Part shown: one piece after another, positions 1 through 64,000 of the stretch | How positions within the stretch are numbered: the stretch's first letter is position 1 | Layout: every line of letters starts with the position of its first letter | The notes under the pieces: model-generated | The model's database searches: none | What the model saw: the letters and a program-made list of their open reading frames with translations, nothing else | What the model was told of the DNA's origin: nothing | Position numbers and translations under genes: made by a program | From: Blastococcus haudaquaticus | GTDB taxonomy: Bacteria; Actinomycetota; Actinomycetes; Mycobacteriales; Geodermatophilaceae | Assembly: GCF_900230285.1 (NCBI RefSeq) | Contig: NZ_OCNK01000001.1 | Coordinates: forward strand, 1-64,000 | DNA length: 64,000 nt | Reading direction: 5' to 3'

Positions 1-230
1 AAGGAATCCCAAACCAGAACCCGAAGGCCCCGGCACGGGGTATTACTTGGCACTGACTTTCGGCACGCTGTTGAGTTCTCAAAGAGCGGACGCGCAACAA
101 CTCCACCCCATCCGGGGCTTCCCTGCTGGCTGGATGTCCAACACTACGCCGGTTTCCAGCAACTCCCCACCCGGGGGGCTGGACCGGCAGACCGTATCCG
201 GTCCGCGCGGCGCATGGAGAACACTACACG
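1..230 (-). promoter_or_regulatory. Probable rRNA operon leader with boxA antitermination site
   Basis: Read on the minus strand, positions 88-69 give CGCTCTTTGAGAACTCAACA, which resembles the boxA element preceding 16S rRNA genes in Gram-positive bacteria. A small hairpin (CCCCG at 28-32, CGGGG at 36-40) follows before the left edge. Upstream on the same strand two similar stretches begin TAGTGTT and could be tandem -10 regions, but no convincing -35 accompanies them. No convincing ORF lies here. The inference is that a 16S gene starts just left of the window, pointing away from it. No mature rRNA sequence is present inside the window. Confidence 0.55.
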
Positions 231-249
231 ACCTCTGAGGGCCGTGCAC

Positions 250-267
250 GGGGGGTCCCCACCCCCC
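250..267 (-). terminator. Hairpin downstream of dapB
   Basis: A perfect 7 bp stem (GGGGGGT at 250-256, ACCCCCC at 261-267) with a CCCC loop lies about 15 bases after the dapB stop codon. There is no U-run, as is common for high-G+C actinobacterial terminators. It would separate dapB from the rRNA leader. Confidence 0.5.
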
Positions 268-282
268 CTGCGACGCCCGTCG

Positions 283-1134
<852 letters not shown>

Positions 1135-1488
1135 TCAGGGCCCGGTGGGCACTCTCCGCGCGAGCAGTCCCCAGAGCAGGAGGCCGAGGACGATGCCGAC
1201 CGCGTCGGCCAGGCCGTCGGCCACCGAGGCGCTCCGTGCCAGCGGGGACAGGCCCTGCACGAGCTCGCTGACGACGGCGTAGCCGATCAGCAGTGCGGCG
1301 AGGGCGACTGCCCCGATCCCCGCCCACCGTCCGGAGCAGGCGAGCGCGGCGAACAGCCCGACATGGACGATCTTGTCGACCCCCGGTGGCGCGCTGGGCA
1401 CGTCGGACGCGGGGGCGAACAGCACCGCGAGCGACACGAGGACGACCACGGCGAACGCCGCGCGGGACAGCGCACCGTGCTGAGTCAC
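1135..1488 (-). CDS. VanZ-like small membrane protein
   Basis: A 117-residue hydrophobic protein with about four predicted membrane segments. The pattern HVGLFAALA followed later by SELVQGLSP resembles the conserved His and Glu-Gln positions of VanZ-like (YoaI/VanZ superfamily) proteins, whose biochemical role is mostly undefined; VanZ itself gives low-level teicoplanin resistance. The GTG start is preceded by a good ribosome-binding site (GGAGGACGAGG). It lies between the M16 peptidase and dapB, with a dispersed repeat copy immediately upstream. A resistance role should not be assumed. Confidence 0.7.
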   Translation of the reverse strand: MTQHGALSRAAFAVVVLVSLAVLFAPASDVPSAPPGVDKIVHVGLFAALACSGRWAGIGAVALAALLIGYAVVSELVQGLSPLARSASVADGLADAVGIVLGLLLWGLLARRVPTGP

Positions 1489-1490
1489 CC

Positions 1491-1548
1491 TCGTCCTCCC
1501 TGCAGGGGTCCGCCGTGAGCGTGCGAAGGGTGGGGGGCGGGGAGGTCC
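1491..1548. repeat. Dispersed palindromic repeat, copy 1 (diverged)
   Basis: Diverged member of a ~60 bp palindromic family found six times in this window (see 14067, 14441, 31835, 37567, 38489). Shared blocks are a C-rich arm ending TGCAGGG, a centre GAGCGTGCGA, and a G-rich arm ending GGTCC. It starts four bases after the M16 peptidase stop codon and may act as a terminator. Confidence 0.6.
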
Positions 1549-1552
1549 GTCA

Positions 1553-2914
1553 TCAGAGACGGTCGAGGTCGGACTCGCGGTAGGGACCGACCACCGCCAG
1601 GCACGTGTCCTGGCTGAACAGCTCGGCGGCCACCTCGCGCACCTGCGTCTCGTCCACGGCGTCCAGGCGCGCCAGGACCTCCCGTACCGGCAGGTACTCG
1701 CCGTAGGAGAGCTCGCTCTTGCCGAGCCGGCTCATGCGGGACCCGGTGTCCTCGAGGCCGAGCACGAGACCGCCCTTGAGCTGACCGCGGCTGCGGGCCA
1801 CCTCCTCGGCGGTGATGCCGTCGGCGGCGGCCCGGTCCAGCTCGGCGCGGATCAGCCGGAGCACCTCCGGGACCCGCTTCTTGGAGCACCCCGCGTAGAC
1901 CGAGAAGGAACCGGCGCCCGCGTAGTGCGAGAGCGCCGACCCGACGCTGTAGACCAGGCCACGCTTCTCCCGGATCTCCTGGAAGAGCCGGGAGCTCATG
2001 CCGCCACCCACGGCGGCGTCCAGCACGGCACCGGCGTACCGGCGCTCGTCGAGGCGGCCCATGGAGGGGGTGCCCAGCAGGAGATGGGTCTGCTCGGTCC
2101 GGCGGTTGATCAGCCCGGCGGCACGGGCCGGCTTGTCGACCACCCCGTCACCGGTGCGCAGCGGCGCCGGCCGCGCGTCGCCCGACAGCCGGTCGGCGAA
2201 GGCCGCGGTGACCAGGTCCAGCACCTGCTGGTGGTCCACCCGGCCGGCCGCCGTCACGACGATCGAGGGCACGGCGTACCGGCTGCGGTACCAGCCGTCG
2301 ACGTCGTCGCGGGTCAGCCCCTCGATCGACTCGACGGTGCCGAGCACCGAACGGCCCAGCGGGGTGTCGCCGAACAGGGTCTCGCTGAACAGGTCGTGCA
2401 CCGCGTCGGAGGGCTCGTCGTCGCGCATGGCGATCTCCTCGAGCACCACGGTGCGCTCGGACTCCAGGTCCTCGGCCGTGTTGCGGGCCTCGGTCACCAG
2501 GTCCGACAGCAGCGTGACCGCCAACGGCAGGTCGGACGCGAGCACGTTCGCGTAGTAGCAGGTGTGCTCCTTGGCGGTGAAGGCGTTCATCTCACCGCCG
2601 ACGGCGTCCATGGCCGTCGCGATCTCCAGCGCGCCGCGGGTCGCCGTCCCCTTGAACAGCAGGTGCTCGAGGAAGTGCGAGGAACCGGCCACGGCCGGGC
2701 TCTCGTCACGCGACCCCACACCGACCCAGATGCCGAGCGTCGCCGAGAGGACGCCGGGCATCGTCTCGGTCAGGACGCGCAGGCCTCCGGGCAGCTCGGT
2801 GCGCTCCACCCGGCCGCCGACCTCGTCGAGGTCGAGCAGCTCGGTCACCCCGACGGGAACCGGGGCGGGTGCAGCTGCACCCGCCCCGGTTCCCGTGATG
2901 TCAGGCGTGATCAC
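1553..2914 (-). CDS. M16-family zinc metallopeptidase (PepR-like)
   Basis: A pitrilysin/mitochondrial-processing-peptidase-like protease of 453 residues. The inverted zinc motif HFLEH is at residues 80-84 and the third ligand region [13 protein letters not shown] follows. The downstream R-rich half needed for the clamshell fold is complete. It follows pnp as in mycobacteria (pepR after gpsI), with a GTGA overlap to the pnp stop. The first 22 codons are low-complexity (Ala/Pro/Gly) and coincide with a 42 bp perfect palindrome, so a second in-frame GTG at 2848 may be the true start, giving 431 residues, closer to mycobacterial PepR. Confidence 0.9.
2854..2895 (-). terminator. 42 bp perfect palindrome after pnp
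   Basis: Positions 2854-2895 equal their own reverse complement, centred on GCAGCTGC. The palindrome begins 16 bases after the pnp stop codon and lies inside the annotated N-terminal codons of the M16 gene. It can fold into a roughly 19 bp stem and could terminate or attenuate pnp read-through, or protect the pnp mRNA end. Confidence 0.6.
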
Positions 2915-5172
2915 TCACCCGCGGGTGCGGCAGCGGCCTCGACCGGAGCCTCGGCCGGAGCACCGCCGGCGTCACCCTCGGCGACCGGCACGAGGCTGAT
3001 CTTGCCGCGGGCGTCGATGTCGGTGATCTCCACCTGCATCTTGTCGCCGACGTTCGCGACGTCCTCGACCTTGCCGATGCGCTTGCCGCCACCGAGCTTG
3101 CTGATGTGCACCAGGCCGTCCCGCCCGGGCAGCAGGGAGACGAAGGCACCGAACGGCGTGGTCTTGACGACCGTGCCGAGGAAGCGCTCGCCGACCTTGG
3201 GCAGCGTCGGGTTGGCGATGGCGTTGATCCGGTCCACCGCGGCCTGGGCCGAGGGGCCGTCGGAGGCGCCGACGTAGATCGTGCCGTCGTCCTCGATGGT
3301 GATGTCGGCGCCGGTCTCGTCCTGGATGGCGTTGATCATCTGGCCCTTGGGGCCGATGACCGCACCGATCTTGTCGACCGGGATGCGCACCGTGGTCACC
3401 CGCGGGGCGTAGGGGCTCATCTCGTCGGGGGCGTCGATGGCCTCGCCCATGACGTCGAGGATGTGCAGCCGGGCCGCGCGGGCCTGGGTCAGCGCACCGG
3501 CGAGCACGTCGGAGGGGATGCCGTCGAGCTTCGTGTCCAGCTGGAGGGCCGTGACGAAGTCCTTGGTGCCGGCGACCTTGAAGTCCATGTCACCGAACGC
3601 GTCCTCGGCGCCGAGGATGTCGGTCAGCGCGACGTACTCGGTCTTGCCGTCGACCTCGTCGGACACCAGGCCCATGGCGATGCCGGCGACCGGCGCCTTC
3701 AGCGGCACACCGGCGTTGAGCAGGGCCAGCGTCGAGGCGCAGACCGAGCCCATCGAGGTGGAGCCGTTGGAGCCGAGGGCCTCGGACACCTGACGGATCG
3801 CGTAGGGGAACTCCTCGCGGTTCGGCAGCACCGGCACGAGAGCGCGCTCGGCGAGCGCGCCGTGGCCGATCTCGCGGCGCTTGGGCGAGCCGACGCGGCC
3901 GGTCTCACCGGTGGAGTACGGCGGGAAGTTGTAGTTGTGCATGTAGCGCTTGCGGGTCACCGGGGAGAGGGTGTCCAGCTGCTGCTCCATGCGGAGCATG
4001 TTCAGCGTGGTGACGCCCAGGATCTGGGTCTCGCCGCGCTCGAACAGCGCCGAGCCGTGCACGCGCGGGATGACCTCGACCTCGGCCGACAGCGGGCGGA
4101 TGTCGGTCAGGCCACGGCCGTCGATGCGGACCTTGTCGCGCAGGATCCGCTGACGGACGACCTTCTTGGTGAGCGCCCGGAAGGCTCCCGAGATCTCCTT
4201 CTCGCGGCCCTCGAACTGGCCGGCCAGCGCGGCCTTGACCTCGTCCTTGAGGGCGTCGGTGGCGTCCTCGCGCTCGTGCTTGCCGGCGATCTGCTGCGCC
4301 TGCGCCAGCTTGTCACCGAGCTGGGCCTCGACGGCGGCGTAGACGTCGTCCTGGTAGTCGAGGAAGCGCGGGAAGTCGGCGACCGGCTTGGCCGCCTTCT
4401 CCGCCATCGCCGACTGCGCGTCGCACAGCGCCTTGATGAAGGGCTTCGCGGCCTCGAGACCCTGCGACACGACCTCCTCGGTCGGCGCTGTGGCGCCGCC
4501 GGCGATGAGCTCGATGGTCTTCTCGGTGGCCTCGGCCTCGACCATCATGATCGCGACGTCGCCGTCCGGGAGGACGCGGCCGGCCACGACCATGTCGAAG
4601 ACGGCGTCCTCGAGCTCGGTGTGCGTCGGGAAGCCGACCCACTGGCCGTTGATGAGAGCGACGCGGGTGGCGCCGACCGGGCCGGAGAAGGGCAGACCCG
4701 ACAGCTGGGTGGACGCCGAGGCGGCGTTGATCGCCAGCACGTCGTAGAGGTGCTGGGGGTCCAGCGACATGACCGTGATGACGACCTGGACCTCGTTGCG
4801 CAGACCCTTGGCGAAGGTCGGGCGCAGCGGGCGGTCGATCAGGCGGCAGGTGAGGATCGCGTCCTCGGACGGGCGGCCCTCACGGCGGAAGAACGAGCCG
4901 GGGATGCGCCCGGCGGCGTACATCCGCTCCTCGACGTCGACGGTCAGCGGGAAGAAGTCGAACTGCTCCTTGGGCTGGCGGCCGGCCGTGGTGGCCGACA
5001 GCAGCATGGTGTCGCCCATGGTGAGGACGACGGAGCCGGCAGCCTGACGGGCGAGCCGGCCGGTCTCGAAGGTGACCGAACGGCTGCCGAAGCTGCCGTT
5101 GTCGATGACCGCGGTGGCGGTCGTGACGCCGTCCTCGGCGTCGAACTCTGCGGTGATGGTGGGTGCGGACAC
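2911..5172 (-). CDS. pnp: Polyribonucleotide nucleotidyltransferase (PNPase)
   Basis: Phosphorolytic 3'-5' exoribonuclease of mRNA turnover (in actinobacteria also guanosine pentaphosphate synthetase I). The order is two RNase PH-like domains separated by an all-helical segment, then KH ([10 protein letters not shown]) and S1 ([21 protein letters not shown]). The GTG at 5172 was chosen because it has a strong ribosome-binding site (GAGAAGGACAC) and gives 753 residues beginning SAPTITAEF; the frame stays open 52 codons further upstream, but that stretch lacks family similarity. A short acidic, Ala-rich tail follows S1. It sits downstream of rpsO, as in many bacteria, behind two tandem hairpins. 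Confidence 0.97.
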
Positions 5173-5406
5173 GTGTCCTTCTCTCTTCTTCGTCGCGGCG
5201 GCCTCGTGCCGACCTGCGACTCCTCTGACGACCCGCTCGTCTGGTGCGGAGCCGTCCTGCGTCCGGGGCGACCGGTGCTCGATCGAAGCCCTCGGGCCCG
5301 TGCCGTTCCCCGTCTGCGGGGGACCCACTCATGGGTACGGCGGCGTCCCGGGGGCCACTACCGAGGACCGGCCCTACGGGGACGCGTCCGGCGGCGGGCC
5401 GGTTCT

Positions 5407-5432
5407 CCTCGTGCGGCGGGTGCCGCACGAGG
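5407..5432 (-). promoter_or_regulatory. Perfect 11 bp stem-loop in the pnp leader
   Basis: CCTCGTGCGGC (5407-5417) pairs fully with GCCGCACGAGG (5422-5432) around a GGGT loop, about 235 bases before the pnp start. In E. coli and Streptomyces an intercistronic rpsO-pnp hairpin is an RNase III target in pnp autoregulation. Position and shape fit that role here by analogy only. Confidence 0.5.
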
Positions 5433-5434
5433 AA

Positions 5435-5468
5435 GGGGACCGTCCCGGGATGATCCCGGAGCGGCCCC
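5435..5468 (-). terminator. rpsO terminator/attenuator hairpin
   Basis: Just after the rpsO stop, an imperfect hairpin pairs GGGG (5435-5438) with CCCC (5465-5468), CCG with CGG, and CCGGGAT with ATCCCGG. On the minus strand it is followed by TTCCT. It probably terminates part of the rpsO transcripts before pnp. Confidence 0.55.
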
Positions 5469-5477
5469 CTCGTCGTG

Positions 5478-5747
5478 CTAGCGGCGCAGACCCAGCCGCT
5501 CGATGAGCGAGCGGTAGCGGTTGATGTCGGTCTTGGCCAGGTAGTTCAGCAGGCGGCGACGACGACCGACCAGCAGGAGCAGACCCCGCCGGCTGTGGTG
5601 GTCGTGCTTGTGCATCTTGAGGTGCTCGGTGAGGTCGCTGATCCGCTTGGTCAGCATCGCGACCTGGACCTCGGGCGAACCGGTGTCGTTCTCGACCGTG
5701 GCGTACTCGGTCATGATCTGCTTCTTGACTGCGCTCTCGAGCGCCAT
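5478..5747 (-). CDS. rpsO: 30S ribosomal protein S15
   Basis: 89 residues, the normal length for S15, which binds the 16S rRNA central domain early in 30S assembly. The core [20 protein letters not shown] followed by SRRGLL and the basic [10 protein letters not shown] is fully typical. The ATG start has a GGAGG box spaced six bases away. The gene lies between ribF and pnp. A hairpin at 5776-5799 in its leader could be a ribF terminator or part of S15 autoregulation. Confidence 0.98.
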
Positions 5748-5775
5748 GGATCGCCTCCGGGGCGGGTCACGTGTG

Positions 5776-5799
5776 GCCCCCGGTTTGAATCACGGGGGC
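5776..5799 (-). terminator. Hairpin between ribF and rpsO
   Basis: GCCCCCG (5776-5782) pairs with CGGGGGC (5793-5799) around a ten-base loop. It sits in the rpsO leader, upstream of the rpsO ribosome-binding site. The gene reading into it on the minus strand from further right is separate; no T-run follows. Its role as terminator or leader structure cannot be separated by sequence. Confidence 0.35.
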
Positions 5800-5897
5800 A
5801 GGCTGCACACACGCCGGGTCACCCCGGCGGATTCCCAGGCTACCAGCGTCGTTCCGGGGGCCGGTTGCCGCAGTGACCTGGCGGGATGAGCGCCGGC

Positions 5898-6869
5898 TCA
5901 GGACCCGCCGGGCATCTCGAGGACGGTGCGGGTGTCGGCGACGTCCTGGGCCATGGCGGCCACGAGCGCGTCGACGTCGGGGAACGCCGCCATGGGTCGC
6001 AGCCGCTGCGCGAACTCCACCCCCACGTGCTCGCCGTAGAGGTCGCCCTCGTAGTCGAGGACGTAGGCCTCCACCGTGCGCCGGCTGCCCTGGAAGGTGG
6101 GGTTGGTGCCGACCGAGATCGCGGCCGGGAACCGCTCCCTGCTCACGCCGGAGCGGGGGTCACGGGTGACGAGGTGCCCCGCGTACACCCCGTCGGCGGG
6201 GATGGCGGTGAAGGGCGGGGTCTCCACGTTGGCGGTCGGATACCCCAGGTCGCGTCCCCGGCGGTCGCCGCGGACGACGATGCCGTCCACCCGGTGCGGG
6301 CGGCCCAGCGCCCGGGCCGCCGACACCATGTCCCCCGCCGCGACGCACGCGCGGATGTAGGTCGAGGAGATGGTCACCTCGCCGTCGTCGGAGGCGTCCT
6401 CGGCGAGCGCCACTCCTTCGACGGCGAAGCCGAAGCGGCGGCCCTCGGTGCGCAGCGTCGCCACCGTGCCCGAGGCGCGGTGCCCGTAGGTGAAGTTCTC
6501 CCCCACGACCACCTCGGCGGCGTGCAGGTGCTCGACCAGCACCGTGTGGGTGAAGGACTCCGGGGAGAGCCGCATGAACTCCTGGGTGAACGGCAGCACG
6601 CACATCGCGTCGACCCCGAGCCCGGCCACCAGCTCGGCCTTCCGATCCATCGAGGTGAGGATCGCCGGGTGCGACCCGGGCCGGACGACCTCGGCCGGGT
6701 GCGGGTCGAAGGTGAGGAGCAGGCACGGGCGGCGCATCGCCCGCGCCCGGTCGACGGCGGTCCCGATCAGCTTCTGGTGCCCTCGGTGGACGCCGTCGTA
6801 CATGCCCACCGTGACCACGGTGCGGCCGAGATCACCCGGGGTCGCCTCCAGCCCCCGCCAGCGCAGCAC
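5898..6869 (-). CDS. ribF: Bifunctional riboflavin kinase / FAD synthetase
   Basis: Makes FMN from riboflavin and then FAD. The 323-residue protein carries the adenylyltransferase domain with VGMYDGVHRGHQ near residue 21 and ISSTYIRACVAAGD, then the riboflavin kinase domain with GRDLGYPTANVE and YAGHLVT. A Tyr replaces the commoner Phe in the FDGVH motif, a conservative change. The start is GTG, 16 bases after the ilvE stop in reverse order (ilvE lies to the left in transcription order only as a separate unit). The gene precedes rpsO as in mycobacteria, where ribF follows rpsO and truB. Confidence 0.95.
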   Translation of the reverse strand: MLRWRGLEATPGDLGRTVVTVGMYDGVHRGHQKLIGTAVDRARAMRRPCLLLTFDPHPAEVVRPGSHPAILTSMDRKAELVAGLGVDAMCVLPFTQEFMRLSPESFTHTVLVEHLHAAEVVVGENFTYGHRASGTVATLRTEGRRFGFAVEGVALAEDASDDGEVTISSTYIRACVAAGDMVSAARALGRPHRVDGIVVRGDRRGRDLGYPTANVETPPFTAIPADGVYAGHLVTRDPRSGVSRERFPAAISVGTNPTFQGSRRTVEAYVLDYEGDLYGEHVGVEFAQRLRPMAAFPDVDALVAAMAQDVADTRTVLEMPGGS

Positions 6870-6885
6870 GGCTCGTCGGCCGCGC

Positions 6886-8025
6886 TCAGGCGATCCGGTG
6901 CAGCCAGCCGCGGGTGTCGGCCACCCGCCCGTGCTGGATGTCCAGGAGCGACTCGCGCAGCGTCATCGTGAGCGGTCCCGGGGTCCCGTCGCCGACGACG
7001 AAGTCGCCGGTGCGCGCCTTCACCTCGCCGACCGGGGTGATGACCGCCGCGGTGCCGCAGGCGAACGTCTCGGTGACGGAGCCGTCGGCCACGCCCTGCC
7101 GCCACTCGTCCACGGAGAACTTGCGCTCGGTGACCCGGTGACCGGTCGCCCGGGCGACCTCGATGAGCGAGTCGCGGGTGATGCCGGGGAGCAGGGTGCC
7201 GGTGAGCTCAGGGGTGACCAGCTCGGCGTCGTCCCCGGAGCCGAGGACGAAGAACAGGTTCATCCCGCCCATCTCCTCGACGTAGCGCTTCTCGAACGCG
7301 TCCAGCCAGACGACCTGGTCGCAGCCGGCGGCGATCGCCTGCTCCTGGGCGAGCAGGCTGGCGGCGTAGTTCCCGGCGCACTTGACGTCACCGGTCCCGC
7401 CGGGGGCGGCGCGGATGTAGTCCTCGGACAGGTAGACCGACACCGGGTGGACGCCCCGCGGGAAGTAGGCGCCGGCCGGGCTGGCGATGACCAGGAACAG
7501 GTACTCCGACGCGGGCCGCACCCCCAGGAACGGCTCGCTGGCCAGCATGTAGGGCCGGAGGTAGAGGGTCTGGTCGGGACCGGTGGGCACCCAGTCGCGG
7601 TCGGCGTCGACGAGCGCGTCGACGGCTGCGATGAAGGAGTCCTCGGGGACCGGCGGCATCGCCAGCCGCTTGGCCCCGCGGGCGAATCGTGCGGCGTTGG
7701 CCTCCGGGCGGAACGTCGCCACGCTCCCGTCGGGCTGGGCGTAGGCCTTGAGCCCCTCGAAGATCGACTGCGCGTAGTGCAGCGCCGCGGTCGACGGGTC
7801 CATCGGGAGCGGGCCGTAGGTGGTCAGCCGGGCGTCGTACCAGCCCTTCCCCGCCTGGTAGCGCGCCACGAACATGCTGTCGGTGAAGTACCGGCCGAAG
7901 CCGGGGTCGGCCAGCATCGCGGCGCGCTCGGCGGCCGGGCGACGCGTCACGTCCTCCACCACGAGCGGCACGCTCTCGGTGAACATCCGCGAGGAGGTAC
8001 GGCTGTCGGCGAGCGTGTCGGTCAT
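6886..8025 (-). CDS. ilvE: Branched-chain amino acid aminotransferase
   Basis: PLP-dependent class IV aminotransferase for the last step of Val/Leu/Ile synthesis. The 379-residue protein has the PLP-Lys motif GDVKCAGNYAASL and the typical GMNLFFV and ETFACGTAAVITPVG segments. The ATG at 8025 was chosen over an upstream in-frame start because of the GGTGGGAG box and because family similarity begins about residue 15. It is followed 16 bases later by ribF, so the pair is probably co-transcribed. Confidence 0.95.
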   Translation of the reverse strand: MTDTLADSRTSSRMFTESVPLVVEDVTRRPAAERAAMLADPGFGRYFTDSMFVARYQAGKGWYDARLTTYGPLPMDPSTAALHYAQSIFEGLKAYAQPDGSVATFRPEANAARFARGAKRLAMPPVPEDSFIAAVDALVDADRDWVPTGPDQTLYLRPYMLASEPFLGVRPASEYLFLVIASPAGAYFPRGVHPVSVYLSEDYIRAAPGGTGDVKCAGNYAASLLAQEQAIAAGCDQVVWLDAFEKRYVEEMGGMNLFFVLGSGDDAELVTPELTGTLLPGITRDSLIEVARATGHRVTERKFSVDEWRQGVADGSVTETFACGTAAVITPVGEVKARTGDFVVGDGTPGPLTMTLRESLLDIQHGRVADTRGWLHRIA

Positions 8026-8118
8026 GGCTCCCACCTGCGAGTGCGCGTGTTCGGGCGTCCCGGCGTCCACCGGGACGCCCGCCACACTATCCCCGCCACG
8101 GGCGGGCGCCATGGGCGC

Positions 8119-8457
8119 TCAGGCCTGGCCGGCCTGGTTGGCCTTCGGGCCCGCGTACTCGAGCACCTCGTAGGTCCACACGTGGGCGGAGTGCGGAGCG
8201 GCCGACGCCAGGGTGTCGCCACCCCCGTCGTGGGCCCGGTCGAAGTCCTGGCTCGACTGCCACGCCTCGTAGTCCTCGACGGTGGTCCACCGCGTGTAGA
8301 CGAGGTACTGGTCGGTGCCCTCCACGGGGCGCAGCAGCTCGAACCACTCGAACCCGGGGGTGGTCTCCACGGCTCCCGCACGCCCGCGGAAGCGCTCCTC
8401 GAACCGCTCCTGCTTGTCCTTGGGGACCGTGACCGCGTTGATCTTGACGATGCTCAT
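8119..8457 (-). CDS. MhuD/IsdG-like haem-degrading monooxygenase
   Basis: A 112-residue antibiotic-biosynthesis-monooxygenase (ABM) fold protein starting MSIVKINAVTVP. It resembles M. tuberculosis MhuD: Asn7, Trp66 and His76 fall at the positions matching the MhuD catalytic trio (Asn7, Trp66, His75), and PGFEWFELLRPVEG matches the same segment. Proteins with this set bind haem and release iron. It lies upstream of ilvE and back to back with larB (63 bases). Activity is inferred from motif spacing; a general ABM-domain quinol monooxygenase is the alternative. Confidence 0.75.
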   Translation of the reverse strand: MSIVKINAVTVPKDKQERFEERFRGRAGAVETTPGFEWFELLRPVEGTDQYLVYTRWTTVEDYEAWQSSQDFDRAHDGGGDTLASAAPHSAHVWTYEVLEYAGPKANQAGQA

Positions 8458-8520
8458 CGCTCGACTCTTCCCGACCCGGGCCGCGCCCAATCGCGCGGGA
8501 CGATCGCGCATGCTGGGGAG

Positions 8521-9195
8521 GTGGACACACAGCGCACCGCCGACCTGGGCTTCGCCCGGCTCGATCTGGACCGGGCCGAGCGCACCGGCACGCCCGAGGT
8601 GGTCTACGCCGCCGGCAAGACGCCCGCGCAGACCGTCGGCTGCCTCGCGGCGCTGCTCGACGGCGGGGCCGGTCTGGCGTGGGCCACCCGGGTGGACGAC
8701 GACACCGCGGCGGCCGTCCGCGAGCGGTGGCCGGACGCGGTCGTCGACGCCGAGGCCCGGTGCGCCTTCGTCGGCGAGCTGCCCTCCCCGGTCGGGGACG
8801 TGCTGGTCCTCACCGCCGGCACGTCGGACGGCCGGGTGGCGGCGGAGGTCGCCGCGACGCTGGCGGCGTCCGGGGTCGGCTGCACGCGGGTCGACGACGT
8901 CGGTGTCGCGGGCGTGCACCGGGTGCTCGCCGTGGCTCCGCGGATCGCGGCCGCCGACGCGGTCGTCGTCGTGGCCGGCATGGACGGGGCGCTGCCCAGC
9001 GTCGTCGCCGGGCTGACCGACCGGCTCGTCGTCGCCGTGCCCACCTCGGTCGGGTACGGCGCGGCCTTCGAGGGGCTGGCCGCGCTGCTCACGATGCTGA
9101 CGGCCTGCGCGCCGGGAGTGCTCGTGGTCAACATCGACAACGGCTTCGGCGCGGGCGTGGCCGCCGCGCGGATCTCGAGGTCCGCTCAGCGGTAG
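8521..9195 (+). CDS. larB: LarB-like pyridinium dicarboxylate synthase
   Basis: LarB carboxylates and hydrolyses nicotinic acid adenine dinucleotide, the first step of the nickel-pincer nucleotide cofactor of lactate racemase. The 224-residue product has the N-terminal signature LDLDRAERTGTPEVVYAAGKT and the C-terminal AIR-carboxylase-like core VVVAGMDGALPSVVAGL, VGYGAAFEGL and NIDNGFGAG. The GTG start has GGGGAG directly against it, so the transcript may be leaderless. Its 3' end overlaps convergent larE by 10 bases. larC and larA are not in the window. Confidence 0.85.
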   Translation: MDTQRTADLGFARLDLDRAERTGTPEVVYAAGKTPAQTVGCLAALLDGGAGLAWATRVDDDTAAAVRERWPDAVVDAEARCAFVGELPSPVGDVLVLTAGTSDGRVAAEVAATLAASGVGCTRVDDVGVAGVHRVLAVAPRIAAADAVVVVAGMDGALPSVVAGLTDRLVVAVPTSVGYGAAFEGLAALLTMLTACAPGVLVVNIDNGFGAGVAAARISRSAQR

Positions 9196-10025
9196 CGAAC
9201 GGGATCGGGCAGGAGCTCGTTCATCGATCCCGACCGGAAGCCGCGCGGATCGACCTCCACCCGGCGGAAGCCGGTGACGACGGCGAGCAGGTCGTCGCGC
9301 GCGGTGAGTGCGGGGACCAGCGCGGCGTCGACCTCCACCCGGGCGGCGTCGTCCCCGAGGTCCCGCACGCGCAGGTCCCGCACCGCGAGGCCGGCGTCCG
9401 CGAGAACCCGTCGCAGCTGAGCCTCCGCGTGCTCGACGCGAGCCAGGCCCTCGGCGGAGACCGGCACGCCGTAGGCGATCCGGCTGGCCAGGCAGGCGGC
9501 GGCCGGCTTGTCCGCCAGGGGCAGCCGCCAGCGGCGGGCGGCGGCCCGGACGTCGTCCTTGGTCATGCCCGCACGCGCCAGCGGCGCCCAGGCGCCGCGC
9601 TCGGCGGCCGCCCGGATCCCCGGCCGGAACCCCGCGCGCAGGTCGTCCGCGTTCGTCCCGGTGACGACGTCGGCGATTCCCAGCTGCGCGGCCAGCGGGG
9701 TGAGGACGTCGACCAGTTCCGCCTTGCAGAACGCGCACCGGTCCCCCGCGTTCGCGCGGTAGCCCTCACGGGCGAGCTCGTCGGTGCGCGGCAGCTCGTG
9801 GCGCACGCCCAGGGATTCCGCGAACGCCACGGCGCCGGCGCGCTCGGCGGCCGGCAGGCTCGGGGACACCGCCGTCGCGGCGACCACCCGGTCGGGGCCG
9901 AGCGACCGCACCGCCGCCGCCAGGACGACGCCGGAGTCCACTCCCCCGGAGAACGCGACCAGCACGCCGGGGAGGTCGGCCAGCTCGGCGTCCAGGGCCG
10001 CGAGACGCTCGTCGAGGGTGCTCAC
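9186..10025 (-). CDS. larE: ATP-dependent sacrificial sulfur transferase LarE
   Basis: LarE thiolates the pyridinium dicarboxylate made by LarB. The 279-residue protein has the PP-loop SGGVDS (residues 26-31), a CAFC pair (Cys97, Cys100) and Cys178 in PAAACLASRIAYG, the position of the sacrificial cysteine in Lactobacillus LarE. The CxxC plus third Cys matches the subset of LarE proteins reported to carry an iron-sulfur cluster as sulfur carrier instead of sacrificing their own Cys. It starts with GTG 13 bases after truB and could be transcribed with it. Confidence 0.9.
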   Translation of the reverse strand: MSTLDERLAALDAELADLPGVLVAFSGGVDSGVVLAAAVRSLGPDRVVAATAVSPSLPAAERAGAVAFAESLGVRHELPRTDELAREGYRANAGDRCAFCKAELVDVLTPLAAQLGIADVVTGTNADDLRAGFRPGIRAAAERGAWAPLARAGMTKDDVRAAARRWRLPLADKPAAACLASRIAYGVPVSAEGLARVEHAEAQLRRVLADAGLAVRDLRVRDLGDDAARVEVDAALVPALTARDDLLAVVTGFRRVEVDPRGFRSGSMNELLPDPVRYR

Positions 10026-10038
10026 GGACGGCAGGCTC

Positions 10039-10956
10039 TCACGCGGCGGGGAAGCCGACGGCCACGCGCGCGCTGGTGCCGGCGTCCTCCAGGAGCGCGA
10101 CGAGCCGTCCCTCCGGATCGATGGCCGCGTGCAGGTCGGCCGCCCCGGTGGCCGGGATCCGCTGGCCGTAGCCGATCGCCCGTGCCTCCTCCTCCGTCAC
10201 CGCCCGTGTCGGGAACACGGTCGTCGCGGCCAGGGGGAGAGGCAGGAAGCCGTCGCCACCACCGGCGGCGAGCGCGGCGCCCGCCTCCTCGACCGGAGCC
10301 GCGCGGTCCACGGAGAACGGTCCGGACGCCGTGCGCCGCAGGGCCGTGAGGTGCCCGCCGACGCCCAGCGCGGCCCCCGCGTCGCGGGCGATGGCCCGGA
10401 TGTAGGTGCCGGCAGTGCAGGAGACGGTCACGTCCACGTCGACGAGATCCGGGGTCGGCCGCTCGATCCGGTGGACGTCGAGCCGGTGCACGGTCACCGA
10501 TCGAGCGGCGAGCTCGACGTCCTCGCCGGCCCGCACCCGGTCGTAGGAGCGGCGGCCGTCGACCTTGACCGCGCTCACCGACGAGGGCACCTGCTGCAGC
10601 GGTCCGGTCTGGGCGGACAGGGCCGCGCCGATCGCGTCGTCGTCCAGGTGCGCGGTCGAGGCGGTGGCGAGGACCTCGCCCTCGCGGTCGTCGGTGACGG
10701 TGCTCTGCCCGAAGCGGATCGTGGCCTCGTAGGTCTTGTCGTGGCCGCCCACGTACCCGAGCAGCCGGGTCGCCGCGCCGACGCCGAGCACCAGGAGGCC
10801 GGTGGCCATCGGGTCCAGGGTGCCGGCGTGGCCCACCTTGCGGACCGACAGGACCCGGCGGGCCCGGGCGACGACGTCGTGGGACGTCATGCCACCGGCC
10901 TTGTCGACGAGGAGCAGACCGGGCGGGACGTCGGCGTCGGGCTTGCGAGGGCTCAC
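10039..10956 (-). CDS. truB: tRNA pseudouridine-55 synthase
   Basis: Forms pseudouridine 55 in the T loop of tRNAs. The 305-residue protein contains VDKAGGMTSHDVV and the catalytic motif HAGTLDPMATG (Asp48 from this start), plus the typical C-terminal PUA-like domain. The GTG at 10956 was preferred over an ATG ten codons upstream because it overlaps the MATE stop codon as GTGA; the longer form would begin with a Cys-rich, unconserved stretch. It closes the rimP-to-truB block. Confidence 0.95.
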   Translation of the reverse strand: MSPRKPDADVPPGLLLVDKAGGMTSHDVVARARRVLSVRKVGHAGTLDPMATGLLVLGVGAATRLLGYVGGHDKTYEATIRFGQSTVTDDREGEVLATASTAHLDDDAIGAALSAQTGPLQQVPSSVSAVKVDGRRSYDRVRAGEDVELAARSVTVHRLDVHRIERPTPDLVDVDVTVSCTAGTYIRAIARDAGAALGVGGHLTALRRTASGPFSVDRAAPVEEAGAALAAGGGDGFLPLPLAATTVFPTRAVTEEEARAIGYGQRIPATGAADLHAAIDPEGRLVALLEDAGTSARVAVGFPAA

Positions 10957-12236
10957 GTACCCACAGTCGCAGGCGCGCTGAGCCATCTGTCACCCGCCAC
11001 CCGGACCAGCACGCCGACGAGGCGGAGGGCGATGAACAGGCAGAGGCCGGTCCAGATGCCCGCGAGACCCCAGCCGAGCGGACCGGCCAGCAACGAGAGG
11101 GGCAGGAACCCCACGACCGCCGACCCGATGGTCACCGTGCGCAGGTAGCCGACGTCCCCGGCGCCCATGAGGACCCCGTCGAGGGCGAAGACGACCCCGG
11201 CCAGTGGCTGCATGAGGGCGAGGAACCACCACACGATCTCCGCCTGCTGCAGGACGGCGGGGTCGTCGGTGAAGAGCGGGAGCATCACGTCGCGCGACGC
11301 GAGGAGTGCCGCCCCCACCAGGACCCCGGTGCCCAGCCCCCACAGCACGACGCGGGACGCCGTCGCGCGGGCGTCGGCCGGACGGCCGCCGCCGAGTGCG
11401 TGACCGACGAGGGTCTGGGCGGCGATGGCGTAGGCGTCGAGCACCAGGGCGAGGAAGAAGAAGAGTTGCAGCGCGATCTGGTGGGCGCCCAGGGACGCGG
11501 TGCCGGCGCGGGCAGCCACCCCGGCGGCGACGAGGAAGGACACCTGCAGCACCGCCGCGCGCAGCAACAGGTCGCGCCCGATGACCAGCTGGATGCGGAG
11601 AGCCGCCGGCCGGGGGCGCCAGCCGACACCCTCCCGGGTCAGCGCCCGGACGAAGAGGCCGGCCGTGAGCGTCTGCCCGAGGACGTTGGCGACGGCGGAG
11701 CCCACCAGCCCGAGGCCCGCCGGGTGCACGAGCAGCGGGCAGAGCACGAGGCTCAGCAGGCTCCCGGCCAGCACGTACCGCACCGGCCGCCGGAGTTCCT
11801 GGACGCCCCGCATCCAGCCGTTGCCGGCCAGCGAGACCAGCAGCAGCGGGGCACCGAGGCTCGCGACCCGCAGCCACTGCTCCCCCGCCTCGGCGACCGC
11901 GCCCGGGCTCCCGGCGAGCAGCCGGGTCAACGGTCCCGCGAGCACCTGGAACAGGACGAGGACGCCGAGCCCGAGGGCCAGCGCGAGCCAGGTGGCCTGG
12001 ACGCCCTCGGCAACCGCACCGTCCCGGTCGCCGGCCCCGGCGCGACGCGCGGCCCGGGCGGTGGTGCCGTAGGCCAGGAAGTTGAGCAGCGCCGCTGCCC
12101 AGGCGAGCAGGCCACCGCCGACGGCGAGCCCACCGAGGGGCACCGTCCCCAGGTTGCCGACGACAGCTGTGTCGACGAGCAGGTAGAGCGGCTCGGCCGC
12201 CAGCACCACGAGCGCGGGGACGGCGAGCGAGAGCAC
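10953..12236 (-). CDS. MATE family efflux transporter (DinF-like)
   Basis: A polytopic membrane transporter of about 427 residues with the MATE signature PALVVLAAEPLYLLVDTAVV at the N terminus and around twelve predicted membrane helices. MATE proteins export cationic compounds using Na+ or H+ gradients. Its position between nrnA and truB matches dinF (Rv2836c) in M. tuberculosis. The frame is open far upstream through nrnA, but similarity begins only at residue 2 from the GTG at 12236, 14 bases after nrnA. No clear ribosome-binding site precedes it, so the exact start is uncertain. Confidence 0.85.
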   Translation of the reverse strand: MLSLAVPALVVLAAEPLYLLVDTAVVGNLGTVPLGGLAVGGGLLAWAAALLNFLAYGTTARAARRAGAGDRDGAVAEGVQATWLALALGLGVLVLFQVLAGPLTRLLAGSPGAVAEAGEQWLRVASLGAPLLLVSLAGNGWMRGVQELRRPVRYVLAGSLLSLVLCPLLVHPAGLGLVGSAVANVLGQTLTAGLFVRALTREGVGWRPRPAALRIQLVIGRDLLLRAAVLQVSFLVAAGVAARAGTASLGAHQIALQLFFFLALVLDAYAIAAQTLVGHALGGGRPADARATASRVVLWGLGTGVLVGAALLASRDVMLPLFTDDPAVLQQAEIVWWFLALMQPLAGVVFALDGVLMGAGDVGYLRTVTIGSAVVGFLPLSLLAGPLGWGLAGIWTGLCLFIALRLVGVLVRVAGDRWLSAPATVGT

Positions 12237-12249
12237 CGACGGGGTCGGA

Positions 12250-13257
12250 CTAGGCAGCGCGCAACTCCATGCGGAGGGCCTCGATGGTCTTCTCCCGGTC
12301 GAGGTGGGAGCTGTAGCCGGCGGCGAGGACGTGCCCGCCCCCGCCGAGCGCCATCGCCACCCGGGCGACGTCCGTGGCGCCCCGCGACCGCAGGGACACC
12401 GACCACGAACCGTCGTCCTGGCCCTTGAGCACGCAGGCCACGTCGGCCTCCTCGGTGGACCGCACGACGTCGACGAGCGCCTCGAGCTGCTCACCGGGCA
12501 GCCCGTGCTCGCCCGCCTCGGCGGTGCTCGAATACGTCCAGACCAGGCCGGCCCCCACGTCGGGCTCGAGGACCGCGCGCCCGGTGACGACGGAGAGCAG
12601 CCCCAGCCAGCCGAAGGGCGCGGTGTCGAACAGCCGCCGGCTGATGTCGGAGTGGTCGATGCCCGTGGCCAGGAGCCGGGCGGCGAGCTCGTGGGTCTCC
12701 GGACGGGTGTTGCCGAATCGGAAGGACCCGGTGTCGGCGGCCAGCCCGGCGTACAGGCAGGTGGCCAGCCGTCGGTCCAGCGCGACGCCCAGTTCGTCGA
12801 GCAGCCCGGCTACCAGCGTCACCGTGGCGGGGGCGCCGCCGTCGACGAGCTGGACGTCCCCGAACCCGGGGTTGCTCGCATGGTGGTCGACGACGACCGA
12901 CGTGCCTGCGGCGTCCAGGAGGACGGCGAGCTCACCGAGGCGAGCGGGCGATGCGGCGTCGAGGCTGACGAAGACGTCCGGCGAGGACGGGACGGCGGTC
13001 GACGGCACCAGCCCTTCGGCACCCGGCAGCCAGCCGAGGGAGGCCGGGAGGGTGAAGGGGCCGGGGAACGTGACCAGGACGCGGGCACCCTGACGCCGAA
13101 GCCCCTCGGCGAGGGCCAGCGTGCTGCCGAGAGCGTCCGCATCGGGCTGCACGTGCCCGGACAGGACGACGGTGGCGCGGGTGTCCGCCGCCTCGGCCAG
13201 CACCGAGGCGGCGGTGCGCAGCGGGGCGTCCGCCGCGCGGGCGGAGGTGAGCGACAT
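12250..13257 (-). CDS. nrnA: DHH-family oligoribonuclease / pAp phosphatase
   Basis: 335 residues. NrnA-type enzymes degrade short RNAs and 3'-phosphoadenosine 5'-phosphate. Visible motifs are SGHVQPDADALGS, VVDHHASNPGF and the C-terminal DHHA1 glycine-rich GGGGHVLAAGYSS. The gene order rbfA-nrnA-dinF is that of M. tuberculosis Rv2838c-Rv2836c. ATG start, seven bases after the stop of the small acidic ORF at 13264. Confidence 0.93.
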   Translation of the reverse strand: MSLTSARAADAPLRTAASVLAEAADTRATVVLSGHVQPDADALGSTLALAEGLRRQGARVLVTFPGPFTLPASLGWLPGAEGLVPSTAVPSSPDVFVSLDAASPARLGELAVLLDAAGTSVVVDHHASNPGFGDVQLVDGGAPATVTLVAGLLDELGVALDRRLATCLYAGLAADTGSFRFGNTRPETHELAARLLATGIDHSDISRRLFDTAPFGWLGLLSVVTGRAVLEPDVGAGLVWTYSSTAEAGEHGLPGEQLEALVDVVRSTEEADVACVLKGQDDGSWSVSLRSRGATDVARVAMALGGGGHVLAAGYSSHLDREKTIEALRMELRAA

Positions 13258-13263
13258 CGCCGT

Positions 13264-13506
13264 TCAGGCGTCCGGTCCGGGATCGGCGACCGGAGGAGCG
13301 TTGCGCTCCTCGGTGACCGAGCCGCCGCCGACCGGGTACGTCGAACCGTCCTCGGGCTCGTCGGCGGTGATGCTGGGGGCGTCGCCCAGCTGGCCGTGCT
13401 TGCCGCCGTCGGTGGGGTCCCCGGCGCCGGGGACCTCCTGGCCGCCCAGCACCGACCTCCCCTGACCCTCGTCGGGCTCGTGCGGATCCGGGTCGTTCTC
13501 GCTCAC
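13264..13506 (-). CDS. Small acidic protein of unknown function, coupled to rbfA
   Basis: 80 residues, rich in Asp, Glu, Pro and Gly, without hydrophobic segments; likely disordered. The GTG start overlaps the rbfA stop codon as GTGA and the stop is 7 bases before nrnA, so it occupies a complete cistron slot in the operon. M. tuberculosis has no gene in this slot. No family is recognised. Codon third positions are G/C-rich as in its neighbours. Possibly lineage-specific. Confidence 0.6.
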
Positions 13507-14024
13507 TGGGTCGCTCGCATTCCGGCACTCCTGGTGGTGGCGGGATCGTCGACACTGTCATCGGCAGTGTCCGGCCCGACCGTGTCGTCGTCGTCCTCGT
13601 CGTCCTCGGCCGGCTTCCTGTAGGGGTCGGCCTCGCCGGCGTACTTGGCGCCCTCGCGAGCGCGGGCGAGCTCGGCGTCCGCGTGCCGGGCACGCTCCAG
13701 CGCCTCTTCGAGCTCGCGCGCGGTGTCGGGGACGATGTCGGCGATGAAGGTGAGCGTCGGCACGAACTTGATGCCGGTCTGCTTGCCGACCGTGGAGCGC
13801 AGCACGCCGGTGGCGCTGGTGAGCGCGGCCGCGGAGTCGGCGATCTGCGTCTCGTCGCCGTAGACGGTGTAGAACACCGTCGCCTCGCGGAGGTCGCCGG
13901 TGACCCGGGCGTCGGTGACGGTCACCATGCCCAGGCGGGGGTCCTTGATCTGCGTCTCGATCGCAGCGGAGACGATCTGACGGATGCGCACCGCCAGCTT
14001 GCGGGCGCGGGCCGGATCAGCCAT
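13503..14024 (-). CDS. rbfA: Ribosome-binding factor A
   Basis: Assists 16S rRNA 5'-end maturation and 30S assembly. The KH-like core runs from residue 1 to about 118 ([39 protein letters not shown]). A tail of about 50 residues after residue 125 is acidic and low in complexity (DDEDDDDT), longer than in E. coli but usual in actinobacteria. The AGGAGG box is four bases from the ATG. A dispersed repeat copy separates it from DUF503 upstream. Confidence 0.95.
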
Positions 14025-14066
14025 CGGTCCTCCTGGGAACTGCCACGTGACATCGTGGGTGGGTAG

Positions 14067-14126
14067 GGACGGCCCCGTCGCAGGGGCCCACCGCGAGCTC
14101 GCGAGCGGTGGGGGGCGACGGGGTCC
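14067..14126. repeat. Dispersed palindromic repeat, copy 2
   Basis: Palindrome with arms GGCCCCGTCGC (left) and GCGACGGGGTCC (right), a centre GCGAGCTCGCGAGCGG, ending in GTCCTT. It fills the DUF503-rbfA gap and abuts the TAA stop codon of DUF503. See copies at 1491, 14441, 31835, 37567 and 38489. Confidence 0.8.
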
Positions 14127-14420
14127 TTAGTCGGTGTCGCTGAACAGCTGGCGATGCGTCGACAGCAGCGTCACCTCCGGCCGCTCGGCCAGCAACCGCT
14201 CGCACGCATCGAGGACGTCGGTCACCTGACCGGTGTCCCCCGCGACGATGGCGACGCCGAGCTGCGCGCGGCGGTGCAGGTCCTGGTCGCCCACCTCGGC
14301 CGCCGTCACGGCGAAGCGGCGCCGCAGCTCGGCCACGATCGGCCGCACCACGGAGCGCTTCTCCTTGAGCGAGTGGACGTCGCCCAGCAGCAGGTCGGCG
14401 GTGAGAGTTCCGGTGAACAA
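14127..14420 (-). CDS. DUF503 family protein (YlxP-like)
   Basis: A 97-residue protein beginning MFTGTLTADLLLGDVHSLKE, the DUF503/YlxP signature, followed by KRSVVRPIVAELRRRF. YlxP proteins sit between infB and rbfA in many Gram-positive bacteria and are thought to act in ribosome maturation; the precise role is not settled. The start is TTG (CAA on the plus strand) with a GGTGAG box three bases away; no ATG or GTG is available nearby. Repeat copies flank both sides. Confidence 0.85.
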   Translation of the reverse strand: MFTGTLTADLLLGDVHSLKEKRSVVRPIVAELRRRFAVTAAEVGDQDLHRRAQLGVAIVAGDTGQVTDVLDACERLLAERPEVTLLSTHRQLFSDTD

Positions 14421-14440
14421 CTGCTCACCGCCGACCGGCT

Positions 14441-14504
14441 GGAACGGCCCCCTTGCAGGGACCCGCCACGAGCGTGCGAGTGGTGGGGGGCAAGGGGGTC
14501 CTTT
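14441..14504. repeat. Dispersed palindromic repeat, copy 3
   Basis: The best-formed member: GGCCCCCTTGCAGGG on the left pairs in part with GGCAAGGGGGTCC on the right, around a centre CACGAGCGTGCGAGTGG. It starts one base after the infB stop codon and separates infB from DUF503. It probably works as a terminator or mRNA 3'-end stabiliser. Confidence 0.8.
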
Positions 14505-14505
14505 C

Positions 14506-17433
14506 TCAGGTGCGCGGGATCTCGCGCATCTCGAAGGTCTGGATCACGTCGTCGATCTTGATGTCGTTGAACGACCCCAGACCGATACCGCACTCGTAAC
14601 CCTCGCGGACCTCGGTCGCGTCGTCCTTGAACCGGCGGAGCGACTCCACCGTCAGGTTGTCGGCGACCACGGCCCCGTCACGCACGAGCCGCGCCTTCGA
14701 GTTGCGGACGATCGTGCCGCTGCGGACCAGCGAACCGGCGACGTTGCCGATCTTCGGCACCCGGAAGACCTCGCGGACCTCCGCCGTGCCGAGCTGGACC
14801 TCCTCGTACTCCGGCTTGAGCATCCCCTTGAGGGCGGCCTCGATCTCGTCGATGGCCTGGTAGATGACCGTGTAGTACCGGACGTCCACCCCTTCGCGGT
14901 TGGCCAGCTCGGTGGCCTGACCCTCGGCCCGGACGTTGAAGCCCAGGACGATGACGTCGTCGGCCAGCGCCAGGTCGATGTCGCTCTTGGTGATCCCACC
15001 GACGCCGCGGTGGATGACCCGCAGCGAGATGTCGTCGTCGACCTCGATCTTCATCAGCGCCTCTTCGAGCGCCTCGACGGTGCCCGAGTTGTCGCCCTTG
15101 ATGATCAGGTTGAGCTGACGGGTCTCCTTGAGCGCGGCGTCGAGGTCCTCGAGGCTGATCCGCTTGCGCATGGAGGCGTTCTGCGCGTTGCGGATGCGGG
15201 CCTGGCGGCGGTCGGCGATCTGCCGGGCCACCCGGTCCTCCTCGACGACGAGGAAGGTGTCGCCGGCACGCGGGACGGACGTCAGACCGACGACCTGGAC
15301 CGGACGTGCGGGCAGGGCTTCCTTGAGCTTGTTGCCGTGCTCGTCGAGCAGCGACCGGACGCGACCGTAGGCGTCGCCGGCCACGATCGAGTCGCCCTGG
15401 CGCAGCGTGCCGCGCTGGACGAGCACCGTGGCGACGGGGCCCCGGCCCTTGTCCAGCTTGCCCTCGATGACGACGCCCTGCGGGTCCTGCTCGGTGTTCG
15501 CGCGCAGGTCCAGCGAGGCGTCCGCCGTCAGCAGGATCGCCGTGAGCAGGTCGTCGAGACCCTGGCGGTTGATCGCGGAGACGTCGACGAACATCGTGTC
15601 GCCGCCGTACTCCTCGGCAACCAGGCCGTACTCGGTGAGCTGCTGACGGATCTTGGCGGGGTTGGCCCCCTCCTTGTCGATCTTGTTGACCGCGACCACG
15701 ATCGGCACCTCGGCGGCCTGGGCGTGGTTGAGCGCCTCGACCGTCTGCGGCATGACGCCGTCGTCGGCCGCGACGACCAGCACGACGATGTCGGTGACCT
15801 TCGCGCCACGGGCACGCATCGCGGTGAACGACTCGTGGCCCGGGGTGTCGATGAAGGTGATCGGCCGCTCGTTGTGCTCCAGCTCGGTGACGATCTGGTA
15901 CGCGCCGATGTGCTGGGTGATGCCGCCGGCCTCGCGCGACACGACGTTCGTGTGCCGCAGCGCGTCCAGCAGCTTCGTCTTTCCGTGGTCGACGTGACCC
16001 ATGACGGTCACCACCGGCGGACGGGACGACCAGTCGTCCTCGTCGCCCTCTTCGTCACCGAAGGTGAGGTCGAAGGTCTCGAGGAGCTCGCGGTCCTCGT
16101 CCTCGGGGCTGACGACCTGGATGACCCAGCCGATCTCGGCGCCGAGCAGCTGCAGCGTCTCGTCGTTGACCGACTGCGTCGCGGTGATCATCTCGCCCAG
16201 GTGGAACAGGGCGGTGACCAGCGCGGCCGGCTCGGCGTTGATCCGCTCGGCCAGGTCGGTCAGCGAGGCGCCACGAGGCAGTCGGACGGTCTGCCCGTTG
16301 CCGCGGGGCAGCGAGACGCCACCCATGCTGGGCGCCGCCATCGAGTCGAATTCCTGACGCCGCTGCTTCTTGCTCTTGCGGCCACGGACCGGACCACGAC
16401 CACCGGGACGGCCGAAGGCGCCGGCGGTACCGGCACCCGAGCCACCACGGCCGCGACCGCGGCCACCGCCGCCACCACGGAAGCCACCACCGGCGGGCGC
16501 GCCGGCGCCGGGGGCACCGCCGCCGCCACCGGGACGGAAGCCGCCGCCGCCACCGGGACCACCCGGACGGCCACCGCCGCCACCGGGACCACCGGAACGA
16601 CCACCGGGACCACCGGGGCCGCCACCGGGACGGCCGCCACCGGCGGGCCGGCCGGGCATCATGCCCGGCGACGGGCGCTGCGGCATCATCCCCGGGTTGG
16701 GGCGAGGCCCGCCGGGGCCCGCAGCCGGGCGGGGACCGCCGGCGCCGGGACCGGGACGCGGACCACCAGGACCGGGGCGGGGACCGCCCGGACCGGCAGC
16801 CGGACGCGGTGCGCCGGGCGCAGGGCGCGCGCCGGGGGCAGCCGGACCCGGCCGGGGACCGGCACCGGGACCAGCAGCAGGCCCGGCACCGGGCGCGGCA
16901 GCGGGCGGCGCGGCCGGCCGCGGGGAGCTGAAGGGGTTGTTGCCCGGACGCGGTGCGGGACGCGGGCCGGGACGCGGACCTGCGCCACCCGGTGCGGACC
17001 CGCCGGCCGGGGCCGGACGGGGCGCGGCCGGACGCGGAGCGGCCGGCTGCTGGGTCGGGGCACTCGCTGCAGGAGCCTGCGGAGCGGGTGCGGCCGGACG
17101 CGGGCCCGGAGCGGGCGCGGCCGGTCGGGCCACCGGGGCGGCGGGGGCAGCAGGTGCGGCCGGAGCCGACGGTGCAGCCGCAACCGGCGCGACGGGAGCG
17201 GGGGCAGCGGGGGCAGGGGGGCCGGGACGCGCGGCAGGCCGGGGGGCCGCCGAGCCGTTACCGCCGCCGGTGCTGCTGCCCAGCGCCTCACGGAGCCGAC
17301 GGGCCACGGGGGCCTCGACGGTGGAGGACGCGGACTTCACGAACTCGCCCTGCTCCTTGAGCTTGGCGAGCACGGTCTTGCTGTCGACACCGAACTCCTT
17401 GGCGAGTTCGTGTACGCGGGCTTTGCCTGGCAC
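14506..17433 (-). CDS. infB: Translation initiation factor IF-2
   Basis: GTPase that places fMet-tRNA on the 30S subunit. 975 residues: an N-terminal [19 protein letters not shown] subdomain, a very long Ala/Pro/Gly-rich linker (about residues 60-350), then IF2N, the G domain and domains II-IV. G-motifs are visible: [19 protein letters not shown] and NKID. The GTG start has a clean GAGGAGACCC site. The low-complexity linker is usual in actinobacteria but long here, and its antisense strand makes a spurious 1083-codon ORF. It follows ylxR in the nusA operon. Confidence 0.97.
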
Positions 17434-17610
17434 GGGTCTCCTCTTTGTGAGGCCGGCGGCTTGCCCGCTCGACCTCGTCGTTAGTGGCGCATGGTCATCG
17501 TGAGAACTTCACGGCTGAGTCATCCGACGATGTCCTGTCGACATGCGGACCGGCCTGGTGCCGATCCGATCTGGAACTGCTGGAGAGGGTGGGCGCGGCA
17601 GCTGCCGCAC

Positions 17611-17916
17611 TCACTCGCCCGCCCGGGTCCGTGCTCCGGCGGCCTCCGAGGAGGAGCCGAGGACGTGGTCCCGGAGCGGACCGGCCTCCAGCGGGCTGCC
17701 TCCGGGGAGGCGCAGTGCCCGGGTGAAGGCCCGGCGTCGCTCCGCTGCGTGCAGGCACCCCGGGGTGGGGTGCACCGAGGCCCCCCGTCCGGGGAGCCGC
17801 CGCCGCGGATCCGGGACCAGGGCCCCGGAACGGACGACGACACGCAACAGATCGCTGACCGGAGCGCGTTGCCGGCAGCCCACACATGTGCGCACCGGTT
17901 CCGACGTTTCGGCCAC
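17611..17916 (-). CDS. YlxR family (DUF448) RNA-binding protein
   Basis: 101 residues from GTG at 17916, nine bases after the nusA stop. The family motif RTCVGCRQRAPVSDLLRVV is at residues 9-27 and GRGASVHPTPGCLHAAERRR follows. YlxR is a small nucleic-acid-binding protein in the nusA-infB operon; in some bacteria it modulates RNase P or transcription. A 177-base spacer without ORF separates it from infB. Confidence 0.85.
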   Translation of the reverse strand: MAETSEPVRTCVGCRQRAPVSDLLRVVVRSGALVPDPRRRLPGRGASVHPTPGCLHAAERRRAFTRALRLPGGSPLEAGPLRDHVLGSSSEAAGARTRAGE

Positions 17917-17924
17917 CCCGCACT

Positions 17925-19043
17925 CTAGCGCGTGGCGGAGCCGGGATGTTCCGCGCGTCGTGGCGGGGGGCGGTGGGAGGACGGTCGGCCACCCGTCTGC
18001 CCCGCGGGAGCGCCGGAGCGCAGCGGCGGGCGCCCCACCCCGGGCGAGGGAGTCGCGTCGTCGTCGTCGGGCTGGGCGTCGCTCCGGATGTCGATGCGGC
18101 ACCCGGTCAGCCGGGCCGCGAGCCGGGCGTTCTGGCCCTCCTTGCCGATCGCCAGCGACAGCTGGAAGTCCGGCACGATCACCCGGACGGCCTTGGCCTG
18201 GGGGTCGACGACCCGCGCACTGTTCACCCGCGCCGGGCTCAGCGCCGAGGCGACGAACGTGGCCGGGTCGTCCGACCAGTCGACGATGTCGATCTTCTCG
18301 CCGTGCAGCTCGCTCATGACGTTGCGCACGCGCTGGCCCATCGGCCCGATGCAGGAACCCTTCGCGTTCAGTCCCGGGACCTTGGTCCGGACGGCGATCT
18401 TCGACCGGTGGCCCGCCTCGCGGGCGACGGCGACGATCTCGACGCTGCCGTCGGCGATCTCGGGGACCTCGAGGGCGAACAGCTTGCGGACGAGGTTCGG
18501 GTGCGTGCGCGAGACGGTGACCTGCGGCCCGCGGAAGGTGCGGGCGACCGACACCACGTACGCCTTGATCCGGCTGCCGTGCGTGTACTCCTCGTGGGGT
18601 ACCTGCTCGGCCTGCGGGAGGACCGCCTCCACCTTGCCGATGTCGATGAGCACGGTGCCCTGGACGTTGCGACGGTCGTGCGCCTGCACGATGCCGCTGA
18701 CGATGTCGCCCTCCTTGCCGGCGTACTCGCCGAAGGTCTGCTCGTGCTCGGCGTCGCGCAGCCGCTGGACGATGACCTGCTTGGCGGTGCTGGCCGCGAT
18801 CCGGCCGAAGTCGGTCGGGGTGTCGTCCCACTCGCGGACGACGTCGCCGTCCGGGCCCAGCTCCTGGGCGAGCACGGCGACCTCGCCGCTCTTGCGGTCG
18901 ACGTGCACCCGCACGTGCTTGGCCGCGCCGTCGGCGTGCCGGTAGGCGGTCACCAGCGCCGTCTCGATGGCCTCGATCACCGTGTCGGCGGGGATGCCCT
19001 TCTCCCGCTCGACCGCCTTGAGCGCGGTGACGTCGATGTTCAC
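17925..19043 (-). CDS. nusA: Transcription termination/antitermination protein NusA
   Basis: 372 residues. An N-terminal RNA polymerase-binding domain ([17 protein letters not shown]) is followed by S1 ([20 protein letters not shown]) and two KH domains (ending [18 protein letters not shown]). The last 50 residues form a Pro/Arg-rich tail. Length and absence of the E. coli C-terminal acidic repeats are typical of actinobacteria. The GTG start overlaps the rimP stop as GTGA. It acts in rRNA antitermination, so is functionally linked to the boxA at 69-88. Confidence 0.96.
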
Positions 19044-19720
19044 TGTGCTCCTCCTCGCGCCCGGGGCGCGCTGCCCGGCCCGACGGTGTCGTCGGTGTCC
19101 GGGTCGTCGATCAGTTCCTCGTCGTCGGTCAGGTCGTCGTCGGTCAGGTCGTCGTCGGTCAGGTCGTCGTCGATCAGGTCGTCCTCAGCACTTCCGGGCC
19201 GGCCGAACTCCACCTGCACCCGTCCGTTGCCCAGCTCGGACCAGGGCACGGTGCGCGGGGTGGGCGGTCGCTTCTTGGCTCCCGGCTTGCCCTGCGCCTC
19301 GACGGCGAGCGTCACGCCGGAGCCGTCCACCGCGGTCACCCGGCCGGTGACCTCCTGGGCGCTGCCCGACGGCCCGACCCTGACGGTCACCAGCCGGCCG
19401 GTGTTGCGCCGCCAGTGCCGCTGCTCGGTGAGCGGCCGGTCCACACCCGGGCTCGTCACCTCCAGCACGTAGGGCGTCCGCCCCATTCCGTCGTCGTTGC
19501 GATCGAGCACGTCGGAGACGGCGCGGCTCACCTCGGCGATGTCGTCGAGCGTCACTCCCTGGTCGCGGTCGACGACGACCCGGACGACGCTGCGCCGTCC
19601 GGCGGGGGTGACCACCAGCTCCTCCAGGTCGTATCCGGCTCCGGCGACGGCGGGCTCGATCCAGCCCGCCAGCCGAGCGGTCGCCGGATCGGTGCGCGGG
19701 GTGCCGTGAGAGGTGGGCAC
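19040..19720 (-). CDS. rimP: Ribosome maturation factor RimP
   Basis: 226 residues. The RimP N-terminal domain ([40 protein letters not shown]) and C-terminal SH3-like domain ([17 protein letters not shown]) are complete by about residue 175. The remaining 50 residues form an acidic tail built from DDDLT repeats encoded by a 15 bp tandem repeat. RimP assists 30S maturation. The start at 19720 carries a plausible site (GAGGAGGAGCCC). First gene of the operon, divergent from the lipoprotein gene. Confidence 0.95.
19121..19180 (-). repeat. 15 bp tandem repeat inside rimP
   Basis: About four copies of a 15-mer (unit GTCGTCGTCGGTCAG on the plus strand) encode tandem DDDLT pentapeptides in the acidic RimP tail. 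Near-identity of units suggests recent slippage expansion; copy number may vary between strains. Confidence 0.85.
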
Positions 19721-19988
19721 GGGCTCCTCCTCCGGGCTCGAGCGGCCGCCTCGTGCGGAACGCCGGACCCCTCCGCTGGGGCGCCGAGCCGCGTGCAGCG
19801 GTGGGCGGACCCGGATGGGGGGGAAGTGCTCAGGCTACCGCCCCGGGCGCGGCGCCCCGACCGCACGCCGGAGCCGGCCCCGGACGACGACGTGGGGCCG
19901 GTGGGGCGGAGGGTCCGCCCGGGACGGGCGCGGACGCGCCTGGCGGCACTACCGGCACCGAGGTGTCCCGCCTGCGAGAATGGCGGAG

Positions 19989-20477
19989 ATGTCTTCTCCG
20001 CTCCCCTCCGGCCCGCGGGGGTTCTCCCGGCGCACCCTGCTCGCGGCCTCGGCGGCGGGACTGGCCGTGCTGGCGACGGGCTGCACGTCGTCCTCCGCCG
20101 ACGAGCGGGAGAAGGCGACCACCCAGCAGGCCGACGAGCTGGGCGCCCAGGTCGCGGTGCAGGAGACGGTGGTGTCGGCCTTCGTGGCCGCGGGCGCCGC
20201 CGACCCCGCCCTCGCCGCGGAGGTGGCCGACCTCGCCGCCCAGGCGGACGAGCAGCTGGCCCGCCTCCGGGCGGCGGCTCCCGGGGCGTCCGCATCCGCG
20301 TCGGCACCGGTAGCCGGTGCTCCCCCGGCGCCGGGGACCCGCGGGTGGCTGCGCGGCCAGGTCGCGGCGGCGGCCGCCTCGCACGCCACGGCCTGCCTCG
20401 ACCAGTCCGGGGCACGGGCCGCACTGCTGGGTTCCATCGCCGCCGGGCTGGCCGGGCAGGACGGACGACTGGCATGA
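19989..20477 (+). CDS. Alanine-rich lipoprotein with twin-arginine signal
   Basis: About 162 residues. The N terminus FSRRTLLAASAAGLAVLATGC has a twin-arginine pair, a hydrophobic core and a lipobox (LATGC), so a Tat- or Sec-exported lipoprotein. The mature part is a helical, Ala-rich domain. It occupies the slot of M. tuberculosis Rv2843, divergent from rimP and followed 12 bases later by a DUF4439 gene (Rv2844 slot), suggesting a joint role. An in-frame ATG at 19980 is an alternative start; GAGAAT seven bases before 19989 could be the -10 of a leaderless transcript. Function unknown. Confidence 0.75.
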   Translation: MSSPLPSGPRGFSRRTLLAASAAGLAVLATGCTSSSADEREKATTQQADELGAQVAVQETVVSAFVAAGAADPALAAEVADLAAQADEQLARLRAAAPGASASASAPVAGAPPAPGTRGWLRGQVAAAAASHATACLDQSGARAALLGSIAAGLAGQDGRLA

Positions 20478-20489
20478 CGAGGAACACCG

Positions 20490-20960
20490 ATGGCTGACGA
20501 CGACGGACCGGGCACTCTCGACCAGGGCACGGAGAACGCGGCCCTGCGCGAGGCACTCGCGTCCGAGCACGCCGCGGTGTGGGGCTACGGCGTCGTGGGT
20601 GCCGCCCTCGACGCGGATTCGCAGGATCTGGCCCAGGCCTCCGAGACGGCCCACCGGGACGTCCGCGACCAGGTCGTCGCCGTCCTCGCCGCGCGCCGCG
20701 CCGACCCGGTGCCCGCCGAGGGCGCCTACGGCCTCCCCTTCCCCGTCCTCTCCCCCGCCGACGCGTCGGCGCTGGCCGTGGTGCTGGAGGACGGCGTCTC
20801 CGCGGCCTGGGTGCGCGTCCTGGACCAGGCGGTGGAGCGCTCGACCCGGGAGCTGGCGATGAGGGCGCTCACCGGCGCCGAGGTCCGGGCCGTCGGGTGG
20901 CGCGGCGCGGCCGGCCAGTCACCGGTGACCCGCGCCCTCCCAGGGCTGCCCACCGCCTGA
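20490..20960 (+). CDS. Ferritin-like DUF4439 protein
   Basis: 156 residues with the helical ferritin-like pattern of DUF4439: ALREALASEHAAVWGYGVVG near residue 22 and AHRDVRDQVVAVLAARRADP near 50, then helices with ALAVVLEDGVSAAW. An AGGA box precedes the ATG. It follows the lipoprotein gene and matches Rv2844 in position. DUF4439 has the four-helix fold, but metal ligands are only partly recognisable (Glu and His in EHAAVWGYG), so iron binding is not assured. Confidence 0.8.
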   Translation: MADDDGPGTLDQGTENAALREALASEHAAVWGYGVVGAALDADSQDLAQASETAHRDVRDQVVAVLAARRADPVPAEGAYGLPFPVLSPADASALAVVLEDGVSAAWVRVLDQAVERSTRELAMRALTGAEVRAVGWRGAAGQSPVTRALPGLPTA

Positions 20961-21017
20961 GGGAAGACCCCGCCGCCCTGCCGCGGGCGCGCTCGCAGAA
21001 GCACCCTGCAGCGGGGC

Positions 21018-22925
21018 TCAGCCGAGGTTGCCGAGGAAGGCGTCCGTGACACCCACCGCGGCGCTGCTGGACTGACCCGCCTCGACGAGAACGGCGAACG
21101 CGATGTCGCCCTGCGGACCGGCCACCTGGTAGCCCACGAACCAGCCGTGCGAGTCCGGCGGGGTGTTGCTGCCGTACTCCGCGGTCCCGGTCTTGCCGTA
21201 CACCTCGCCCCGGTCGGCCAGCGCCGTCGCCGTCCCGGACAGCACGACCTGCCGCATCATCGGCCGCAGGGCGTCGAGCACCGCCTGGCCGGGGCCCGCA
21301 GGAGCGGGACCGGCCGGTTCCCCGCCCACGACCTCGACGGGCGCAGCGGGCGTACCGCTGGCGATCGCCGCGGCGACCAGCGCCATCTGCGCCGGGCTCG
21401 CGAGCACCTCGCCCTGGCCGATGGCGTTCGCCGCCTTCGTCGTCCCGGTGCTGTCGGCGGGCACGCTCCCCCCGAACACCCCCACCGGCAGCTGCCAGTC
21501 GGTGCCGACGCCGTAGGACGTCGCGGCCTCGGCGAGCGCGGGGTCCGGCAACTGGAGCGCCTGCTGGATGAAGGTCGTGTTGCACGACTGCGCGAAGGCC
21601 TCGGTGAACGGAACCGTCCCGAGGTCGAACTGGTCCTGGTTCTCGAACTCGCGGCCCTCGACGGTCGTCGTCCCGGGGCACGGCACCGCGGTGCCGGGCG
21701 TGAGCGTGCCGGTGGAGAGGAGCGCCGTCGCACTGACCGTCTTGAAGCTCGAACCCGGCGGGAACTGGCCGTTCAGGGCGTTGCCCGCGTCGGCCACCTC
21801 GTTGGAGGACACGGCGAGGATCTCGCCGGTCCCGGGCCGCACGACCACCAGGTGCGTGGCCAGCTCCTGCGTGGCGACAGCGGCGTCGGCCGCGCTCTGC
21901 ACGGCCGGCAGCAGCGGCGTCTGCACCGCCGTGCCGGCCTGGGGTGCCACGGCGGCGATCTCCATCCCCGCGTCGGCGGTGCCCTCGTCGGTGCTGACCA
22001 CCGTGACGGTGAAGCCCGGCGTGCCGCCGAGCTGCTCCTGGAAGGCGCGCTGCAGTCCGGACAGCCCGAGCTGGTCACCGGCGGCGTAGCGGGCCACCCC
22101 GTCATCGGCGGACTCCTCGATCACCTCGGCCGTGGCGGCCCCGACGCGTCCGAGCAGGGCGGCGGCGAAGCGGGCGGTCGGGGCGAGCAGCCGGGTGTCG
22201 GTCGGGAAGACGGCACCGGGCAGGTCGAACACCTGCGCGCGGATCGCCTCGAAGTCCGGCCGCCGGAGGGTGATCACGGGGACGAACTGCCCCTCGGGCG
22301 CCGCCTCGACGTCGGCGACGATCTCCTCGGCCGCCACGCCGGTGGCCGCCGCGAGTCCGGCGGCGAGCGTGGGCAGGTCGGTGACCTGAGCCGGATCGAC
22401 GCCGACGTTGACGACCTCCGTCGGAGCGAACAGCGGTGCCCCCGTCCCGTCGGTGATCGGCGCCCGGTCCGGCAGGGTGCGGGTGAGCTGCAGGTGCTGG
22501 CCCTCGCCCAGTTCGGGGTGGATCAGGGCCGGCTCGGCGACGACCTGCCAGGCATCGTCGCCCTCCTCCAGCCGCAGCGTGGACTCGTAGGTCCAGTCCG
22601 GCGCGGCCGCGAGGTCCCAGGTCGCCGTCCACCCAACGGTGGCGGTGCCGTCGTCGACGCTGACCTCACCCAGCTCGGTGCTGAGGGCCGCCTCGGGCAG
22701 GTCCGTGGTCGTCTGCTCGAGCAGGGCGGTGGCAGCGTCCGGGTCGGTGGTCCCGGCCGCTGCCGCGGCGGTGTCCCCGCCGGCCCATGCCTCGAGGAAG
22801 CTGCTCGCCGCGTCCCGGACGTCGTCCTCGGAATTGCCCGAGCAGGCCGCGAGGACCGGTACGGACAGCACCAGGACGGCGGTCGCGAGAGCGGGGGCAG
22901 GTCGGGGGCGCGTCCACGTCGGCAC
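21018..22925 (-). CDS. Penicillin-binding transpeptidase lipoprotein
   Basis: 635 residues. Signal and lipobox VLAAC (Cys28), an NTF2-like MecA-N domain (about 33-145), a dimerisation domain, and a transpeptidase domain with Ser392 of SSFK, SCN (447-449) and KTG (578-580). All three active-site motifs are intact. It corresponds in context to Rv2864c, the mycobacterial penicillin-binding lipoprotein, upstream of the GNAT-ispG-rip1-dxr block. It should cross-link peptidoglycan outside the membrane. The GTG start has no obvious ribosome-binding site. Confidence 0.92.
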   Translation of the reverse strand: MPTWTRPRPAPALATAVLVLSVPVLAACSGNSEDDVRDAASSFLEAWAGGDTAAAAAGTTDPDAATALLEQTTTDLPEAALSTELGEVSVDDGTATVGWTATWDLAAAPDWTYESTLRLEEGDDAWQVVAEPALIHPELGEGQHLQLTRTLPDRAPITDGTGAPLFAPTEVVNVGVDPAQVTDLPTLAAGLAAATGVAAEEIVADVEAAPEGQFVPVITLRRPDFEAIRAQVFDLPGAVFPTDTRLLAPTARFAAALLGRVGAATAEVIEESADDGVARYAAGDQLGLSGLQRAFQEQLGGTPGFTVTVVSTDEGTADAGMEIAAVAPQAGTAVQTPLLPAVQSAADAAVATQELATHLVVVRPGTGEILAVSSNEVADAGNALNGQFPPGSSFKTVSATALLSTGTLTPGTAVPCPGTTTVEGREFENQDQFDLGTVPFTEAFAQSCNTTFIQQALQLPDPALAEAATSYGVGTDWQLPVGVFGGSVPADSTGTTKAANAIGQGEVLASPAQMALVAAAIASGTPAAPVEVVGGEPAGPAPAGPGQAVLDALRPMMRQVVLSGTATALADRGEVYGKTGTAEYGSNTPPDSHGWFVGYQVAGPQGDIAFAVLVEAGQSSSAAVGVTDAFLGNLG

Positions 22926-23003
22926 GCGCGTCAGCCTTCCAGAAGAAGAGCCCCGTCCCTCTGACGCCTCGCTGCGCCGGCCGCGAACCTCCGGGCAGGA
23001 CCG

Positions 23004-23855
23004 TCAGAACAGCACGCTTGCGTACTGCCCGACCTCCCGGAACCCCACGCGGTGGTAGGCGGCCCGCGCGGAGGTGTTGAAGTCGTTGACGTAGAGACTG
23101 ACGACGGGCGCGAGGACCGTGCGCGCGTACTCGACGACGGCCGCCGTCCCCGCCGTCCCGATGCCACGACCTCGATACGCGGGGGCCACCCAGACGCCCT
23201 GCACCTGGCAGGCCGCGCGCGACACGGCACCGATCTCGGCCTTGAAGACCACCTCGTCGCGCTCGATCCAGGCCAGGGACTGCCCGGCGCGGACCAGTTC
23301 CGCCACCCGGGCCCGGTAGCCGGCCCCGCCGTCGACCCGCAAGGGACTGACGCCGACCTCCTCGGTGAACATCGCGACCGCCGCGGGCAGCAGCGTCTCC
23401 AACTCCGCCGGACGGACCGGCCGGACGCGGGGCTCCGCCGGGACGGCCGGGGGCCCGTCGATGGCCATCAGCGGCTGCCGGGGGCGGTGGTCGCGAGCCG
23501 GGCCCCAGTGCGACGAGAGGAGGTCCCAGAGCGGTGCGACGGCCCCGGCCGGGCCCACGATGGTGGAGCATCGCCGGCCGGCCCGCCGGGCCCGCTCGGC
23601 GAACGCGGCGGCCGCAGCGGCCTCGGCCCCCGGGACGGCGAAGGGGATGAGGTTCGCCCCGGCGAGGCAGATCGCCTTGAGGTCTCCGCCCCCGCCGAAG
23701 CCCCAGAGGGGTGCGCCCAGGGACGCGGGCCCGGTGCCGGAGGTCTCGACGCGACCGGCGATGACGCAGGAGGCCACCGGGTCGGTGGAGAGCAGTCGGT
23801 GGACGGCGGACTCGTCACCCTCGTCGAGGACGCGGGCAGCGGACGTGCGGAGCAC
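23004..23855 (-). CDS. GNAT acetyltransferase with N-terminal DUF4081 (Rv2867c-like)
   Basis: 283 residues from GTG at 23855, nine bases after the ispG stop. The C-terminal half has the acetyl-CoA loop VQGVWVAPAYRGRGIGTAG and the C-terminal VSLYVNDFNTSARAAYHRVG. The N-terminal half resembles a degenerate GNAT-like domain (DUF4081). Length and place match M. tuberculosis Rv2867c between the penicillin-binding lipoprotein and ispG. Substrate unknown. A long open frame upstream through ispG is not coding. Confidence 0.85.
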   Translation of the reverse strand: MLRTSAARVLDEGDESAVHRLLSTDPVASCVIAGRVETSGTGPASLGAPLWGFGGGGDLKAICLAGANLIPFAVPGAEAAAAAAFAERARRAGRRCSTIVGPAGAVAPLWDLLSSHWGPARDHRPRQPLMAIDGPPAVPAEPRVRPVRPAELETLLPAAVAMFTEEVGVSPLRVDGGAGYRARVAELVRAGQSLAWIERDEVVFKAEIGAVSRAACQVQGVWVAPAYRGRGIGTAGTAAVVEYARTVLAPVVSLYVNDFNTSARAAYHRVGFREVGQYASVLF

Positions 23856-23863
23856 GGGACGGA

Positions 23864-25024
23864 TCAGCTCACGCTGACGACGGGCGCCCCGGAGGGCGTC
23901 CCTGCCGCGGTCTGCTCCGCCGCGATGCGCATGGCCTCCTCGATCAAGGTCTCCACGATCTGCGACTCGGGCACGGTCTTGACGACCTCGCCCTTCACGA
24001 AGATCTGCCCCTTGCCGTTGCCGGACGCCACGCCGAGGTCCGCTTCCCGGGCCTCCCCGGGACCGTTGACGACGCAGCCCATGACGGCGACGCGGAGCGG
24101 GACCTCCATGCCCTCGAGCCCGGCGGTCACCTCGTCGGCCAGCTTGTAGACGTCGACCTGCGCGCGACCGCACGACGGGCAGCTGACGATCTCCAGCCCG
24201 CGCTGACGGAGGTTCAGCGACTCCAGGATCTGGTTGCCGACCTTGACCTCCTCCGCCGGCGGGGCGGAGAGGGAGACGCGGATGGTGTCGCCGATGCCCT
24301 GGGACAGCAGCGCGCCGAAGGCGACCGCGGACTTGATGGTGCCCTGGAAGGCGGGGCCGGCCTCGGTGACGCCCAGGTGCAGCGGATAGTCGCACTGGGC
24401 GGCGAGCAGCTCGTAGGCGCGCACCATGACCACCGGGTCGTTGTGCTTCACCGAGATCTTGATGTCGCGGAAGTCGTGCTCCTCGAACAGCGAGCACTCC
24501 CAGAGCGCGGACTCGACCAGCGCCTCCGGCGTCGCCTTGCCGTACTTCGCCAGCAGCCGCTTGTCCAGGGAGCCGGCGTTGACGCCGATGCGGATCGGGG
24601 TGCCCGCGTACTTGGCGGCGCGGGCGATCTCCCCCACCTTGTCGTCGAACTTCTTGATGTTCCCCGGGTTGACCCGGACGGCGGCGCAGCCCGCCTCGAT
24701 GGCGGCGAAGACGTACCGCGGCTGGAAGTGGATGTCGGCGATGACCGGGATCTGCGACTTCTTCGCGATGATCGGCAGGGCCTCGGCGTCGTCGGTGTCG
24801 GGCACGGCCACGCGCACGATCTGGCAGCCCGAGGCGGTGAGCTCGGCGATCTGCTGGAGCGTCGCGTTGATGTCGGCGGTCTTCGTCGTGCACATCGACT
24901 GGACGCTGACCGGGAAGTCGCTGCCGACACCGACGCCGCCCACGTCCAGCTGCCGGGTCTTGCGCCGGGGGGCGAGGACGGGAGGAGGCGCAGCGGGCAT
25001 GCCGAGGCCGACGGGGATCGCCAT
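23864..25024 (-). CDS. ispG: 4-hydroxy-3-methylbut-2-enyl diphosphate synthase
   Basis: Iron-sulfur enzyme of the MEP isoprenoid pathway. 386 residues: a TIM barrel beginning [17 protein letters not shown] and the C-terminal domain with cluster ligands [15 protein letters not shown] and [17 protein letters not shown]. It lies two genes from dxr with rip1 between, the mycobacterial arrangement. ATG start. The region 25025-25089 before rip1's stop holds nothing recognisable. Confidence 0.97.
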
Positions 25025-25089
25025 GACAGCCAGTATCCCCCGCGATGCGATTCGCGCTGGTGGCGCGGCTGTGACGTGCGCCGGACGCG

Positions 25090-26457
25090 CTAGCCCAGCG
25101 TGATCGGGTTGACGATGTCGGCGATGAACAGCAGGGCCGACAGCGCGAGGAAGAGCCCCGCCACGACGTAGGCCACCGGCATCAACCGGGCGATGTCGAA
25201 CGGCCCCGGATCGGGCCGCCCGCGCAACCGCGCAACGGTGGAGCGCGCCTTCTCGTACAGGGCGCCGGCGACGTGGCCGCCGTCCAGCGGGTAGATCGGC
25301 AGGAGGTTGAACAGGAACAGCACCAGGTTCACCCCGGCGAGCAGCTGGAAGAACGTGCTGACCTTCTCGGCGGTGGTGATCTCGTCGAGCGCGAAGATCT
25401 CGCCGGAGATCCGCCCGACGCCGACGACCCCGATGGGTCCCTGCGGGTCGCGCTCCTCGCCGAGGAACGCGGCACGGAACAGGGCCGGGATCTTCTGCGG
25501 GATCTGGGTCAGCCGGTCGATGGCACCGACCACGTACTCGCCCAGGAACGCCGGCACCTCGGTGACCGACTGCTGCACGTAGGGCTGGTCGGGCCCGATG
25601 CCCACGTAGCCGACGACCTTCGTGTCGGTCCCCTCGGCCGAGGCGTAGACGGTGTTCTCGATCGGCGTGACGGTGAGGTCGCGCTCCTCGCCGTCACGCT
25701 CGACGGTGAAGACGACCGCCTGGTCCGGGCTCCGCTGGATCGTCGACTGGATGCGCTCCCAGCCGACCTCGGTCTCCTGGGAGATCGGCTCGCCGTCGAT
25801 CGCGACGATCGTGTCGCCCGGGAGGAGGCCGGCCTTCGCGGCAGGGCTCCGTTCGGGCAGCGCGCAGCCCGGCGCCCCGGCCTCGCACGTCCTGCCCTCG
25901 GCCGTGATCGGGACCTCGCAGGGGTCGTCGGCACCGGCGGTGTCCGCCCCCGCCGGCAGCACGCAGCCGGGGACCCGGGAGATCGTCGTGGACGCCTCGG
26001 GGACGCCGAACGCGGTGAGCACGATGGTGAAGAACAGGACCGCGAGCACCAGGTTGTTGAACGGCCCGGCGAACATCACGATGACCCGCTGCCACCACGG
26101 CTTCTTGTAGAAGACGCGGTCCCCGTCGCTGGGGAGGACGTCGTTGAGCGCCTGGCCGCGGACCTCGGCGATGAAGCTGCGCATGCGGGTGGCGCGCTTG
26201 CTCTCGCCCTCCTCGGCCGGCGGGATCATGCCGACGATCCGGATGTAGCCGCCGAGCGGGACGGCCTTGATGCCGTACTCGGTCTCCCCCCGCTTCCGGG
26301 AGAACAGGGTCGGGCCGAAGCCGACCATGAACTGGGGCACGCGCATGCCGAACTTCCGCGCCCAGAAGAAGTGACCGGCCTCGTGGAAGCCGATGGAGAA
26401 GAGCAGTCCGATCGCGAAGGCGACGATTCCCAGGACGCTCAGCAGCAGCCCGCTCAG
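25090..26457 (-). CDS. rip1: Site-2 intramembrane zinc protease (Rip1/RseP family)
   Basis: Regulated intramembrane proteolysis of anti-sigma factors. The first helix carries HEAGH in [20 protein letters not shown], the PDZ domain contains [14 protein letters not shown], and the third zinc ligand lies in [19 protein letters not shown]. About 455 residues. No ATG, GTG or TTG opens this frame close to the first helix: the only codon with a good ribosome-binding site (GGAGGGG, six bases) is a CTG at 26457, 14 bases after dxr. An extra G in the GGGG run would instead join it to an ATG at dxr's stop (MEGAALSG). Start is therefore uncertain. Confidence 0.9.
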
Positions 26458-26470
26458 TGCAGCCCCTCCA

Positions 26471-27670
26471 TCACATGCCCCGGCCGATGACGGCCCGGGC
26501 GTGCTCCCGGGCCCACTTCTCCGCCGCCAGAACGTCCTCGACGGAGGTGGGGACGCCGAGGTCCGGCGCGTCGTCGAGGGTACGCGCGACCAGGTCGACG
26601 ATGCCCCGGAAGGACAGGCGACCCGCCACGAAGGCGGCGACCGCCTCCTCGTTCGCGGCGTTGTACAGCGCCGGGACGACGCCACCCGCCTCGCCGGCCA
26701 CCCGGGCGAGGCGCACCGCGGGGAACGCGGCGTCGTCCAGCGGGAAGAACTCCCAGCTGCTCGCCGACGACCAGTCCAGGGCCGGCTGCACGACCGGCAG
26801 CCGCTCGGGCCAGGCCAGCGCCAGCGCGATGGGCAACCGCATGTCCGGCGGACTGGCCTGCGCGATCGTCGCGCCGTCGGCGAACGTCACCATCGAGTGG
26901 ACGATCGACTGCGGGTGCACCACGACGTCGATGTCGGCGTAGGGGACGCCGAAGAGCAGGTGCGCCTCGATGAGCTCCAGGCCCTTGTTCACCAGCGTCG
27001 CGGAGTTGATGGTGACGACGGGGCCCATGGCCCAGGTCGGGTGCGCCAGCGCCTGCTCGACGGTGACGTCGGCCAGCTGCTCCGGGGTGCGGCCGCGGAA
27101 GGGCCCGCCGCTCGCCGTGAGCACCAGCCGGGCGACCTCGTCCCGGGACCCGCCGCGCAGGCACTGGGCCAGGGCGGAGTGCTCGGAGTCCACCGGCACC
27201 AGCTGGCCGGGGGCCGCCGCCTCGGTCACCAGTGCTCCCCCGGCGATCAGCGATTCCTTGTTCGCCAGCGCCACGGTCCGCCCGGCCTGCAGCGCCGCCA
27301 GCGTGGGTCGCAGCCCGATCGAGCCGGTGATGCCGTTGAGGACGACGTCCGCGGGTCGCGCCGCCAGCTCCTCGGCCGCCCGGGGACCGGCCAGGATCTC
27401 GGGCAGCGAGTACTCCCCCTTGGCCCAGCCGCGCTTCGACGCCTCGGCGTAGAAGGCCAGCTGCAGGTCCTGTGCGGAGGTCGCCCGGGCCACGGCGACG
27501 GTCCGGACGCCGAGGGCCAGCGCCTGTTCGGCCAAGCGGGCGACGTCGCCACCGCCCGCCGCCAGACCGGTGATCTGCAGGCGGTCAGGGTTCTGGTGGG
27601 CGACCGCGATCGCCTGCCGGCCGATCGAGCCGGTGGAGCCGAGCAGCGTGACCTGACGGGGTTCGCTCAC
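26471..27670 (-). CDS. dxr: 1-deoxy-D-xylulose 5-phosphate reductoisomerase
   Basis: Second enzyme of the MEP pathway, NADPH and divalent metal dependent. 399 residues with the N-terminal [20 protein letters not shown], metal-binding [11 protein letters not shown] and [12 protein letters not shown]-type segment (here [10 protein letters not shown]), and [18 protein letters not shown]-like core ([20 protein letters not shown]). The GTG start has an excellent GGAGGAACC site. Followed by rip1 and ispG on the same strand. Confidence 0.97.
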
Positions 27671-27914
27671 GGTTCCTCCGGTTCGCTGCCGCGGGCCGCT
27701 CCGCTCCTCGCTCGAAGGTCCAGGCGATGCTCACGTCCCTGTTCGCTCACGGGTCGCATCCTCCCCGACGGGACGGCGCGCCGTCGCCGGGCCACCTCGC
27801 CCGGTGTCCGGCCCCGCGGCCTGCCAGAATGTGGGGGTCCGCGAGCGTGCGGGCGAGGCAGAACACGCATCAGCGCCGGGAAGGCGCTCCACCCAGGCCA
27901 GCGAGGAGCAACGC

Positions 27915-28202
27915 GTGAGCGAGACCCAGCGGGTCAACCAGCCCGGTCGTGAAGAGGGCGTCGTCCGCGCTGGTGCCCACCCCGTCGAGCACGAGCGGCC
28001 CGAGGACTGGGGCTGGCACGGCGAGACCGGCAAGAAGGGCCGCATCGGCGCCTGGTTCGCCGTGTTCGCGATGCTGACCTACCTGCTCGGCAACCACGAG
28101 GGCCGGATGGAGGACCTCTGGATCGTCGGCATCGCCCTCGGCATGGTCCTGATCCTCGTCTGGGACATCCGACGTCGGAAGAACGCCTGGCGCAGCCGCT
28201 GA
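27915..28202 (+). CDS. DUF2631 small membrane protein
   Basis: 95 residues from GTG at 27915, with GAGGAG seven bases upstream. The motif HERPEDWGWHGETGKKGRI precedes two membrane helices (WFAVFAMLTYLLG and LWIVGIALGMVLILVWDI) and a basic tail. DUF2631 proteins are actinobacterial membrane proteins of unknown function; Rv2876 lies in the same place relative to dxr. Divergent from dxr across a 244-base spacer in which CAGAAT (27826) might be a -10. Confidence 0.8.
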   Translation: MSETQRVNQPGREEGVVRAGAHPVEHERPEDWGWHGETGKKGRIGAWFAVFAMLTYLLGNHEGRMEDLWIVGIALGMVLILVWDIRRRKNAWRSR

Positions 28203-28241
28203 GAGCTCCGCCCCGCACCGCAGAAGAGGTCCGCTCCCTCG

Positions 28242-28509
28242 GGGGCACCTTCACCGCCGACGCCAACGGCGTCGTCAACGCCACGTCGTGCCGGCCGGCG
28301 CTCCGGCCGGGGCCCACACGCTCAAGGTGACCCGCGCCGACGGCAGCGTCGTGTCCTACCCCGTCACGGTGGCCGCCGGCGGCAAGCAGCTGGCCAGCAC
28401 CGGCGCCGACGTCACCGCGCCGCTGGTCGGCGGCCTGGCGCTCGTCCTGGTCGGGGCCGGCGCCATGGTGGTCGCCCGCCGCCGCTCCGGTGCGGCTGCT
28501 CAGGTCTGA
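28242..28509 (+). pseudogene. Remnant of a sortase-anchored surface protein
   Basis: The 3' end encodes a cell-wall sorting signal: QLASTGADV (LAxTG, the pattern used by class E sortases), a hydrophobic helix (VGGLALVLVGAGAMVV) and an RRR tail. Upstream, GTFTADANGVVNAT lies in a different frame from VPAGAPAGAHTLKV; one missing base near 28285 explains the shift. No signal peptide or start codon precedes it. The piece looks like the last third of a decayed gene, or a sequencing frame error in a truncated one. Confidence 0.7.
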
Positions 28510-28511
28510 CC

Positions 28512-29212
28512 ATGACGCACGTCCGCGGACGCCGGTCGGGATCTTCCCGGCCGGCGTCCGCGGCGTCTGCGCGTCCGGCTGCGGACCGCCTGCACGGTCG
28601 CCGCGGTCGTCCTGGGCCTGCTGGCCGCCGACGTCGCGGTGCTGCAGGGACGGGTCGAGCAGGTGGACGTCGTCCTGCCGACAGCCGACGGCACGACGTG
28701 GATCCTGCTGGGCGCGACCTGGCCGGTTTCGCCGACGTGGTCGATGCGGTCGGTGGCGTCGAGGTCGACGTCCCCGAACCGGTCCGGGACCGCGCGGCCG
28801 GCCTGGAGATCCTCCGGCCCGGCCGGCAGACGGTCGACGGCCTCACCGCCCTGGCGCTCGTCCGGTCGCGCCACCCCGAACATCTCGTCGACGGCGTGTG
28901 GACCCCGGCGCCACCGGACCCCGAGGGGCGCGCCCTCGGCCGCCGGCTCGGTGCTCGCCGCGTTCGCGAGAGCCGCTCGCTCATCCGCTGTCCGACCCTG
29001 GCGAGCGCAGGGCCTGGCGTGGGCGGCCTCCGGCGCCCTCACCCTGGACGCCGGCACGTCGCCCACCGATCTCCTCGGGCTCGCGGCGACCGGACCTGTC
29101 ACGGGTCGACGTGCTGCCGGCGCAGGTCGTCGACGAGGAGGGCTACCGTCGCCGGGCCACCACAGAGACCTCCGCCGCACTGGCGGCCGCCGGGCTGTAC
29201 TGCAGCCCGTGA
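28512..29212 (+). pseudogene. Decayed LytR-CpsA-Psr (LCP) family gene
   Basis: Recognisable LCP pieces lie in three frames. A helix GLLAADVAVLQG and TADGTTWILLG are in one frame. FADVVDAVGGVEVDVPEPV, LRPGRQTVDGLTAL and VRSRHPEHLVDG are in a second. The C-terminal end (DVLPAQVVDEEGYRRR to a TGA at 29212) is in a third. The stretch between TTWILLG and FADVV lacks about 100 residues of the phosphotransferase core, so this is a true deletion plus frameshifts, not just a base-call error. Intact LCP proteins attach glycopolymers to peptidoglycan. Confidence 0.75.
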
Positions 29213-29221
29213 GCCACCGGG

Positions 29222-29938
29222 TCAGGCGAAGCTGACGCCGATCAGCGAGCCGATCGAGTAGGTGACCCCGGCCGCCAGGGCACCGAACACCAGCTGACGC
29301 AGCCCGGCGAACCACCACGGCCGGGGCGTGAAGCGGGAGGACACCGCCCCGGCGACGACCAGGCCGACCCCGCCGCAGAGCAGCGCGACCCACAGCAGCG
29401 AGAGGCCGAACAGGTAGGGCAGCAGCGGCAGCAGTGCGCCGGTGCCGAAGGTGAGGAACGAGGAGACCGCCGCCGTTGCGGGCGACGGCTTGTCCTCGGG
29501 GTTCAGGCCGATCTCGGCGACGACGTGCAGACGGAGTGCGGTCTCCGGATCGCGGGACAGCTGCACCGCGACCTGGTGGGCGAGGCCGTCGTCGACCCCG
29601 CGTGCCCGCAGCATCCCCACCAGCTCCGCCAGCTCACCCTCGGGGTTGCGCGCGAGCTCGCGACGTTCCTTCTCGACCTCGAGGTCGAGCTGCTCGTTCT
29701 GCGTCTTCACCGACGTATACTCACCCAGCGCCATCGAGATCGCGCCGGCCACCAGGCTCGCCGTCCCGGCCAGGACGATGGCCCGCGGGGCTGCCCCGCC
29801 CCCGCCCACGCCCGCGACCAGCGCCGTGTTGGTGACCAGCCCGTCCATGGCCCCGAAGACGGCGGCCCGCAGCCAGCCGCCGGAGACGTCGGCGTGGCTG
29901 TGCTCGTGCGCCTCGGCCGCGTGAGCAGCCGACGTCAC
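29222..29938 (-). CDS. VIT family membrane protein (VIT1/CCC1-like)
   Basis: 238 residues. Starts with a His-rich [20 protein letters not shown], then [37 protein letters not shown] and two C-terminal helix pairs. VIT/CCC1 proteins transport Fe2+ or Mn2+ across membranes. The long cytoplasmic helix with [20 protein letters not shown] bears the acidic metal-binding residues typical of the family. The GTG start overlaps the rlmN stop as GTGA. Confidence 0.85.
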
Positions 29939-31107
29939 TCGTCTCCCTCGGCGCCCAGCTCGGTCGGTGGCTCGACGGACGGCATCGGGAGCGAGACGCT
30001 GGGTGGGCTCACGCTGTCGGACGCGGCGAGCTGGCCGCAGGCGCCGTCGATGTCCTGGCCCCGGGTGTCGCGGACCGTCGTCGCCACGCCCGCCGCGCGC
30101 AGCCGCGCGACGAACTCGCGCTGGGCCGGCAGCGGGCTGGCGTCCCACTTGCTGCCCGGGGTCGGGTTGAGCGGGATGAGGTTGACGTGCGCCAGCTTCC
30201 CGGCCAGCAGCTTCCCGAGCAGGTCGGCCCGGAAGGGCTGGTCGTTGACGTCGCGGATGAGCGCGTACTCGATGGAGTACCGGCGGCCGGTCTTCCGCGC
30301 GTACGCGTCGGCGGCGTCGATCACTTCGCCGACCTTCCATCGCGTGTTGATCGGCACGAGCGTGTCCCGCAGCTCGTCGTCCGGGGCGTGCAGGCTGACC
30401 GCGAGGGTGACGTTGCGCCCCTCGTCGGTGAGGCGGCGGATCGCCGGCACCAGGCCGACGGTGGAGACCGTCACCGATCGCTGGGAGAGGCCGAGCCCGT
30501 GCGGGGCCGGGGTGAGCAGCGCGTCGAGGGTCTTGCGGACGCGGGCGTAGTTGGCCAGCGGCTCCCCCATGCCCATGAAGACCACGTTGGACAGCCGTCC
30601 GGGGCCGCCGTCGATCTCGCCGTTCGCCATGGCGGCCGCCGCGGCCACCGCCTGGCCGATGATCTCGGCGGCCGAGAGGTTGCGGGTCAGGCCCTGCTGG
30701 CCGGTGGCGCAGAACGGGCAGGCCATGCCGCAGCCGGCCTGGCTGGAGATGCAGACCGTCGCGCGGTCGGGATAGCGCATGAGCACGCTCTCGACCAGCG
30801 CTCCGTCGTGCAGCCGCCACAGCGTCTTGCGGGTGCGCCCGTCGTCGGCGGTCTGGTGCCGTACGACGGTGAGCAGGCCCGGCAGCAGCGCCTCGGAGAG
30901 CGCGTGGCGGGCGTCCGCGGGGACGTCGGTCATCTGCGCCGGATCGGTGACCCCGCGGTAGAAGTGCCGGGCCAGCTGGTCGGCGCGGAACGCGGGCTGT
31001 CCGAGCTCGGTGACCGCGGCGCGCGCCTCCTCGCGGGTGAGATCGGCGAGGTGGCGCGGGGGCATGCCCCGGCGTGGGGCGTCGAAGACGAGCGGGAGGG
31101 CAGTCAT
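29935..31107 (-). CDS. rlmN: 23S rRNA (A2503-C2)/tRNA (A37-C2) methyltransferase RlmN
   Basis: Dual-specificity radical SAM methyltransferase. 390 residues. The CxxxCxxC cluster motif is in [16 protein letters not shown] and the C-terminal catalytic Cys is in [13 protein letters not shown]. The ATG at 31107 follows GGGGGA; another ATG four codons upstream is possible. M. tuberculosis has rlmN (Rv2880c) upstream of cdsA in the same way. Divergent from the SpoU gene at 31141. Confidence 0.95.
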
Positions 31108-31140
31108 GGCGTCCCCCATGGTCCCACTAGCGTGGGCCGG

Positions 31141-31794
31141 ATGGCCGACCCGGAGACCGACCTCACCCCGCCGGAGGCCGTCCTCGACACCGTCGGCGTG
31201 GGCCCGTGGCCCGGGACGTGGCCGCAGGACGACCGGTACGACCCCGAGCTGCTCGAGCACGGGGACCGGCGCAACGTCGTCGACCGCTACCGCTACTGGA
31301 CCGTCGAGGCGATCGTGGCCGACCTCGACACCCGTCGGCATCCCTTCCACGTGGCCATTGAGAACTGGCGGCACGACCTGAACATCGGGACCGTCGTCCG
31401 GACGGCCAACGCATTCCTCGCCGAGGCCGTGCACGTGGTCGGGAAGAAGCGCTGGAACCGGCGCGGGGCCATGGTCACCGACCGCTACCAGCACGTCCGC
31501 CACCACCCCGACGTCGCCTCCCTCGTGGAGTGGGCCCGGGAGGCGGGCCTGCCGCTCCTGGCCGTGGACAACCTCCCCGGGGCCCGGCCGCTGGAGACGG
31601 CGGAGCTCCCGCGCGCCTGCGTCCTCCTGTTCGGCCAGGAGGGCAGCGGCCTGTCCGCCGAGGCCCGCGACGCCGCCGACGGGGTGCTCTCCATCGCCCA
31701 GTACGGCTCCACGCGGTCGATCAACGCCGGTGTCGCCGCAGGGATCGCCATGCACGCCTGGATCCGACTCCATGCTTCGTCATCCTCCGGATGA
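31141..31794 (+). CDS. SpoU/TrmH-family RNA 2'-O-methyltransferase
   Basis: 217 residues with all three SPOUT motifs: [16 protein letters not shown] (motif 1, Asn and Arg), [13 protein letters not shown] (motif 2) and [17 protein letters not shown] (motif 3), giving the knotted SAM site. The target nucleotide (tRNA or 23S rRNA) cannot be deduced. No ribosome-binding site precedes the ATG, but TAGCGT lies seven bases upstream, fitting a leaderless transcript. Confidence 0.88.
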
Positions 31795-31834
31795 CACCGC
31801 GACCAGGAGCCCTCCCGACCCACGCTGAGCCGTC

Positions 31835-31892
31835 AGGCCCCGCTGCAGGGTCCCTCCGCGAGCCTGTGAGGGGTGGGGGCAGGGGGGTCCTT
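31835..31892. repeat. Dispersed palindromic repeat, copy 4 (diverged)
   Basis: Between the SpoU methyltransferase and ppk2: AGGCCCCGCTGCAGGG, centre GCGAGCCTGTGAGG, then GGGGGCAGGGGGGTCCTT. This copy lies about 40 bases beyond a plus-strand stop codon, in the same plus-strand orientation as the other copies. Confidence 0.65.
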
Positions 31893-31960
31893 CGACTGCG
31901 CGGACCCTTCGGGCCTGCTCGGCGCGACAGGACGGACCTGCTGCGTCAGGCTCTCTGCCC

Positions 31961-32737
31961 ATGAGCCGCCTCGCCGACGTCGACCTCTCCGTCAGCCTGT
32001 CGAAGAAGGACGCCAAGGAGCAGCTGAAGGCGGCGCAGGAGCGGTTGGTGCACCTGCGCCTGCTCCTGGGCGGCCAGATCGGCCCCGGTGAGCTCGGTCC
32101 CCCGCTGCTGGTTCTCTTCGAGGGCTGGGACGCCTCCGGCAAGGGCGGGGCGATCCAGCGCCTGGTCGAGGAGCTCGACTCGCGGCACGTGCGGGTCGCG
32201 CAGTTCGCCGCCCCCACCCACGACGAGAAGCGGCACCACTTCCTGTGGCGGTTCTGGCCGGTGCTGCCGGGCTGGGGCGGCATGGCCGTGCTGGATCGCA
32301 CCTGGTACGGCCGGGTGCTGGTGGAGCGGGTCGAGGGGTTTGCCACTGACGAGGCCTGGCAGCGCGCCTACGCCGAGATCGTCGACCTCGAGTCGACGCT
32401 GGCCGCCGAGGGCACGATCGTCGTGAAGTTCTGGATGCACCTCTCACCCGAGGAGCAACTGCGCCGGTTCGAGTCGCGCCGCGACGACCCGTACAAGGCG
32501 TGGAAGCTGACCGAGGAGGACTGGCGGAACCGCGAGAAGCGACCCGCCTACGAAGCCGCCGTCGAGGACATGCTCGAGCGCACCGACCACCCCGCGGGGC
32601 CCTGGCACGTGATCGCCGGGGACGACAAGCGGTGGGCCCGCGTCGCGGTCGTCCGCGCCGTCTGCGACGCCATCGAGTCCGCCCTGCACGCCCGTGGCAT
32701 CGACCCTGACCCACCGCTGGGTCCCACCGGTCCCTGA
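31961..32737 (+). CDS. ppk2: Polyphosphate kinase 2 family protein
   Basis: 258 residues, single PPK2 domain. Walker A is in EGWDASGKGGAIQRLVEELD, the lid and Walker B region in AVLDRTWYGRVLVERVEGF, and KFWMHLSPEEQLRRFESR plus YKAWKLTEEDWRNREK complete the family. PPK2 enzymes phosphorylate nucleotides with polyphosphate; the class (NMP or NDP kinase) cannot be decided by eye. Start not strongly supported by a ribosome-binding site. Confidence 0.9.
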   Translation: MSRLADVDLSVSLSKKDAKEQLKAAQERLVHLRLLLGGQIGPGELGPPLLVLFEGWDASGKGGAIQRLVEELDSRHVRVAQFAAPTHDEKRHHFLWRFWPVLPGWGGMAVLDRTWYGRVLVERVEGFATDEAWQRAYAEIVDLESTLAAEGTIVVKFWMHLSPEEQLRRFESRRDDPYKAWKLTEEDWRNREKRPAYEAAVEDMLERTDHPAGPWHVIAGDDKRWARVAVVRAVCDAIESALHARGIDPDPPLGPTGP

Positions 32738-32747
32738 CGACGCCGGG

Positions 32748-33719
32748 TCACTCGGGGGTCAGCCAGTCGATCCGCCCGCCGTGCGGCCCGGTGTGCGCGA
32801 GCGGTCGCCCGTCGAGGGAGAGCACGAAGTACGGGCCCCATCCGCCGGGGTGGGGCTTCCCCGTGCCGGGCACCATGCCCGCCCCCTCCTGGGCGACCCA
32901 GCGCACGGGCAGGCTGCGCACCTGCTCGACGAACGCCGCCCGGCCGGCCGCGCCCACGTACGGCAGCACGGCCGTGTGCAGGACGACGGGGGTGGCGCCG
33001 TCCGGCACGAGGGCGAGCGCATCGGGCAGCCGTGCGACGAGGTCGCCGGTCAGCAGCACGGGCGGGTCCTGCGCGACGACGGCGGCGGCCGCGTCGAGCC
33101 GTTGCAGGCGCTCGGCCTGCGCGGGGCCCGGCCAGACCAGTGCGCGCAGCCAGGCCAGGTCGCCGGCGTCGGTGACGTCGAGCGGGTTCAGGTCGATGCC
33201 GATGCGAGCGCCGACGTGCGGGAGCGCGTCCGGGACCGGCACGGGACCCGACGTGGCGCAGCGCAGGTGGACCGGCTGCCGGGCGCCGACCAGCCGACCG
33301 TCGTAGTCGTAGCTGTAGCGGTCGGGATACAGGCACAGGCCCGCGGAGGTACCCACCTCGATCAGCGCCAGCGGACCGCCGATCGCCGCGAGGACCGGGA
33401 GCAGGGCGGCGCAGCGTGCGGCCTCGTTCGTCTGGGTGGTGCGCTGCAGCATCGTCGTCCGGAGACGGTCGTGATCCCCCAGGATCCGCTCGCGCAGGGC
33501 GGCTCCGTCCGCCGGGACCCCACCCAGGTACGCGAGCGCGCCGAACAGCAGCGGGGGCCCGCGCCTGCCCTCCGGCAACCCGGACAGGAAGTCCAGCACC
33601 TCGCCGTCCTCGGCGACCGCAGCCGCCAGCGCGGAGTAGACCGGTGACTCCGCGGCCGCCTCCCCGACGAAGGCCCGATAGCCCTCCGCCAGCCGCCGGC
33701 GGTCGTCGCGGTCGGGCAT
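32748..33719 (-). CDS. DUF2332 family protein
   Basis: 323 residues. The segment TTQTNEAARCAALLPVLA, ALIEVGTSAGLCLYPDRYSY and IDLNPLDVTDAGDLAWLRAL are characteristic of DUF2332, an actinobacterial family of unknown function with a methyltransferase-like Gly motif (EVGTSAGL). Convergent with ppk2 (10 bases apart) and divergent from the DUF952-GNAT gene. Could be an SAM-dependent methyltransferase, but this is only a fold-level guess. Confidence 0.8.
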   Translation of the reverse strand: MPDRDDRRRLAEGYRAFVGEAAAESPVYSALAAAVAEDGEVLDFLSGLPEGRRGPPLLFGALAYLGGVPADGAALRERILGDHDRLRTTMLQRTTQTNEAARCAALLPVLAAIGGPLALIEVGTSAGLCLYPDRYSYDYDGRLVGARQPVHLRCATSGPVPVPDALPHVGARIGIDLNPLDVTDAGDLAWLRALVWPGPAQAERLQRLDAAAAVVAQDPPVLLTGDLVARLPDALALVPDGATPVVLHTAVLPYVGAAGRAAFVEQVRSLPVRWVAQEGAGMVPGTGKPHPGGWGPYFVLSLDGRPLAHTGPHGGRIDWLTPE

Positions 33720-33758
33720 CCCGACATCGTGCCGCACGGATGCACCAGGATCGCCTCC

Positions 33759-34865
33759 GTGGCCGAGGATCTGCTCCTGCACCTGATCGAGCCCGCGCGG
33801 TGGCGGGCCGCGCTCGACGAGGGCGCCGTCCGCCCGCCGTCCCTGGCATCCGTCGGGTTCGTGCACCTGTCCACGCCGGACCAGGTCCACCTCCCGGCCC
33901 GGGCGCTCTACCCGGGCCGCCGCGATCTGCTGCTGCTCGTGATCGACCCGGCCCGGCTGACCGACCCCGTGCGGTTCGAGGAGGGGGTGCCCGCCGACCC
34001 CGACGGCCGGCGCTTCCCCCACCTCTACGGCTCGCTGCCGACGCACGCCGTCGTGGCCGTCCTCCCCTACCGTCCGCCGGTGCCGCCCGTGCTGCCCGCA
34101 CCCGACGACGTCCTCGGCCGGACCCTGGCCTTCTACGCGTCCCTGCCGGTACGCCGCGCGGTCGGCACAGGCGACGTCCCCGGCGGTGTCGCCGTGCTCG
34201 ACCCCGACTTCCCGCACTCCCGGGACAACAACCGGTTGGTCCTCACCGAGCCGGTGGACGCCGGCACGGTGGAGGCGACTGCAGCCGATGTGGGCGGCAA
34301 CGCGGGCTGGCCGAACCTGACCGCGGCGCTCCTGTGGCCCGGCGCCGGCGACGTCGCCGCGGAACTGGGTGCCCGCGGCTGGGAGGTCGAGGAGCTGCTG
34401 CTGATGGCCCGCGGAGCGGGTTCGCTGCCCGGCGGCGAGCGGGCCGAGGTCGCCCCCCAGCACCAGGTGCACGACCTGTGGGACCGGTCCTGGCGGTCGG
34501 ACCTGCCCGGTACCGCGACGGACCTGGACCGGGTGGTCACCCAGTTGATCGGCCGCGAGCAGCTCAACGACCGGGTCGTCGCGGTGCGCGACGTGGTGGT
34601 GCGCGAGGCCGGGCGGGTGGTGGCCGCCGGCCAGGTGCGCATCGACGGCGCCACCGCCGCCGTCGAGTCGGTGATGACCGACCCGACCGCCCGGGGCCGT
34701 GGCCACGGGGATGCCGTGCTCGCCCGCTGCCTCGACCTCGCGACGGCGGCCGACTGCGACCTCGTCGTGCTGGAGGCGGCCGCCGACGACTGGCCGCGGG
34801 AGTGGTACGCCCGTCGCGGCTTCGGGACGGTGGGGAGGACGTGGTCCGTCAGCCGACCCGGCTGA
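33759..34865 (+). CDS. DUF952-GNAT fusion protein
   Basis: About 368 residues from GTG at 33759 (AGGA eight bases upstream; an in-frame GTG at 33729 is an alternative). Residues 1-105 are a DUF952 domain (LLHLIEPARWRAALDEG, VGFVHLSTPDQV, RFPHLYGSLP). After a linker, residues about 120-368 form an acetyltransferase: SVMTDPTARGRGHGDAVLAR is the acetyl-CoA loop and REWYARRGFGTVGR the C-terminal motif. Fusion of these two is uncommon. Substrate unknown. Its stop is one base from the convergent cdsA stop. Confidence 0.8.
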   Translation: MAEDLLLHLIEPARWRAALDEGAVRPPSLASVGFVHLSTPDQVHLPARALYPGRRDLLLLVIDPARLTDPVRFEEGVPADPDGRRFPHLYGSLPTHAVVAVLPYRPPVPPVLPAPDDVLGRTLAFYASLPVRRAVGTGDVPGGVAVLDPDFPHSRDNNRLVLTEPVDAGTVEATAADVGGNAGWPNLTAALLWPGAGDVAAELGARGWEVEELLLMARGAGSLPGGERAEVAPQHQVHDLWDRSWRSDLPGTATDLDRVVTQLIGREQLNDRVVAVRDVVVREAGRVVAAGQVRIDGATAAVESVMTDPTARGRGHGDAVLARCLDLATAADCDLVVLEAAADDWPREWYARRGFGTVGRTWSVSRPG

Positions 34866-34866
34866 T

Positions 34867-36012
34867 TCAGACGGGGGCGAGCACCGAGAGCAGCAGGTAG
34901 GCGACAGCGGCGGACGGCAGGAGGGAGTCCAGCCGGTCCATGATGCCGCCGTGGCCGGGCAGCAGGTTGCCCATGTCCTTGATGCCCAGGTCGCGCTTGA
35001 TCAGCGACTCGCCCAGGTCACCGATGGTGGCCGTGGCCGCGATGGCCGCACCGAAGAGGACGCCGCCCCACCACGGTCCGTCGAGGGCCAGCGCGATGAC
35101 CGGGGTGGCGACGAGCATGCAGGTGGCCACCGAGCCGGCGAAGCCCTCCCAGGACTTCTTCGGGCTGATGGTGGGGGCCATCGCGTGCCTGCCGATGAGC
35201 ACACCGGCCGCGTAGCCGCCCACGTCGCTGGCGATGACGGTGGCGATGAAGGCGAGCACGCGGACCGCGCCGTCGTCGGGCACCAGGAGCAGGACGGCGA
35301 AGCCGGCCAGGAACGGCACGTAGAGAGCGACGAGGACCCCGGAGGCGGCGTCCTTGAGGTAGCCGGCCGGCCCGTGACCGAGTCGCCACAGCACCACCGC
35401 GAGGGCGGTGAGCAGGTATCCGACGACCAGCCCGGTGGGCCCGCGGCTCCAGGCCAGGCCCTCGATGACCAGCGTCCCGACCAGGAGGGGCACGAGCGGC
35501 GGGTGGAACCGACCGGCGCCCAGGGCACGGGTGAGCTCGACGACGGCGACCAGGATGGCCGCCAGGAGCACGGCCAGGAACGCCGGGCGCCAGACGAACA
35601 GCGACGCCAGGATGACCGCCACGAGCCCGACGCCGACCCCGATCGCGGCCCGGAGGTCGCGGCCGGCGCGACCGCCCGCGGGCCTCTCCGTGGTCGGCAG
35701 CTCCTCCACCTCGGTCGGGAGGGGTGCCGCCGTCGCGCTCGGTCCGGGGCTGATCCCCCGCAGGGGCGGCGTCGGCCGGTCGCCGACGATGGGGACGGGC
35801 CCGGTGTCGCCGTCCGCGGGATCGCTCCAGGACGGCCGCTGCGGCAGGTCGGGCACGGAGCGGTCGGGCACTGGGCGGTCGGGCACTGGGCGGTCGGGCA
35901 CGGGACCGTCGAGGGGCTCCGAGTGCTGCACGGCCGGCGAACCCTGGCGGGGCAACGGTTCGGTGCCCGGCCCGGACGTGCCGGGCCGGTTCGCGGCAGA
36001 GGGTTCGGTCAT
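34867..36012 (-). CDS. cdsA: Phosphatidate cytidylyltransferase
   Basis: Makes CDP-diacylglycerol for phospholipid synthesis. The membrane domain ends with the CDP-DAG synthase signature LIKRDLGIKDMGNLLPGHGG followed by IMDRLDS. 381 residues, of which about the first 130 are a disordered cytoplasmic extension containing four VPDRP-like repeats; the membrane part begins near residue 131 (RAAIGVGVGLVAVI). Downstream of frr as in mycobacteria (Rv2881c after frr). Confidence 0.93.
   Translation of the reverse strand: MTEPSAANRPGTSGPGTEPLPRQGSPAVQHSEPLDGPVPDRPVPDRPVPDRSVPDLPQRPSWSDPADGDTGPVPIVGDRPTPPLRGISPGPSATAAPLPTEVEELPTTERPAGGRAGRDLRAAIGVGVGLVAVILASLFVWRPAFLAVLLAAILVAVVELTRALGAGRFHPPLVPLLVGTLVIEGLAWSRGPTGLVVGYLLTALAVVLWRLGHGPAGYLKDAASGVLVALYVPFLAGFAVLLLVPDDGAVRVLAFIATVIASDVGGYAAGVLIGRHAMAPTISPKKSWEGFAGSVATCMLVATPVIALALDGPWWGGVLFGAAIAATATIGDLGESLIKRDLGIKDMGNLLPGHGGIMDRLDSLLPSAAVAYLLLSVLAPV
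35851..35910 (-). repeat. 15 bp tandem repeat in the cdsA N-terminal extension
   Basis: Four 15 bp units (for example GGGCACTGGGCGGTC at 35866 and 35881) encode PVPDR-type pentapeptides. The middle two units are identical. Slippage-prone; length may differ between strains. Confidence 0.85.
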
Positions 36013-36046
36013 CGGGGCGGGGTCATGAGCTCGCGGGCCGTCGGGG

Positions 36047-36604
36047 TCAGACCTCGAGCAGCTCGGTCTCCTTGTTCTTCATGGCCTCGTCGATGCCCTG
36101 CACGTGCTGCTCGGTGAGGTGGTCGAGCTCCTTCTCCGCGCGGCGGACGTCGTCCTCGCCGGCCTCGCCGTCCTTCACGATGCGGTCGAGCTCGTCCTTG
36201 GCACGGCGCCGGATGTTGCGGATGGCGACCTTGGCGTCCTCGCCCTTGGCGCGGGCCTGCTTGACCAGGTCGCGGCGGCGCTCCTCGGTGAGCTGGGGGA
36301 AGGTCACGCGGAGGATCTGGCCGTCGTTGGTGGGGTTGACGCCGAGGTCGCTGTCGCGGATGGCCTTCTCGATGGCTGCCAGCTGCCCCATGTCGTAGGG
36401 CTTGATGACGGCCATCCGCGCCTCGGGCACGGTGATCGAGGCCATCTGCGGCACCGGGGTGTAGGCGCCGTAGTAGTCGACCATGATCTTGTTGAACATC
36501 GAGGGTGCGGCCCGGCCGGTCCGCACCGATCCGAGATCCTCGCGGGCGACCGACAGGGCCTTGTCCATCCGCTCCTCGGCATCGAGCAGGGTGTCGTCGA
36601 TCAC
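36047..36604 (-). CDS. frr: Ribosome recycling factor
   Basis: 185 residues, exactly the family length. Dissociates post-termination ribosomes with EF-G. Typical [34 protein letters not shown] and the C-terminal [20 protein letters not shown]. The GTG at 36604 was chosen because a GGAGGGA site lies six bases upstream; an ATG inside that site would give five extra residues. Confidence 0.97.
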
Positions 36605-36679
36605 GGGTCTTCCCTCCATCGGCGGTGGGCGTCGGCGCCCACCGTCATCGTCTTCGCTGTCGTTCCGTCGTGACCGGGG

Positions 36680-37450
36680 TCAGGCCGGTTGGCTGATCAG
36701 CGTGCCGATCCTCTCACCTGCGGTCGCCCGCGCGATGTTGCCGTCGCGCAGGAGGTTGAACACGACGATCGGCATGGCGTTGTCCATGCACAGGCTGATC
36801 GCCGTCGCGTCGGCGACCTTGAGCTGCTTGGCCAGGACGGTGGCGTAGTCGAGGTCGTCGTACATGACGGCGTCGGGGTTGGTGCGCGGGTCGTCGTCGT
36901 AGACGCCGTCCACACCGTTCTTGCCCATCAGCAGGACCTGGCACTCGATCTCCAGGGCGCGCTGGGCGGCGACGGTGTCGGTGGAGAAGTAGGGCATGCC
37001 GGCACCGGCGCCGAAGATGACCAACCGGCCCTTCTCGAGGTGGCGGATCGCCTTGCGCGGGATGTAGGGCTCGGCGACCTGGCCCATGGTGATGGCCGAC
37101 TGCACGCGCGTCTCGAGCCCGGCCTTCTCGCAGAAGTCCTGCAGGGCCAGGCAGTTCATGACCGTCCCCAGCATGCCCATGTAGTCGGCCTTGGTGCGGT
37201 CCATGCCGGCCTGGCTGAGCTCCGCGCCGCGGAAGAAGTTGCCACCGCCCATGACGACCGCGACCTGGGTGCCCTTGGCGATCACCTCCGCCAGCTGCTC
37301 GGCGATGCCGCGCACGATGTCGGCGTCGACGCCGACCTTGCCGCCGCCGAAGGTCTCACCGGAGAGCTTGAGCAGCACCCGCTGGTAGCCGTTGCCGTCC
37401 GCCGGCTGGAACGCGGTGGGGGCGGACAACGGAGGTGTGGTGTCGGTCAA
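36680..37450 (-). CDS. pyrH: Uridylate kinase
   Basis: UMP kinase of the amino-acid-kinase fold. 256 residues: [43 protein letters not shown] and the UTP/GTP-regulation region are intact. The start is TTG (CAA at 37448-37450) with GAGGG eight bases upstream; the first 20 residues are not conserved. Separated from tsf by a terminator and a repeat copy, so it probably has its own promoter. frr follows. Confidence 0.95.
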
Positions 37451-37523
37451 GGCGCGTCATCCCTCGCTCGAAGTCAGTGGGTCGATCCTGCCGCATGGCG
37501 CCGCAGGGCCCCACGCGGACGAA

Positions 37524-37554
37524 CGGCCCCGCTCCCGGGGTGGGAGCGGGGCCG
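37524..37554 (-). terminator. Strong hairpin between tsf and pyrH
   Basis: CGGCCCCGCTCCC (37524-37536) pairs perfectly over 13 bp with GGGAGCGGGGCCG (37542-37554), loop GGGGT. On the minus strand it is followed by TTCGTCC. It lies after repeat copy 5 and before pyrH, so it likely ends the rpsB-tsf transcript. Confidence 0.75.
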
Positions 37555-37566
37555 AACGCCACGTGC

Positions 37567-37632
37567 TGGAACGGCCCCCTTGCAGGGCCCCGCCGCGAGC
37601 CTGCGAGCGGTGGGGGGGCAAGGGGGTCCTTT
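37567..37632. repeat. Dispersed palindromic repeat, copy 5
   Basis: Close to copy 3: GGCCCCCTTGCAGGG, centre GCGAGCCTGCGAGCGG, then GGGCAAGGGGGTCCTTT. It starts one base after the tsf stop codon. With the 37524 hairpin it forms a double 3' structure. Confidence 0.8.
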
Positions 37633-37633
37633 A

Positions 37634-38449
37634 TCAGGCCTGGCCGACCTCGAAGCGGGCGAACCGCTCGACGGTCAGACCGGCCTCGTCGACGATCTGC
37701 TTCACCGTGCGCTTGGGCTCGGTGATCGACGGCTGCTCGAGCAGGACGAAGTCCTTGTAGAAGGCGTTGACCCGGCCCTCGACGATCTTGACGATCGCCT
37801 GCTCCGGCTTGCCCTCCTCCTTCGCGGTCTGCTCGGCGACGCGACGCTCGGTCTCGACCGTCTCGGCCGGGACCTCGTCACGGTTGAGGAAGCGCGGACG
37901 CGCGGCGGCGATGTGCATCGCCAGGCTGCGCGCGGCCTCCTCTGTGCCGCCGCTGTACTGCACCGCGACACCGATCGCCGGGGGCAGGTCGGTGGCCCGC
38001 TTGTGCAGGTAGGTCGCGACGTCGCCCTCGAAGACGGCGAACCGGCTGAGCACGAGCTTCTCGCCGATGCGCGCGGACTCCGACTCGACCAGCGCGGCCA
38101 CGGTCTGGCCGTCGGCCTCGGCGGCCAGCAGCGCCTGGGCGTCGGCCGGCCGCGTCTGGAGCGCGATGTCGAGCAGGCGCTCGGCGAGCTTCACGAAGTC
38201 GGCATTCTTGGCGACGAAGTCGGTCTCGCAGTCGAGCTCGAGCAGCGCGCCGTCCCTGCTGACGACGATGCCGTTGGTCGTCGAGCGCTCGAGGCGCTTG
38301 CCGACGTCCTTGGCGCCCTTAACGCGGAGCAGCTCGACGGCCTTGTCGAAGTCGCCGTCGGCCTCGGTCAGGGCCTTCTTGCAGTCCATCATGCCGGCGC
38401 CGGTGGCGTCGCGGAGACGCTTGACGGCGGCTGCGGTGAACTCAGCCAT
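37634..38449 (-). CDS. tsf: Elongation factor Ts
   Basis: Guanine-nucleotide exchange factor for EF-Tu. 271 residues with the N-terminal UBA-like [20 protein letters not shown] and the signature [33 protein letters not shown] precedes the ATG. In operon with rpsB, separated by repeat copy 6, which could set the S2:EF-Ts ratio. Confidence 0.97.
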
Positions 38450-38488
38450 GTTCCTTCTCCTCAGAAGTCTGGGTGCGTGAGTGGGCCT

Positions 38489-38552
38489 GGAAGGCCCCTC
38501 GCAGCGACCCGCCGCCGGCGTGCGAGCGGCGGGTCGCTGCGAGGGGGTCCTT
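38489..38552. repeat. Dispersed palindromic repeat, copy 6 (21 bp perfect stem)
   Basis: The arms 38495-38515 and 38526-38546 pair perfectly over 21 bp around a ten-base loop, then GGTCCTT. It starts two to three bases after the rpsB stop. A stem this strong between rpsB and tsf should attenuate or process the shared mRNA. Confidence 0.85.
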
Positions 38553-38554
38553 AC

Positions 38555-39499
38555 TCAGCCGTTCTGAGCGCCCTGGGTGCCGGTGCTCGTGTCGCCGGTG
38601 GCGGGGACGCCCGCGGTCGGGGCGATCTCCTCAGCGGTGACCGTGGGCGGCTCGGCCGGGGTCTCGGGCAGCGGGGTGGCCGTGGCGTCGTCGGCCGGGG
38701 CAGCAGCGGCGTCCCCACCGGTCAGGAGCTCGCGCTCCCAGTCGGCCAGGGGCTCGCCGGCACCGACGGCGGGCTCGGCGGCCTCGCCGCGACCGGCATC
38801 GGCCTGGGCGGCCGAGCGGGCCATGAGGCCCTCGGCGACCGCGTCGGCGACCACGCGGGTCAGCACGGCGATGCTGCGGATCGCGTCGTCGTTGCCCGGG
38901 ATCTTGTAGTCGACCTCGTCGGGGTCGCAGTTGGTGTCGAGGATCGCCACCACCGGGATGTTCAGCTTGCGCGCCTCGCCGACGGCGATGTGCTCCTTCT
39001 TGGTGTCCACGATCCAGATGGCGCTGGGCACCTTCTTCATGTCGCGGATACCGCCGAGGGAGCGCTCGAGCTTGGCCTTCTCGCGGGAGAGGACCAGCTG
39101 CTCCTTCTTGGAGAGGCTGACCAGCGCACCGGTCTGCTCGAGGTCCTCGAGCTCCTTGAGGCGCTCCAGCCGCTTGAAGACGGTCTGGAAGTTGGTGAGC
39201 ATGCCGCCCAGCCAGCGCTGGTTGACGTAGGGCATGCCGACGCGGGTGGCCTGCTCGGCGACGACTTCCTGCGCCTGACGCTTGGTGCCGACGAACAGGA
39301 TCGAGCCACCGTGGGCGACCGTCTGCTTGACGAACTCGTAGGCGTTGTCGATGTACCCGAGCGTCTGCTGCAGGTCGATGATGTAGATGCCGTTGCGCTC
39401 GGTGAAGATGAATCGCTTCATCTTCGGGTTCCAGCGGCGGGTCTGGTGCCCGAAGTGCACGCCGCTGTCGAGCAGCTGCTTCATGCTGACGACTGCCAT
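38555..39499 (-). CDS. rpsB: 30S ribosomal protein S2
   Basis: 314 residues. The S2 core ([66 protein letters not shown]-like segment) ends near residue 225. The remaining 85 residues are an Ala/acidic tail, longer than in E. coli but common in actinobacteria. The ATG at 39499 (MAVVSMKQ) has GAGAGG upstream. The open frame continuing to 39838 is leader, not protein. Confidence 0.97.
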
Positions 39500-39518
39500 T
39501 GCAGCCTCTCTGTTGTCC

Positions 39519-39540
39519 GCGCGCGGCCGCGGCCGCGCGC
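39519..39540 (-). promoter_or_regulatory. 22 bp perfect palindrome in the rpsB leader
   Basis: Positions 39519-39540 equal their own reverse complement (an alternating GC core around GGCCGCGGCC). It lies 20 bases upstream of the rpsB ATG. S2 represses its own mRNA through a leader structure in several bacteria; this is the only strong structure here, so it is the candidate site. A loopless stem may need to rearrange. Confidence 0.4.
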
Positions 39541-39803
39541 ACTCTCGGTTCGTCGCGGGCACCGGGTGGTGCACCGCCCTGGCGTCCGGCTGCGCCACAC
39601 CCCCGGCGGTTGCCCGTCGGGACCGAGGTGGCGACTGCCCCGCCTGATCCGGCGGGAGGAGGACGCGCGAAGTCGACCCGTCGGAACGGGCCGCACCGGA
39701 CAGCATACGCGACACCGACGGCACCCTTCCCCAGCGGGAGAGCCGGTCCACAGACCGCCCACCACCGCGCTCCTCGGGGCATCGGGTACGCCAGGTTCGG
39801 CCC
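39541..39803. promoter_or_regulatory. Divergent rpsB / M23 peptidase intergenic region
   Basis: Together with the leader palindrome this is a 304-base gene-free stretch. On the minus strand TATGCT (39707-39702) is a good -10 for rpsB, giving a leader of about 200 bases; its -35 is not clear. On the plus strand CAGGTT lies six bases before the M23 ATG at 39804, fitting a leaderless transcript. Nothing else was recognised. Confidence 0.4.
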
Positions 39804-40346
39804 ATGTGGTCCCGCGTCCCGGCGCTGCTCGCGCTCATCGCCCTCGTCGTCGGGCCGGTGTCCGCGGCAGCGGTCCCGCCGCCCCCGACACCGCCGGCGT
39901 CCGGTGCCGACTGGACCGGCCCCCTGGACGGCGACCTGATCGTGACCCGGCCCTTCGAGGAGCTCCCCCACCCCTACGCGGCCGGGCACCGCGGGGCCGA
40001 CCTCGCGGGGACGCCGTCGGCGCTGGTGCTGGCGGCCGGGGACGGGGTGGTCGTCTTCGCCGGCCCGGTGGCCGGACGACCGGTGATCAGCATCGACCAC
40101 GTCGACGGCCTGCGGACGACGTACGAGCCGGTCGACGCCTCCGTCGCCGCGGGGCAGGTGGTCGCGCGAGGCTCCCCCGTCGGCACCCTCGCGACCGGGC
40201 ACGAGGGGTGCCCGGTGCAGGCCTGCCTGCACTGGGGGCTGCGCCGGGGCGAGCGCTACCTGGACCCGTTGCTGCTCCTGCGCCCGCCCAGGGTGCGCCT
40301 GCTCCCGTGGGAGGGGGTCAGCGGTGCCCGGCCTGGATCGCGGTGA
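39804..40346 (+). CDS. M23-family peptidase, secreted
   Basis: 180 residues with a signal peptide ([17 protein letters not shown]). The LytM domain has [20 protein letters not shown] (first His-Asp zinc pair) and [15 protein letters not shown] (the HxG-type second His). It should cleave peptidoglycan cross-bridges, or regulate other hydrolases if inactive. It has the position of Rv2891 next to rpsB. Its end overlaps the convergent dapA gene by 29 bases. Confidence 0.88.
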
Positions 40347-41217
40347 GGGCGGCGTCGACGGCCGCGGGCGAACCGTTGGTCAGCGGCAGCCGCACGTCCG
40401 GCGTCGGAATCCGGCCCTGGGCGTGCAGGACCCCCTTGATGACGGCGGGGTTCGGCTCGGCGAACGCCGCCAGCACGACCGGCAGCAGGGCTTCCGCGCG
40501 GGCGCGGGCCGCGACCACGCGGCCGGCCCGACCGTCGTCGACCATCTGCACGAAGTCCGACGTGCGGAGATGGGCGGCCGCGGCGATCGCGCCCACGGCG
40601 CCCATGAGCACGGTGGGCAACAGGTACGCGTCGTCGCCGCCGAGGACCGCGAAGGACGCCGGCGCCTCGGCCAGCAACCGCAGCGTGTCGGCGTCCAGGC
40701 CGCCCACGGCCTGCTTCACGCCGACGACGTTCGGGTGTGCCGCGAGCTCCAGCAGCGACGAGGGCCCCAGCCCCCGGCCCGTCCGGTACGGGACGTTGTA
40801 GAGGACGACCGGGACGGGCGACCGGTCGGCGACGGCGGCGAAGTGGGCGACGATCCCCGGCTCGGACGGCCGCACGTAGTAGGGCACCACCGCGAGCGAT
40901 GCGGCGACGCCGGGGAACTCGGCGAGCTGCTCGTGGCGCGCGATCGTCGTCCGGGTGTCGTTGGTGCCCGCGCCGACGATCAGCTGCGCATCCCGGTCAC
41001 CGCAGACCCGTGCGCACGCGGCGACGACCTGGGCCCGCTCCTCCTCGTCGAGCGCCGAGGCCTCGCCCGTCGTCCCCAGTGCGACGATTCCGGCCGCACC
41101 GGCGTCGAGCGACTCGGCGGCGAGGCGTTCCAGGCACGCGACGTCCACTCGCCCCGAGTCGTCGAACGGCGTGATCAGCGGGACGAGGACACCCTGGAGC
41201 ATTCGCCGGGCCGCCAC
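40318..41217 (-). CDS. dapA: Dihydrodipicolinate synthase family protein
   Basis: About 299 residues from GTG at 41217, two bases after the sigma-factor stop; an ATG at 41202 is an alternative. The class I aldolase barrel shows LVPLITPFDDSGRVD, ALGTTGEASALDEEER, LYNVPYRTGRGL (catalytic Tyr) and VVGVKQAVGG (Schiff-base Lys). Most DapA proteins have GTTGES; here the Ser is Ala. Likely 4-hydroxy-tetrahydrodipicolinate synthase, but a paralogous pyruvate aldolase is possible. Confidence 0.75.
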   Translation of the reverse strand: MAARRMLQGVLVPLITPFDDSGRVDVACLERLAAESLDAGAAGIVALGTTGEASALDEEERAQVVAACARVCGDRDAQLIVGAGTNDTRTTIARHEQLAEFPGVAASLAVVPYYVRPSEPGIVAHFAAVADRSPVPVVLYNVPYRTGRGLGPSSLLELAAHPNVVGVKQAVGGLDADTLRLLAEAPASFAVLGGDDAYLLPTVLMGAVGAIAAAAHLRTSDFVQMVDDGRAGRVVAARARAEALLPVVLAAFAEPNPAVIKGVLHAQGRIPTPDVRLPLTNGSPAAVDAALTAIQAGHR

Positions 41218-41219
41218 GT

Positions 41220-42029
41220 TCAGGCGATGTCGGCGAGCTTCGTGCGCAGGTGCAGCACGGCCTTGGTGTGCAGCTGGCAGATGCGGCTCTCGGTCACGCC
41301 CAGGACTCGGCCGATGTCGGCCAGGGTGAGCCCCTCGAAGTAGTAGAGGCTGACGACGACCTTCTCGCGCTCCGGCAGCTGCTCGACGGCACGGGCCAGC
41401 AGTTGCCGGGCCTCGCCGTGCTCGGCCATGGCCTGCGGGTCGAGGGCGCTGGAGTCCTGCAGGGTGTCGCCGAGGCTCGGGGAGCCGCCGTCGTCGTCGG
41501 TGAGGAGCTCGTCGAGGGCGACGACGTTGACCAGGGACAGCTGGCCGAGGAACTTCCGGATGTCCTCGACGTCCATCTCCATCTCGGCCGCGACCTCTTC
41601 GTCGGTCGGGGTGCGGTGGAGGCGTGCTTCCAGGTCCGCGACGGTGCGCTCGAACTGGCGCGCCTTCATGCGCACCGACCGCGGGATCCAGTCGGTGTTG
41701 CGCAGCTCGTCGATGATCGCGCCGCGGATCCGGGCCATCGCGTAGCTCTCGAACTTGACCTCGCGCATGGGCTCGAACCGGGTGATCGCGTCGATGAGCC
41801 CGAAGGTGCCGTACGAGACGAGGTCGGCCTGCTCCACGTGGGCGGGCAGACCACTGCCGACGCGGCCGGCGACGTACTTGACCAGCGGCGCGTAGTGGAG
41901 GATCAGCCGGTCGCGCAGCCCGGGGTCGCGGTCGGCGACGTAGTCGGCCCACAGCCGCGCGAGCATCGCGTCCGTGTCCTCGCGGGACTCGTCGTACTCG
42001 TCCAGCCGGTGGATGGTCGCCTCAGGCAC
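41220..42029 (-). CDS. whiG: WhiG/FliA-type RNA polymerase sigma factor
   Basis: 269 residues from a GTG with GAGGAG seven bases upstream. Region 2 ([37 protein letters not shown]), region 3 ([19 protein letters not shown]) and region 4 ([20 protein letters not shown]) are complete, without the region 1 of primary sigmas. The family controls motility (FliA/SigD) or sporulation (Streptomyces WhiG). As in Streptomyces, it lies between dapA/rpsB and the xerC/dprA genes. Promoters recognised resemble TAAA-N15/16-GCCGATAA; see 53906. Confidence 0.92.
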
Positions 42030-42122
42030 GGTCGCGCTCCTCGGTACTGGTCGTCGGTCCTGCGCTGTGGTCCTGCCCCGTCGTGGCCACTGCACTTCCG
42101 TATCGGCAGCGCGGCCCGCCTC

Positions 42123-43058
42123 TCAAGCCCGCGGGTGTGCTTGAGCGTGCACCGCCCGCAGCCGTTCGACCGTCACGTGCGTGTAGATCTGGGTGGTGGC
42201 GAGGCTAGCGTGGCCCAGCAGTTCCTGGACCGACCGCAGGTCGGCGCCGCCCTCGAGCACGTGCGTGGCGGCCGAGTGCCGCAGTCCGTGCGGGCCGATG
42301 TCGGGCGCACCGTCGGTGCCGGCGACCGCGGAGTGCACGGTCCGCCGCACCTCGCGGGGGTCCAGACGTCGCCCGCGGGCCCCGAGCAACAGGGCCGGAC
42401 CGGACCCCGGAACGGCCAGCGCGGGGCGGCCGCGGGTCAGCCAGGCGTCGAGGGCCTGCTCGGCGGGGACGCCGTACGGGACGCTGCGCTCCTTGCCACC
42501 CTTGCCGAGCACCCGCAGCAGCCGACGGCTGCGGTCGACGTCGTCGATGTCCAGTCCGACGAGCTCGCTGACGCGGATGCCGCTGGCGTAGAGCAGCTCC
42601 AGGACCACCGCGTCGCGGAGCCCGATCGGCTCCTCGGCGCCGGCGGCCGATTCGACGACCGCCCGCGCCTGGTCGGGGGCGAGGACGTCCGGAAGGGTGC
42701 GGTGCGCCTTGGGGCTGACCAGCCGCAGCCCGACGTCCTCGGGGATGAGGCCGGCCCGGCGCAACCAGGCGGCGAACGAGCGGGCGGACGCGGCGTGCCG
42801 GGCGGTGGTGGCCCGGCCGTGCCCCCGGGTCCGCCCCTGGGCCAGCCAGCTGCGGAGCGTCGCGAGGTCGAGGTCGTGGACCTGTCCGCCGCCCCGGCGG
42901 GCCAGGTGGTCGAGCAGGCTGACCGCGTCGGTCACGTACCCGCGGACGGTGTGGTCGGACAGGTCCCGCTGAGTGCGCAGGTGGTCCTCGTAGCCCTCGA
43001 GCGCGGCGGCCAGCGCTGTCGGCAGCGCCGCCCGCGTCTCCGCCGTTCCCGCGCTCAT
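42123..43058 (-). CDS. xerC: Tyrosine recombinase XerC
   Basis: 311 residues. N-terminal SAM-like domain ([20 protein letters not shown]) and catalytic domain with the tyrosine-recombinase set: Arg in [39 protein letters not shown] (nucleophile Tyr). A core xer gene resolving chromosome dimers, in its usual place next to dprA (as Rv2894c), not an element-encoded integrase. No good ribosome-binding site before the ATG. Confidence 0.92.
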
Positions 43059-43089
43059 CGGGGAACAGTCCGACGGCGCCTCCCGCCCG

Positions 43090-44331
43090 TCAAGCCGCCG
43101 CGCCGCGACCCCCCTTCCCCGCGGGCGGCCGCAGCCGCCAGCCGGTGCCGGTCCACTCGACCAGGTCGGCCAGTTCCAGCGCCGGGAGCACCCGCAGGAC
43201 GTCCAGGACGTCGCATCCCGCGACGGCGGCCAGCCGGTCCGGCGATACACCGGTGCGGACGGGACAGGCGTCCAGCACGCGGAGGGCCACGTCGGACAGC
43301 CCGTCCCTGGGCGAGGAGGGCCCCACCAGCGGCGGCGCGAGGTCGTCGCCGATCCGGCCCACGGCCTGGATGATGTGCGCCGCGGAGCTCACCAGGACCG
43401 CACGCAGCTCCTCGTCGCGCAGCAGCTCGTGACAACCCACGCTCATCGCGCTGGTCACCGGGCCCGGCACGACGAGCACCTGGCGGCCGAGGTCCTGCGC
43501 GCGGCGAGCCGTGGCCTGAGCGCCGGACCGGGCGGCTGCCTCCACCACCACGGTTCCCCGCGTGAGCGCGGCGATCAGGCGGTTGCGGACCAGGAACCGG
43601 TGACGCAGGGGCGCACAGCCCGGTGGCCACTCGCTGACCAGCAGCCCGGTCTCCGCGATGCGGTGGAACAACGCCCCGTGCGCGGCCGGGTAGGGCCGGT
43701 CCACGCCGCACGCCAGGACCGCCAGGGTCGGCGCCTCGGCCGCGAGCGCTCCGCGGTGCGCGGCAGCATCGATGCCGTAGGCGCCGCCGGAGACGACCGT
43801 CCAGCCCCGCTCGCCCAGCTGGTGCCCGAGCTCGGCCGCCACGTGCTCCCCGTACGCGGTCGAGGCCCGCGATCCCACGATCGCCACCGACCGGTCGACC
43901 AGTTCGTCGAGCCGGGCCGGACCCCGGACCCACAGCGCCAGCGGCGGTACCAGGGCCTTCGTCCGGTCCGACTGCTCCCTCCGCTCGATCGGCTCGTCGC
44001 ACACGGCGAGCGCGAGCGCCTGGAGCGGCAGCGCCGGCCACTCGTCGTCCTCGGGCACCAGGAGCCGGGCACCGCAGCGCTCGGCACGCGCGAGATCGGC
44101 CAGCGTGGCGTCCTCGCCCGCGCGAGCGCCCACGAGCGAGCGGATGGATGCAGGCGCCTGCCCCGAGCGGAGTCGGCGGACCGCGTCGACCGGGCCGGCG
44201 TCCTCCACGTAGCGCCAGAAGTCGATCGTCCCCGGCTCCACCGCCCGGCTCAGCCACGCGCGGGCGCGGCGCAGTCCCGGGCCGGCGCCCGACACGGCAC
44301 GCGCCTCGTCGAGGTCCTCGTCCAGGCTCAC
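43090..44331 (-). CDS. dprA: DNA-processing protein DprA
   Basis: 413 residues from GTG at 44331. The Rossmann-like DprA/Smf core ([57 protein letters not shown]) is intact, followed by a C-terminal winged-helix domain. DprA loads RecA on incoming single-stranded DNA. The GTG overlaps the stop of a comM 3'-end copy (44328) as GTGA, which is the ancestral comM-dprA junction. Confidence 0.93.
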
Positions 44332-44439
44332 GCCGCCGCCCGCTGGAGGCGCATGCCGAGCGCTTCGGCGACCTCGTCGGCACCTGGCACCGTGCGGCCG
44401 GCCAGATCGCTCAACGTCCATGCGACCCGCTGGACAACG
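44328..44439 (-). pseudogene. comM 3'-end fragment, copy A (joined to dprA)
   Basis: On the minus strand this encodes RVAWTLSDLAGRTVPGADEV and [12 protein letters not shown], the last ~37 residues of ComM, but no comM precedes it. It is about 81% identical by hand count over 110 bases to the end of the intact comM (45343) and to copy B (44711). Its stop overlaps the dprA start codon (GTGA), so this is probably the original comM 3' end displaced by insertion. Confidence 0.85.
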
Positions 44440-44441
44440 GA

Positions 44442-44459
44442 GTAGCCGAAGTCGGCTAC
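44442..44459. repeat. 8 bp inverted repeat at the edge of copy A
   Basis: GTAGCCGA (44442-44449) and TCGGCTAC (44452-44459) form a tight hairpin exactly where comM similarity stops and foreign sequence starts. The stop codon of the small membrane ORF lies inside it. It could be a terminator or part of a recombination site. Confidence 0.55.
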
Positions 44460-44623
44460 CTCTTGGGCTGTTTGACGGGCAGCAACGTTGCTGCCAAGAA
44501 CGTCGCTCCCCCCACGACGAGCGCCGCGGTCGGGTCCCAGACGAGCAGGCACACCAGTCCCACGACCACGCCGACGAGCAACGCAGGGATCACCCGACGA
44601 ACAGCGCCGGACCAGTACGACAT
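44456..44623 (-). CDS. Small two-helix membrane protein (array insert 1)
   Basis: 55 residues from ATG at 44623 (or 66 from ATG at 44656). The sequence has a basic start and two hydrophobic helices (VIPALLVGVVVGLVCLLVW, AALVVGGATFLAATLL) and ends KQPKR. TACGGT six bases before the 44623 ATG suggests a leaderless transcript. It is the only plausible gene in the 44440-44710 insert and is not recognised. G+C looks lower than in the flanks. Function unknown. Confidence 0.5.
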   Translation of the reverse strand: MSYWSGAVRRVIPALLVGVVVGLVCLLVWDPTAALVVGGATFLAATLLPVKQPKR

Positions 44624-44710
44624 GGTCAGACCGTAGCGATGCGACAGCCATGCCACACAGCGCCCGATGAGCCGTCAACCCCGAGTGGGTCAGGCGGGCA
44701 TCGTGGCGGC

Positions 44711-44822
44711 TCATGCCGCTGCCCGCTGCAACCGCATCCCCAGTGCCTCGGCGACCTCATCGGGACCGGGAACCGCGCGCCCTGCCAAGTCGCTCAGAGT
44801 CCATGCGACCCGCAGGACAACG
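44711..44822 (-). pseudogene. comM 3'-end fragment, copy B
   Basis: Encodes VLRVAWTLSDLAGRAVPG and [16 protein letters not shown], again the ComM C terminus without the rest. By hand count it is about 81% identical to copy A and 77% to intact comM over 110 bases. A 24 bp stretch (44799-44822) matches 44416-44439 with one mismatch and then similarity stops. The stop codon is followed by a dprA-start-like ATGAGCC. Confidence 0.85.
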
Positions 44823-44843
44823 ATCTCGCAGAAGTGACGCGGC

Positions 44844-44882
44844 CTCGTCGAGCGGAGGGGCCTCCCCCGCTGCGACGACGAG
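44844..44882. repeat. Long stem-loop at the edge of array insert 2
   Basis: CTCGTCG (44844-44850) pairs with CGACGAG (44876-44882), AGCGG with CCGCT and GGGG with CCCC, with a four-base GCGA bulge. It lies 22 bases beyond copy B, like the hairpin next to copy A. Role unknown. Confidence 0.5.
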
Positions 44883-44929
44883 CGAGGTGCCTTCCCGAAG
44901 GCGGCAGCTGTGTGCCTCAGGATGTGGGC

Positions 44930-45262
44930 GTGCGTACGGGTCTGAGCGACGAACAGTGGCGCGAAGTCGAACAGGGCTGGCTCGTTGGCCCGGACACTCG
45001 TCGGTACTCCCGACGCACCAGTCGGGCCAAGAGGAAGGACGCCGAGCGTCTGGTGACGGAAGGCGCGCCGCTGGTCCTCTTCTACTGGGGTGGCAGTCAA
45101 CTCGACTGGTTCGACGGCGTCGATGCCCAGGAGCAGTGGCAGACCGTCCGGCCGCACGTCATCACCGAACAGCCGCGCCGCAAGGGCCAGATCGAGTGGA
45201 CGGCGGGGCGTTGGGAGGACGAGGAGGGGCGGCCTCTTCTTCTGCTCACCGGCCATTGCTGA
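44930..45262 (+). CDS. Hypothetical protein (array insert 2)
   Basis: 110 residues from GTG at 44930, AGGA seven bases upstream. The sequence looks like a real soluble protein: a basic N-terminal half (RRYSRRTSRAKRKDAERLV), then PLVLFYWGGSQLDWFDGVDA and WEDEEGRPLLLLTGHC. It is unusually rich in Trp. It runs opposite to comM and dprA. No family was recognised. A 9 bp inverted repeat (45291-45299/45321-45329) downstream could terminate it. Confidence 0.6.
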   Translation: MRTGLSDEQWREVEQGWLVGPDTRRYSRRTSRAKRKDAERLVTEGAPLVLFYWGGSQLDWFDGVDAQEQWQTVRPHVITEQPRRKGQIEWTAGRWEDEEGRPLLLLTGHC

Positions 45263-45290
45263 GCGACACGAGCCCTTAGTAGGACCTGAC

Positions 45291-45329
45291 TCTTCCAGCG
45301 CCGCAATCGAGCACGTGTGGGCTGGAAGA
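45291..45329 (+). terminator. 9 bp inverted repeat after the insert 2 ORF
   Basis: TCTTCCAGC (45291-45299) and GCTGGAAGA (45321-45329) with a 21-base loop, 28 bases after the stop at 45262. A possible terminator, or the right edge of the insert next to the comM end at 45343. Confidence 0.45.
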
Positions 45330-45342
45330 TCCTCGTTGCCCG

Positions 45343-46863
45343 TCACGCCGCCGCCCGCTGTAGCCGCATGCCGAGCGCTTCGGCGACGTCGTCCGGACCG
45401 GGAACCGTCTGGCCCGCCAAGTCACTGATCGTCCAAGCGACGCGCAGCACCCGGTCGAAGCCGCGGACCGACAACGCACCTCGCTCCAGCGCCCGTTCGG
45501 CCAGCCGCAGCGCCGGGCGGGGTACGGCGAACCGCTCCCGCAACAGCCGCCCGGGGACCTGGCTGTTGACGGCGAGGCCGGTCCCCGCCAGCCGCTCCCC
45601 CGCCGCCGCCCGCGCCACGGCCACCCGCCGGGCCACCGCGGCCGTCGACTCCGGCTGCCCCACCCCGTCGAGCCAGGCGGCGCGCGTGACCGGCGGCAGA
45701 TCCACCCGGAGGTCGATGCGGTCGAGCAGGGGCCCGGAGAGGCGGGACCGGTAGCGCCGTCGCTCCAGGGGGCTGCAGGTGCAGGCGGTGTCGCCGGCCG
45801 CGCTCGCGCACGGACACGGGTTGGCGGCGAGCACCAGCTGCGCCCGGCAGGGGAACGTCGCGGAGCCCGCGGCCCGCTGGATGGTCACCTGCCCGCGCTC
45901 CAGCGGCTGGCGCAAGGTGTCCAGCACCGCGCGCGGGAACTCGGGCGCCTCGTCCAGGAAGAGGACCCCGCGGTGGGCTCGGCAGACCGCGCCCGGGCGG
46001 ATCTGGCCGGAGCCACCGCCGATCAGCGCCGCCATGGTCGCCGAGTGGTGCGGCGCCTCGAAGGTGGGCCGGGTGACCAGCGGTGCCCCGGTCGGGAGCG
46101 TTCCGGCGACCGAGTGGATCGCGGTCACCTCGAGCGCGGCCTGCTCGTCCAGGGGCGGGAGGAGGCCGGGCAGGCGCTCGGCCAGCATCGTCTTGCCGGC
46201 CCCGGGCGGCCCGGCGAGGAAGAGGTGGTGCCCGCCCGCGGCGGCGACCTCGACCGCCCGTCGTCCTGCCGCCTGACCGACGACGTCGCCCAGATCCAGC
46301 GGTGGCGGCGGCTCCGGCACCGGGCCGCGGACGTGCGCGGCGAGGCGCTCCCGTCCTGCCAGGTGGGCCAGGACCTGGGCGAGCGTCGCGGCCGCCAGCA
46401 CCTCCACGCCGTCGACCAGCGCGGCCTCGTCGGCGTTCGCAGCGGGGACGACGACCTGGGCGTGCCCGGCACGGGCCGCCGCCAGCACGGCCGGCAGGAC
46501 GCCGCGGATGGCGCGCACCGATCCGTCCAGTCCGAGCTCGCCCAGCAGCACCAGCCGGTCGACCGACTCCCGGGGCACCACTCCCGACGCAGCGAGGACC
46601 GCCGCGGCGAGTGCCAGGTCGAACCCGCTGCCCTGTTTCGGCATCGAGGCCGGCGACAGCCCGATCGTGATCCGCCGCTGGGGGAAGCTCGCCCCGGCGT
46701 TGACGACGGCCGCACGCACGCGGTCGACCGACTGCCGGACCACCGCGTCGGGAAGGCCGACCAGGGCGACGTGCGGCACCCCTTGGGCCATGTCGACCTC
46801 GACCTCCACCATGGCGCCGTGCACCCCGGCCAGACCCACCGACCAGGTGCGGGCGAGCGTCAC
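45343..46863 (-). CDS. comM: YifB/ComM-family AAA+ ATPase
   Basis: 506 residues, full length. ComM is a hexameric branch-migration helicase in natural transformation. Lon-like N-terminal domain (VGLAGVHGAMVEVEVDMAQG), Walker A in FLAGPPGAGKTMLAERLPGL, Walker B in FLDEAPEFPRAVLDTL and the C-terminal Mg-chelatase-like domain ending [14 protein letters not shown]. The GTG start overlaps the yraN stop as GTGA. Its last ~37 codons are copy C of the array; the stop is followed by a dprA-like GTGACGGGCAACGAGGATCT. Confidence 0.94.
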   Translation of the reverse strand: MTLARTWSVGLAGVHGAMVEVEVDMAQGVPHVALVGLPDAVVRQSVDRVRAAVVNAGASFPQRRITIGLSPASMPKQGSGFDLALAAAVLAASGVVPRESVDRLVLLGELGLDGSVRAIRGVLPAVLAAARAGHAQVVVPAANADEAALVDGVEVLAAATLAQVLAHLAGRERLAAHVRGPVPEPPPPLDLGDVVGQAAGRRAVEVAAAGGHHLFLAGPPGAGKTMLAERLPGLLPPLDEQAALEVTAIHSVAGTLPTGAPLVTRPTFEAPHHSATMAALIGGGSGQIRPGAVCRAHRGVLFLDEAPEFPRAVLDTLRQPLERGQVTIQRAAGSATFPCRAQLVLAANPCPCASAAGDTACTCSPLERRRYRSRLSGPLLDRIDLRVDLPPVTRAAWLDGVGQPESTAAVARRVAVARAAAGERLAGTGLAVNSQVPGRLLRERFAVPRPALRLAERALERGALSVRGFDRVLRVAWTISDLAGQTVPGPDDVAEALGMRLQRAAA

Positions 46864-47222
46864 AGGAAGGCCGCCCGGAGGTGGGTGACGACCGCCGGCC
46901 GCGCGGAGCGCACGAGCACGCCCACCACGTCGAACCGGAGCTCCGGCGCGTGCTCGTCGTGCGCGGCCAGCCAGCGGTGCGCCAGGGTGCGCAGCCGCCG
47001 CTGCTTGGCGGGGGTGACGGCCTCGACGGGATGCCCGTAGCCGACGCCGCGCCGGGTCTTCACCTCGCAGAAGACGAGGGCGTCGCCGTCACGCGCGACG
47101 ATGTCGAGCTCGCCCTCCCGGCAGCGCCAGTTGCGGTCGAGCAGCCGGAGACCGGCCGAGGTGAGGTAGGCGGCGGCGATGCGCTCGCCGTGGACGCCGA
47201 GTTCGGAGGTGGTGGTGGACAC
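46860..47222 (-). CDS. YraN family (UPF0102) putative endonuclease
   Basis: 120 residues with the PD-(D/E)xK-like core GELDIVARDGDALVFCEVKT. GERIAAAYLTSAGLRLLDRN is the typical N-terminal helix. YraN lies next to comM and dprA in many genomes and is thought to handle DNA, but its substrate is not established. GTG at 47222 (divergent from the 47332 gene). Confidence 0.9.
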   Translation of the reverse strand: MSTTTSELGVHGERIAAAYLTSAGLRLLDRNWRCREGELDIVARDGDALVFCEVKTRRGVGYGHPVEAVTPAKQRRLRTLAHRWLAAHDEHAPELRFDVVGVLVRSARPAVVTHLRAAFL

Positions 47223-47331
47223 CGGTCGACCGTCGCCCGACCGGGGAGTCGGGTCCAGAGCGCGTGGGAACCTGTGGACGGCACACCCGGCTGTGGACGT
47301 GCGACCGGCCGGACGACGCGAGGAGGGCACC

Positions 47332-48309
47332 GTGATCCTCGTGGTGGGCGCGACGGGACAGGTGGGCAGCCTCGTCGTGCGGCGGCTGCGGGCGGCCGAC
47401 CAGCCGGTGCGCGCGATGGTCCGCGACCCGGCGACGGCGACGGATCTCACTGCGACCGGGGCGGCCCTGGCCGTCGCCGACCTCGGCTCCCCGGACACGC
47501 TCGACGCGGCCCTCGAGGGGGTGACGGCGGTGGCGTCCACGGCCAACGCGATGGCCCCCGTGCGGCGCGGCGACAGCGCCGCCCTCGTGGACACCGGTCA
47601 CGCGGAACTGGTGCGGCGAGCGGAACGCGCCGGCGTGCAGCGGTTCGTGGTCGCCAGCGTGCCGCGGACACCGCTGGACGAGCGGGTCCCCGTGGCCCGG
47701 ACCAAGCGACGTACGGAGCGGCTGCTCGAGCACTCCGGCATGTCCTGGCTGTCGCTGCGGATGCCACCTTTCACCGAGGTGTGGCTGGCCCTCGTCGGCA
47801 GCGAGCTGCCGTTGCGGGGTGAGAACCGGACGACCCTCGGTCGTGCCTATCCCACGCTCCGGCGCTTCCGGCGGCTCACCGGGGCCACGATCGACCGGCG
47901 CGGCCTGATGCTGGTGCCGGGGCCGGCCTCGACTCGGCAGGCGTTCCTGTCGGTCCACGACGCGGCCGCCGGGCTCGCCGCAGCGGTCCGGCCGGAGACC
48001 GGCGAGGGACCGCTCGACCTCGGTGGCCCGGAGGCGCTGTCCTGGACCGAGGTCGCCGGCATCTACGAGCGGGTGCTCGGCCGCCGGGTCCGGGTCGTCA
48101 GCCAGCCCGCCGGCGGCTACGCCGTCCTGTCGACGGTCCTCGCGCCGGTCGCGCCGTCCCTGGCCGGCGTCCTGGCGCTCAACCGGCTGCTGGCCACGTC
48201 CGGTACCGACTGGGACACCACCGAGGCCGCACGGCAGCTCGGGCTGGGCCAGCTGCGGACGGTCGAGGAGATCCTCCGGGCGAAGGCGGCACTGCCGCCG
48301 ACCCGGTGA
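47332..48309 (+). CDS. NmrA-like NAD(P)-binding atypical SDR
   Basis: 325 residues from a GTG with AGGAGG five bases upstream. Starts ILVVGATGQVGSLVVRRLRA, the Rossmann motif of atypical short-chain dehydrogenases (NmrA/SDR-a5), followed by ALAVADLGSPDTLDAALEGV. No YxxxK active site is apparent, so it may sense NADP or act as a reductase of unknown substrate. The C-terminal part resembles the usual substrate domain (SVHDAAAGLAAAVRP, LDLGGPEALSWTEVA). Confidence 0.82.
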   Translation: MILVVGATGQVGSLVVRRLRAADQPVRAMVRDPATATDLTATGAALAVADLGSPDTLDAALEGVTAVASTANAMAPVRRGDSAALVDTGHAELVRRAERAGVQRFVVASVPRTPLDERVPVARTKRRTERLLEHSGMSWLSLRMPPFTEVWLALVGSELPLRGENRTTLGRAYPTLRRFRRLTGATIDRRGLMLVPGPASTRQAFLSVHDAAAGLAAAVRPETGEGPLDLGGPEALSWTEVAGIYERVLGRRVRVVSQPAGGYAVLSTVLAPVAPSLAGVLALNRLLATSGTDWDTTEAARQLGLGQLRTVEEILRAKAALPPTR

Positions 48310-48324
48310 TCCGCACGAGGACGG

Positions 48325-48861
48325 CTAGGCCGACCAGCCCGTGAGGACCACGAACAACGCGAACAACCCCACCACCAGGACGGCCCCGGACATGCTGGTG
48401 AGCAGCATCCAGCCCCGACCGGCGGTGATGGGCCAGTCGGGAGCGGCTCCGCGATGAGCCTGCTGCAGTCGCCGGGAATTGGCGAACCGCTCCTCGCGCA
48501 CGGGGAGGCCGCTCGCGTCCAGGACGTCGAAGGGCCACATCTGCTCGAAGATGCGCTGGGACGCCCGCATGCTGCGCGCCAGCACGCGGCCGCCGGAGTC
48601 GACGAGGAGCAGCCGGCCGGCGAGCTCGTCGGACAGGAAGAACCACGGGTAGACGACCCGGACCAGCTCGGCCAGCTGACCGGGACCCTCCCCCAGGGTC
48701 AGGTCCACCCGCCGTTCCCGGAGTCCGTCACCCACCCAGGTCGCGGTTCCCGCCGAGCGGTCGACCACCAGCCGGCAGCGCCGCAGTGCCGGCTCGCGGT
48801 CGGGCGTGCCCTTGAAGTAGCTCATGTCCGGCATGCCGGGCCGGATCTCGACGGCGTTCAC
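48325..48861 (-). CDS. Hypothetical protein with C-terminal membrane anchor (WXG operon gene 5)
   Basis: 178 residues: a soluble domain (MPDMSYFKGTPDREPALRRC, VDLTLGEGPGQLAELVRV, RIFEQMWPFDVLDASGLPV) and one C-terminal helix (SGAVLVVGLFALFVVLTGW). Tail-anchored topology is likely. The GTG start overlaps the stop of gene 4 as GTGA. Last gene of the five-gene operon from 51785. Not recognised. Confidence 0.7.
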   Translation of the reverse strand: MNAVEIRPGMPDMSYFKGTPDREPALRRCRLVVDRSAGTATWVGDGLRERRVDLTLGEGPGQLAELVRVVYPWFFLSDELAGRLLLVDSGGRVLARSMRASQRIFEQMWPFDVLDASGLPVREERFANSRRLQQAHRGAAPDWPITAGRGWMLLTSMSGAVLVVGLFALFVVLTGWSA

Positions 48862-49469
48862 GGAACCTCCTGCCACTGGACCCCAGCGGCCAGCTCGTCG
48901 AAATGGGGCAGCCAGCGTTCGGCCTCGCGCGGGTCGGGCAGCGACGTGGACAGCACCCATCCCCCGCTCTCGAAGGGGAACACGTAGGCGATGAAGTCCG
49001 ACAGCGCGCGCGACTCCTCCGTCCACGCCCGCTGGCGCACCCGGAAGCGTCGGAGACCGGGGCCGGACAGGTGCTCCACCTGGGGCTCGACGAGCTGCTG
49101 GCCCCCCGGCAGCAGGATGTCGTCGACGATCCGGTCGTCCGGGGTGCCCCGCGGGAAGCGGAGGCCGCTGAGCCGGAACACCGCACGAGGACCGCGGGCG
49201 AGCTCGGGACAGAAGACGAAGGCCCCGAAGCAGGGAACGACGAAGGCGCTGCGCGCCATGATCTCCAGCTGGGCGCCCAGGACCTGCACGTCCAGCGCGC
49301 TGTAGGGCTGCCCGGACGAGGCCCACAGCTGATCAGCGGCCGCGGGCGCCCAGCCGGCGATGTCGTCGTCCGCGGACACCTGGGCCCATCCGGCCGGGTA
49401 GTCGACGACGATGTCGGGGGGGCCGTCGCCCACCTGATCGCCCACCTGATCGCTCACCCCATCGCTCAC
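48858..49469 (-). CDS. Hypothetical protein (WXG operon gene 4)
   Basis: 203 residues from GTG at 49469, which overlaps the stop of gene 3 (GTGA). The first 14 residues are encoded by a tandem GTGRGCGATCAG-like repeat containing four in-frame GTG codons, so the true start could be any of them. The body has DIVVDYPAGWAQVSADDDI, AFVVPCFGAFVFCPELARGP and GWVLSTSLPDPREAERWLP. It has no signal or membrane helix. It may be related to gene 3 (both have a PAGW/PPGWA-type motif near the start). Confidence 0.68.
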   Translation of the reverse strand: MSDGVSDQVGDQVGDGPPDIVVDYPAGWAQVSADDDIAGWAPAAADQLWASSGQPYSALDVQVLGAQLEIMARSAFVVPCFGAFVFCPELARGPRAVFRLSGLRFPRGTPDDRIVDDILLPGGQQLVEPQVEHLSGPGLRRFRVRQRAWTEESRALSDFIAYVFPFESGGWVLSTSLPDPREAERWLPHFDELAAGVQWQEVP

Positions 49470-50080
49470 CTGGTCACCCACCGGAGGCTGCCGCCCATCA
49501 CGTCGAAGAGCTGCACGAGGGGCGGTGCGAGCTGCTCGATCGGCGTGGTGAAGGTGAGCACCAGCAGGTCCCTCGTCCCGGGCAACGGCACGAAGTAGTC
49601 GACCTGGGTGACCGTGAGGACGCCGCCGGGCAGGTCGCCCTGGCCGTCGACCCTCTCCCGGCGCGTGGTGAGCCGGCGCACCGCCGGCCCGGCGGCCACC
49701 TCCACGACGCCGATCTCGCGCACGCTCGAGGTGCCCGAGCCGGCGGCCAGGGTGCCGACGAGGGAGTCGAGCGCGTCGCCGTTCCCCTGGCCCGCCAGAT
49801 GGGTGACCAGGCCGGACGCGGGCACGGGCTGACCCGCGACCGGGGCGACGCTGAGCAGTACGTCCAGGCCGCCCTGGCGGGCCGCCGACTCGAGGACGGC
49901 GGTGAGCTCCCGGGTCAGCGCGGCGCGCAGGGTCTCGCGCTGCTCGACGGGGACGTCGGCCACCCGCTCGGTGACGAGGTTCTTCACCCGCAGCGGTACC
50001 CGGCCGTCGAGCGGGATGCGCGCCCACCCGGGTGGGAGCAGCAGCGTGAAGTCCCGGGCGATCCGTTCGGCAGCCGTCAT
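49466..50080 (-). CDS. Hypothetical protein (WXG operon gene 3)
   Basis: 204 residues starting MTAAERIARDFTLLLPPGWA. Contains LRVKNLVTERVADVPVEQRE and VDYFVPLPGTRDLLVLTFTT. Soluble, no known motif. The ATG overlaps the stop of gene 2 (ATGA). The DFTLLLPPGW start and the VTFTTP-type strand resemble small proteins found beside WXG100 genes in actinobacteria, where they may act as chaperones or immunity partners; that is a guess from context. Confidence 0.7.
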   Translation of the reverse strand: MTAAERIARDFTLLLPPGWARIPLDGRVPLRVKNLVTERVADVPVEQRETLRAALTRELTAVLESAARQGGLDVLLSVAPVAGQPVPASGLVTHLAGQGNGDALDSLVGTLAAGSGTSSVREIGVVEVAAGPAVRRLTTRRERVDGQGDLPGGVLTVTQVDYFVPLPGTRDLLVLTFTTPIEQLAPPLVQLFDVMGGSLRWVTR

Positions 50081-51489
50081 CGGTGCGGCGACAGGGGCAT
50101 GGACCACTGGTCGACGATGTCGGCGCGCGCCGCCTGGTCGCGCGCCTCCTGGGCGGGCTCGGCGAAGAAGTTCGTGTGGATGTCGAGGGCCGACTTGCCG
50201 TTGGTCACGACGCCGGGCACGGTCGTGCCGCCGACGACCATCGCCCCGGCCAGGCCGGTGAGGACCGACAGCTGTGCGCTGTTCCCGACGGTCTGCCGGA
50301 CGTGGTTGATCGCCGACAGCGCCTGGGCCGTGGGGAGGTCGGCCATCGCCAGGCCGCGGGTGAGGCCGCTGCTGGCGGCCGTCGCCGCCGCCGTCGCCAC
50401 CCCCGCCGACGCCGTGGCCGCCGCCGAGTCCGCGGCGCCGAAGGAGGCACGCAGACCGGGCGACAGGCTCATCACCGGGCGGGCGAAGGGCACGAACCGG
50501 CCCACGTCGTACAGCAGCGAGGACCGGCCGGCCGCGCTGAACGCCGCACGGCCGGCCCGCGCTCCGGCGACGCGGCCACCGGTGCGCGAGGCGACGCTCA
50601 GCAGGCCGCGGGCACCGGCCGTGACGCCCTTGCCCAGGCCCAGGGTCAGCACGCCGGCGAGGTCCCACAGGACGTCGCTCAAGGAGCCGTTGTCGGTCGC
50701 CCACAGCGCGGTATGGCCGAGCAGCGAGACCCCCGTGAGGAGCGTGCTGCCGGCCAGCAGGAGGGGCACCAGAGCGGCGAGCAGGGTGCCACCGGTGGCG
50801 ACCACGGCGATGATCACGGCGGCGATGGTGAGCACGAGGGCGATCGCGGACAGGACGTCGAGGACCTTGGAGATCCAGCCGGCGTTGCGGTCCCACCACC
50901 CGTCGGCGACGTCGTCGTCCCGGCCGTTCCGGAGGATGCCGGCCGCATCGCGGGCGATGCGGTGGTACTCCTCGACCGCCTCGCGGTAGTCCGACGTCGC
51001 CGTCGAGAGCCGGTCACCGGCTGCCTGCACCGCGTTGTCGTGGAGGCGTCGGGCCTCCCCCGCCGCAGCGACCTGCTCGGGGGTGGCGCCGGCGCCCGCG
51101 GGGGTCGGGTCGGAGTTGCGCAGGGCGCGCTGCTCGTCCTCGGCCGCCTGGGCGCGGCGCACGGCGTCGTAGGCGTCGGTCTGCACGTCGGCGAGCCCGT
51201 CGGCGTACTGGTTCAGCGCCCGCGCGGCCGCCTCGTAGCGGCCCTGGGCCTTCACGATGCGCTCGGAGAGATCGCCGGCGACGGAGACGAAGTTGTCCCC
51301 CGCCTCGCTCTTCCAGCTGCTCCGCGCCTGCGAGGTGAGGGTCCGCAGGTGGGCCGCCTGGCTCTCGATCTCGGCGGCTGTGTTGGCGTAGCGGCGGGCG
51401 AGGTCGCCGACGGCCCCCGCATCACCCGGGACGCCGTTGCGGTCGTCGACCGGATCGAAGGAGGCCGGCGGCACGGGGCTGACGCTCAT
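50077..51489 (-). CDS. WXG100-like N-terminal domain plus transmembrane region (WXG operon gene 2)
   Basis: 470 residues. The first 200 are helical with a WxG-like turn at Trp59 (SSWKSEAGDNF), as in WXG100/PPW-type export domains. Two hydrophobic segments follow (IALVLTIAAVIIAVVATGG and LLAALVPLLLAGSTLLTGVS), then a Gly/Ala-rich C-terminal domain. The layout resembles putative type VII-secreted proteins. Start ATG overlaps the gene 1 stop (ATGA). No toxin domain was recognised. Confidence 0.75.
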   Translation of the reverse strand: MSVSPVPPASFDPVDDRNGVPGDAGAVGDLARRYANTAAEIESQAAHLRTLTSQARSSWKSEAGDNFVSVAGDLSERIVKAQGRYEAAARALNQYADGLADVQTDAYDAVRRAQAAEDEQRALRNSDPTPAGAGATPEQVAAAGEARRLHDNAVQAAGDRLSTATSDYREAVEEYHRIARDAAGILRNGRDDDVADGWWDRNAGWISKVLDVLSAIALVLTIAAVIIAVVATGGTLLAALVPLLLAGSTLLTGVSLLGHTALWATDNGSLSDVLWDLAGVLTLGLGKGVTAGARGLLSVASRTGGRVAGARAGRAAFSAAGRSSLLYDVGRFVPFARPVMSLSPGLRASFGAADSAAATASAGVATAAATAASSGLTRGLAMADLPTAQALSAINHVRQTVGNSAQLSVLTGLAGAMVVGGTTVPGVVTNGKSALDIHTNFFAEPAQEARDQAARADIVDQWSMPLSPHR

Positions 51490-51785
51490 CGGGGTGCCTC
51501 GGTCGCGGTCTGGATGGACTGAGCCAGCTCGTTGTCCGCCTGGATGTAGGCCTCACGGCTCTTGCTGGCCGCCTCGTACACCGCCTGGAGCGACTTCAGC
51601 AGCTTCTCCCTGTTGTGCTTCCAGTCGTCCACGAACTCGCGCATCTCGTCGAGCAGCGCGTTGCGGCCGATCGCGGTCTCTGCGTCCTCGACGATGTCGG
51701 ACGCCCGCTCGAACTCGTGCATGAGCATGCCGAGACTTCCGGCGGTCTCGCCGAGCAGGTCGAGATCGACCTCCAGATCAGCCAC
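51486..51785 (-). CDS. WXG100-like small helical protein (WXG operon gene 1)
   Basis: 99 residues, helix-turn-helix hairpin with central EFVDDWKHNREKLLKSLQ (Trp55), length and pattern as in WXG100 (ESAT-6-like) proteins but with WKH instead of WxG. First gene of a five-gene operon linked by ATGA/GTGA overlaps. Members of this superfamily are secreted or act as partners of type VII secretion; no EccC-type ATPase is in the window. Confidence 0.75.
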   Translation of the reverse strand: MADLEVDLDLLGETAGSLGMLMHEFERASDIVEDAETAIGRNALLDEMREFVDDWKHNREKLLKSLQAVYEAASKSREAYIQADNELAQSIQTATEAPR

Positions 51786-51892
51786 GCGCGCTCCTCCTCC
51801 GTAGGACCGTTACTGAACCTAATGGTTCTCGGCGAGCGGTCACCACAGGGCGGGAAATCTGTGGACGACGCCAGGCGGCTGCCGTGGGGCCG

Positions 51893-52213
51893 TCAGGGGA
51901 TCTGCGGGCTCTCCGGCAGCTCGAGGTCGGGCTTGTCCAGCTCCTCGACGTTGACGTCCTTGAACGTCAGCACCCGCACGTTGCGCACGAACCGCGCCGG
52001 CCGGTACATGTCCCAGACCCAGGCGTCGGACAGCTTCAGCTCGAAGTAGACCTCGCCACCGGCCTCGCGGACCTGGAGGTCGACGGAGTTCGCCAGGTAG
52101 AACCGCCGCTCGGTCTCCACCACGTAGGTGAACTGGCGGACGATGTCCCGGTACTCGCGATAGAGCTGCAGCTCCATCTCGGTCTCGTACTTCTCGAGAT
52201 CCTCGGTGCTCAT
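51893..52213 (-). CDS. DUF2469 family protein
   Basis: 106 residues beginning MSTEDLEKYETEMELQLYRE, the DUF2469 signature (Rv2901c). YREYRDIVRQFTYVVETERR and VWDMYRPARFVRNVRVLT follow. It is found in nearly all actinobacteria beside rnhB. Function unknown. The ATG overlaps the rnhB stop (ATGA). Confidence 0.92.
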   Translation of the reverse strand: MSTEDLEKYETEMELQLYREYRDIVRQFTYVVETERRFYLANSVDLQVREAGGEVYFELKLSDAWVWDMYRPARFVRNVRVLTFKDVNVEELDKPDLELPESPQIP

Positions 52214-52986
52214 CGAACCTCTCCGGGCACTGGGGTCATGGCTCCATCATCGACCATGCCGACCGCCGCCGTGACCGGGAGGTTGCGCGCCGCGTGCGCG
52301 TCCCGGGCGCTGCGCACGTTGACGAAGCGCATCCGGTGCTCCGGGCACGGCCCGTGCCGGTCCAGCGCGGCACTGTGCACGTCGGTGATGTAGCCCTTGT
52401 GGCCGGCGAAGTCGTACTCCGGCCAGCGCTCGTGCAGCTCCAGCATGATGCGGTCCCGGGTGACCTTCGCCAGGACGGACGCTGCCGCGACGCAGGCCGC
52501 CACGCGGTCCCCCTTCCACACCGCCAGACCCGGCCGGGTCAGCCCCGGCACCGGGAAGCCGTCGGTCAGCACGTAGTCCGGGCAGGGGTCGAGCGCGGTG
52601 ACCGCGCGACGCAGCGCCTCGATGTTGGTGACGTGCATGCCCCGCTCGTCGAGTTCCTCGACGGGGATGACGACCACCGACCACGACAGGGCACGGTCGA
52701 CCACTTCCGCGTACACCCGCTCGCGGGCTGCCGCGGTCAACAGCTTGGAGTCGGCGAGCCCGGGCACCCGCCCGCGACGGCCCGAGGGGAGCACGCAGGC
52801 AGCGGCGACGAGCGGACCGGCGCAGGCGCCCCGACCGGCCTCGTCGGCACCGGCGACCACCTCGAACCCGCGCCGGCGCAGCGACCGCTCCATGTCCCAG
52901 AGGGAGTCGGGGCGGTCGTCGTCGCCGATCGCGCGACGGGCGCGCACGGCAGGGCTCGACGTCGGGTGGGTGGTTCGGGAGGCCAT
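52210..52986 (-). CDS. rnhB: Ribonuclease HII
   Basis: Removes ribonucleotides from DNA. 258 residues from ATG at 52986. The metal-binding core GADEAGRGACAGPLVAAACV, LADSKLLTAAARERVY and YVLTDGFPVPG is intact. Some upstream start codons would add an unconserved N-terminus. Downstream gene DUF2469 overlaps it. Gene order rnhB-lepB-rplS as in M. tuberculosis, but with a regulator inserted at 53103. Confidence 0.95.
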   Translation of the reverse strand: MASRTTHPTSSPAVRARRAIGDDDRPDSLWDMERSLRRRGFEVVAGADEAGRGACAGPLVAAACVLPSGRRGRVPGLADSKLLTAAARERVYAEVVDRALSWSVVVIPVEELDERGMHVTNIEALRRAVTALDPCPDYVLTDGFPVPGLTRPGLAVWKGDRVAACVAAASVLAKVTRDRIMLELHERWPEYDFAGHKGYITDVHSAALDRHGPCPEHRMRFVNVRSARDAHAARNLPVTAAVGMVDDGAMTPVPGEVR

Positions 52987-53042
52987 CGCGGTCCGACAGT
53001 ACGACGGGCGGTTCACCGGACGACGACCGACACCGTCCGGAC

Positions 53043-53084
53043 GGCAGAACGGGCCGACCCCGGATGGGGCCGGCCCGTTCTGCC
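53043..53084 (-). terminator. Strong hairpin after the regulator at 53103
   Basis: GGCAGAACGGGCCG (53043-53056) pairs over 14 bp with CGGCCCGTTCTGCC (53071-53084); the inner CCCC/GGGG extends it to about 18 bp. It lies 19 bases after the stop of the response-regulator gene and before rnhB, so it isolates that gene from rnhB. Confidence 0.8.
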
Positions 53085-53102
53085 GGAGGAAGGTGCCGTG
53101 GG

Positions 53103-53867
53103 TCAGAGCTCGGCGAGCCCCAGGTCAGGGCTGGCCAGGTCGGCCTCGGGCCCGTCGGTCTGGTGCGCGGTGGCCTGCGGTGCGCCGTGGGCGCCACAGG
53201 TGCAGCCCGGCTGGCGGTTGGAGAGCACCAGCGAGACGGCGTGCGCCCGGTCGCGGGCACCCAGCTTGCGCAGGATGGCCTTGACGTGGGACTTGACGGT
53301 GTCCTCGCTGATGAAGAGGTTCCGCCCGATCTGCCGGTTGGACTGGCCCAGCAGCAGCTCGTCCAGCACGTCAGACTCGCGCCGGGTGAGCGGCACCTCC
53401 GGCGTGAAGGGCTTCGCCGCGGGGACGCCGGTCGGCTCGACCCGGCGGATCTGCGGGTCGACGACGGTCCGGCCGGCGCGGGCGGCGAGGATCGCCCAGC
53501 CCAGCAGGGTCGGCGACGTGTTGATCATGAGGTAGCCGCGGATGCCCGCCGCGATCGCCTCGTTCACGATGGCCGGGTCCTCGGACGTGGCCAGGGCGAC
53601 GATCGCGACACGGGGGAAGCGGCGCCGCAGGTCGCGGCAGGCGTTGAGGGTCGCGGCGCGGCCGGAGCCGAGCTCGACGACGACCGCGTCGGGGCGGGCC
53701 GACTCGACCAGCGTGAGGGCGCGACGCAGTTCGCCGGGCGTACCCACCGACTGCATGCCGGCCGTCTCGTTGATCATGCTGACCAGGCCGCGACGCAGGA
53801 CGGGCGCATCAGCGAGGAGGAGCACGCGGGTGACCCCGCGGGCATTGCTCGCCATAGGTGCAGACAC
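53103..53867 (-). CDS. BldM/WhiI-like LuxR-type response regulator, atypical receiver
   Basis: 254 residues from a GTG with GGAG six bases upstream. The C-terminal HTH (LTRRESDVLDELLLGQSNRQ and NLFISEDTVKSHVKAILRKL) closely follows the Streptomyces BldM/WhiI type (SEDTVK, KLGA-DRAHAV). The receiver is degenerate: LLLADAPVLRRGL has AD where a DD pair is usual, and VVVELGSG has Glu at the phosphoacceptor Asp. So activity is probably phosphorylation-independent. C-terminal tail GCTCGAHG. Flanked by an AT-rich upstream region and a strong terminator. No partner kinase nearby. Confidence 0.85.
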   Translation of the reverse strand: MSAPMASNARGVTRVLLLADAPVLRRGLVSMINETAGMQSVGTPGELRRALTLVESARPDAVVVELGSGRAATLNACRDLRRRFPRVAIVALATSEDPAIVNEAIAAGIRGYLMINTSPTLLGWAILAARAGRTVVDPQIRRVEPTGVPAAKPFTPEVPLTRRESDVLDELLLGQSNRQIGRNLFISEDTVKSHVKAILRKLGARDRAHAVSLVLSNRQPGCTCGAHGAPQATAHQTDGPEADLASPDLGLAEL

Positions 53868-53905
53868 AACTGACTCCGTTTCGACTCCGGGAACTTGCAA
53901 TGTCT

Positions 53906-53933
53906 CCATCGGAAGGGTGAAACGGTTACTTGA
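53906..53933 (-). promoter_or_regulatory. Possible WhiG/FliA-type promoter for the 53103 regulator
   Basis: On the minus strand TCAA (53933-53930), 16 bases, then TCCGATGG (53913-53906). The WhiG/FliA consensus is TAAA-N15/16-GCCGATAA; 3 of 4 and 5 of 8 bases match. It would start RNA about 33 bases before the GTG. The surrounding region (53870-54000) is conspicuously AT-rich for this genome. Confidence 0.4.
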
Positions 53934-54085
53934 ATACTTTTCTCGCATTTTCTTCATTGGTATCTGCGGCAGCAGATTGATGCGAGGCCGGTCACAACTG
54001 ACCCACAGAACGGTCGTGAGCCGCGCAGCGGAATGCGACGCCGCAGTACAGGGCACTGCGGAATGGTCGAACCGGGAGCGACGGG

Positions 54086-55024
54086 TCAGTCGTCGGACGA
54101 CCGGCGCCGTCGCAGCCAGGCCGTGATCGGCAGCGCGCCGGCCAGTCCGATCGCCCACGGAGTCACCGTCGAGGCCGTCACGGTCGAGGCGGTCAGGTCC
54201 GACGGATCGACAGCTGCGGCCGCCGCGTCCTGGATGTCGGGGTCGTCGAGGAGACCGAACCGGCTGACCGGCCAGACGATCACGGCCGCCTTGCCGATCA
54301 CGTCGTCCACCGCGATGGTGCCGCCGTACCGGTCGCTGACGTGCGACCGGGAGTCCGCCGACGCCGAGCGGTGGTCACCCATCACCCAGAGCCGGCCCTC
54401 GGGGACGGTCACGGGTCCGAAGGCCCGCGACTCCTGGGGGGTGTTCTCGAAGATGTAGGGCTCGTCGACCGGTTCGCCGTCGACGGTCACCCGGCCCTCG
54501 GGGTCGCAGCACTGGACCGTCTGGCCCTCGACGGCGATCACCCGCTTGACGAAGTCGTCCTCGCTGGGCGGCGCGACGCCGACGGCGCGCCCCAGCCACA
54601 GCAGCGCCCCGGTGAACCAGTTGCTGGGCTCGGCGACGGACACCTCGGGCGTCCAGGTGTCGGGGCCCTTGAAGACGACGATGTCGCCGGGTTCCGGATC
54701 GCCGAACCAGTACGGGACCTTGTTCACCAGGACGCGGTCGCCGGTGCAGCCGGTGCAGCCGTGCAGCGTCTGCTCCATCGAACCGGACGGGATGAAGAAC
54801 GCCTGGACGAAGAACGTCTTGACGACGAGGGCGAGCACGAACGCGATCAGCAGGAGCACCGGCAGCTCGCGGAGCAGCGAGCCCTTCTTCGCCGGCTTCT
54901 CGCGACGTGCGCGGCGCGAGCCCCGTCCGGTCGTCCCGTGGGTGACGGACCCGTCGTCGTCGCGGTCATGCGGGTCGTCGCCCGGAAACACGTCGGCGGG
55001 CCCCCCGGGCCGATCGCTGCTCAT
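54086..55024 (-). CDS. lepB: Signal peptidase I
   Basis: 312 residues. An acidic N-terminal extension (1-50), then a membrane helix (LPVLLLIAFVLALVVKTFF), the catalytic Ser82 in FIPSGSMEQTL and Lys160 in DDFVKRVIAVEG. The C-terminal tail has a second helix and ends WLRRRRSSDD. Cleaves exported preproteins. Positioned after rplS as in mycobacteria. The Cys pair HGCTGCTG after the active site is unusual but not disruptive. Confidence 0.94.
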   Translation of the reverse strand: MSSDRPGGPADVFPGDDPHDRDDDGSVTHGTTGRGSRRARREKPAKKGSLLRELPVLLLIAFVLALVVKTFFVQAFFIPSGSMEQTLHGCTGCTGDRVLVNKVPYWFGDPEPGDIVVFKGPDTWTPEVSVAEPSNWFTGALLWLGRAVGVAPPSEDDFVKRVIAVEGQTVQCCDPEGRVTVDGEPVDEPYIFENTPQESRAFGPVTVPEGRLWVMGDHRSASADSRSHVSDRYGGTIAVDDVIGKAAVIVWPVSRFGLLDDPDIQDAAAAAVDPSDLTASTVTASTVTPWAIGLAGALPITAWLRRRRSSDD

Positions 55025-55106
55025 CGGGGAGCAGCCTACGGCCCGGGAGACCCGCCGCGAGCTCAGCCGGTCGCGACCGGCTGTCAGCGTGTCAGTGCGA
55101 CGTCAC

Positions 55107-55463
55107 TCAGCGAGTGACGACGTCGCGCTTCTCCTTGATCTTCGCGGCCTTGCCGCGGAGCTCACGGAGGTAGTACAGCTTGGCGCGCCGGACGTCACCG
55201 CGGGTGACGACCTCGATCTTCTCGACGACCGGGGTGTGCACCGGGAAGGTGCGCTCCACGCCCACGCCGAAGCTGACCTTGCGCACGGTGAAGGTCTCGC
55301 GGATGCCGCCGCCCTGACGACGGATCACGACGCCCTGGAACACCTGGATGCGCGAGCGGTTGCCCTCGACCACGCGCACGTGCACCTTGACGGAGTCCCC
55401 GGGGCGGAAGTCGGGGATGTCATCACGCAACGAGTCGGCGTCGAGTGCGTCCAGGGTGTTCAT
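55107..55463 (-). CDS. rplS: 50S ribosomal protein L19
   Basis: 118 residues from ATG at 55463 ([20 protein letters not shown]). Typical [20 protein letters not shown] and [21 protein letters not shown] longer frame upstream is the leader. L19 lies at the 30S-50S interface. Between rplS and the NUDIX gene (145 bases) there is no recognisable gene. Confidence 0.97.
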
Positions 55464-55607
55464 CTCAGCAGTCCTCAGTTCTAGCGGCTCGATGCGGTCG
55501 GACAGCAGCGTGCGCCGGCCGTCCGTTCCGGGGTGGCTGCGCTCCCGTAGGGAGCCACCGTCAGCGATCACCGACGGCCTGCAGCAGCTCTCTACTGTGC
55601 CACATCT

Positions 55608-56120
55608 TCAGGCGACGATGCGCGGCGGCCCCGTCCACGGACCGCCGAGCAGCTCCGGCAGCCGGTCGGCGAGGTCGCCCGGGGCGAACGTCGCACCGCT
55701 CCCGGCGATCTCCGTGACCGACCACCAGCGGTGCGGCTCCTCCCCGAGCAGCTCCAGCTCCGTCCGGCCGGCCGGGTCGACCTCGTGCACGACGTCCCGG
55801 AGGACGAAGAACGTCTCGCGGGAGTCGATGTCCACGCCGGCGAAGGCGCCCACGTGACGGCGCAGCCACACCGGGCCCTCCAGGTCGGCCGGCCCGACCG
55901 CCAGGCCGATCTCCTCGGCGAGCTCGCGGACGGCGGCCTCGCGGACGCTCTCGCCGTCCTCCACTCCCCCGCCGGGCGTGTACCAGAACAGGACGTCGCC
56001 GGGCGGGACGGCCGGATCGGTCAACCGGGCGCCGAGCAGCAGGATGCGACCGGCCGGGTCGAGGACGACGACGCGGGCGGTCGGCCGGACCCATGGCTTC
56101 CCCCGCTCGCCCGGTGTCAC
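55608..56120 (-). CDS. NUDIX hydrolase
   Basis: 170 residues with a perfect Nudix box ([20 protein letters not shown] then EIGL). Hydrolyses nucleoside diphosphates linked to X; substrate unknown. GTG start overlaps the trmD stop (GTGA), so it is translated with trmD. No counterpart in the M. tuberculosis order. Confidence 0.92.
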
Positions 56121-56863
56121 GGCTGGTCCAGCACGGCCCGATCGGCGTCGGTCAGCCCGTCCTCGGGCAGCGCGGCCAGCAGGTCCGGACGACGGCCGGC
56201 GGTGCGCTGCAGCGACTGCGCCCGGCGCCAGCGGGCGATGGCCGCGTGGTCGCCGGACAGCAGCACCGGCGGCACCTCGTGCCCGCGCCAGGTCGCCGGA
56301 CGGGTGTAGGACGGACCCTCGAGCAGGCCGTCGGCGTGCGAGTCGAACTCAACGGACTCCCGGTTGCCCACGACGCCGGGCAGGAGCCGGGTGACCGCCT
56401 CGACCATGACCAGGACGGCGGACTCGCCGCCGGCGAGGACGTAGTCGCCGATGGAGACCTCGGAGACGGGTCCGGAGTCGGCGGCCCAGTCGGCGACCCG
56501 CTGGTCGATGCCCTCGTAGCGGCCGCAGGCGAAGACCAGGCCGGGCTCGGCGGCCCACTCCGCGGCCATGGCCTGCGTGAACGGGCGCCCGGCCGGTGTC
56601 GGGACGACGAGCCGGGTGCCCTGCGGGCGGACGGCTTCCAGTGCCAGCGCCCACGGCTCGGGTTTCATGACCATCCCCGGACCACCCCCGTACGGGGCGT
56701 CGTCGACGGTCCGGTGGACGTCGTCGGTCCACTGCCGCAGGTCGTGCACGCCGACGGTGACCAGACCCCGCTCCGCGGCCTTGCCGAGCAGCGACTGGCC
56801 CAGCGGCGCCATGTACTCGGGGAAGATCGTGATGACCTGGATGTCGTAGGCCGTGGAGCTCAC
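56117..56863 (-). CDS. trmD: tRNA (guanine-37-N1)-methyltransferase
   Basis: SPOUT methyltransferase making m1G37. 248 residues: [60 protein letters not shown] (knot). GTG start overlaps the rimM stop (GTGA). Order rpsP-khpA-rimM-trmD-rplS is conserved, with NUDIX inserted. Confidence 0.96.
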
Positions 56864-57405
56864 AGGTCGAGCAGCCCCTCGGGGGGATCGACCACCAGGA
56901 AGCCCCCGTCCAGGTCGACCGTGGGGACGATCACCGAGACGAAGGGGACCAGCGCCTCCCCGCCGTCGGTGCGGCGCAGGACCAGCAGGTCCTGGGCCTC
57001 GTGCCGGACCGCCGTCACCTCTCCCACGACCGAGCCGTCGGGCAGCCGTGCGGACAGGCCGACCAACTGGTGGTCGTAGTAGGAGTCGGGCTCCTCGATC
57101 TCCGGGAGATCGGCGACCGGGACCAGCAGGAGCGTGTTGCGGAGGGCGTCGACCTCCTCCCGGGTGCCGTAGACCTCACCCGAGGGGGCGGCGATCTGCA
57201 GCAGCAGCGTGCCGCTGTGCCATTTCTTGTCGACGATCGTCAGGGGTCCGCGCCGAGGCGGATCGGTGATCAGCGTCGTCCCGGGAGCGAACCGGAGGTC
57301 CGGGTCGTCGGTGCGGACCTCGACGGTCGCGAGACCACGGACACCGTGGGGTCGGCCGATGCGGCCGACCACCACGGTGTCGATGTCGTGCGAGGGCTCC
57401 GGCAA
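56860..57405 (-). CDS. rimM: Ribosome maturation factor RimM
   Basis: 181 residues. RimM N-terminal barrel ([20 protein letters not shown]) and PRC domain ([20 protein letters not shown]). Helps assemble the 30S head. The TTG at 57405 gives this length; in-frame GTGs at 57375 and 57372 are alternatives. Both have weak ribosome-binding sites. Confidence 0.93.
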
Positions 57406-57417
57406 CGTCAGCCGTGC

Positions 57418-57654
57418 TCAGCGCCCGTCGGTGTCGACGACGTCGACCCGGAGGCCCCGTCCACCGACACCGGTCATCACCTGGCGCAGCGCCTTGGCGG
57501 TGCGCCCCCCGCGGCCGATGACCTTGCCGAGATCGTCGGGGTGCACCCGGATCTCGAGGGTCTTGCCGCGGCGGTTGGTGAGCAGGTCGACGGTCACGTC
57601 TTCCGGGTGGTCGACGATCCCCTTGACCAGGTGCTCGAGCGCGTCTTCGAGCAC
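57418..57654 (-). CDS. khpA: KH-domain RNA-binding protein KhpA
   Basis: 78 residues, one KH domain with the GxxG loop in LGKVIGRGGRTAKALR. Usual length and position between rpsP and rimM. In other Gram-positive bacteria KhpA pairs with KhpB in RNA binding. GTG start three bases after the rpsP stop. Confidence 0.95.
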   Translation of the reverse strand: MLEDALEHLVKGIVDHPEDVTVDLLTNRRGKTLEIRVHPDDLGKVIGRGGRTAKALRQVMTGVGGRGLRVDVVDTDGR

Positions 57655-57657
57655 GTC

Positions 57658-58158
57658 TTACTCGGTGGGCGTCTCGGCGGCGTCCGCGGCGGGAGCCTCG
57701 GGCGCTGCGTCAGCGGCGGGGGCCTCGGCAGCCGGAGCGTCGGCAGTCGGAGCGTCCGCGGTGGCCTTCTTCGGCGCGGCCTTCTTCTTGGCGGTCGTCG
57801 CCTCGGTGGTCGGCTCGTCCATGCCGGCGCGGACGGCGGCCTCGTAGAGGGCCTTCTTGTCCGGCTTGGGGGCCGCGACCTTCATCGGGGCCGGAGCCGG
57901 CTCGCCCTTGAACTTCTGCCAGTCGCCGGTGACCCGGAGGATGGCGGCGACGGCCTCGGTCGGCTGAGCGCCGACACCGAGCCAGTACTGCGCCCGCTCG
58001 GAGTCGACCTCGATGAAGGAGGGGTCCTCCTTGGGGTGGTACTTGCCGATCGTCTCGATCGAGCGGCCGTCACGCTTGGTCCGGGCGTCGGCGACGACGA
58101 TGCGGTAGTACGGCGCGCGCATCTTGCCCAGGCGCATGAGCTTGATCTTGGTGGCCAC
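57658..58158 (-). CDS. rpsP: 30S ribosomal protein S16
   Basis: 166 residues. The S16 domain ([39 protein letters not shown]) ends near residue 85. The rest is an extension with KKKAAPKK and Ala/Pro/acidic repeats ([16 protein letters not shown]), typical of actinobacteria but long here. GTG start. The 270 bases up to proS hold no convincing gene. Confidence 0.96.
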
Positions 58159-58428
58159 GGTGGGTGGTGTACTCCTCGAACGCTGTGTGGTTGCTCGCCG
58201 GGACGGCGTGTGGGGTTACGCCGGAGCGGAGCGATGGACACGGCCGGGAACGGTGAGAGGGCCGCTACCGCCGTGTTCGACCGACCATGATGCCAGATCC
58301 CCGGAGGAGCGCTGTGGCCAGGCGTTGGTCCGGTGCACCACAGCGAACCGCGGTTGCCCGCCTCCGGCCGGCCCGCCGACCCGCAGGGTGCGGACGGATG
58401 CCAGGTGGAGCTGCGCGCCGGGCCCGGA

Positions 58429-60177
58429 TCAGCCGCGGACGGCGGCCTGTACCCGGGCACCGACCTCGGCGACCGGCACCTCCTCGCGCACCCCGGTCCT
58501 GCGGTCGCGGACCTCGATGACCCCCTCGGCCAGCCCTCGGCCGACCGTGACGATCGTGGGCATGCCCAGCAGCTCGGCGTCCTTGAACTTCACGCCGGGA
58601 GACACCTTCGGCCGGTCGTCGAAGAGGACGGTGAGCCCGGCGGCGACCAGCTCGCCCGCCAGCGCCTCCGCGGCCTCGAACACGGCGGCGTCCTTGCCCG
58701 TGGCGACGAGGTGCACGTCCGCGGGCGCCACCTCGCGCGGCCAGACCAGGCCGAGCTCGTCGTGCGTCGACTCGGCGATCGCGGCCACCGCCCGGGAGAC
58801 GCCGATGCCGTAGGAGCCCATGGTCACCGTGACCAGCTTGCCGTTCTCGTCGAGCACCTTGAGGTCCAGCGCCTCGGCGTACTTGCGGCCGAGCTGGAAG
58901 ATGTGGCCCAGCTCCACGCCCCGGGCGAGCTCCAGCGGACCCGAGCCGTCGGGCGCCGGGTCACCGGCCAGCACCTCGGCCGCCTCGATGACGCCGTCCC
59001 AGGTGAAGTCGCGCCCGGCGACCAGGTCGAACACGTGCTTGCCGGGCTCGTTGGCCCCGGTGATCCAGCGGGTGCCGGGCACCACGCGGGGGTCGACCAG
59101 GTAGCGGATCCTCGACGCGCTCTCGGTGCCGAGGACCTGCGGCCCGATGTACCCCTTGACGAGCGCGGGGTTGCCGGCGAAGTCGGTGAACGCCTCCACC
59201 TCGGCCGGCGCGAGCTGGGCCTCCAGCCGCTTGGCGTCGACCTCGCGGTCACCGGGCAGGCCGATGACCAGCGGCTCACGCGTGCCGTCGGGGTGCGCCA
59301 GGGTGACGACGACGTTCTTCAGCGTCGAGGCTGCGGTGTAGCCGGCGTCGGGGAACAGCTGCTGCGCGACGGCGACCAGCGTCTCGATGGTGGGGGTGTC
59401 GGGGGTGTTCTCGACGTGGGCCTCGGGCAGTCCCTCCAGCGGGATCGCGTCCGGGACGACGGTCGAGACCGCCTCCACGTTGGCCGCGTAGCCGCCGGGC
59501 GAGCGGACGAAGGTGTCCTCGCCGATCGCGGTGGGGTGCAGGAACTCCTCGCTCCTCGAGCCGCCCATCGCACCGGACATCGCCGAGACGATCACGTAGT
59601 CCAGGCCGAGCCGGTCGAAGATCTTGATGTAGGCGGCGCGGTGTGCGGCGTACGAGCGGTCCAGACCGGCGTCGTCGACGTCGAAGGAGTAGCTGTCCTT
59701 CATGGTGAACTCGCGCCCGCGGAACAGCCCCGCCCGGGGTCGCGCCTCATCCCGGTACTTGGTCTGGATCTGGTAGAGCGAGAGCGGCAGGTCCTTGTAG
59801 GAGCCGTAGAGGTCCTTCACCAGGAGCGTGAACATCTCCTCGTGGGTGGGGCCGAGCAGGAAGTCGTTGCCGCGACGGTCCTGGAGGCGGAAGAGGTTGG
59901 GGCCGTACTCGGTCCACCGGCCGGTCGCCTCGTAGGGCTCGCGGGGCAGGAGCGCCGGGAAGTGCACCTCCTGCGCACCCATCGCGTCCATCTCCTCGCG
60001 GACGATGCGCTCGACGTTGCGGAACACGCGGAAGCCCAACGGCAGCCAGGTGAACCCGCCGGGGGCGGCCCGGCGGATGTACCCGCCGCGGGCCAGCAGG
60101 CGGTGGGAGGGGACCTCGGCGTCGGCCGGGTCGTCACGCAGGGTCCGCAGGAACAGGGTCGACATCCGCAACAGCAC
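58429..60177 (-). CDS. proS: Prolyl-tRNA synthetase
   Basis: 582 residues from GTG at 60177, the same length as the M. tuberculosis enzyme. Class II motifs: [46 protein letters not shown]; the editing (INS) domain occupies roughly 225-405. ATG at 60165 is an alternative start (MSTLFLRTL). In mycobacteria proS lies near rimP, so this region is rearranged. Confidence 0.96.
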
Positions 60178-60235
60178 GGGGGAAGTCTCCCAGGAGGACG
60201 GAAGCAGGTATCCGGAGCCCCGGAAGCCGGGGCGG

Positions 60236-61032
60236 CTACGTCTCCTCCGGGTCGGCGCCTCGGGCGGCACGACCACCGTCCACGGGGATCACCGCACCGG
60301 TGACGTAGCTCGACGCGTCGGACAGCAACCACGTCACGACGGCGGCGACCTCGTACGCCTCGCCGACGCGACCGAGGGGATGGAGTCGCGCCATCTGGGC
60401 CCGGGTGCGGGCCGCCGCCTCCGGACCCTCCTGCTCCAGGAGACCGTCGTACCGCGCGGTGCGGATGGAGCCGAGAGCCACGGTGTTGACCCGGAGGCCG
60501 GCGTCGCCGTGATCGACCGCGACGGCCCGGGTCAGCCCCTCGACGGGGCCTTCGCGACGACGTAGGGAAGCGCCCCGCGGACGGCCCGCTGCGCCTGGTG
60601 GCTCGAGACGTTCACGATCGACCCGCCCGATCCGGCCGCGAGGAACCGCTTCACGGCGGTCGCGCAGCCGGTCAGCGCCGGGGCGAGGTTCAGCTCCACC
60701 AGGTCCAGGACCTCACGGGCGGACGCGGTGTCCAGCCCGGCATCGCGGAAGACCGCCGCGTTGTTCACCCACCCGACCAGCCGGCCGGCCTCCTCGGCAC
60801 GGTCGGCGGCCTCCTCGGCGACGCGTTCCTCGGCCGCGCTGCCGGTCACGACGGCCAGTCTCGAGCCCGCCGCGTGCGACTCCGCCCATGGCACCGCGTC
60901 GGGATCCCGCTCCACCACCACGACGGAATCGCCCTCGTCGAGGAGCGCCTCGGTGACGGCGCGTCCGATGCCGCGTCCGCCACCGGTGACCACGTGCGCC
61001 CGCCCGGTGGCCGCTGTCCTGCGCGTCACCAT
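60236..61032 (-). pseudogene. Short-chain dehydrogenase/reductase with a frameshift
   Basis: Residues 1-160 are a clean SDR: VVTGGGRGIGRAVTEALLDE, WVNNAAVFRDAGLD, IVNVSSHQAQRAVR and YVVAK (catalytic Tyr and Lys). Immediately after, the frame ends APSRG at 60532, while the rest (RVNTVALGSIRT to [10 protein letters not shown] at 60236) continues in the +1 frame. One extra C in the CCCC run near 60546 would restore a 265-residue SDR. Either a recent inactivation or a base-call error. Confidence 0.8.
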
Positions 61033-61055
61033 CCCTGCGTCCTCCGGATCATCGA

Positions 61056-62149
61056 TCAGGCGACGATGCGCCCGCGCAGGACGGTGAGCCCGGGGCGGGA
61101 CAGCACCTCGAGGTCGGCACGGGGATCGGCGTCGAACACGACGACGTCCGCCGGTGCGCCCTCCTCGATGCAGGGCAGACCGAGCCAGGCCCGGGCACTC
61201 CAGGACGCCGCCGCCAGGGCCGCCTCGGCGGGGAGGCCGGCGGCGTGCAGTGCTCGGACCTCGTCGGCGATCCGGCCGTGCTCGATCCCGCCACCGGCGT
61301 CGGTGCCGGCGAACACCGGCACGCCCGCTTCGAACGCGGCCCGGACGACGGCACCCGAGTCGGCGTACAGCCGCCGCATCGTGCTCGCGTAGGCGGGGAA
61401 CTTCCGCTCCCCCGCCTCCGCGAAGCCGGGGAAGTTCTCCACGTTCACCAGCGTCGGGACGACGGCCGTGCCCCGGGTCGCCATCTGGCCGATCAGCTCC
61501 TCGGTGAGCCCGGTGCCGTGCTCGATGCAGTCGATGCCCGCTGCGATCAACCCGGGCAGCGCATCGGTGCCGAAGGTGTGCGCCGTGACCCGGGCGCCCT
61601 CGGCGTGCGCGGCCGCGATGGCCGCCTCGAGCCGGTCCTGCGGCCACTCCGGGGCGAGGTCGCCGACGCTGCGGTCGATCCAGTCGCCGACCAGCTTGAC
61701 CCACCCGTCGCCGCGTCCGGCCTGGACGCGGACCTCGTCCACGAGGGCGTCCGGCTCGAGCTCGACACCGAGACCGGGGATGTAGCGGCGGGTGCGGGCG
61801 ATGTGCCGGCCCGCCCGGATGATCCGGGGCAGGTCCGGCTCGTCGTCGAGGGCCCGGGTGTCGACGGGCGAGCCGCAGTCGCGCAGCGCCAGCACGCCGG
61901 CGGCGCGCTCGGCGAGGGCCTGCTCGCGGAGCCCGTCGAGGTCGTCGACGTGGGCGCCGCCCATCCCGATGCCGACGTGGCAGTGGGCGTCGACCAGCCC
62001 CGGCAGGAGCCAGCCGCCGGTGCTGACGGTCTCCGCGCCGGGGACGGACTCGAAGGTGAACCGGCCGTCGCGCACCCAGACGTCGCGGTGCTCCCCCTCA
62101 GGGAGCACCACGCCGGACAGGTGCAGGCCGGAGAGGTGCAGCGGGGCGG

Positions 62150-62153
<4 letters not shown>
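61056..62153 (-). CDS. Amidohydrolase family protein
   Basis: 365 residues. Metal ligands as in imidazolonepropionase-like amidohydrolases: VDAHCHVGIG, VKLVGD (Lys), VTAHTFG (His), IEHGTG (His) and GTDAGGG (Asp). Substrate unknown. The GTG start overlaps the ffh stop (GTGA). M. tuberculosis has an amidohydrolase (Rv2915c) beside ffh, so the pairing is ancient. Confidence 0.88.
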
Positions 62154-63724
<1,571 letters not shown>

Positions 63725-63793
63725 AGCACGTCCTCAGCAGTTGTCACGGGCGCGGGAGACCCGCGCCACCTGACCCCAGGGTATCGACTCGCC

Positions 63794-63985
63794 TCAGGCG
63801 GCGATGCGGGCGCGCACGACGTCGGCCACCGGGGACAGCTCACCCTTCACCACGGCCGAGCCGCACTCGACGCACGCCCACTCGGGGCACTCGCCGCCCG
63901 CGTCGGTGTGCCCGTCGGCGCAGGGCGGCTGGACGTGCTCGGTCGTCTCGCCGCACGGGGGGCAGGGCCACAGTCGGCTGTCCAC
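63794..63985 (-). CDS. Small Cys-rich (zinc-ribbon-like) protein
   Basis: 63 residues from GTG at 63985 (AAGGAG five bases upstream; the in-frame GTG at 63991 is too close to that box). CPPCGE at the start and CPEWACVECG near the middle, with an HxxxC between, look like zinc-ribbon ligands. Ends VADVVRARIAA. Not recognised; upstream part of its locus lies outside the window. Confidence 0.7.
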   Translation of the reverse strand: MDSRLWPCPPCGETTEHVQPPCADGHTDAGGECPEWACVECGSAVVKGELSPVADVVRARIAA

Positions 63986-64000
63986 GTGCACTCCTTCGCC

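Follow-up and report, generated by a model that had tools for sequence, protein, structure and literature searches.

Between comM and dprA in Blastococcus haudaquaticus the end of comM is present three times, and the question that this locus raises is how the extra ends, with unrelated small ORFs between them, came to lie there while the comM frame stayed intact. In the window, by which we mean the whole stretch of 64,000 nucleotides that was analysed (positions 1 to 64,000 of contig NZ_OCNK01000001.1), we consider it fairly probable, at roughly 0.7, that a site for site-specific recombination close to the comM 3' end took up two mini-cassettes, of 632 and 383 bp, in succession. Genomes are referred to below by G numbers, G000 being that of the window.

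Layout of the comM–dprA locus

A repeat search of the window returned three in-register copies of the comM end at 44313–44452, 44696–44835 and 45328–45467, spaced by 383 and 632, with copies 2 and 3 being 78% and 75% identical to copy 1 over 140 nt. When the 35-aa tail was searched against the 4.51 Mb genome, the three places in the window were matched with E values of 3.4e-18, 7.1e-16 and 1.1e-14 and the next match had E=0.26; the initial annotation was therefore right in reporting three copies, with no fourth genomic match below that value. Its inserts of ~270 and ~520 bases with lower G+C were measured as 271 and 520 bp, at ~0.67–0.70 G+C vs ~0.75–0.83 outside (200-base windows), and the 24 bp said to be common to copies A and B were found with one mismatch at 44416–44439 and 44799–44822. 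Downstream of comM there are thus units of 632 and then 383 bp, in each of which a 99-nt comM end starting at a GT core is followed by a single small ORF and then by an arm of 20 bp. The features are as follows.

42123..43013, minus strand: XerC-like tyrosine recombinase, probably housekeeping (PF00589 E=1.5e-39, PF02899 E=7e-14)
43090..44331, minus strand: dprA (ORF)
44328..44426, minus strand: tail A, the putative native end of comM, which overlaps the beginning of dprA; GT core at 44426–44425 (identity to genus tails)
44427..44446, minus strand: arm of tail A, GCTACTCCGTTGTCCAGCGG (leave-one-out score 17.4)
44427..44809, minus strand: cassette unit 1, 383 bp, with tail B, a small membrane-protein-like ORF and arm A (spacing 383, core to core)
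44456..44656, minus strand: unit 1 cargo ORF, 66 aa (55 aa from an inner ATG), with two hydrophobic stretches by eye
44711..44809, minus strand: tail B, GT core at 44809–44808 (89% aa identity to tail C)
44810..44829, minus strand: arm of tail B, GCGAGATCGTTGTCCTGCGG (leave-one-out score 23.6)
44810..45441, minus strand: cassette unit 2, 632 bp, with tail C, an opposite-strand ORF and arm B; presumed later insertion (spacing 632, core to core)
44930..45262, plus strand: unit 2 cargo ORF, 110 aa, no family found (family, plasmid and viral-contig searches)
45440..45441, minus strand: GT core in comM, putative crossover (B and A lose comM similarity there; in G026 the corresponding GT is where the prophage meets comM)
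within 45343..46863, minus strand: tail C, the last 99 nt of comM from the GT core, probably element-borne (identity to genus tails)
45343..46863, minus strand: comM, YifB-type Mg chelatase-like ATPase, frame intact (ORF 506 aa)

The 110-aa ORF of unit 2 had no match in Pfam, PHROGs, PADLOC, plasmids or viral contigs, and the 55-aa form of the unit 1 ORF had none in Pfam, PHROGs or PADLOC. Hairpins had been described beside the copies; the one next to A does fold, over 7 bp, but a hairpin is not a shared feature of the sites.

The junction in relatives and units away from comM

The family set comprised 112 genomes, with the window DprA matched in 109 and the comM–dprA junction tabulated in 108. 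A single tail was located <120 bp from the dprA match in 102 of the 108 (G026 and G095 included, although neither has a simple empty site), and the predicted occurrence of empty sites in relatives therefore mostly held. Small inserts at comM–dprA were present in G000, G038, G090 and G008 (in the last no more than a remnant of another tail, judged by eye), and the inserts between comM ends differed in content, in agreement with the expectation of variable cargo. In the order-wide search a tail match was obtained in 261 of 298 genomes; outside the family, among the matches listed, G138 and G279 had two tail matches each, G138 with a single tail beside dprA and G279 with no dprA in the stretch fetched. 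Short-frame tails among the matches listed abut phage-like ORFs in G244 and G194, by our own reading, and lie at a contig end in G317.

An exchange was seen in G090, where comM compared with its genus gave 0.847 upstream of the core and 0.697 downstream, a difference of +0.150 (12 reference genomes ranged from −0.023 to +0.047), while the dprA-side tail gave the reverse, 0.381 upstream and 0.775 downstream. Read from these sequences, G090 shows a reciprocal swap at the core, in which a native comM body carries a foreign tail and a foreign insert carries the native tail. In G038, with units of 269 and 434 bp, the tail fused to comM and the decayed one beside dprA share 0.85 identity, and this genome is not a simple fit to a model of serial cassettes.

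Units are also found away from comM. Two distant arrays in G047, at 0.75 and 3.77 Mb, share one cassette (823 bp at 91.7% identity), with a match that begins at the core and stops within the following arm, and in G011 a 437-bp unit lies behind nirD. Core-to-core sizes range from 269 to 804 bp, with the exception of one G011 pair 7.1 kb apart. The G047 array DNA had no match among plasmids, and a search with the 35-aa tail revealed no phage or plasmid that convincingly carries an attachment site made of a comM end; of three plasmid matches inspected, two were megabase replicons lacking usable annotation, and a match to a Streptomyces plasmid had E=4.

Core, arm and tail origin

The extra tails begin at one common core behind a shared arm that is not comM sequence. 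With a matrix from which they had been left out, the arms left of A and B reached 17.4 and 23.6, and since none of 302,172 control positions attained either value, their likeness is more than chance. Moreover, when each of the 14 sites was left out in turn, every one outscored all 302,172 control positions, and ten native comM left arms scored only −1.3 to −5.6. The likeness of the arm to the phage half-site of G026 is weak, with 372 of the 302,172 control positions equally good.

The arm was also used as a search probe. With ≤3 mismatches the 20-mer occurred at 83 places in 52 of the 112 genomes, no more often than its reversed control (~94), so only the 8 places with ≤2 mismatches carry weight, and 7 of them are at known sites. 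The 14-site model matched just its own training sites below E=1e-4, and hence yields no new carriers; native comM sites are among the matches it scores less well. A permissive 18-mer search that allowed one mismatch hit all 112 genomes and was noise. One exact arm-core pattern searched against genome contigs hit a single locus, in Blastococcus xanthinilyticus, with a sequence that agrees with G038, and exact arm-core patterns had 0 matches in viral contigs.

Comparison of the tails with 13 genus tails points to different origins. Tail C has a mean identity of 0.763 against a background of 0.820 ± 0.015 (range 0.803–0.845) and tail A one of 0.808, which lies within that range; tails B and C fall ~3 and ~4 SD under the genus background and tail A does not. 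Tail B is 0.87 identical at the nucleotide level to an extra tail of G038, which belongs to another genus, and is nearer to it than to A or C. Tail A and the dprA match are 57 bp apart, a spacing like that of empty sites. Tail A, by dprA, thus looks native and tails B and C look foreign, although the breakpoint in the window is soft, with comM at 0.796 upstream of the core (itself low) and 0.756 downstream.

Proposed mode of insertion, candidate mover and known systems

Taken together, empty sites, varied cargo, the common arm, the G090 swap and the repeated G047 unit support the original proposal of repeated insertion of small cassettes, each with its own comM end. A cassette would exist as a circle in which arm, GT and comM end form the attachment site; exchange at the comM GT would give comM the tail of the cassette, so that the reading frame survives, and would leave the previous tail further downstream, next to the arm that the cassette brought. 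With the site restored in this way, a further insertion would place the next unit nearest comM. No circle or excised site was seen, and we infer the circle form and the order of insertion, as we do the movement of the window's own units as such. As for the mover, the likeliest candidate, at slightly below even odds, is a large serine integrase that acts in trans and comes from a phage targeting this comM site; a tyrosine or other recombinase may act instead. In G026 a prophage-like element with such an integrase is joined to comM at the same GT and does not restore the comM tail. Among ten genomes examined, PF07508 (serine integrase) was detected at E≤1e-5 in G003, G047 and G026 and not in G000, G008, G011, G036, G038, G090 or G097 (G011 being 81% and G097 72% complete); relatives of the G026 integrase occur in 43 of the 112 family genomes, with none in G000 at E≤1e-15. 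The window units themselves encode no large serine recombinase, the gene by which integrative elements of that class are defined. Being integrase-less, in tandem at a gene 3' end and flanked by direct repeats, they do have the form of CIME-like elements arising by accretion. The G090 swap and the G026 join display a fixed core with exchanged half-sites, a pattern that is not specific to serine recombinases.

Three other explanations were weighed. The inserts may be stubs of larger phage or integrative elements that carried the comM 3' end and were reduced by internal deletion to one small gene and both ends. This is suggested by the integrase-bearing element at the exact site in G026, by the phage-like ORFs abutting the comM end in G244 and G194 and by the description of comM homologues as a common serine-integrase target (PMC10083194). 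We nevertheless think it unlikely, given that the G026 element leaves the comM tail unrestored, that no large element with its own comM tail was found at comM among the genomes examined, that core-to-core sizes are small (269–804 bp, apart from the 7.1-kb G011 pair), and that one small unit is present as such twice in G047. If the comM 3' end had been duplicated in tandem long ago and its copies separated by unrelated DNA, or if homologous recombination and natural transformation over comM-end repeats had rearranged the locus, this would account for dprA-like sequence that starts or sits in some units (G011 and G036, by eye), as in a copied comM–dprA junction, and the tails, ~75–80% alike, are long enough to recombine. 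This reading is very improbable, however, in view of units far from comM and of a tail B closer to a tail from another genus than to A or C; further, because the extra tails share a core and a non-comM arm, B and C appear foreign and A native, the swap in G090 is sharp and reciprocal, and the G047 unit occurs twice, a single ancient tandem duplication does not by itself explain the copies.

Movement by a tyrosine recombinase would involve, for example, host XerC/XerD or an integron-type integrase. An XerC-like gene lies directly downstream of dprA and would make an extra mover unnecessary; contrary to what had been stated, the window is thus not free of integrases, and this gene is a possible, if unsupported, mover. 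Arrays of like sites are, moreover, typical of reversible tyrosine recombinase systems. Against this, the arm looks, by eye, unlike the dif consensus, and the sites at A, B and the middle tail of G038, as wholes, do not fold as single strands clearly better than shuffles (z −1.8, +1.0 and +0.6; +1.5 at the comM junction), as would be expected of attC, and match no Rfam family up to E=1. We regard the tyrosine route as improbable, and assignment of the units to integron gene cassettes is not supported.

Insertion of mini-cassettes in series, as we prefer to read the locus, has partial parallels. Integron gene cassettes likewise carry one gene each, have a recombination site at one end and stand in tandem, whereas the site in the window is a comM 3' end plus arm with no attC-like fold and no linked integrase seen. 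Staphylococcal SCC and pseudo-SCC elements insert serially at rlmH, rebuild the gene 3' end each time and include integrase-less members, but they differ in target and recombinase genes and are of kilobase scale. In Acinetobacter, resistance islands interrupt comM. Large serine recombinase elements target Mg chelatase/ComM homologues (Durrant et al. 2022, PMC10083194), a gene that we identify here as comM/YifB; the G026 element, joined at the same GT, resembles them, whereas those elements encode an integrase and the window units, at <0.7 kb, lack one and supply comM with a new end. In Wolbachia the serine-recombinase prophage WO sr1WO occupies the magnesium chelatase gene, from the family to which comM belongs, and is flanked by fragments of that gene, but it is a whole prophage splitting the gene, and the consulted part of the account describes no cassette array (PMC9203015). 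The tandem islands of Dehalococcoides at ssrA, 15 of 31 of which lack an integration module and, according to the proposal made there, are mobilised together with adjacent islands (accretion), also share one gene, but that gene is tmRNA, the cargo includes reductive dehalogenase genes, vcr islands are ~12 kb, and the excerpt used mentions no single-gene units <1 kb (PMC3146451).

Our literature searches found no title or abstract opening on comM-end cassette arrays. What is new is the sub-kilobase cassette arrays, comM homologues being already known as serine-integrase targets. A cassette system in its own right, with single-gene units mostly <0.8 kb, a double-stranded site made of a captured comM 3' end and a conserved arm, integron-like arrays at comM and elsewhere, movement in trans by a phage-type recombinase and a swapped ComM C-terminus at each comM insertion, is a more speculative proposal that we put forward as doubtful. 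If right, this would be a gene-cassette system separate from the integrons, based at a site that phages are known to target, with units so small that the usual searches for mobile elements would miss them, and it would make testable the spread of integrase-less units <1 kb, their mobilisation in trans by phage integrases and the effect of a new ComM end on DNA uptake.

The comM-dprA junction in the window and across the family

In the window, comM is encoded on the minus strand (506 aa) and ends at 45343. This end, here called tail C, does not adjoin dprA directly; two more copies of its last 35 codons, tails A and B, come between:

44714-44818, minus strand, comM-end copy B (35 codons)
44331-44435, minus strand, comM-end copy A (35 codons), overlapping the start of dprA

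In the repeat search the copies are in register, with spacings of 383 and 632, and the other two are 78% and 75% identical to the stretch of copy A over 140 nt. A tail search of the whole genome (G000) returned three comM-end places at E<=1.1e-14, the next best match having E=0.26. Both searches thus bear out the three comM-end copies and two inserts claimed in the initial annotation. Its description of the inserts as lower in G+C also held: the inserts, 520 and 271 bp long, have less G+C than their flanks, and each contains one small ORF without a recognizable family. The 110-aa ORF of the 520-bp insert, on the strand opposite to comM, had no match in family searches of Pfam, PHROGs, PADLOC, plasmids and viral contigs; neither did the 55-aa form of the second ORF (66 or 55 aa, 271-bp insert) in Pfam, PHROGs and PADLOC. 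Immediately 3' of dprA lies a gene for a XerC-like tyrosine recombinase (42123-43013, minus strand) that had previously been missed.

A comM tail (profile search, E<=1e-3) and a DprA match were each found in 109 of the 112 family genomes. Junctions were tabulated for the 108 genomes having both, omitting G080 (DprA pieces, tail absent) and six tail rows that had a weak match, lay at a contig end or were not at comM (two each in G003:C72 and G047, one each in G094:C196 and G095:C276). The comparison among relatives proposed in the initial annotation found 102/108 genomes with a single tail, 18-99 bp away from the match to DprA; among these are G026, where a prophage-like element separates the tail from comM, and G095, where comM is on a different contig. 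Small inserts at comM were found in 4/108. The six remaining genomes are G000, G038 and G090, with two or three tails, and G008, G014 and G111, in which the tail-to-DprA distance is 467 bp, 122 bp (with Ns within the tail) and 168 bp (no second tail seen), respectively. The plain junction is visible base by base in the genus of the window. At three loci (L053 in G056, L054 in G043 and L065 in G022), the one-piece comM match by dprA covers only the last 200-255 codons, the front part of the gene seemingly being missing, shifted or displaced.

A shared arm and units away from comM

Most extra tails are preceded on the left by a 20-nt arm unrelated to comM (consensus GCTAGACCGTTGTCCTCCGG), followed mostly by GT and CGC; the arm is weak or altered at two extra tails, that of G090 and the second one in G038. 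When 14 such sites were scored by leave-one-out, every arm outscored all 302,172 control positions, and ten native comM left arms scored -1.3 to -5.6. Six of the sites (window A and B, G038, G003 and two in G047) had been located through the tail, independently of the arm; the others came to light via the arm or next to sites already known, which makes their test circular in part. A model trained on the 14 sequences, run over the 112 genomes, recovered exactly those 14 at E<=4e-5, in seven genomes (G000 2, G003 1, G011 2, G036 1, G038 1, G047 6, G097 1), and its next match (E=3.5e-4) was at the native comM of G058. Because the 14 were its training set, this shows their separation and not a discovery.

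Besides an ordinary comM-dprA junction, G047 has an array at ~0.75 Mb and another at ~3.77 Mb, each of them with three sites pointing the same way. A cassette with a ~209-aa gene occurs in both arrays (823 bp, 91.7% identity); the two copies align closely between GGGTCGCCTGGC at the core and the next arm, and no similarity is evident past that arm. In G011, a 437-bp core-to-core unit lies immediately behind nirD (named by eye); its parts are a comM tail, a stretch resembling the start of dprA, a membrane-type ORF of 80 aa and the arm, and an apparent decayed second tail follows in register. A DprA search of this genome, which is 81% complete, found none. The site of G036 is followed by a stretch that by eye resembles part of the DprA start, and G003 and G097 have one site each. 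Distances between neighbouring cores range from 269 to 804 bp at comM, in G011 and in G047, apart from 7.1 kb for the final pair of G011.

Several further observations concern the surroundings of these sites. Behind the 437-bp unit (L025, G011:C159, ~12327-13170) are a small ORF with a PLDc_N match (E=2.7e-5) and, by eye, a ParB-like ORF, perhaps further cargo. The 11481-bp contig G003:C72 (L203), with its one cassette site at 268, ends in 97-bp inverted repeats (99%) and is either a linear element or an assembly artefact. DNA is shared between genera near cassette sites, L055 (G047) being 78% identical to L196 (G036) over 399 bp and 93% to L200 (G097) over 109 bp, and G047, G036 and G097 have similar small lysine-rich, membrane-anchored ORFs there.

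Probable exchange of comM ends and a prophage-like element at the same spot

We compared 72 tails of 105 nt, taken from fetched loci rather than all 109 genomes and excluding matches of <29 residues or of other length. Thirteen ordinary tails of the genus (G008 included, G011 and the window excluded) have a mean mutual identity of 0.820 +- 0.015 (0.803-0.845). Against this background, tail A looks native and tails B and C foreign, because their mean identities to the genus tails are 0.808, 0.774 and 0.763, respectively; the middle tail in G038, a member of another genus, shares 0.87 identity with tail B. The clearest case of a swap is G090, where the 75 nt of comM upstream of the core are 0.847 identical to its own genus, on par with others, and the 96 nt downstream only 0.697, a difference of +0.150 vs -0.023 to +0.047 in 12 other genomes. 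In its decayed dprA-side tail the pattern is inverted (0.381 upstream, 0.775 downstream), a reciprocity predicted by insertion at the core of an element carrying its own comM end. The contrast in the window comM is weaker (0.796 upstream, 0.756 downstream), and G038 is complicated, its comM-fused tail being 0.85 identical to the decayed tail beside dprA. The tails of G093 and G105 (L143, L147) are in the normal position at dprA, yet they are the most divergent of the 13 and show similarity to the cassette tail of G011 (identities 0.87 and 0.83); they are possibly past swaps whose insert is no longer present.

In G026, comM matches through codon 483 and then reads RSTCN and a stop, losing ~23 codons, and its tail lies 15.5 kb off, beside dprA (L102, G026:C20:44000-62800). 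A large serine integrase adjoins this tail (Resolvase E=2.8e-28, Recombinase E=2.5e-9, PHROG integrase E=1.4e-87), and we read further ORFs of the interval as tape-measure-like and primase-like. Comparison of both junctions by eye places the exchange at the GT in CGG GT CGC, which is the cassette break point. Judged from sequence, the ~15.5-kb insertion between comM and its 3' end is a prophage-like element at the spot used by the cassettes. G244 (L162) and G194 (L163), which belong to another family of the same order, each have a solitary tail beside dprA that is bordered by ORFs we read as phage genes.

Proposed mechanism and relation to known elements

We propose that a circular cassette would carry a site made up of arm, GT and comM end. 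Exchange with the GT in comM would supply a new comM end and leave the arm and old end downstream. Because the new end resembles the old, the site would be renewed and open to further cassettes, and the youngest cassette would therefore sit next to comM; unit 2 (44810-45441, 632 bp) would be younger than unit 1 (44427-44809, 383 bp), with tail A the original end. We infer the circles, the insertion order and the activity of the units. As to the mover, our first guess is a phage integrase that works in trans, and XerC, encoded beside dprA, or another recombinase may serve instead. PF07508 was detected in three of ten genomes examined (G003, G047, G026) and not in the other seven (G000, G008, G011, G036, G038, G090, G097). 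A search for relatives of the G026 integrase found them in 43 of the 112 family genomes and none in G000. The arm bears a weak likeness to the G026 half-site, equalled at 372 of 302,172 control positions.

Serine integrase insertion into this gene family is already known (PMC10083194), as are tandem integrase-less islands at one gene, the Dehalococcoides ssrA islands, 15 of 31 being without an integration module (PMC3146451). On a bolder reading, the cassettes would be an independent cassette system. Titles and abstract openings in the literature yielded no report of units of the present kind, and what is new here is single-gene units of less than 1 kb that have a comM end as attachment site and form arrays both at comM and elsewhere.
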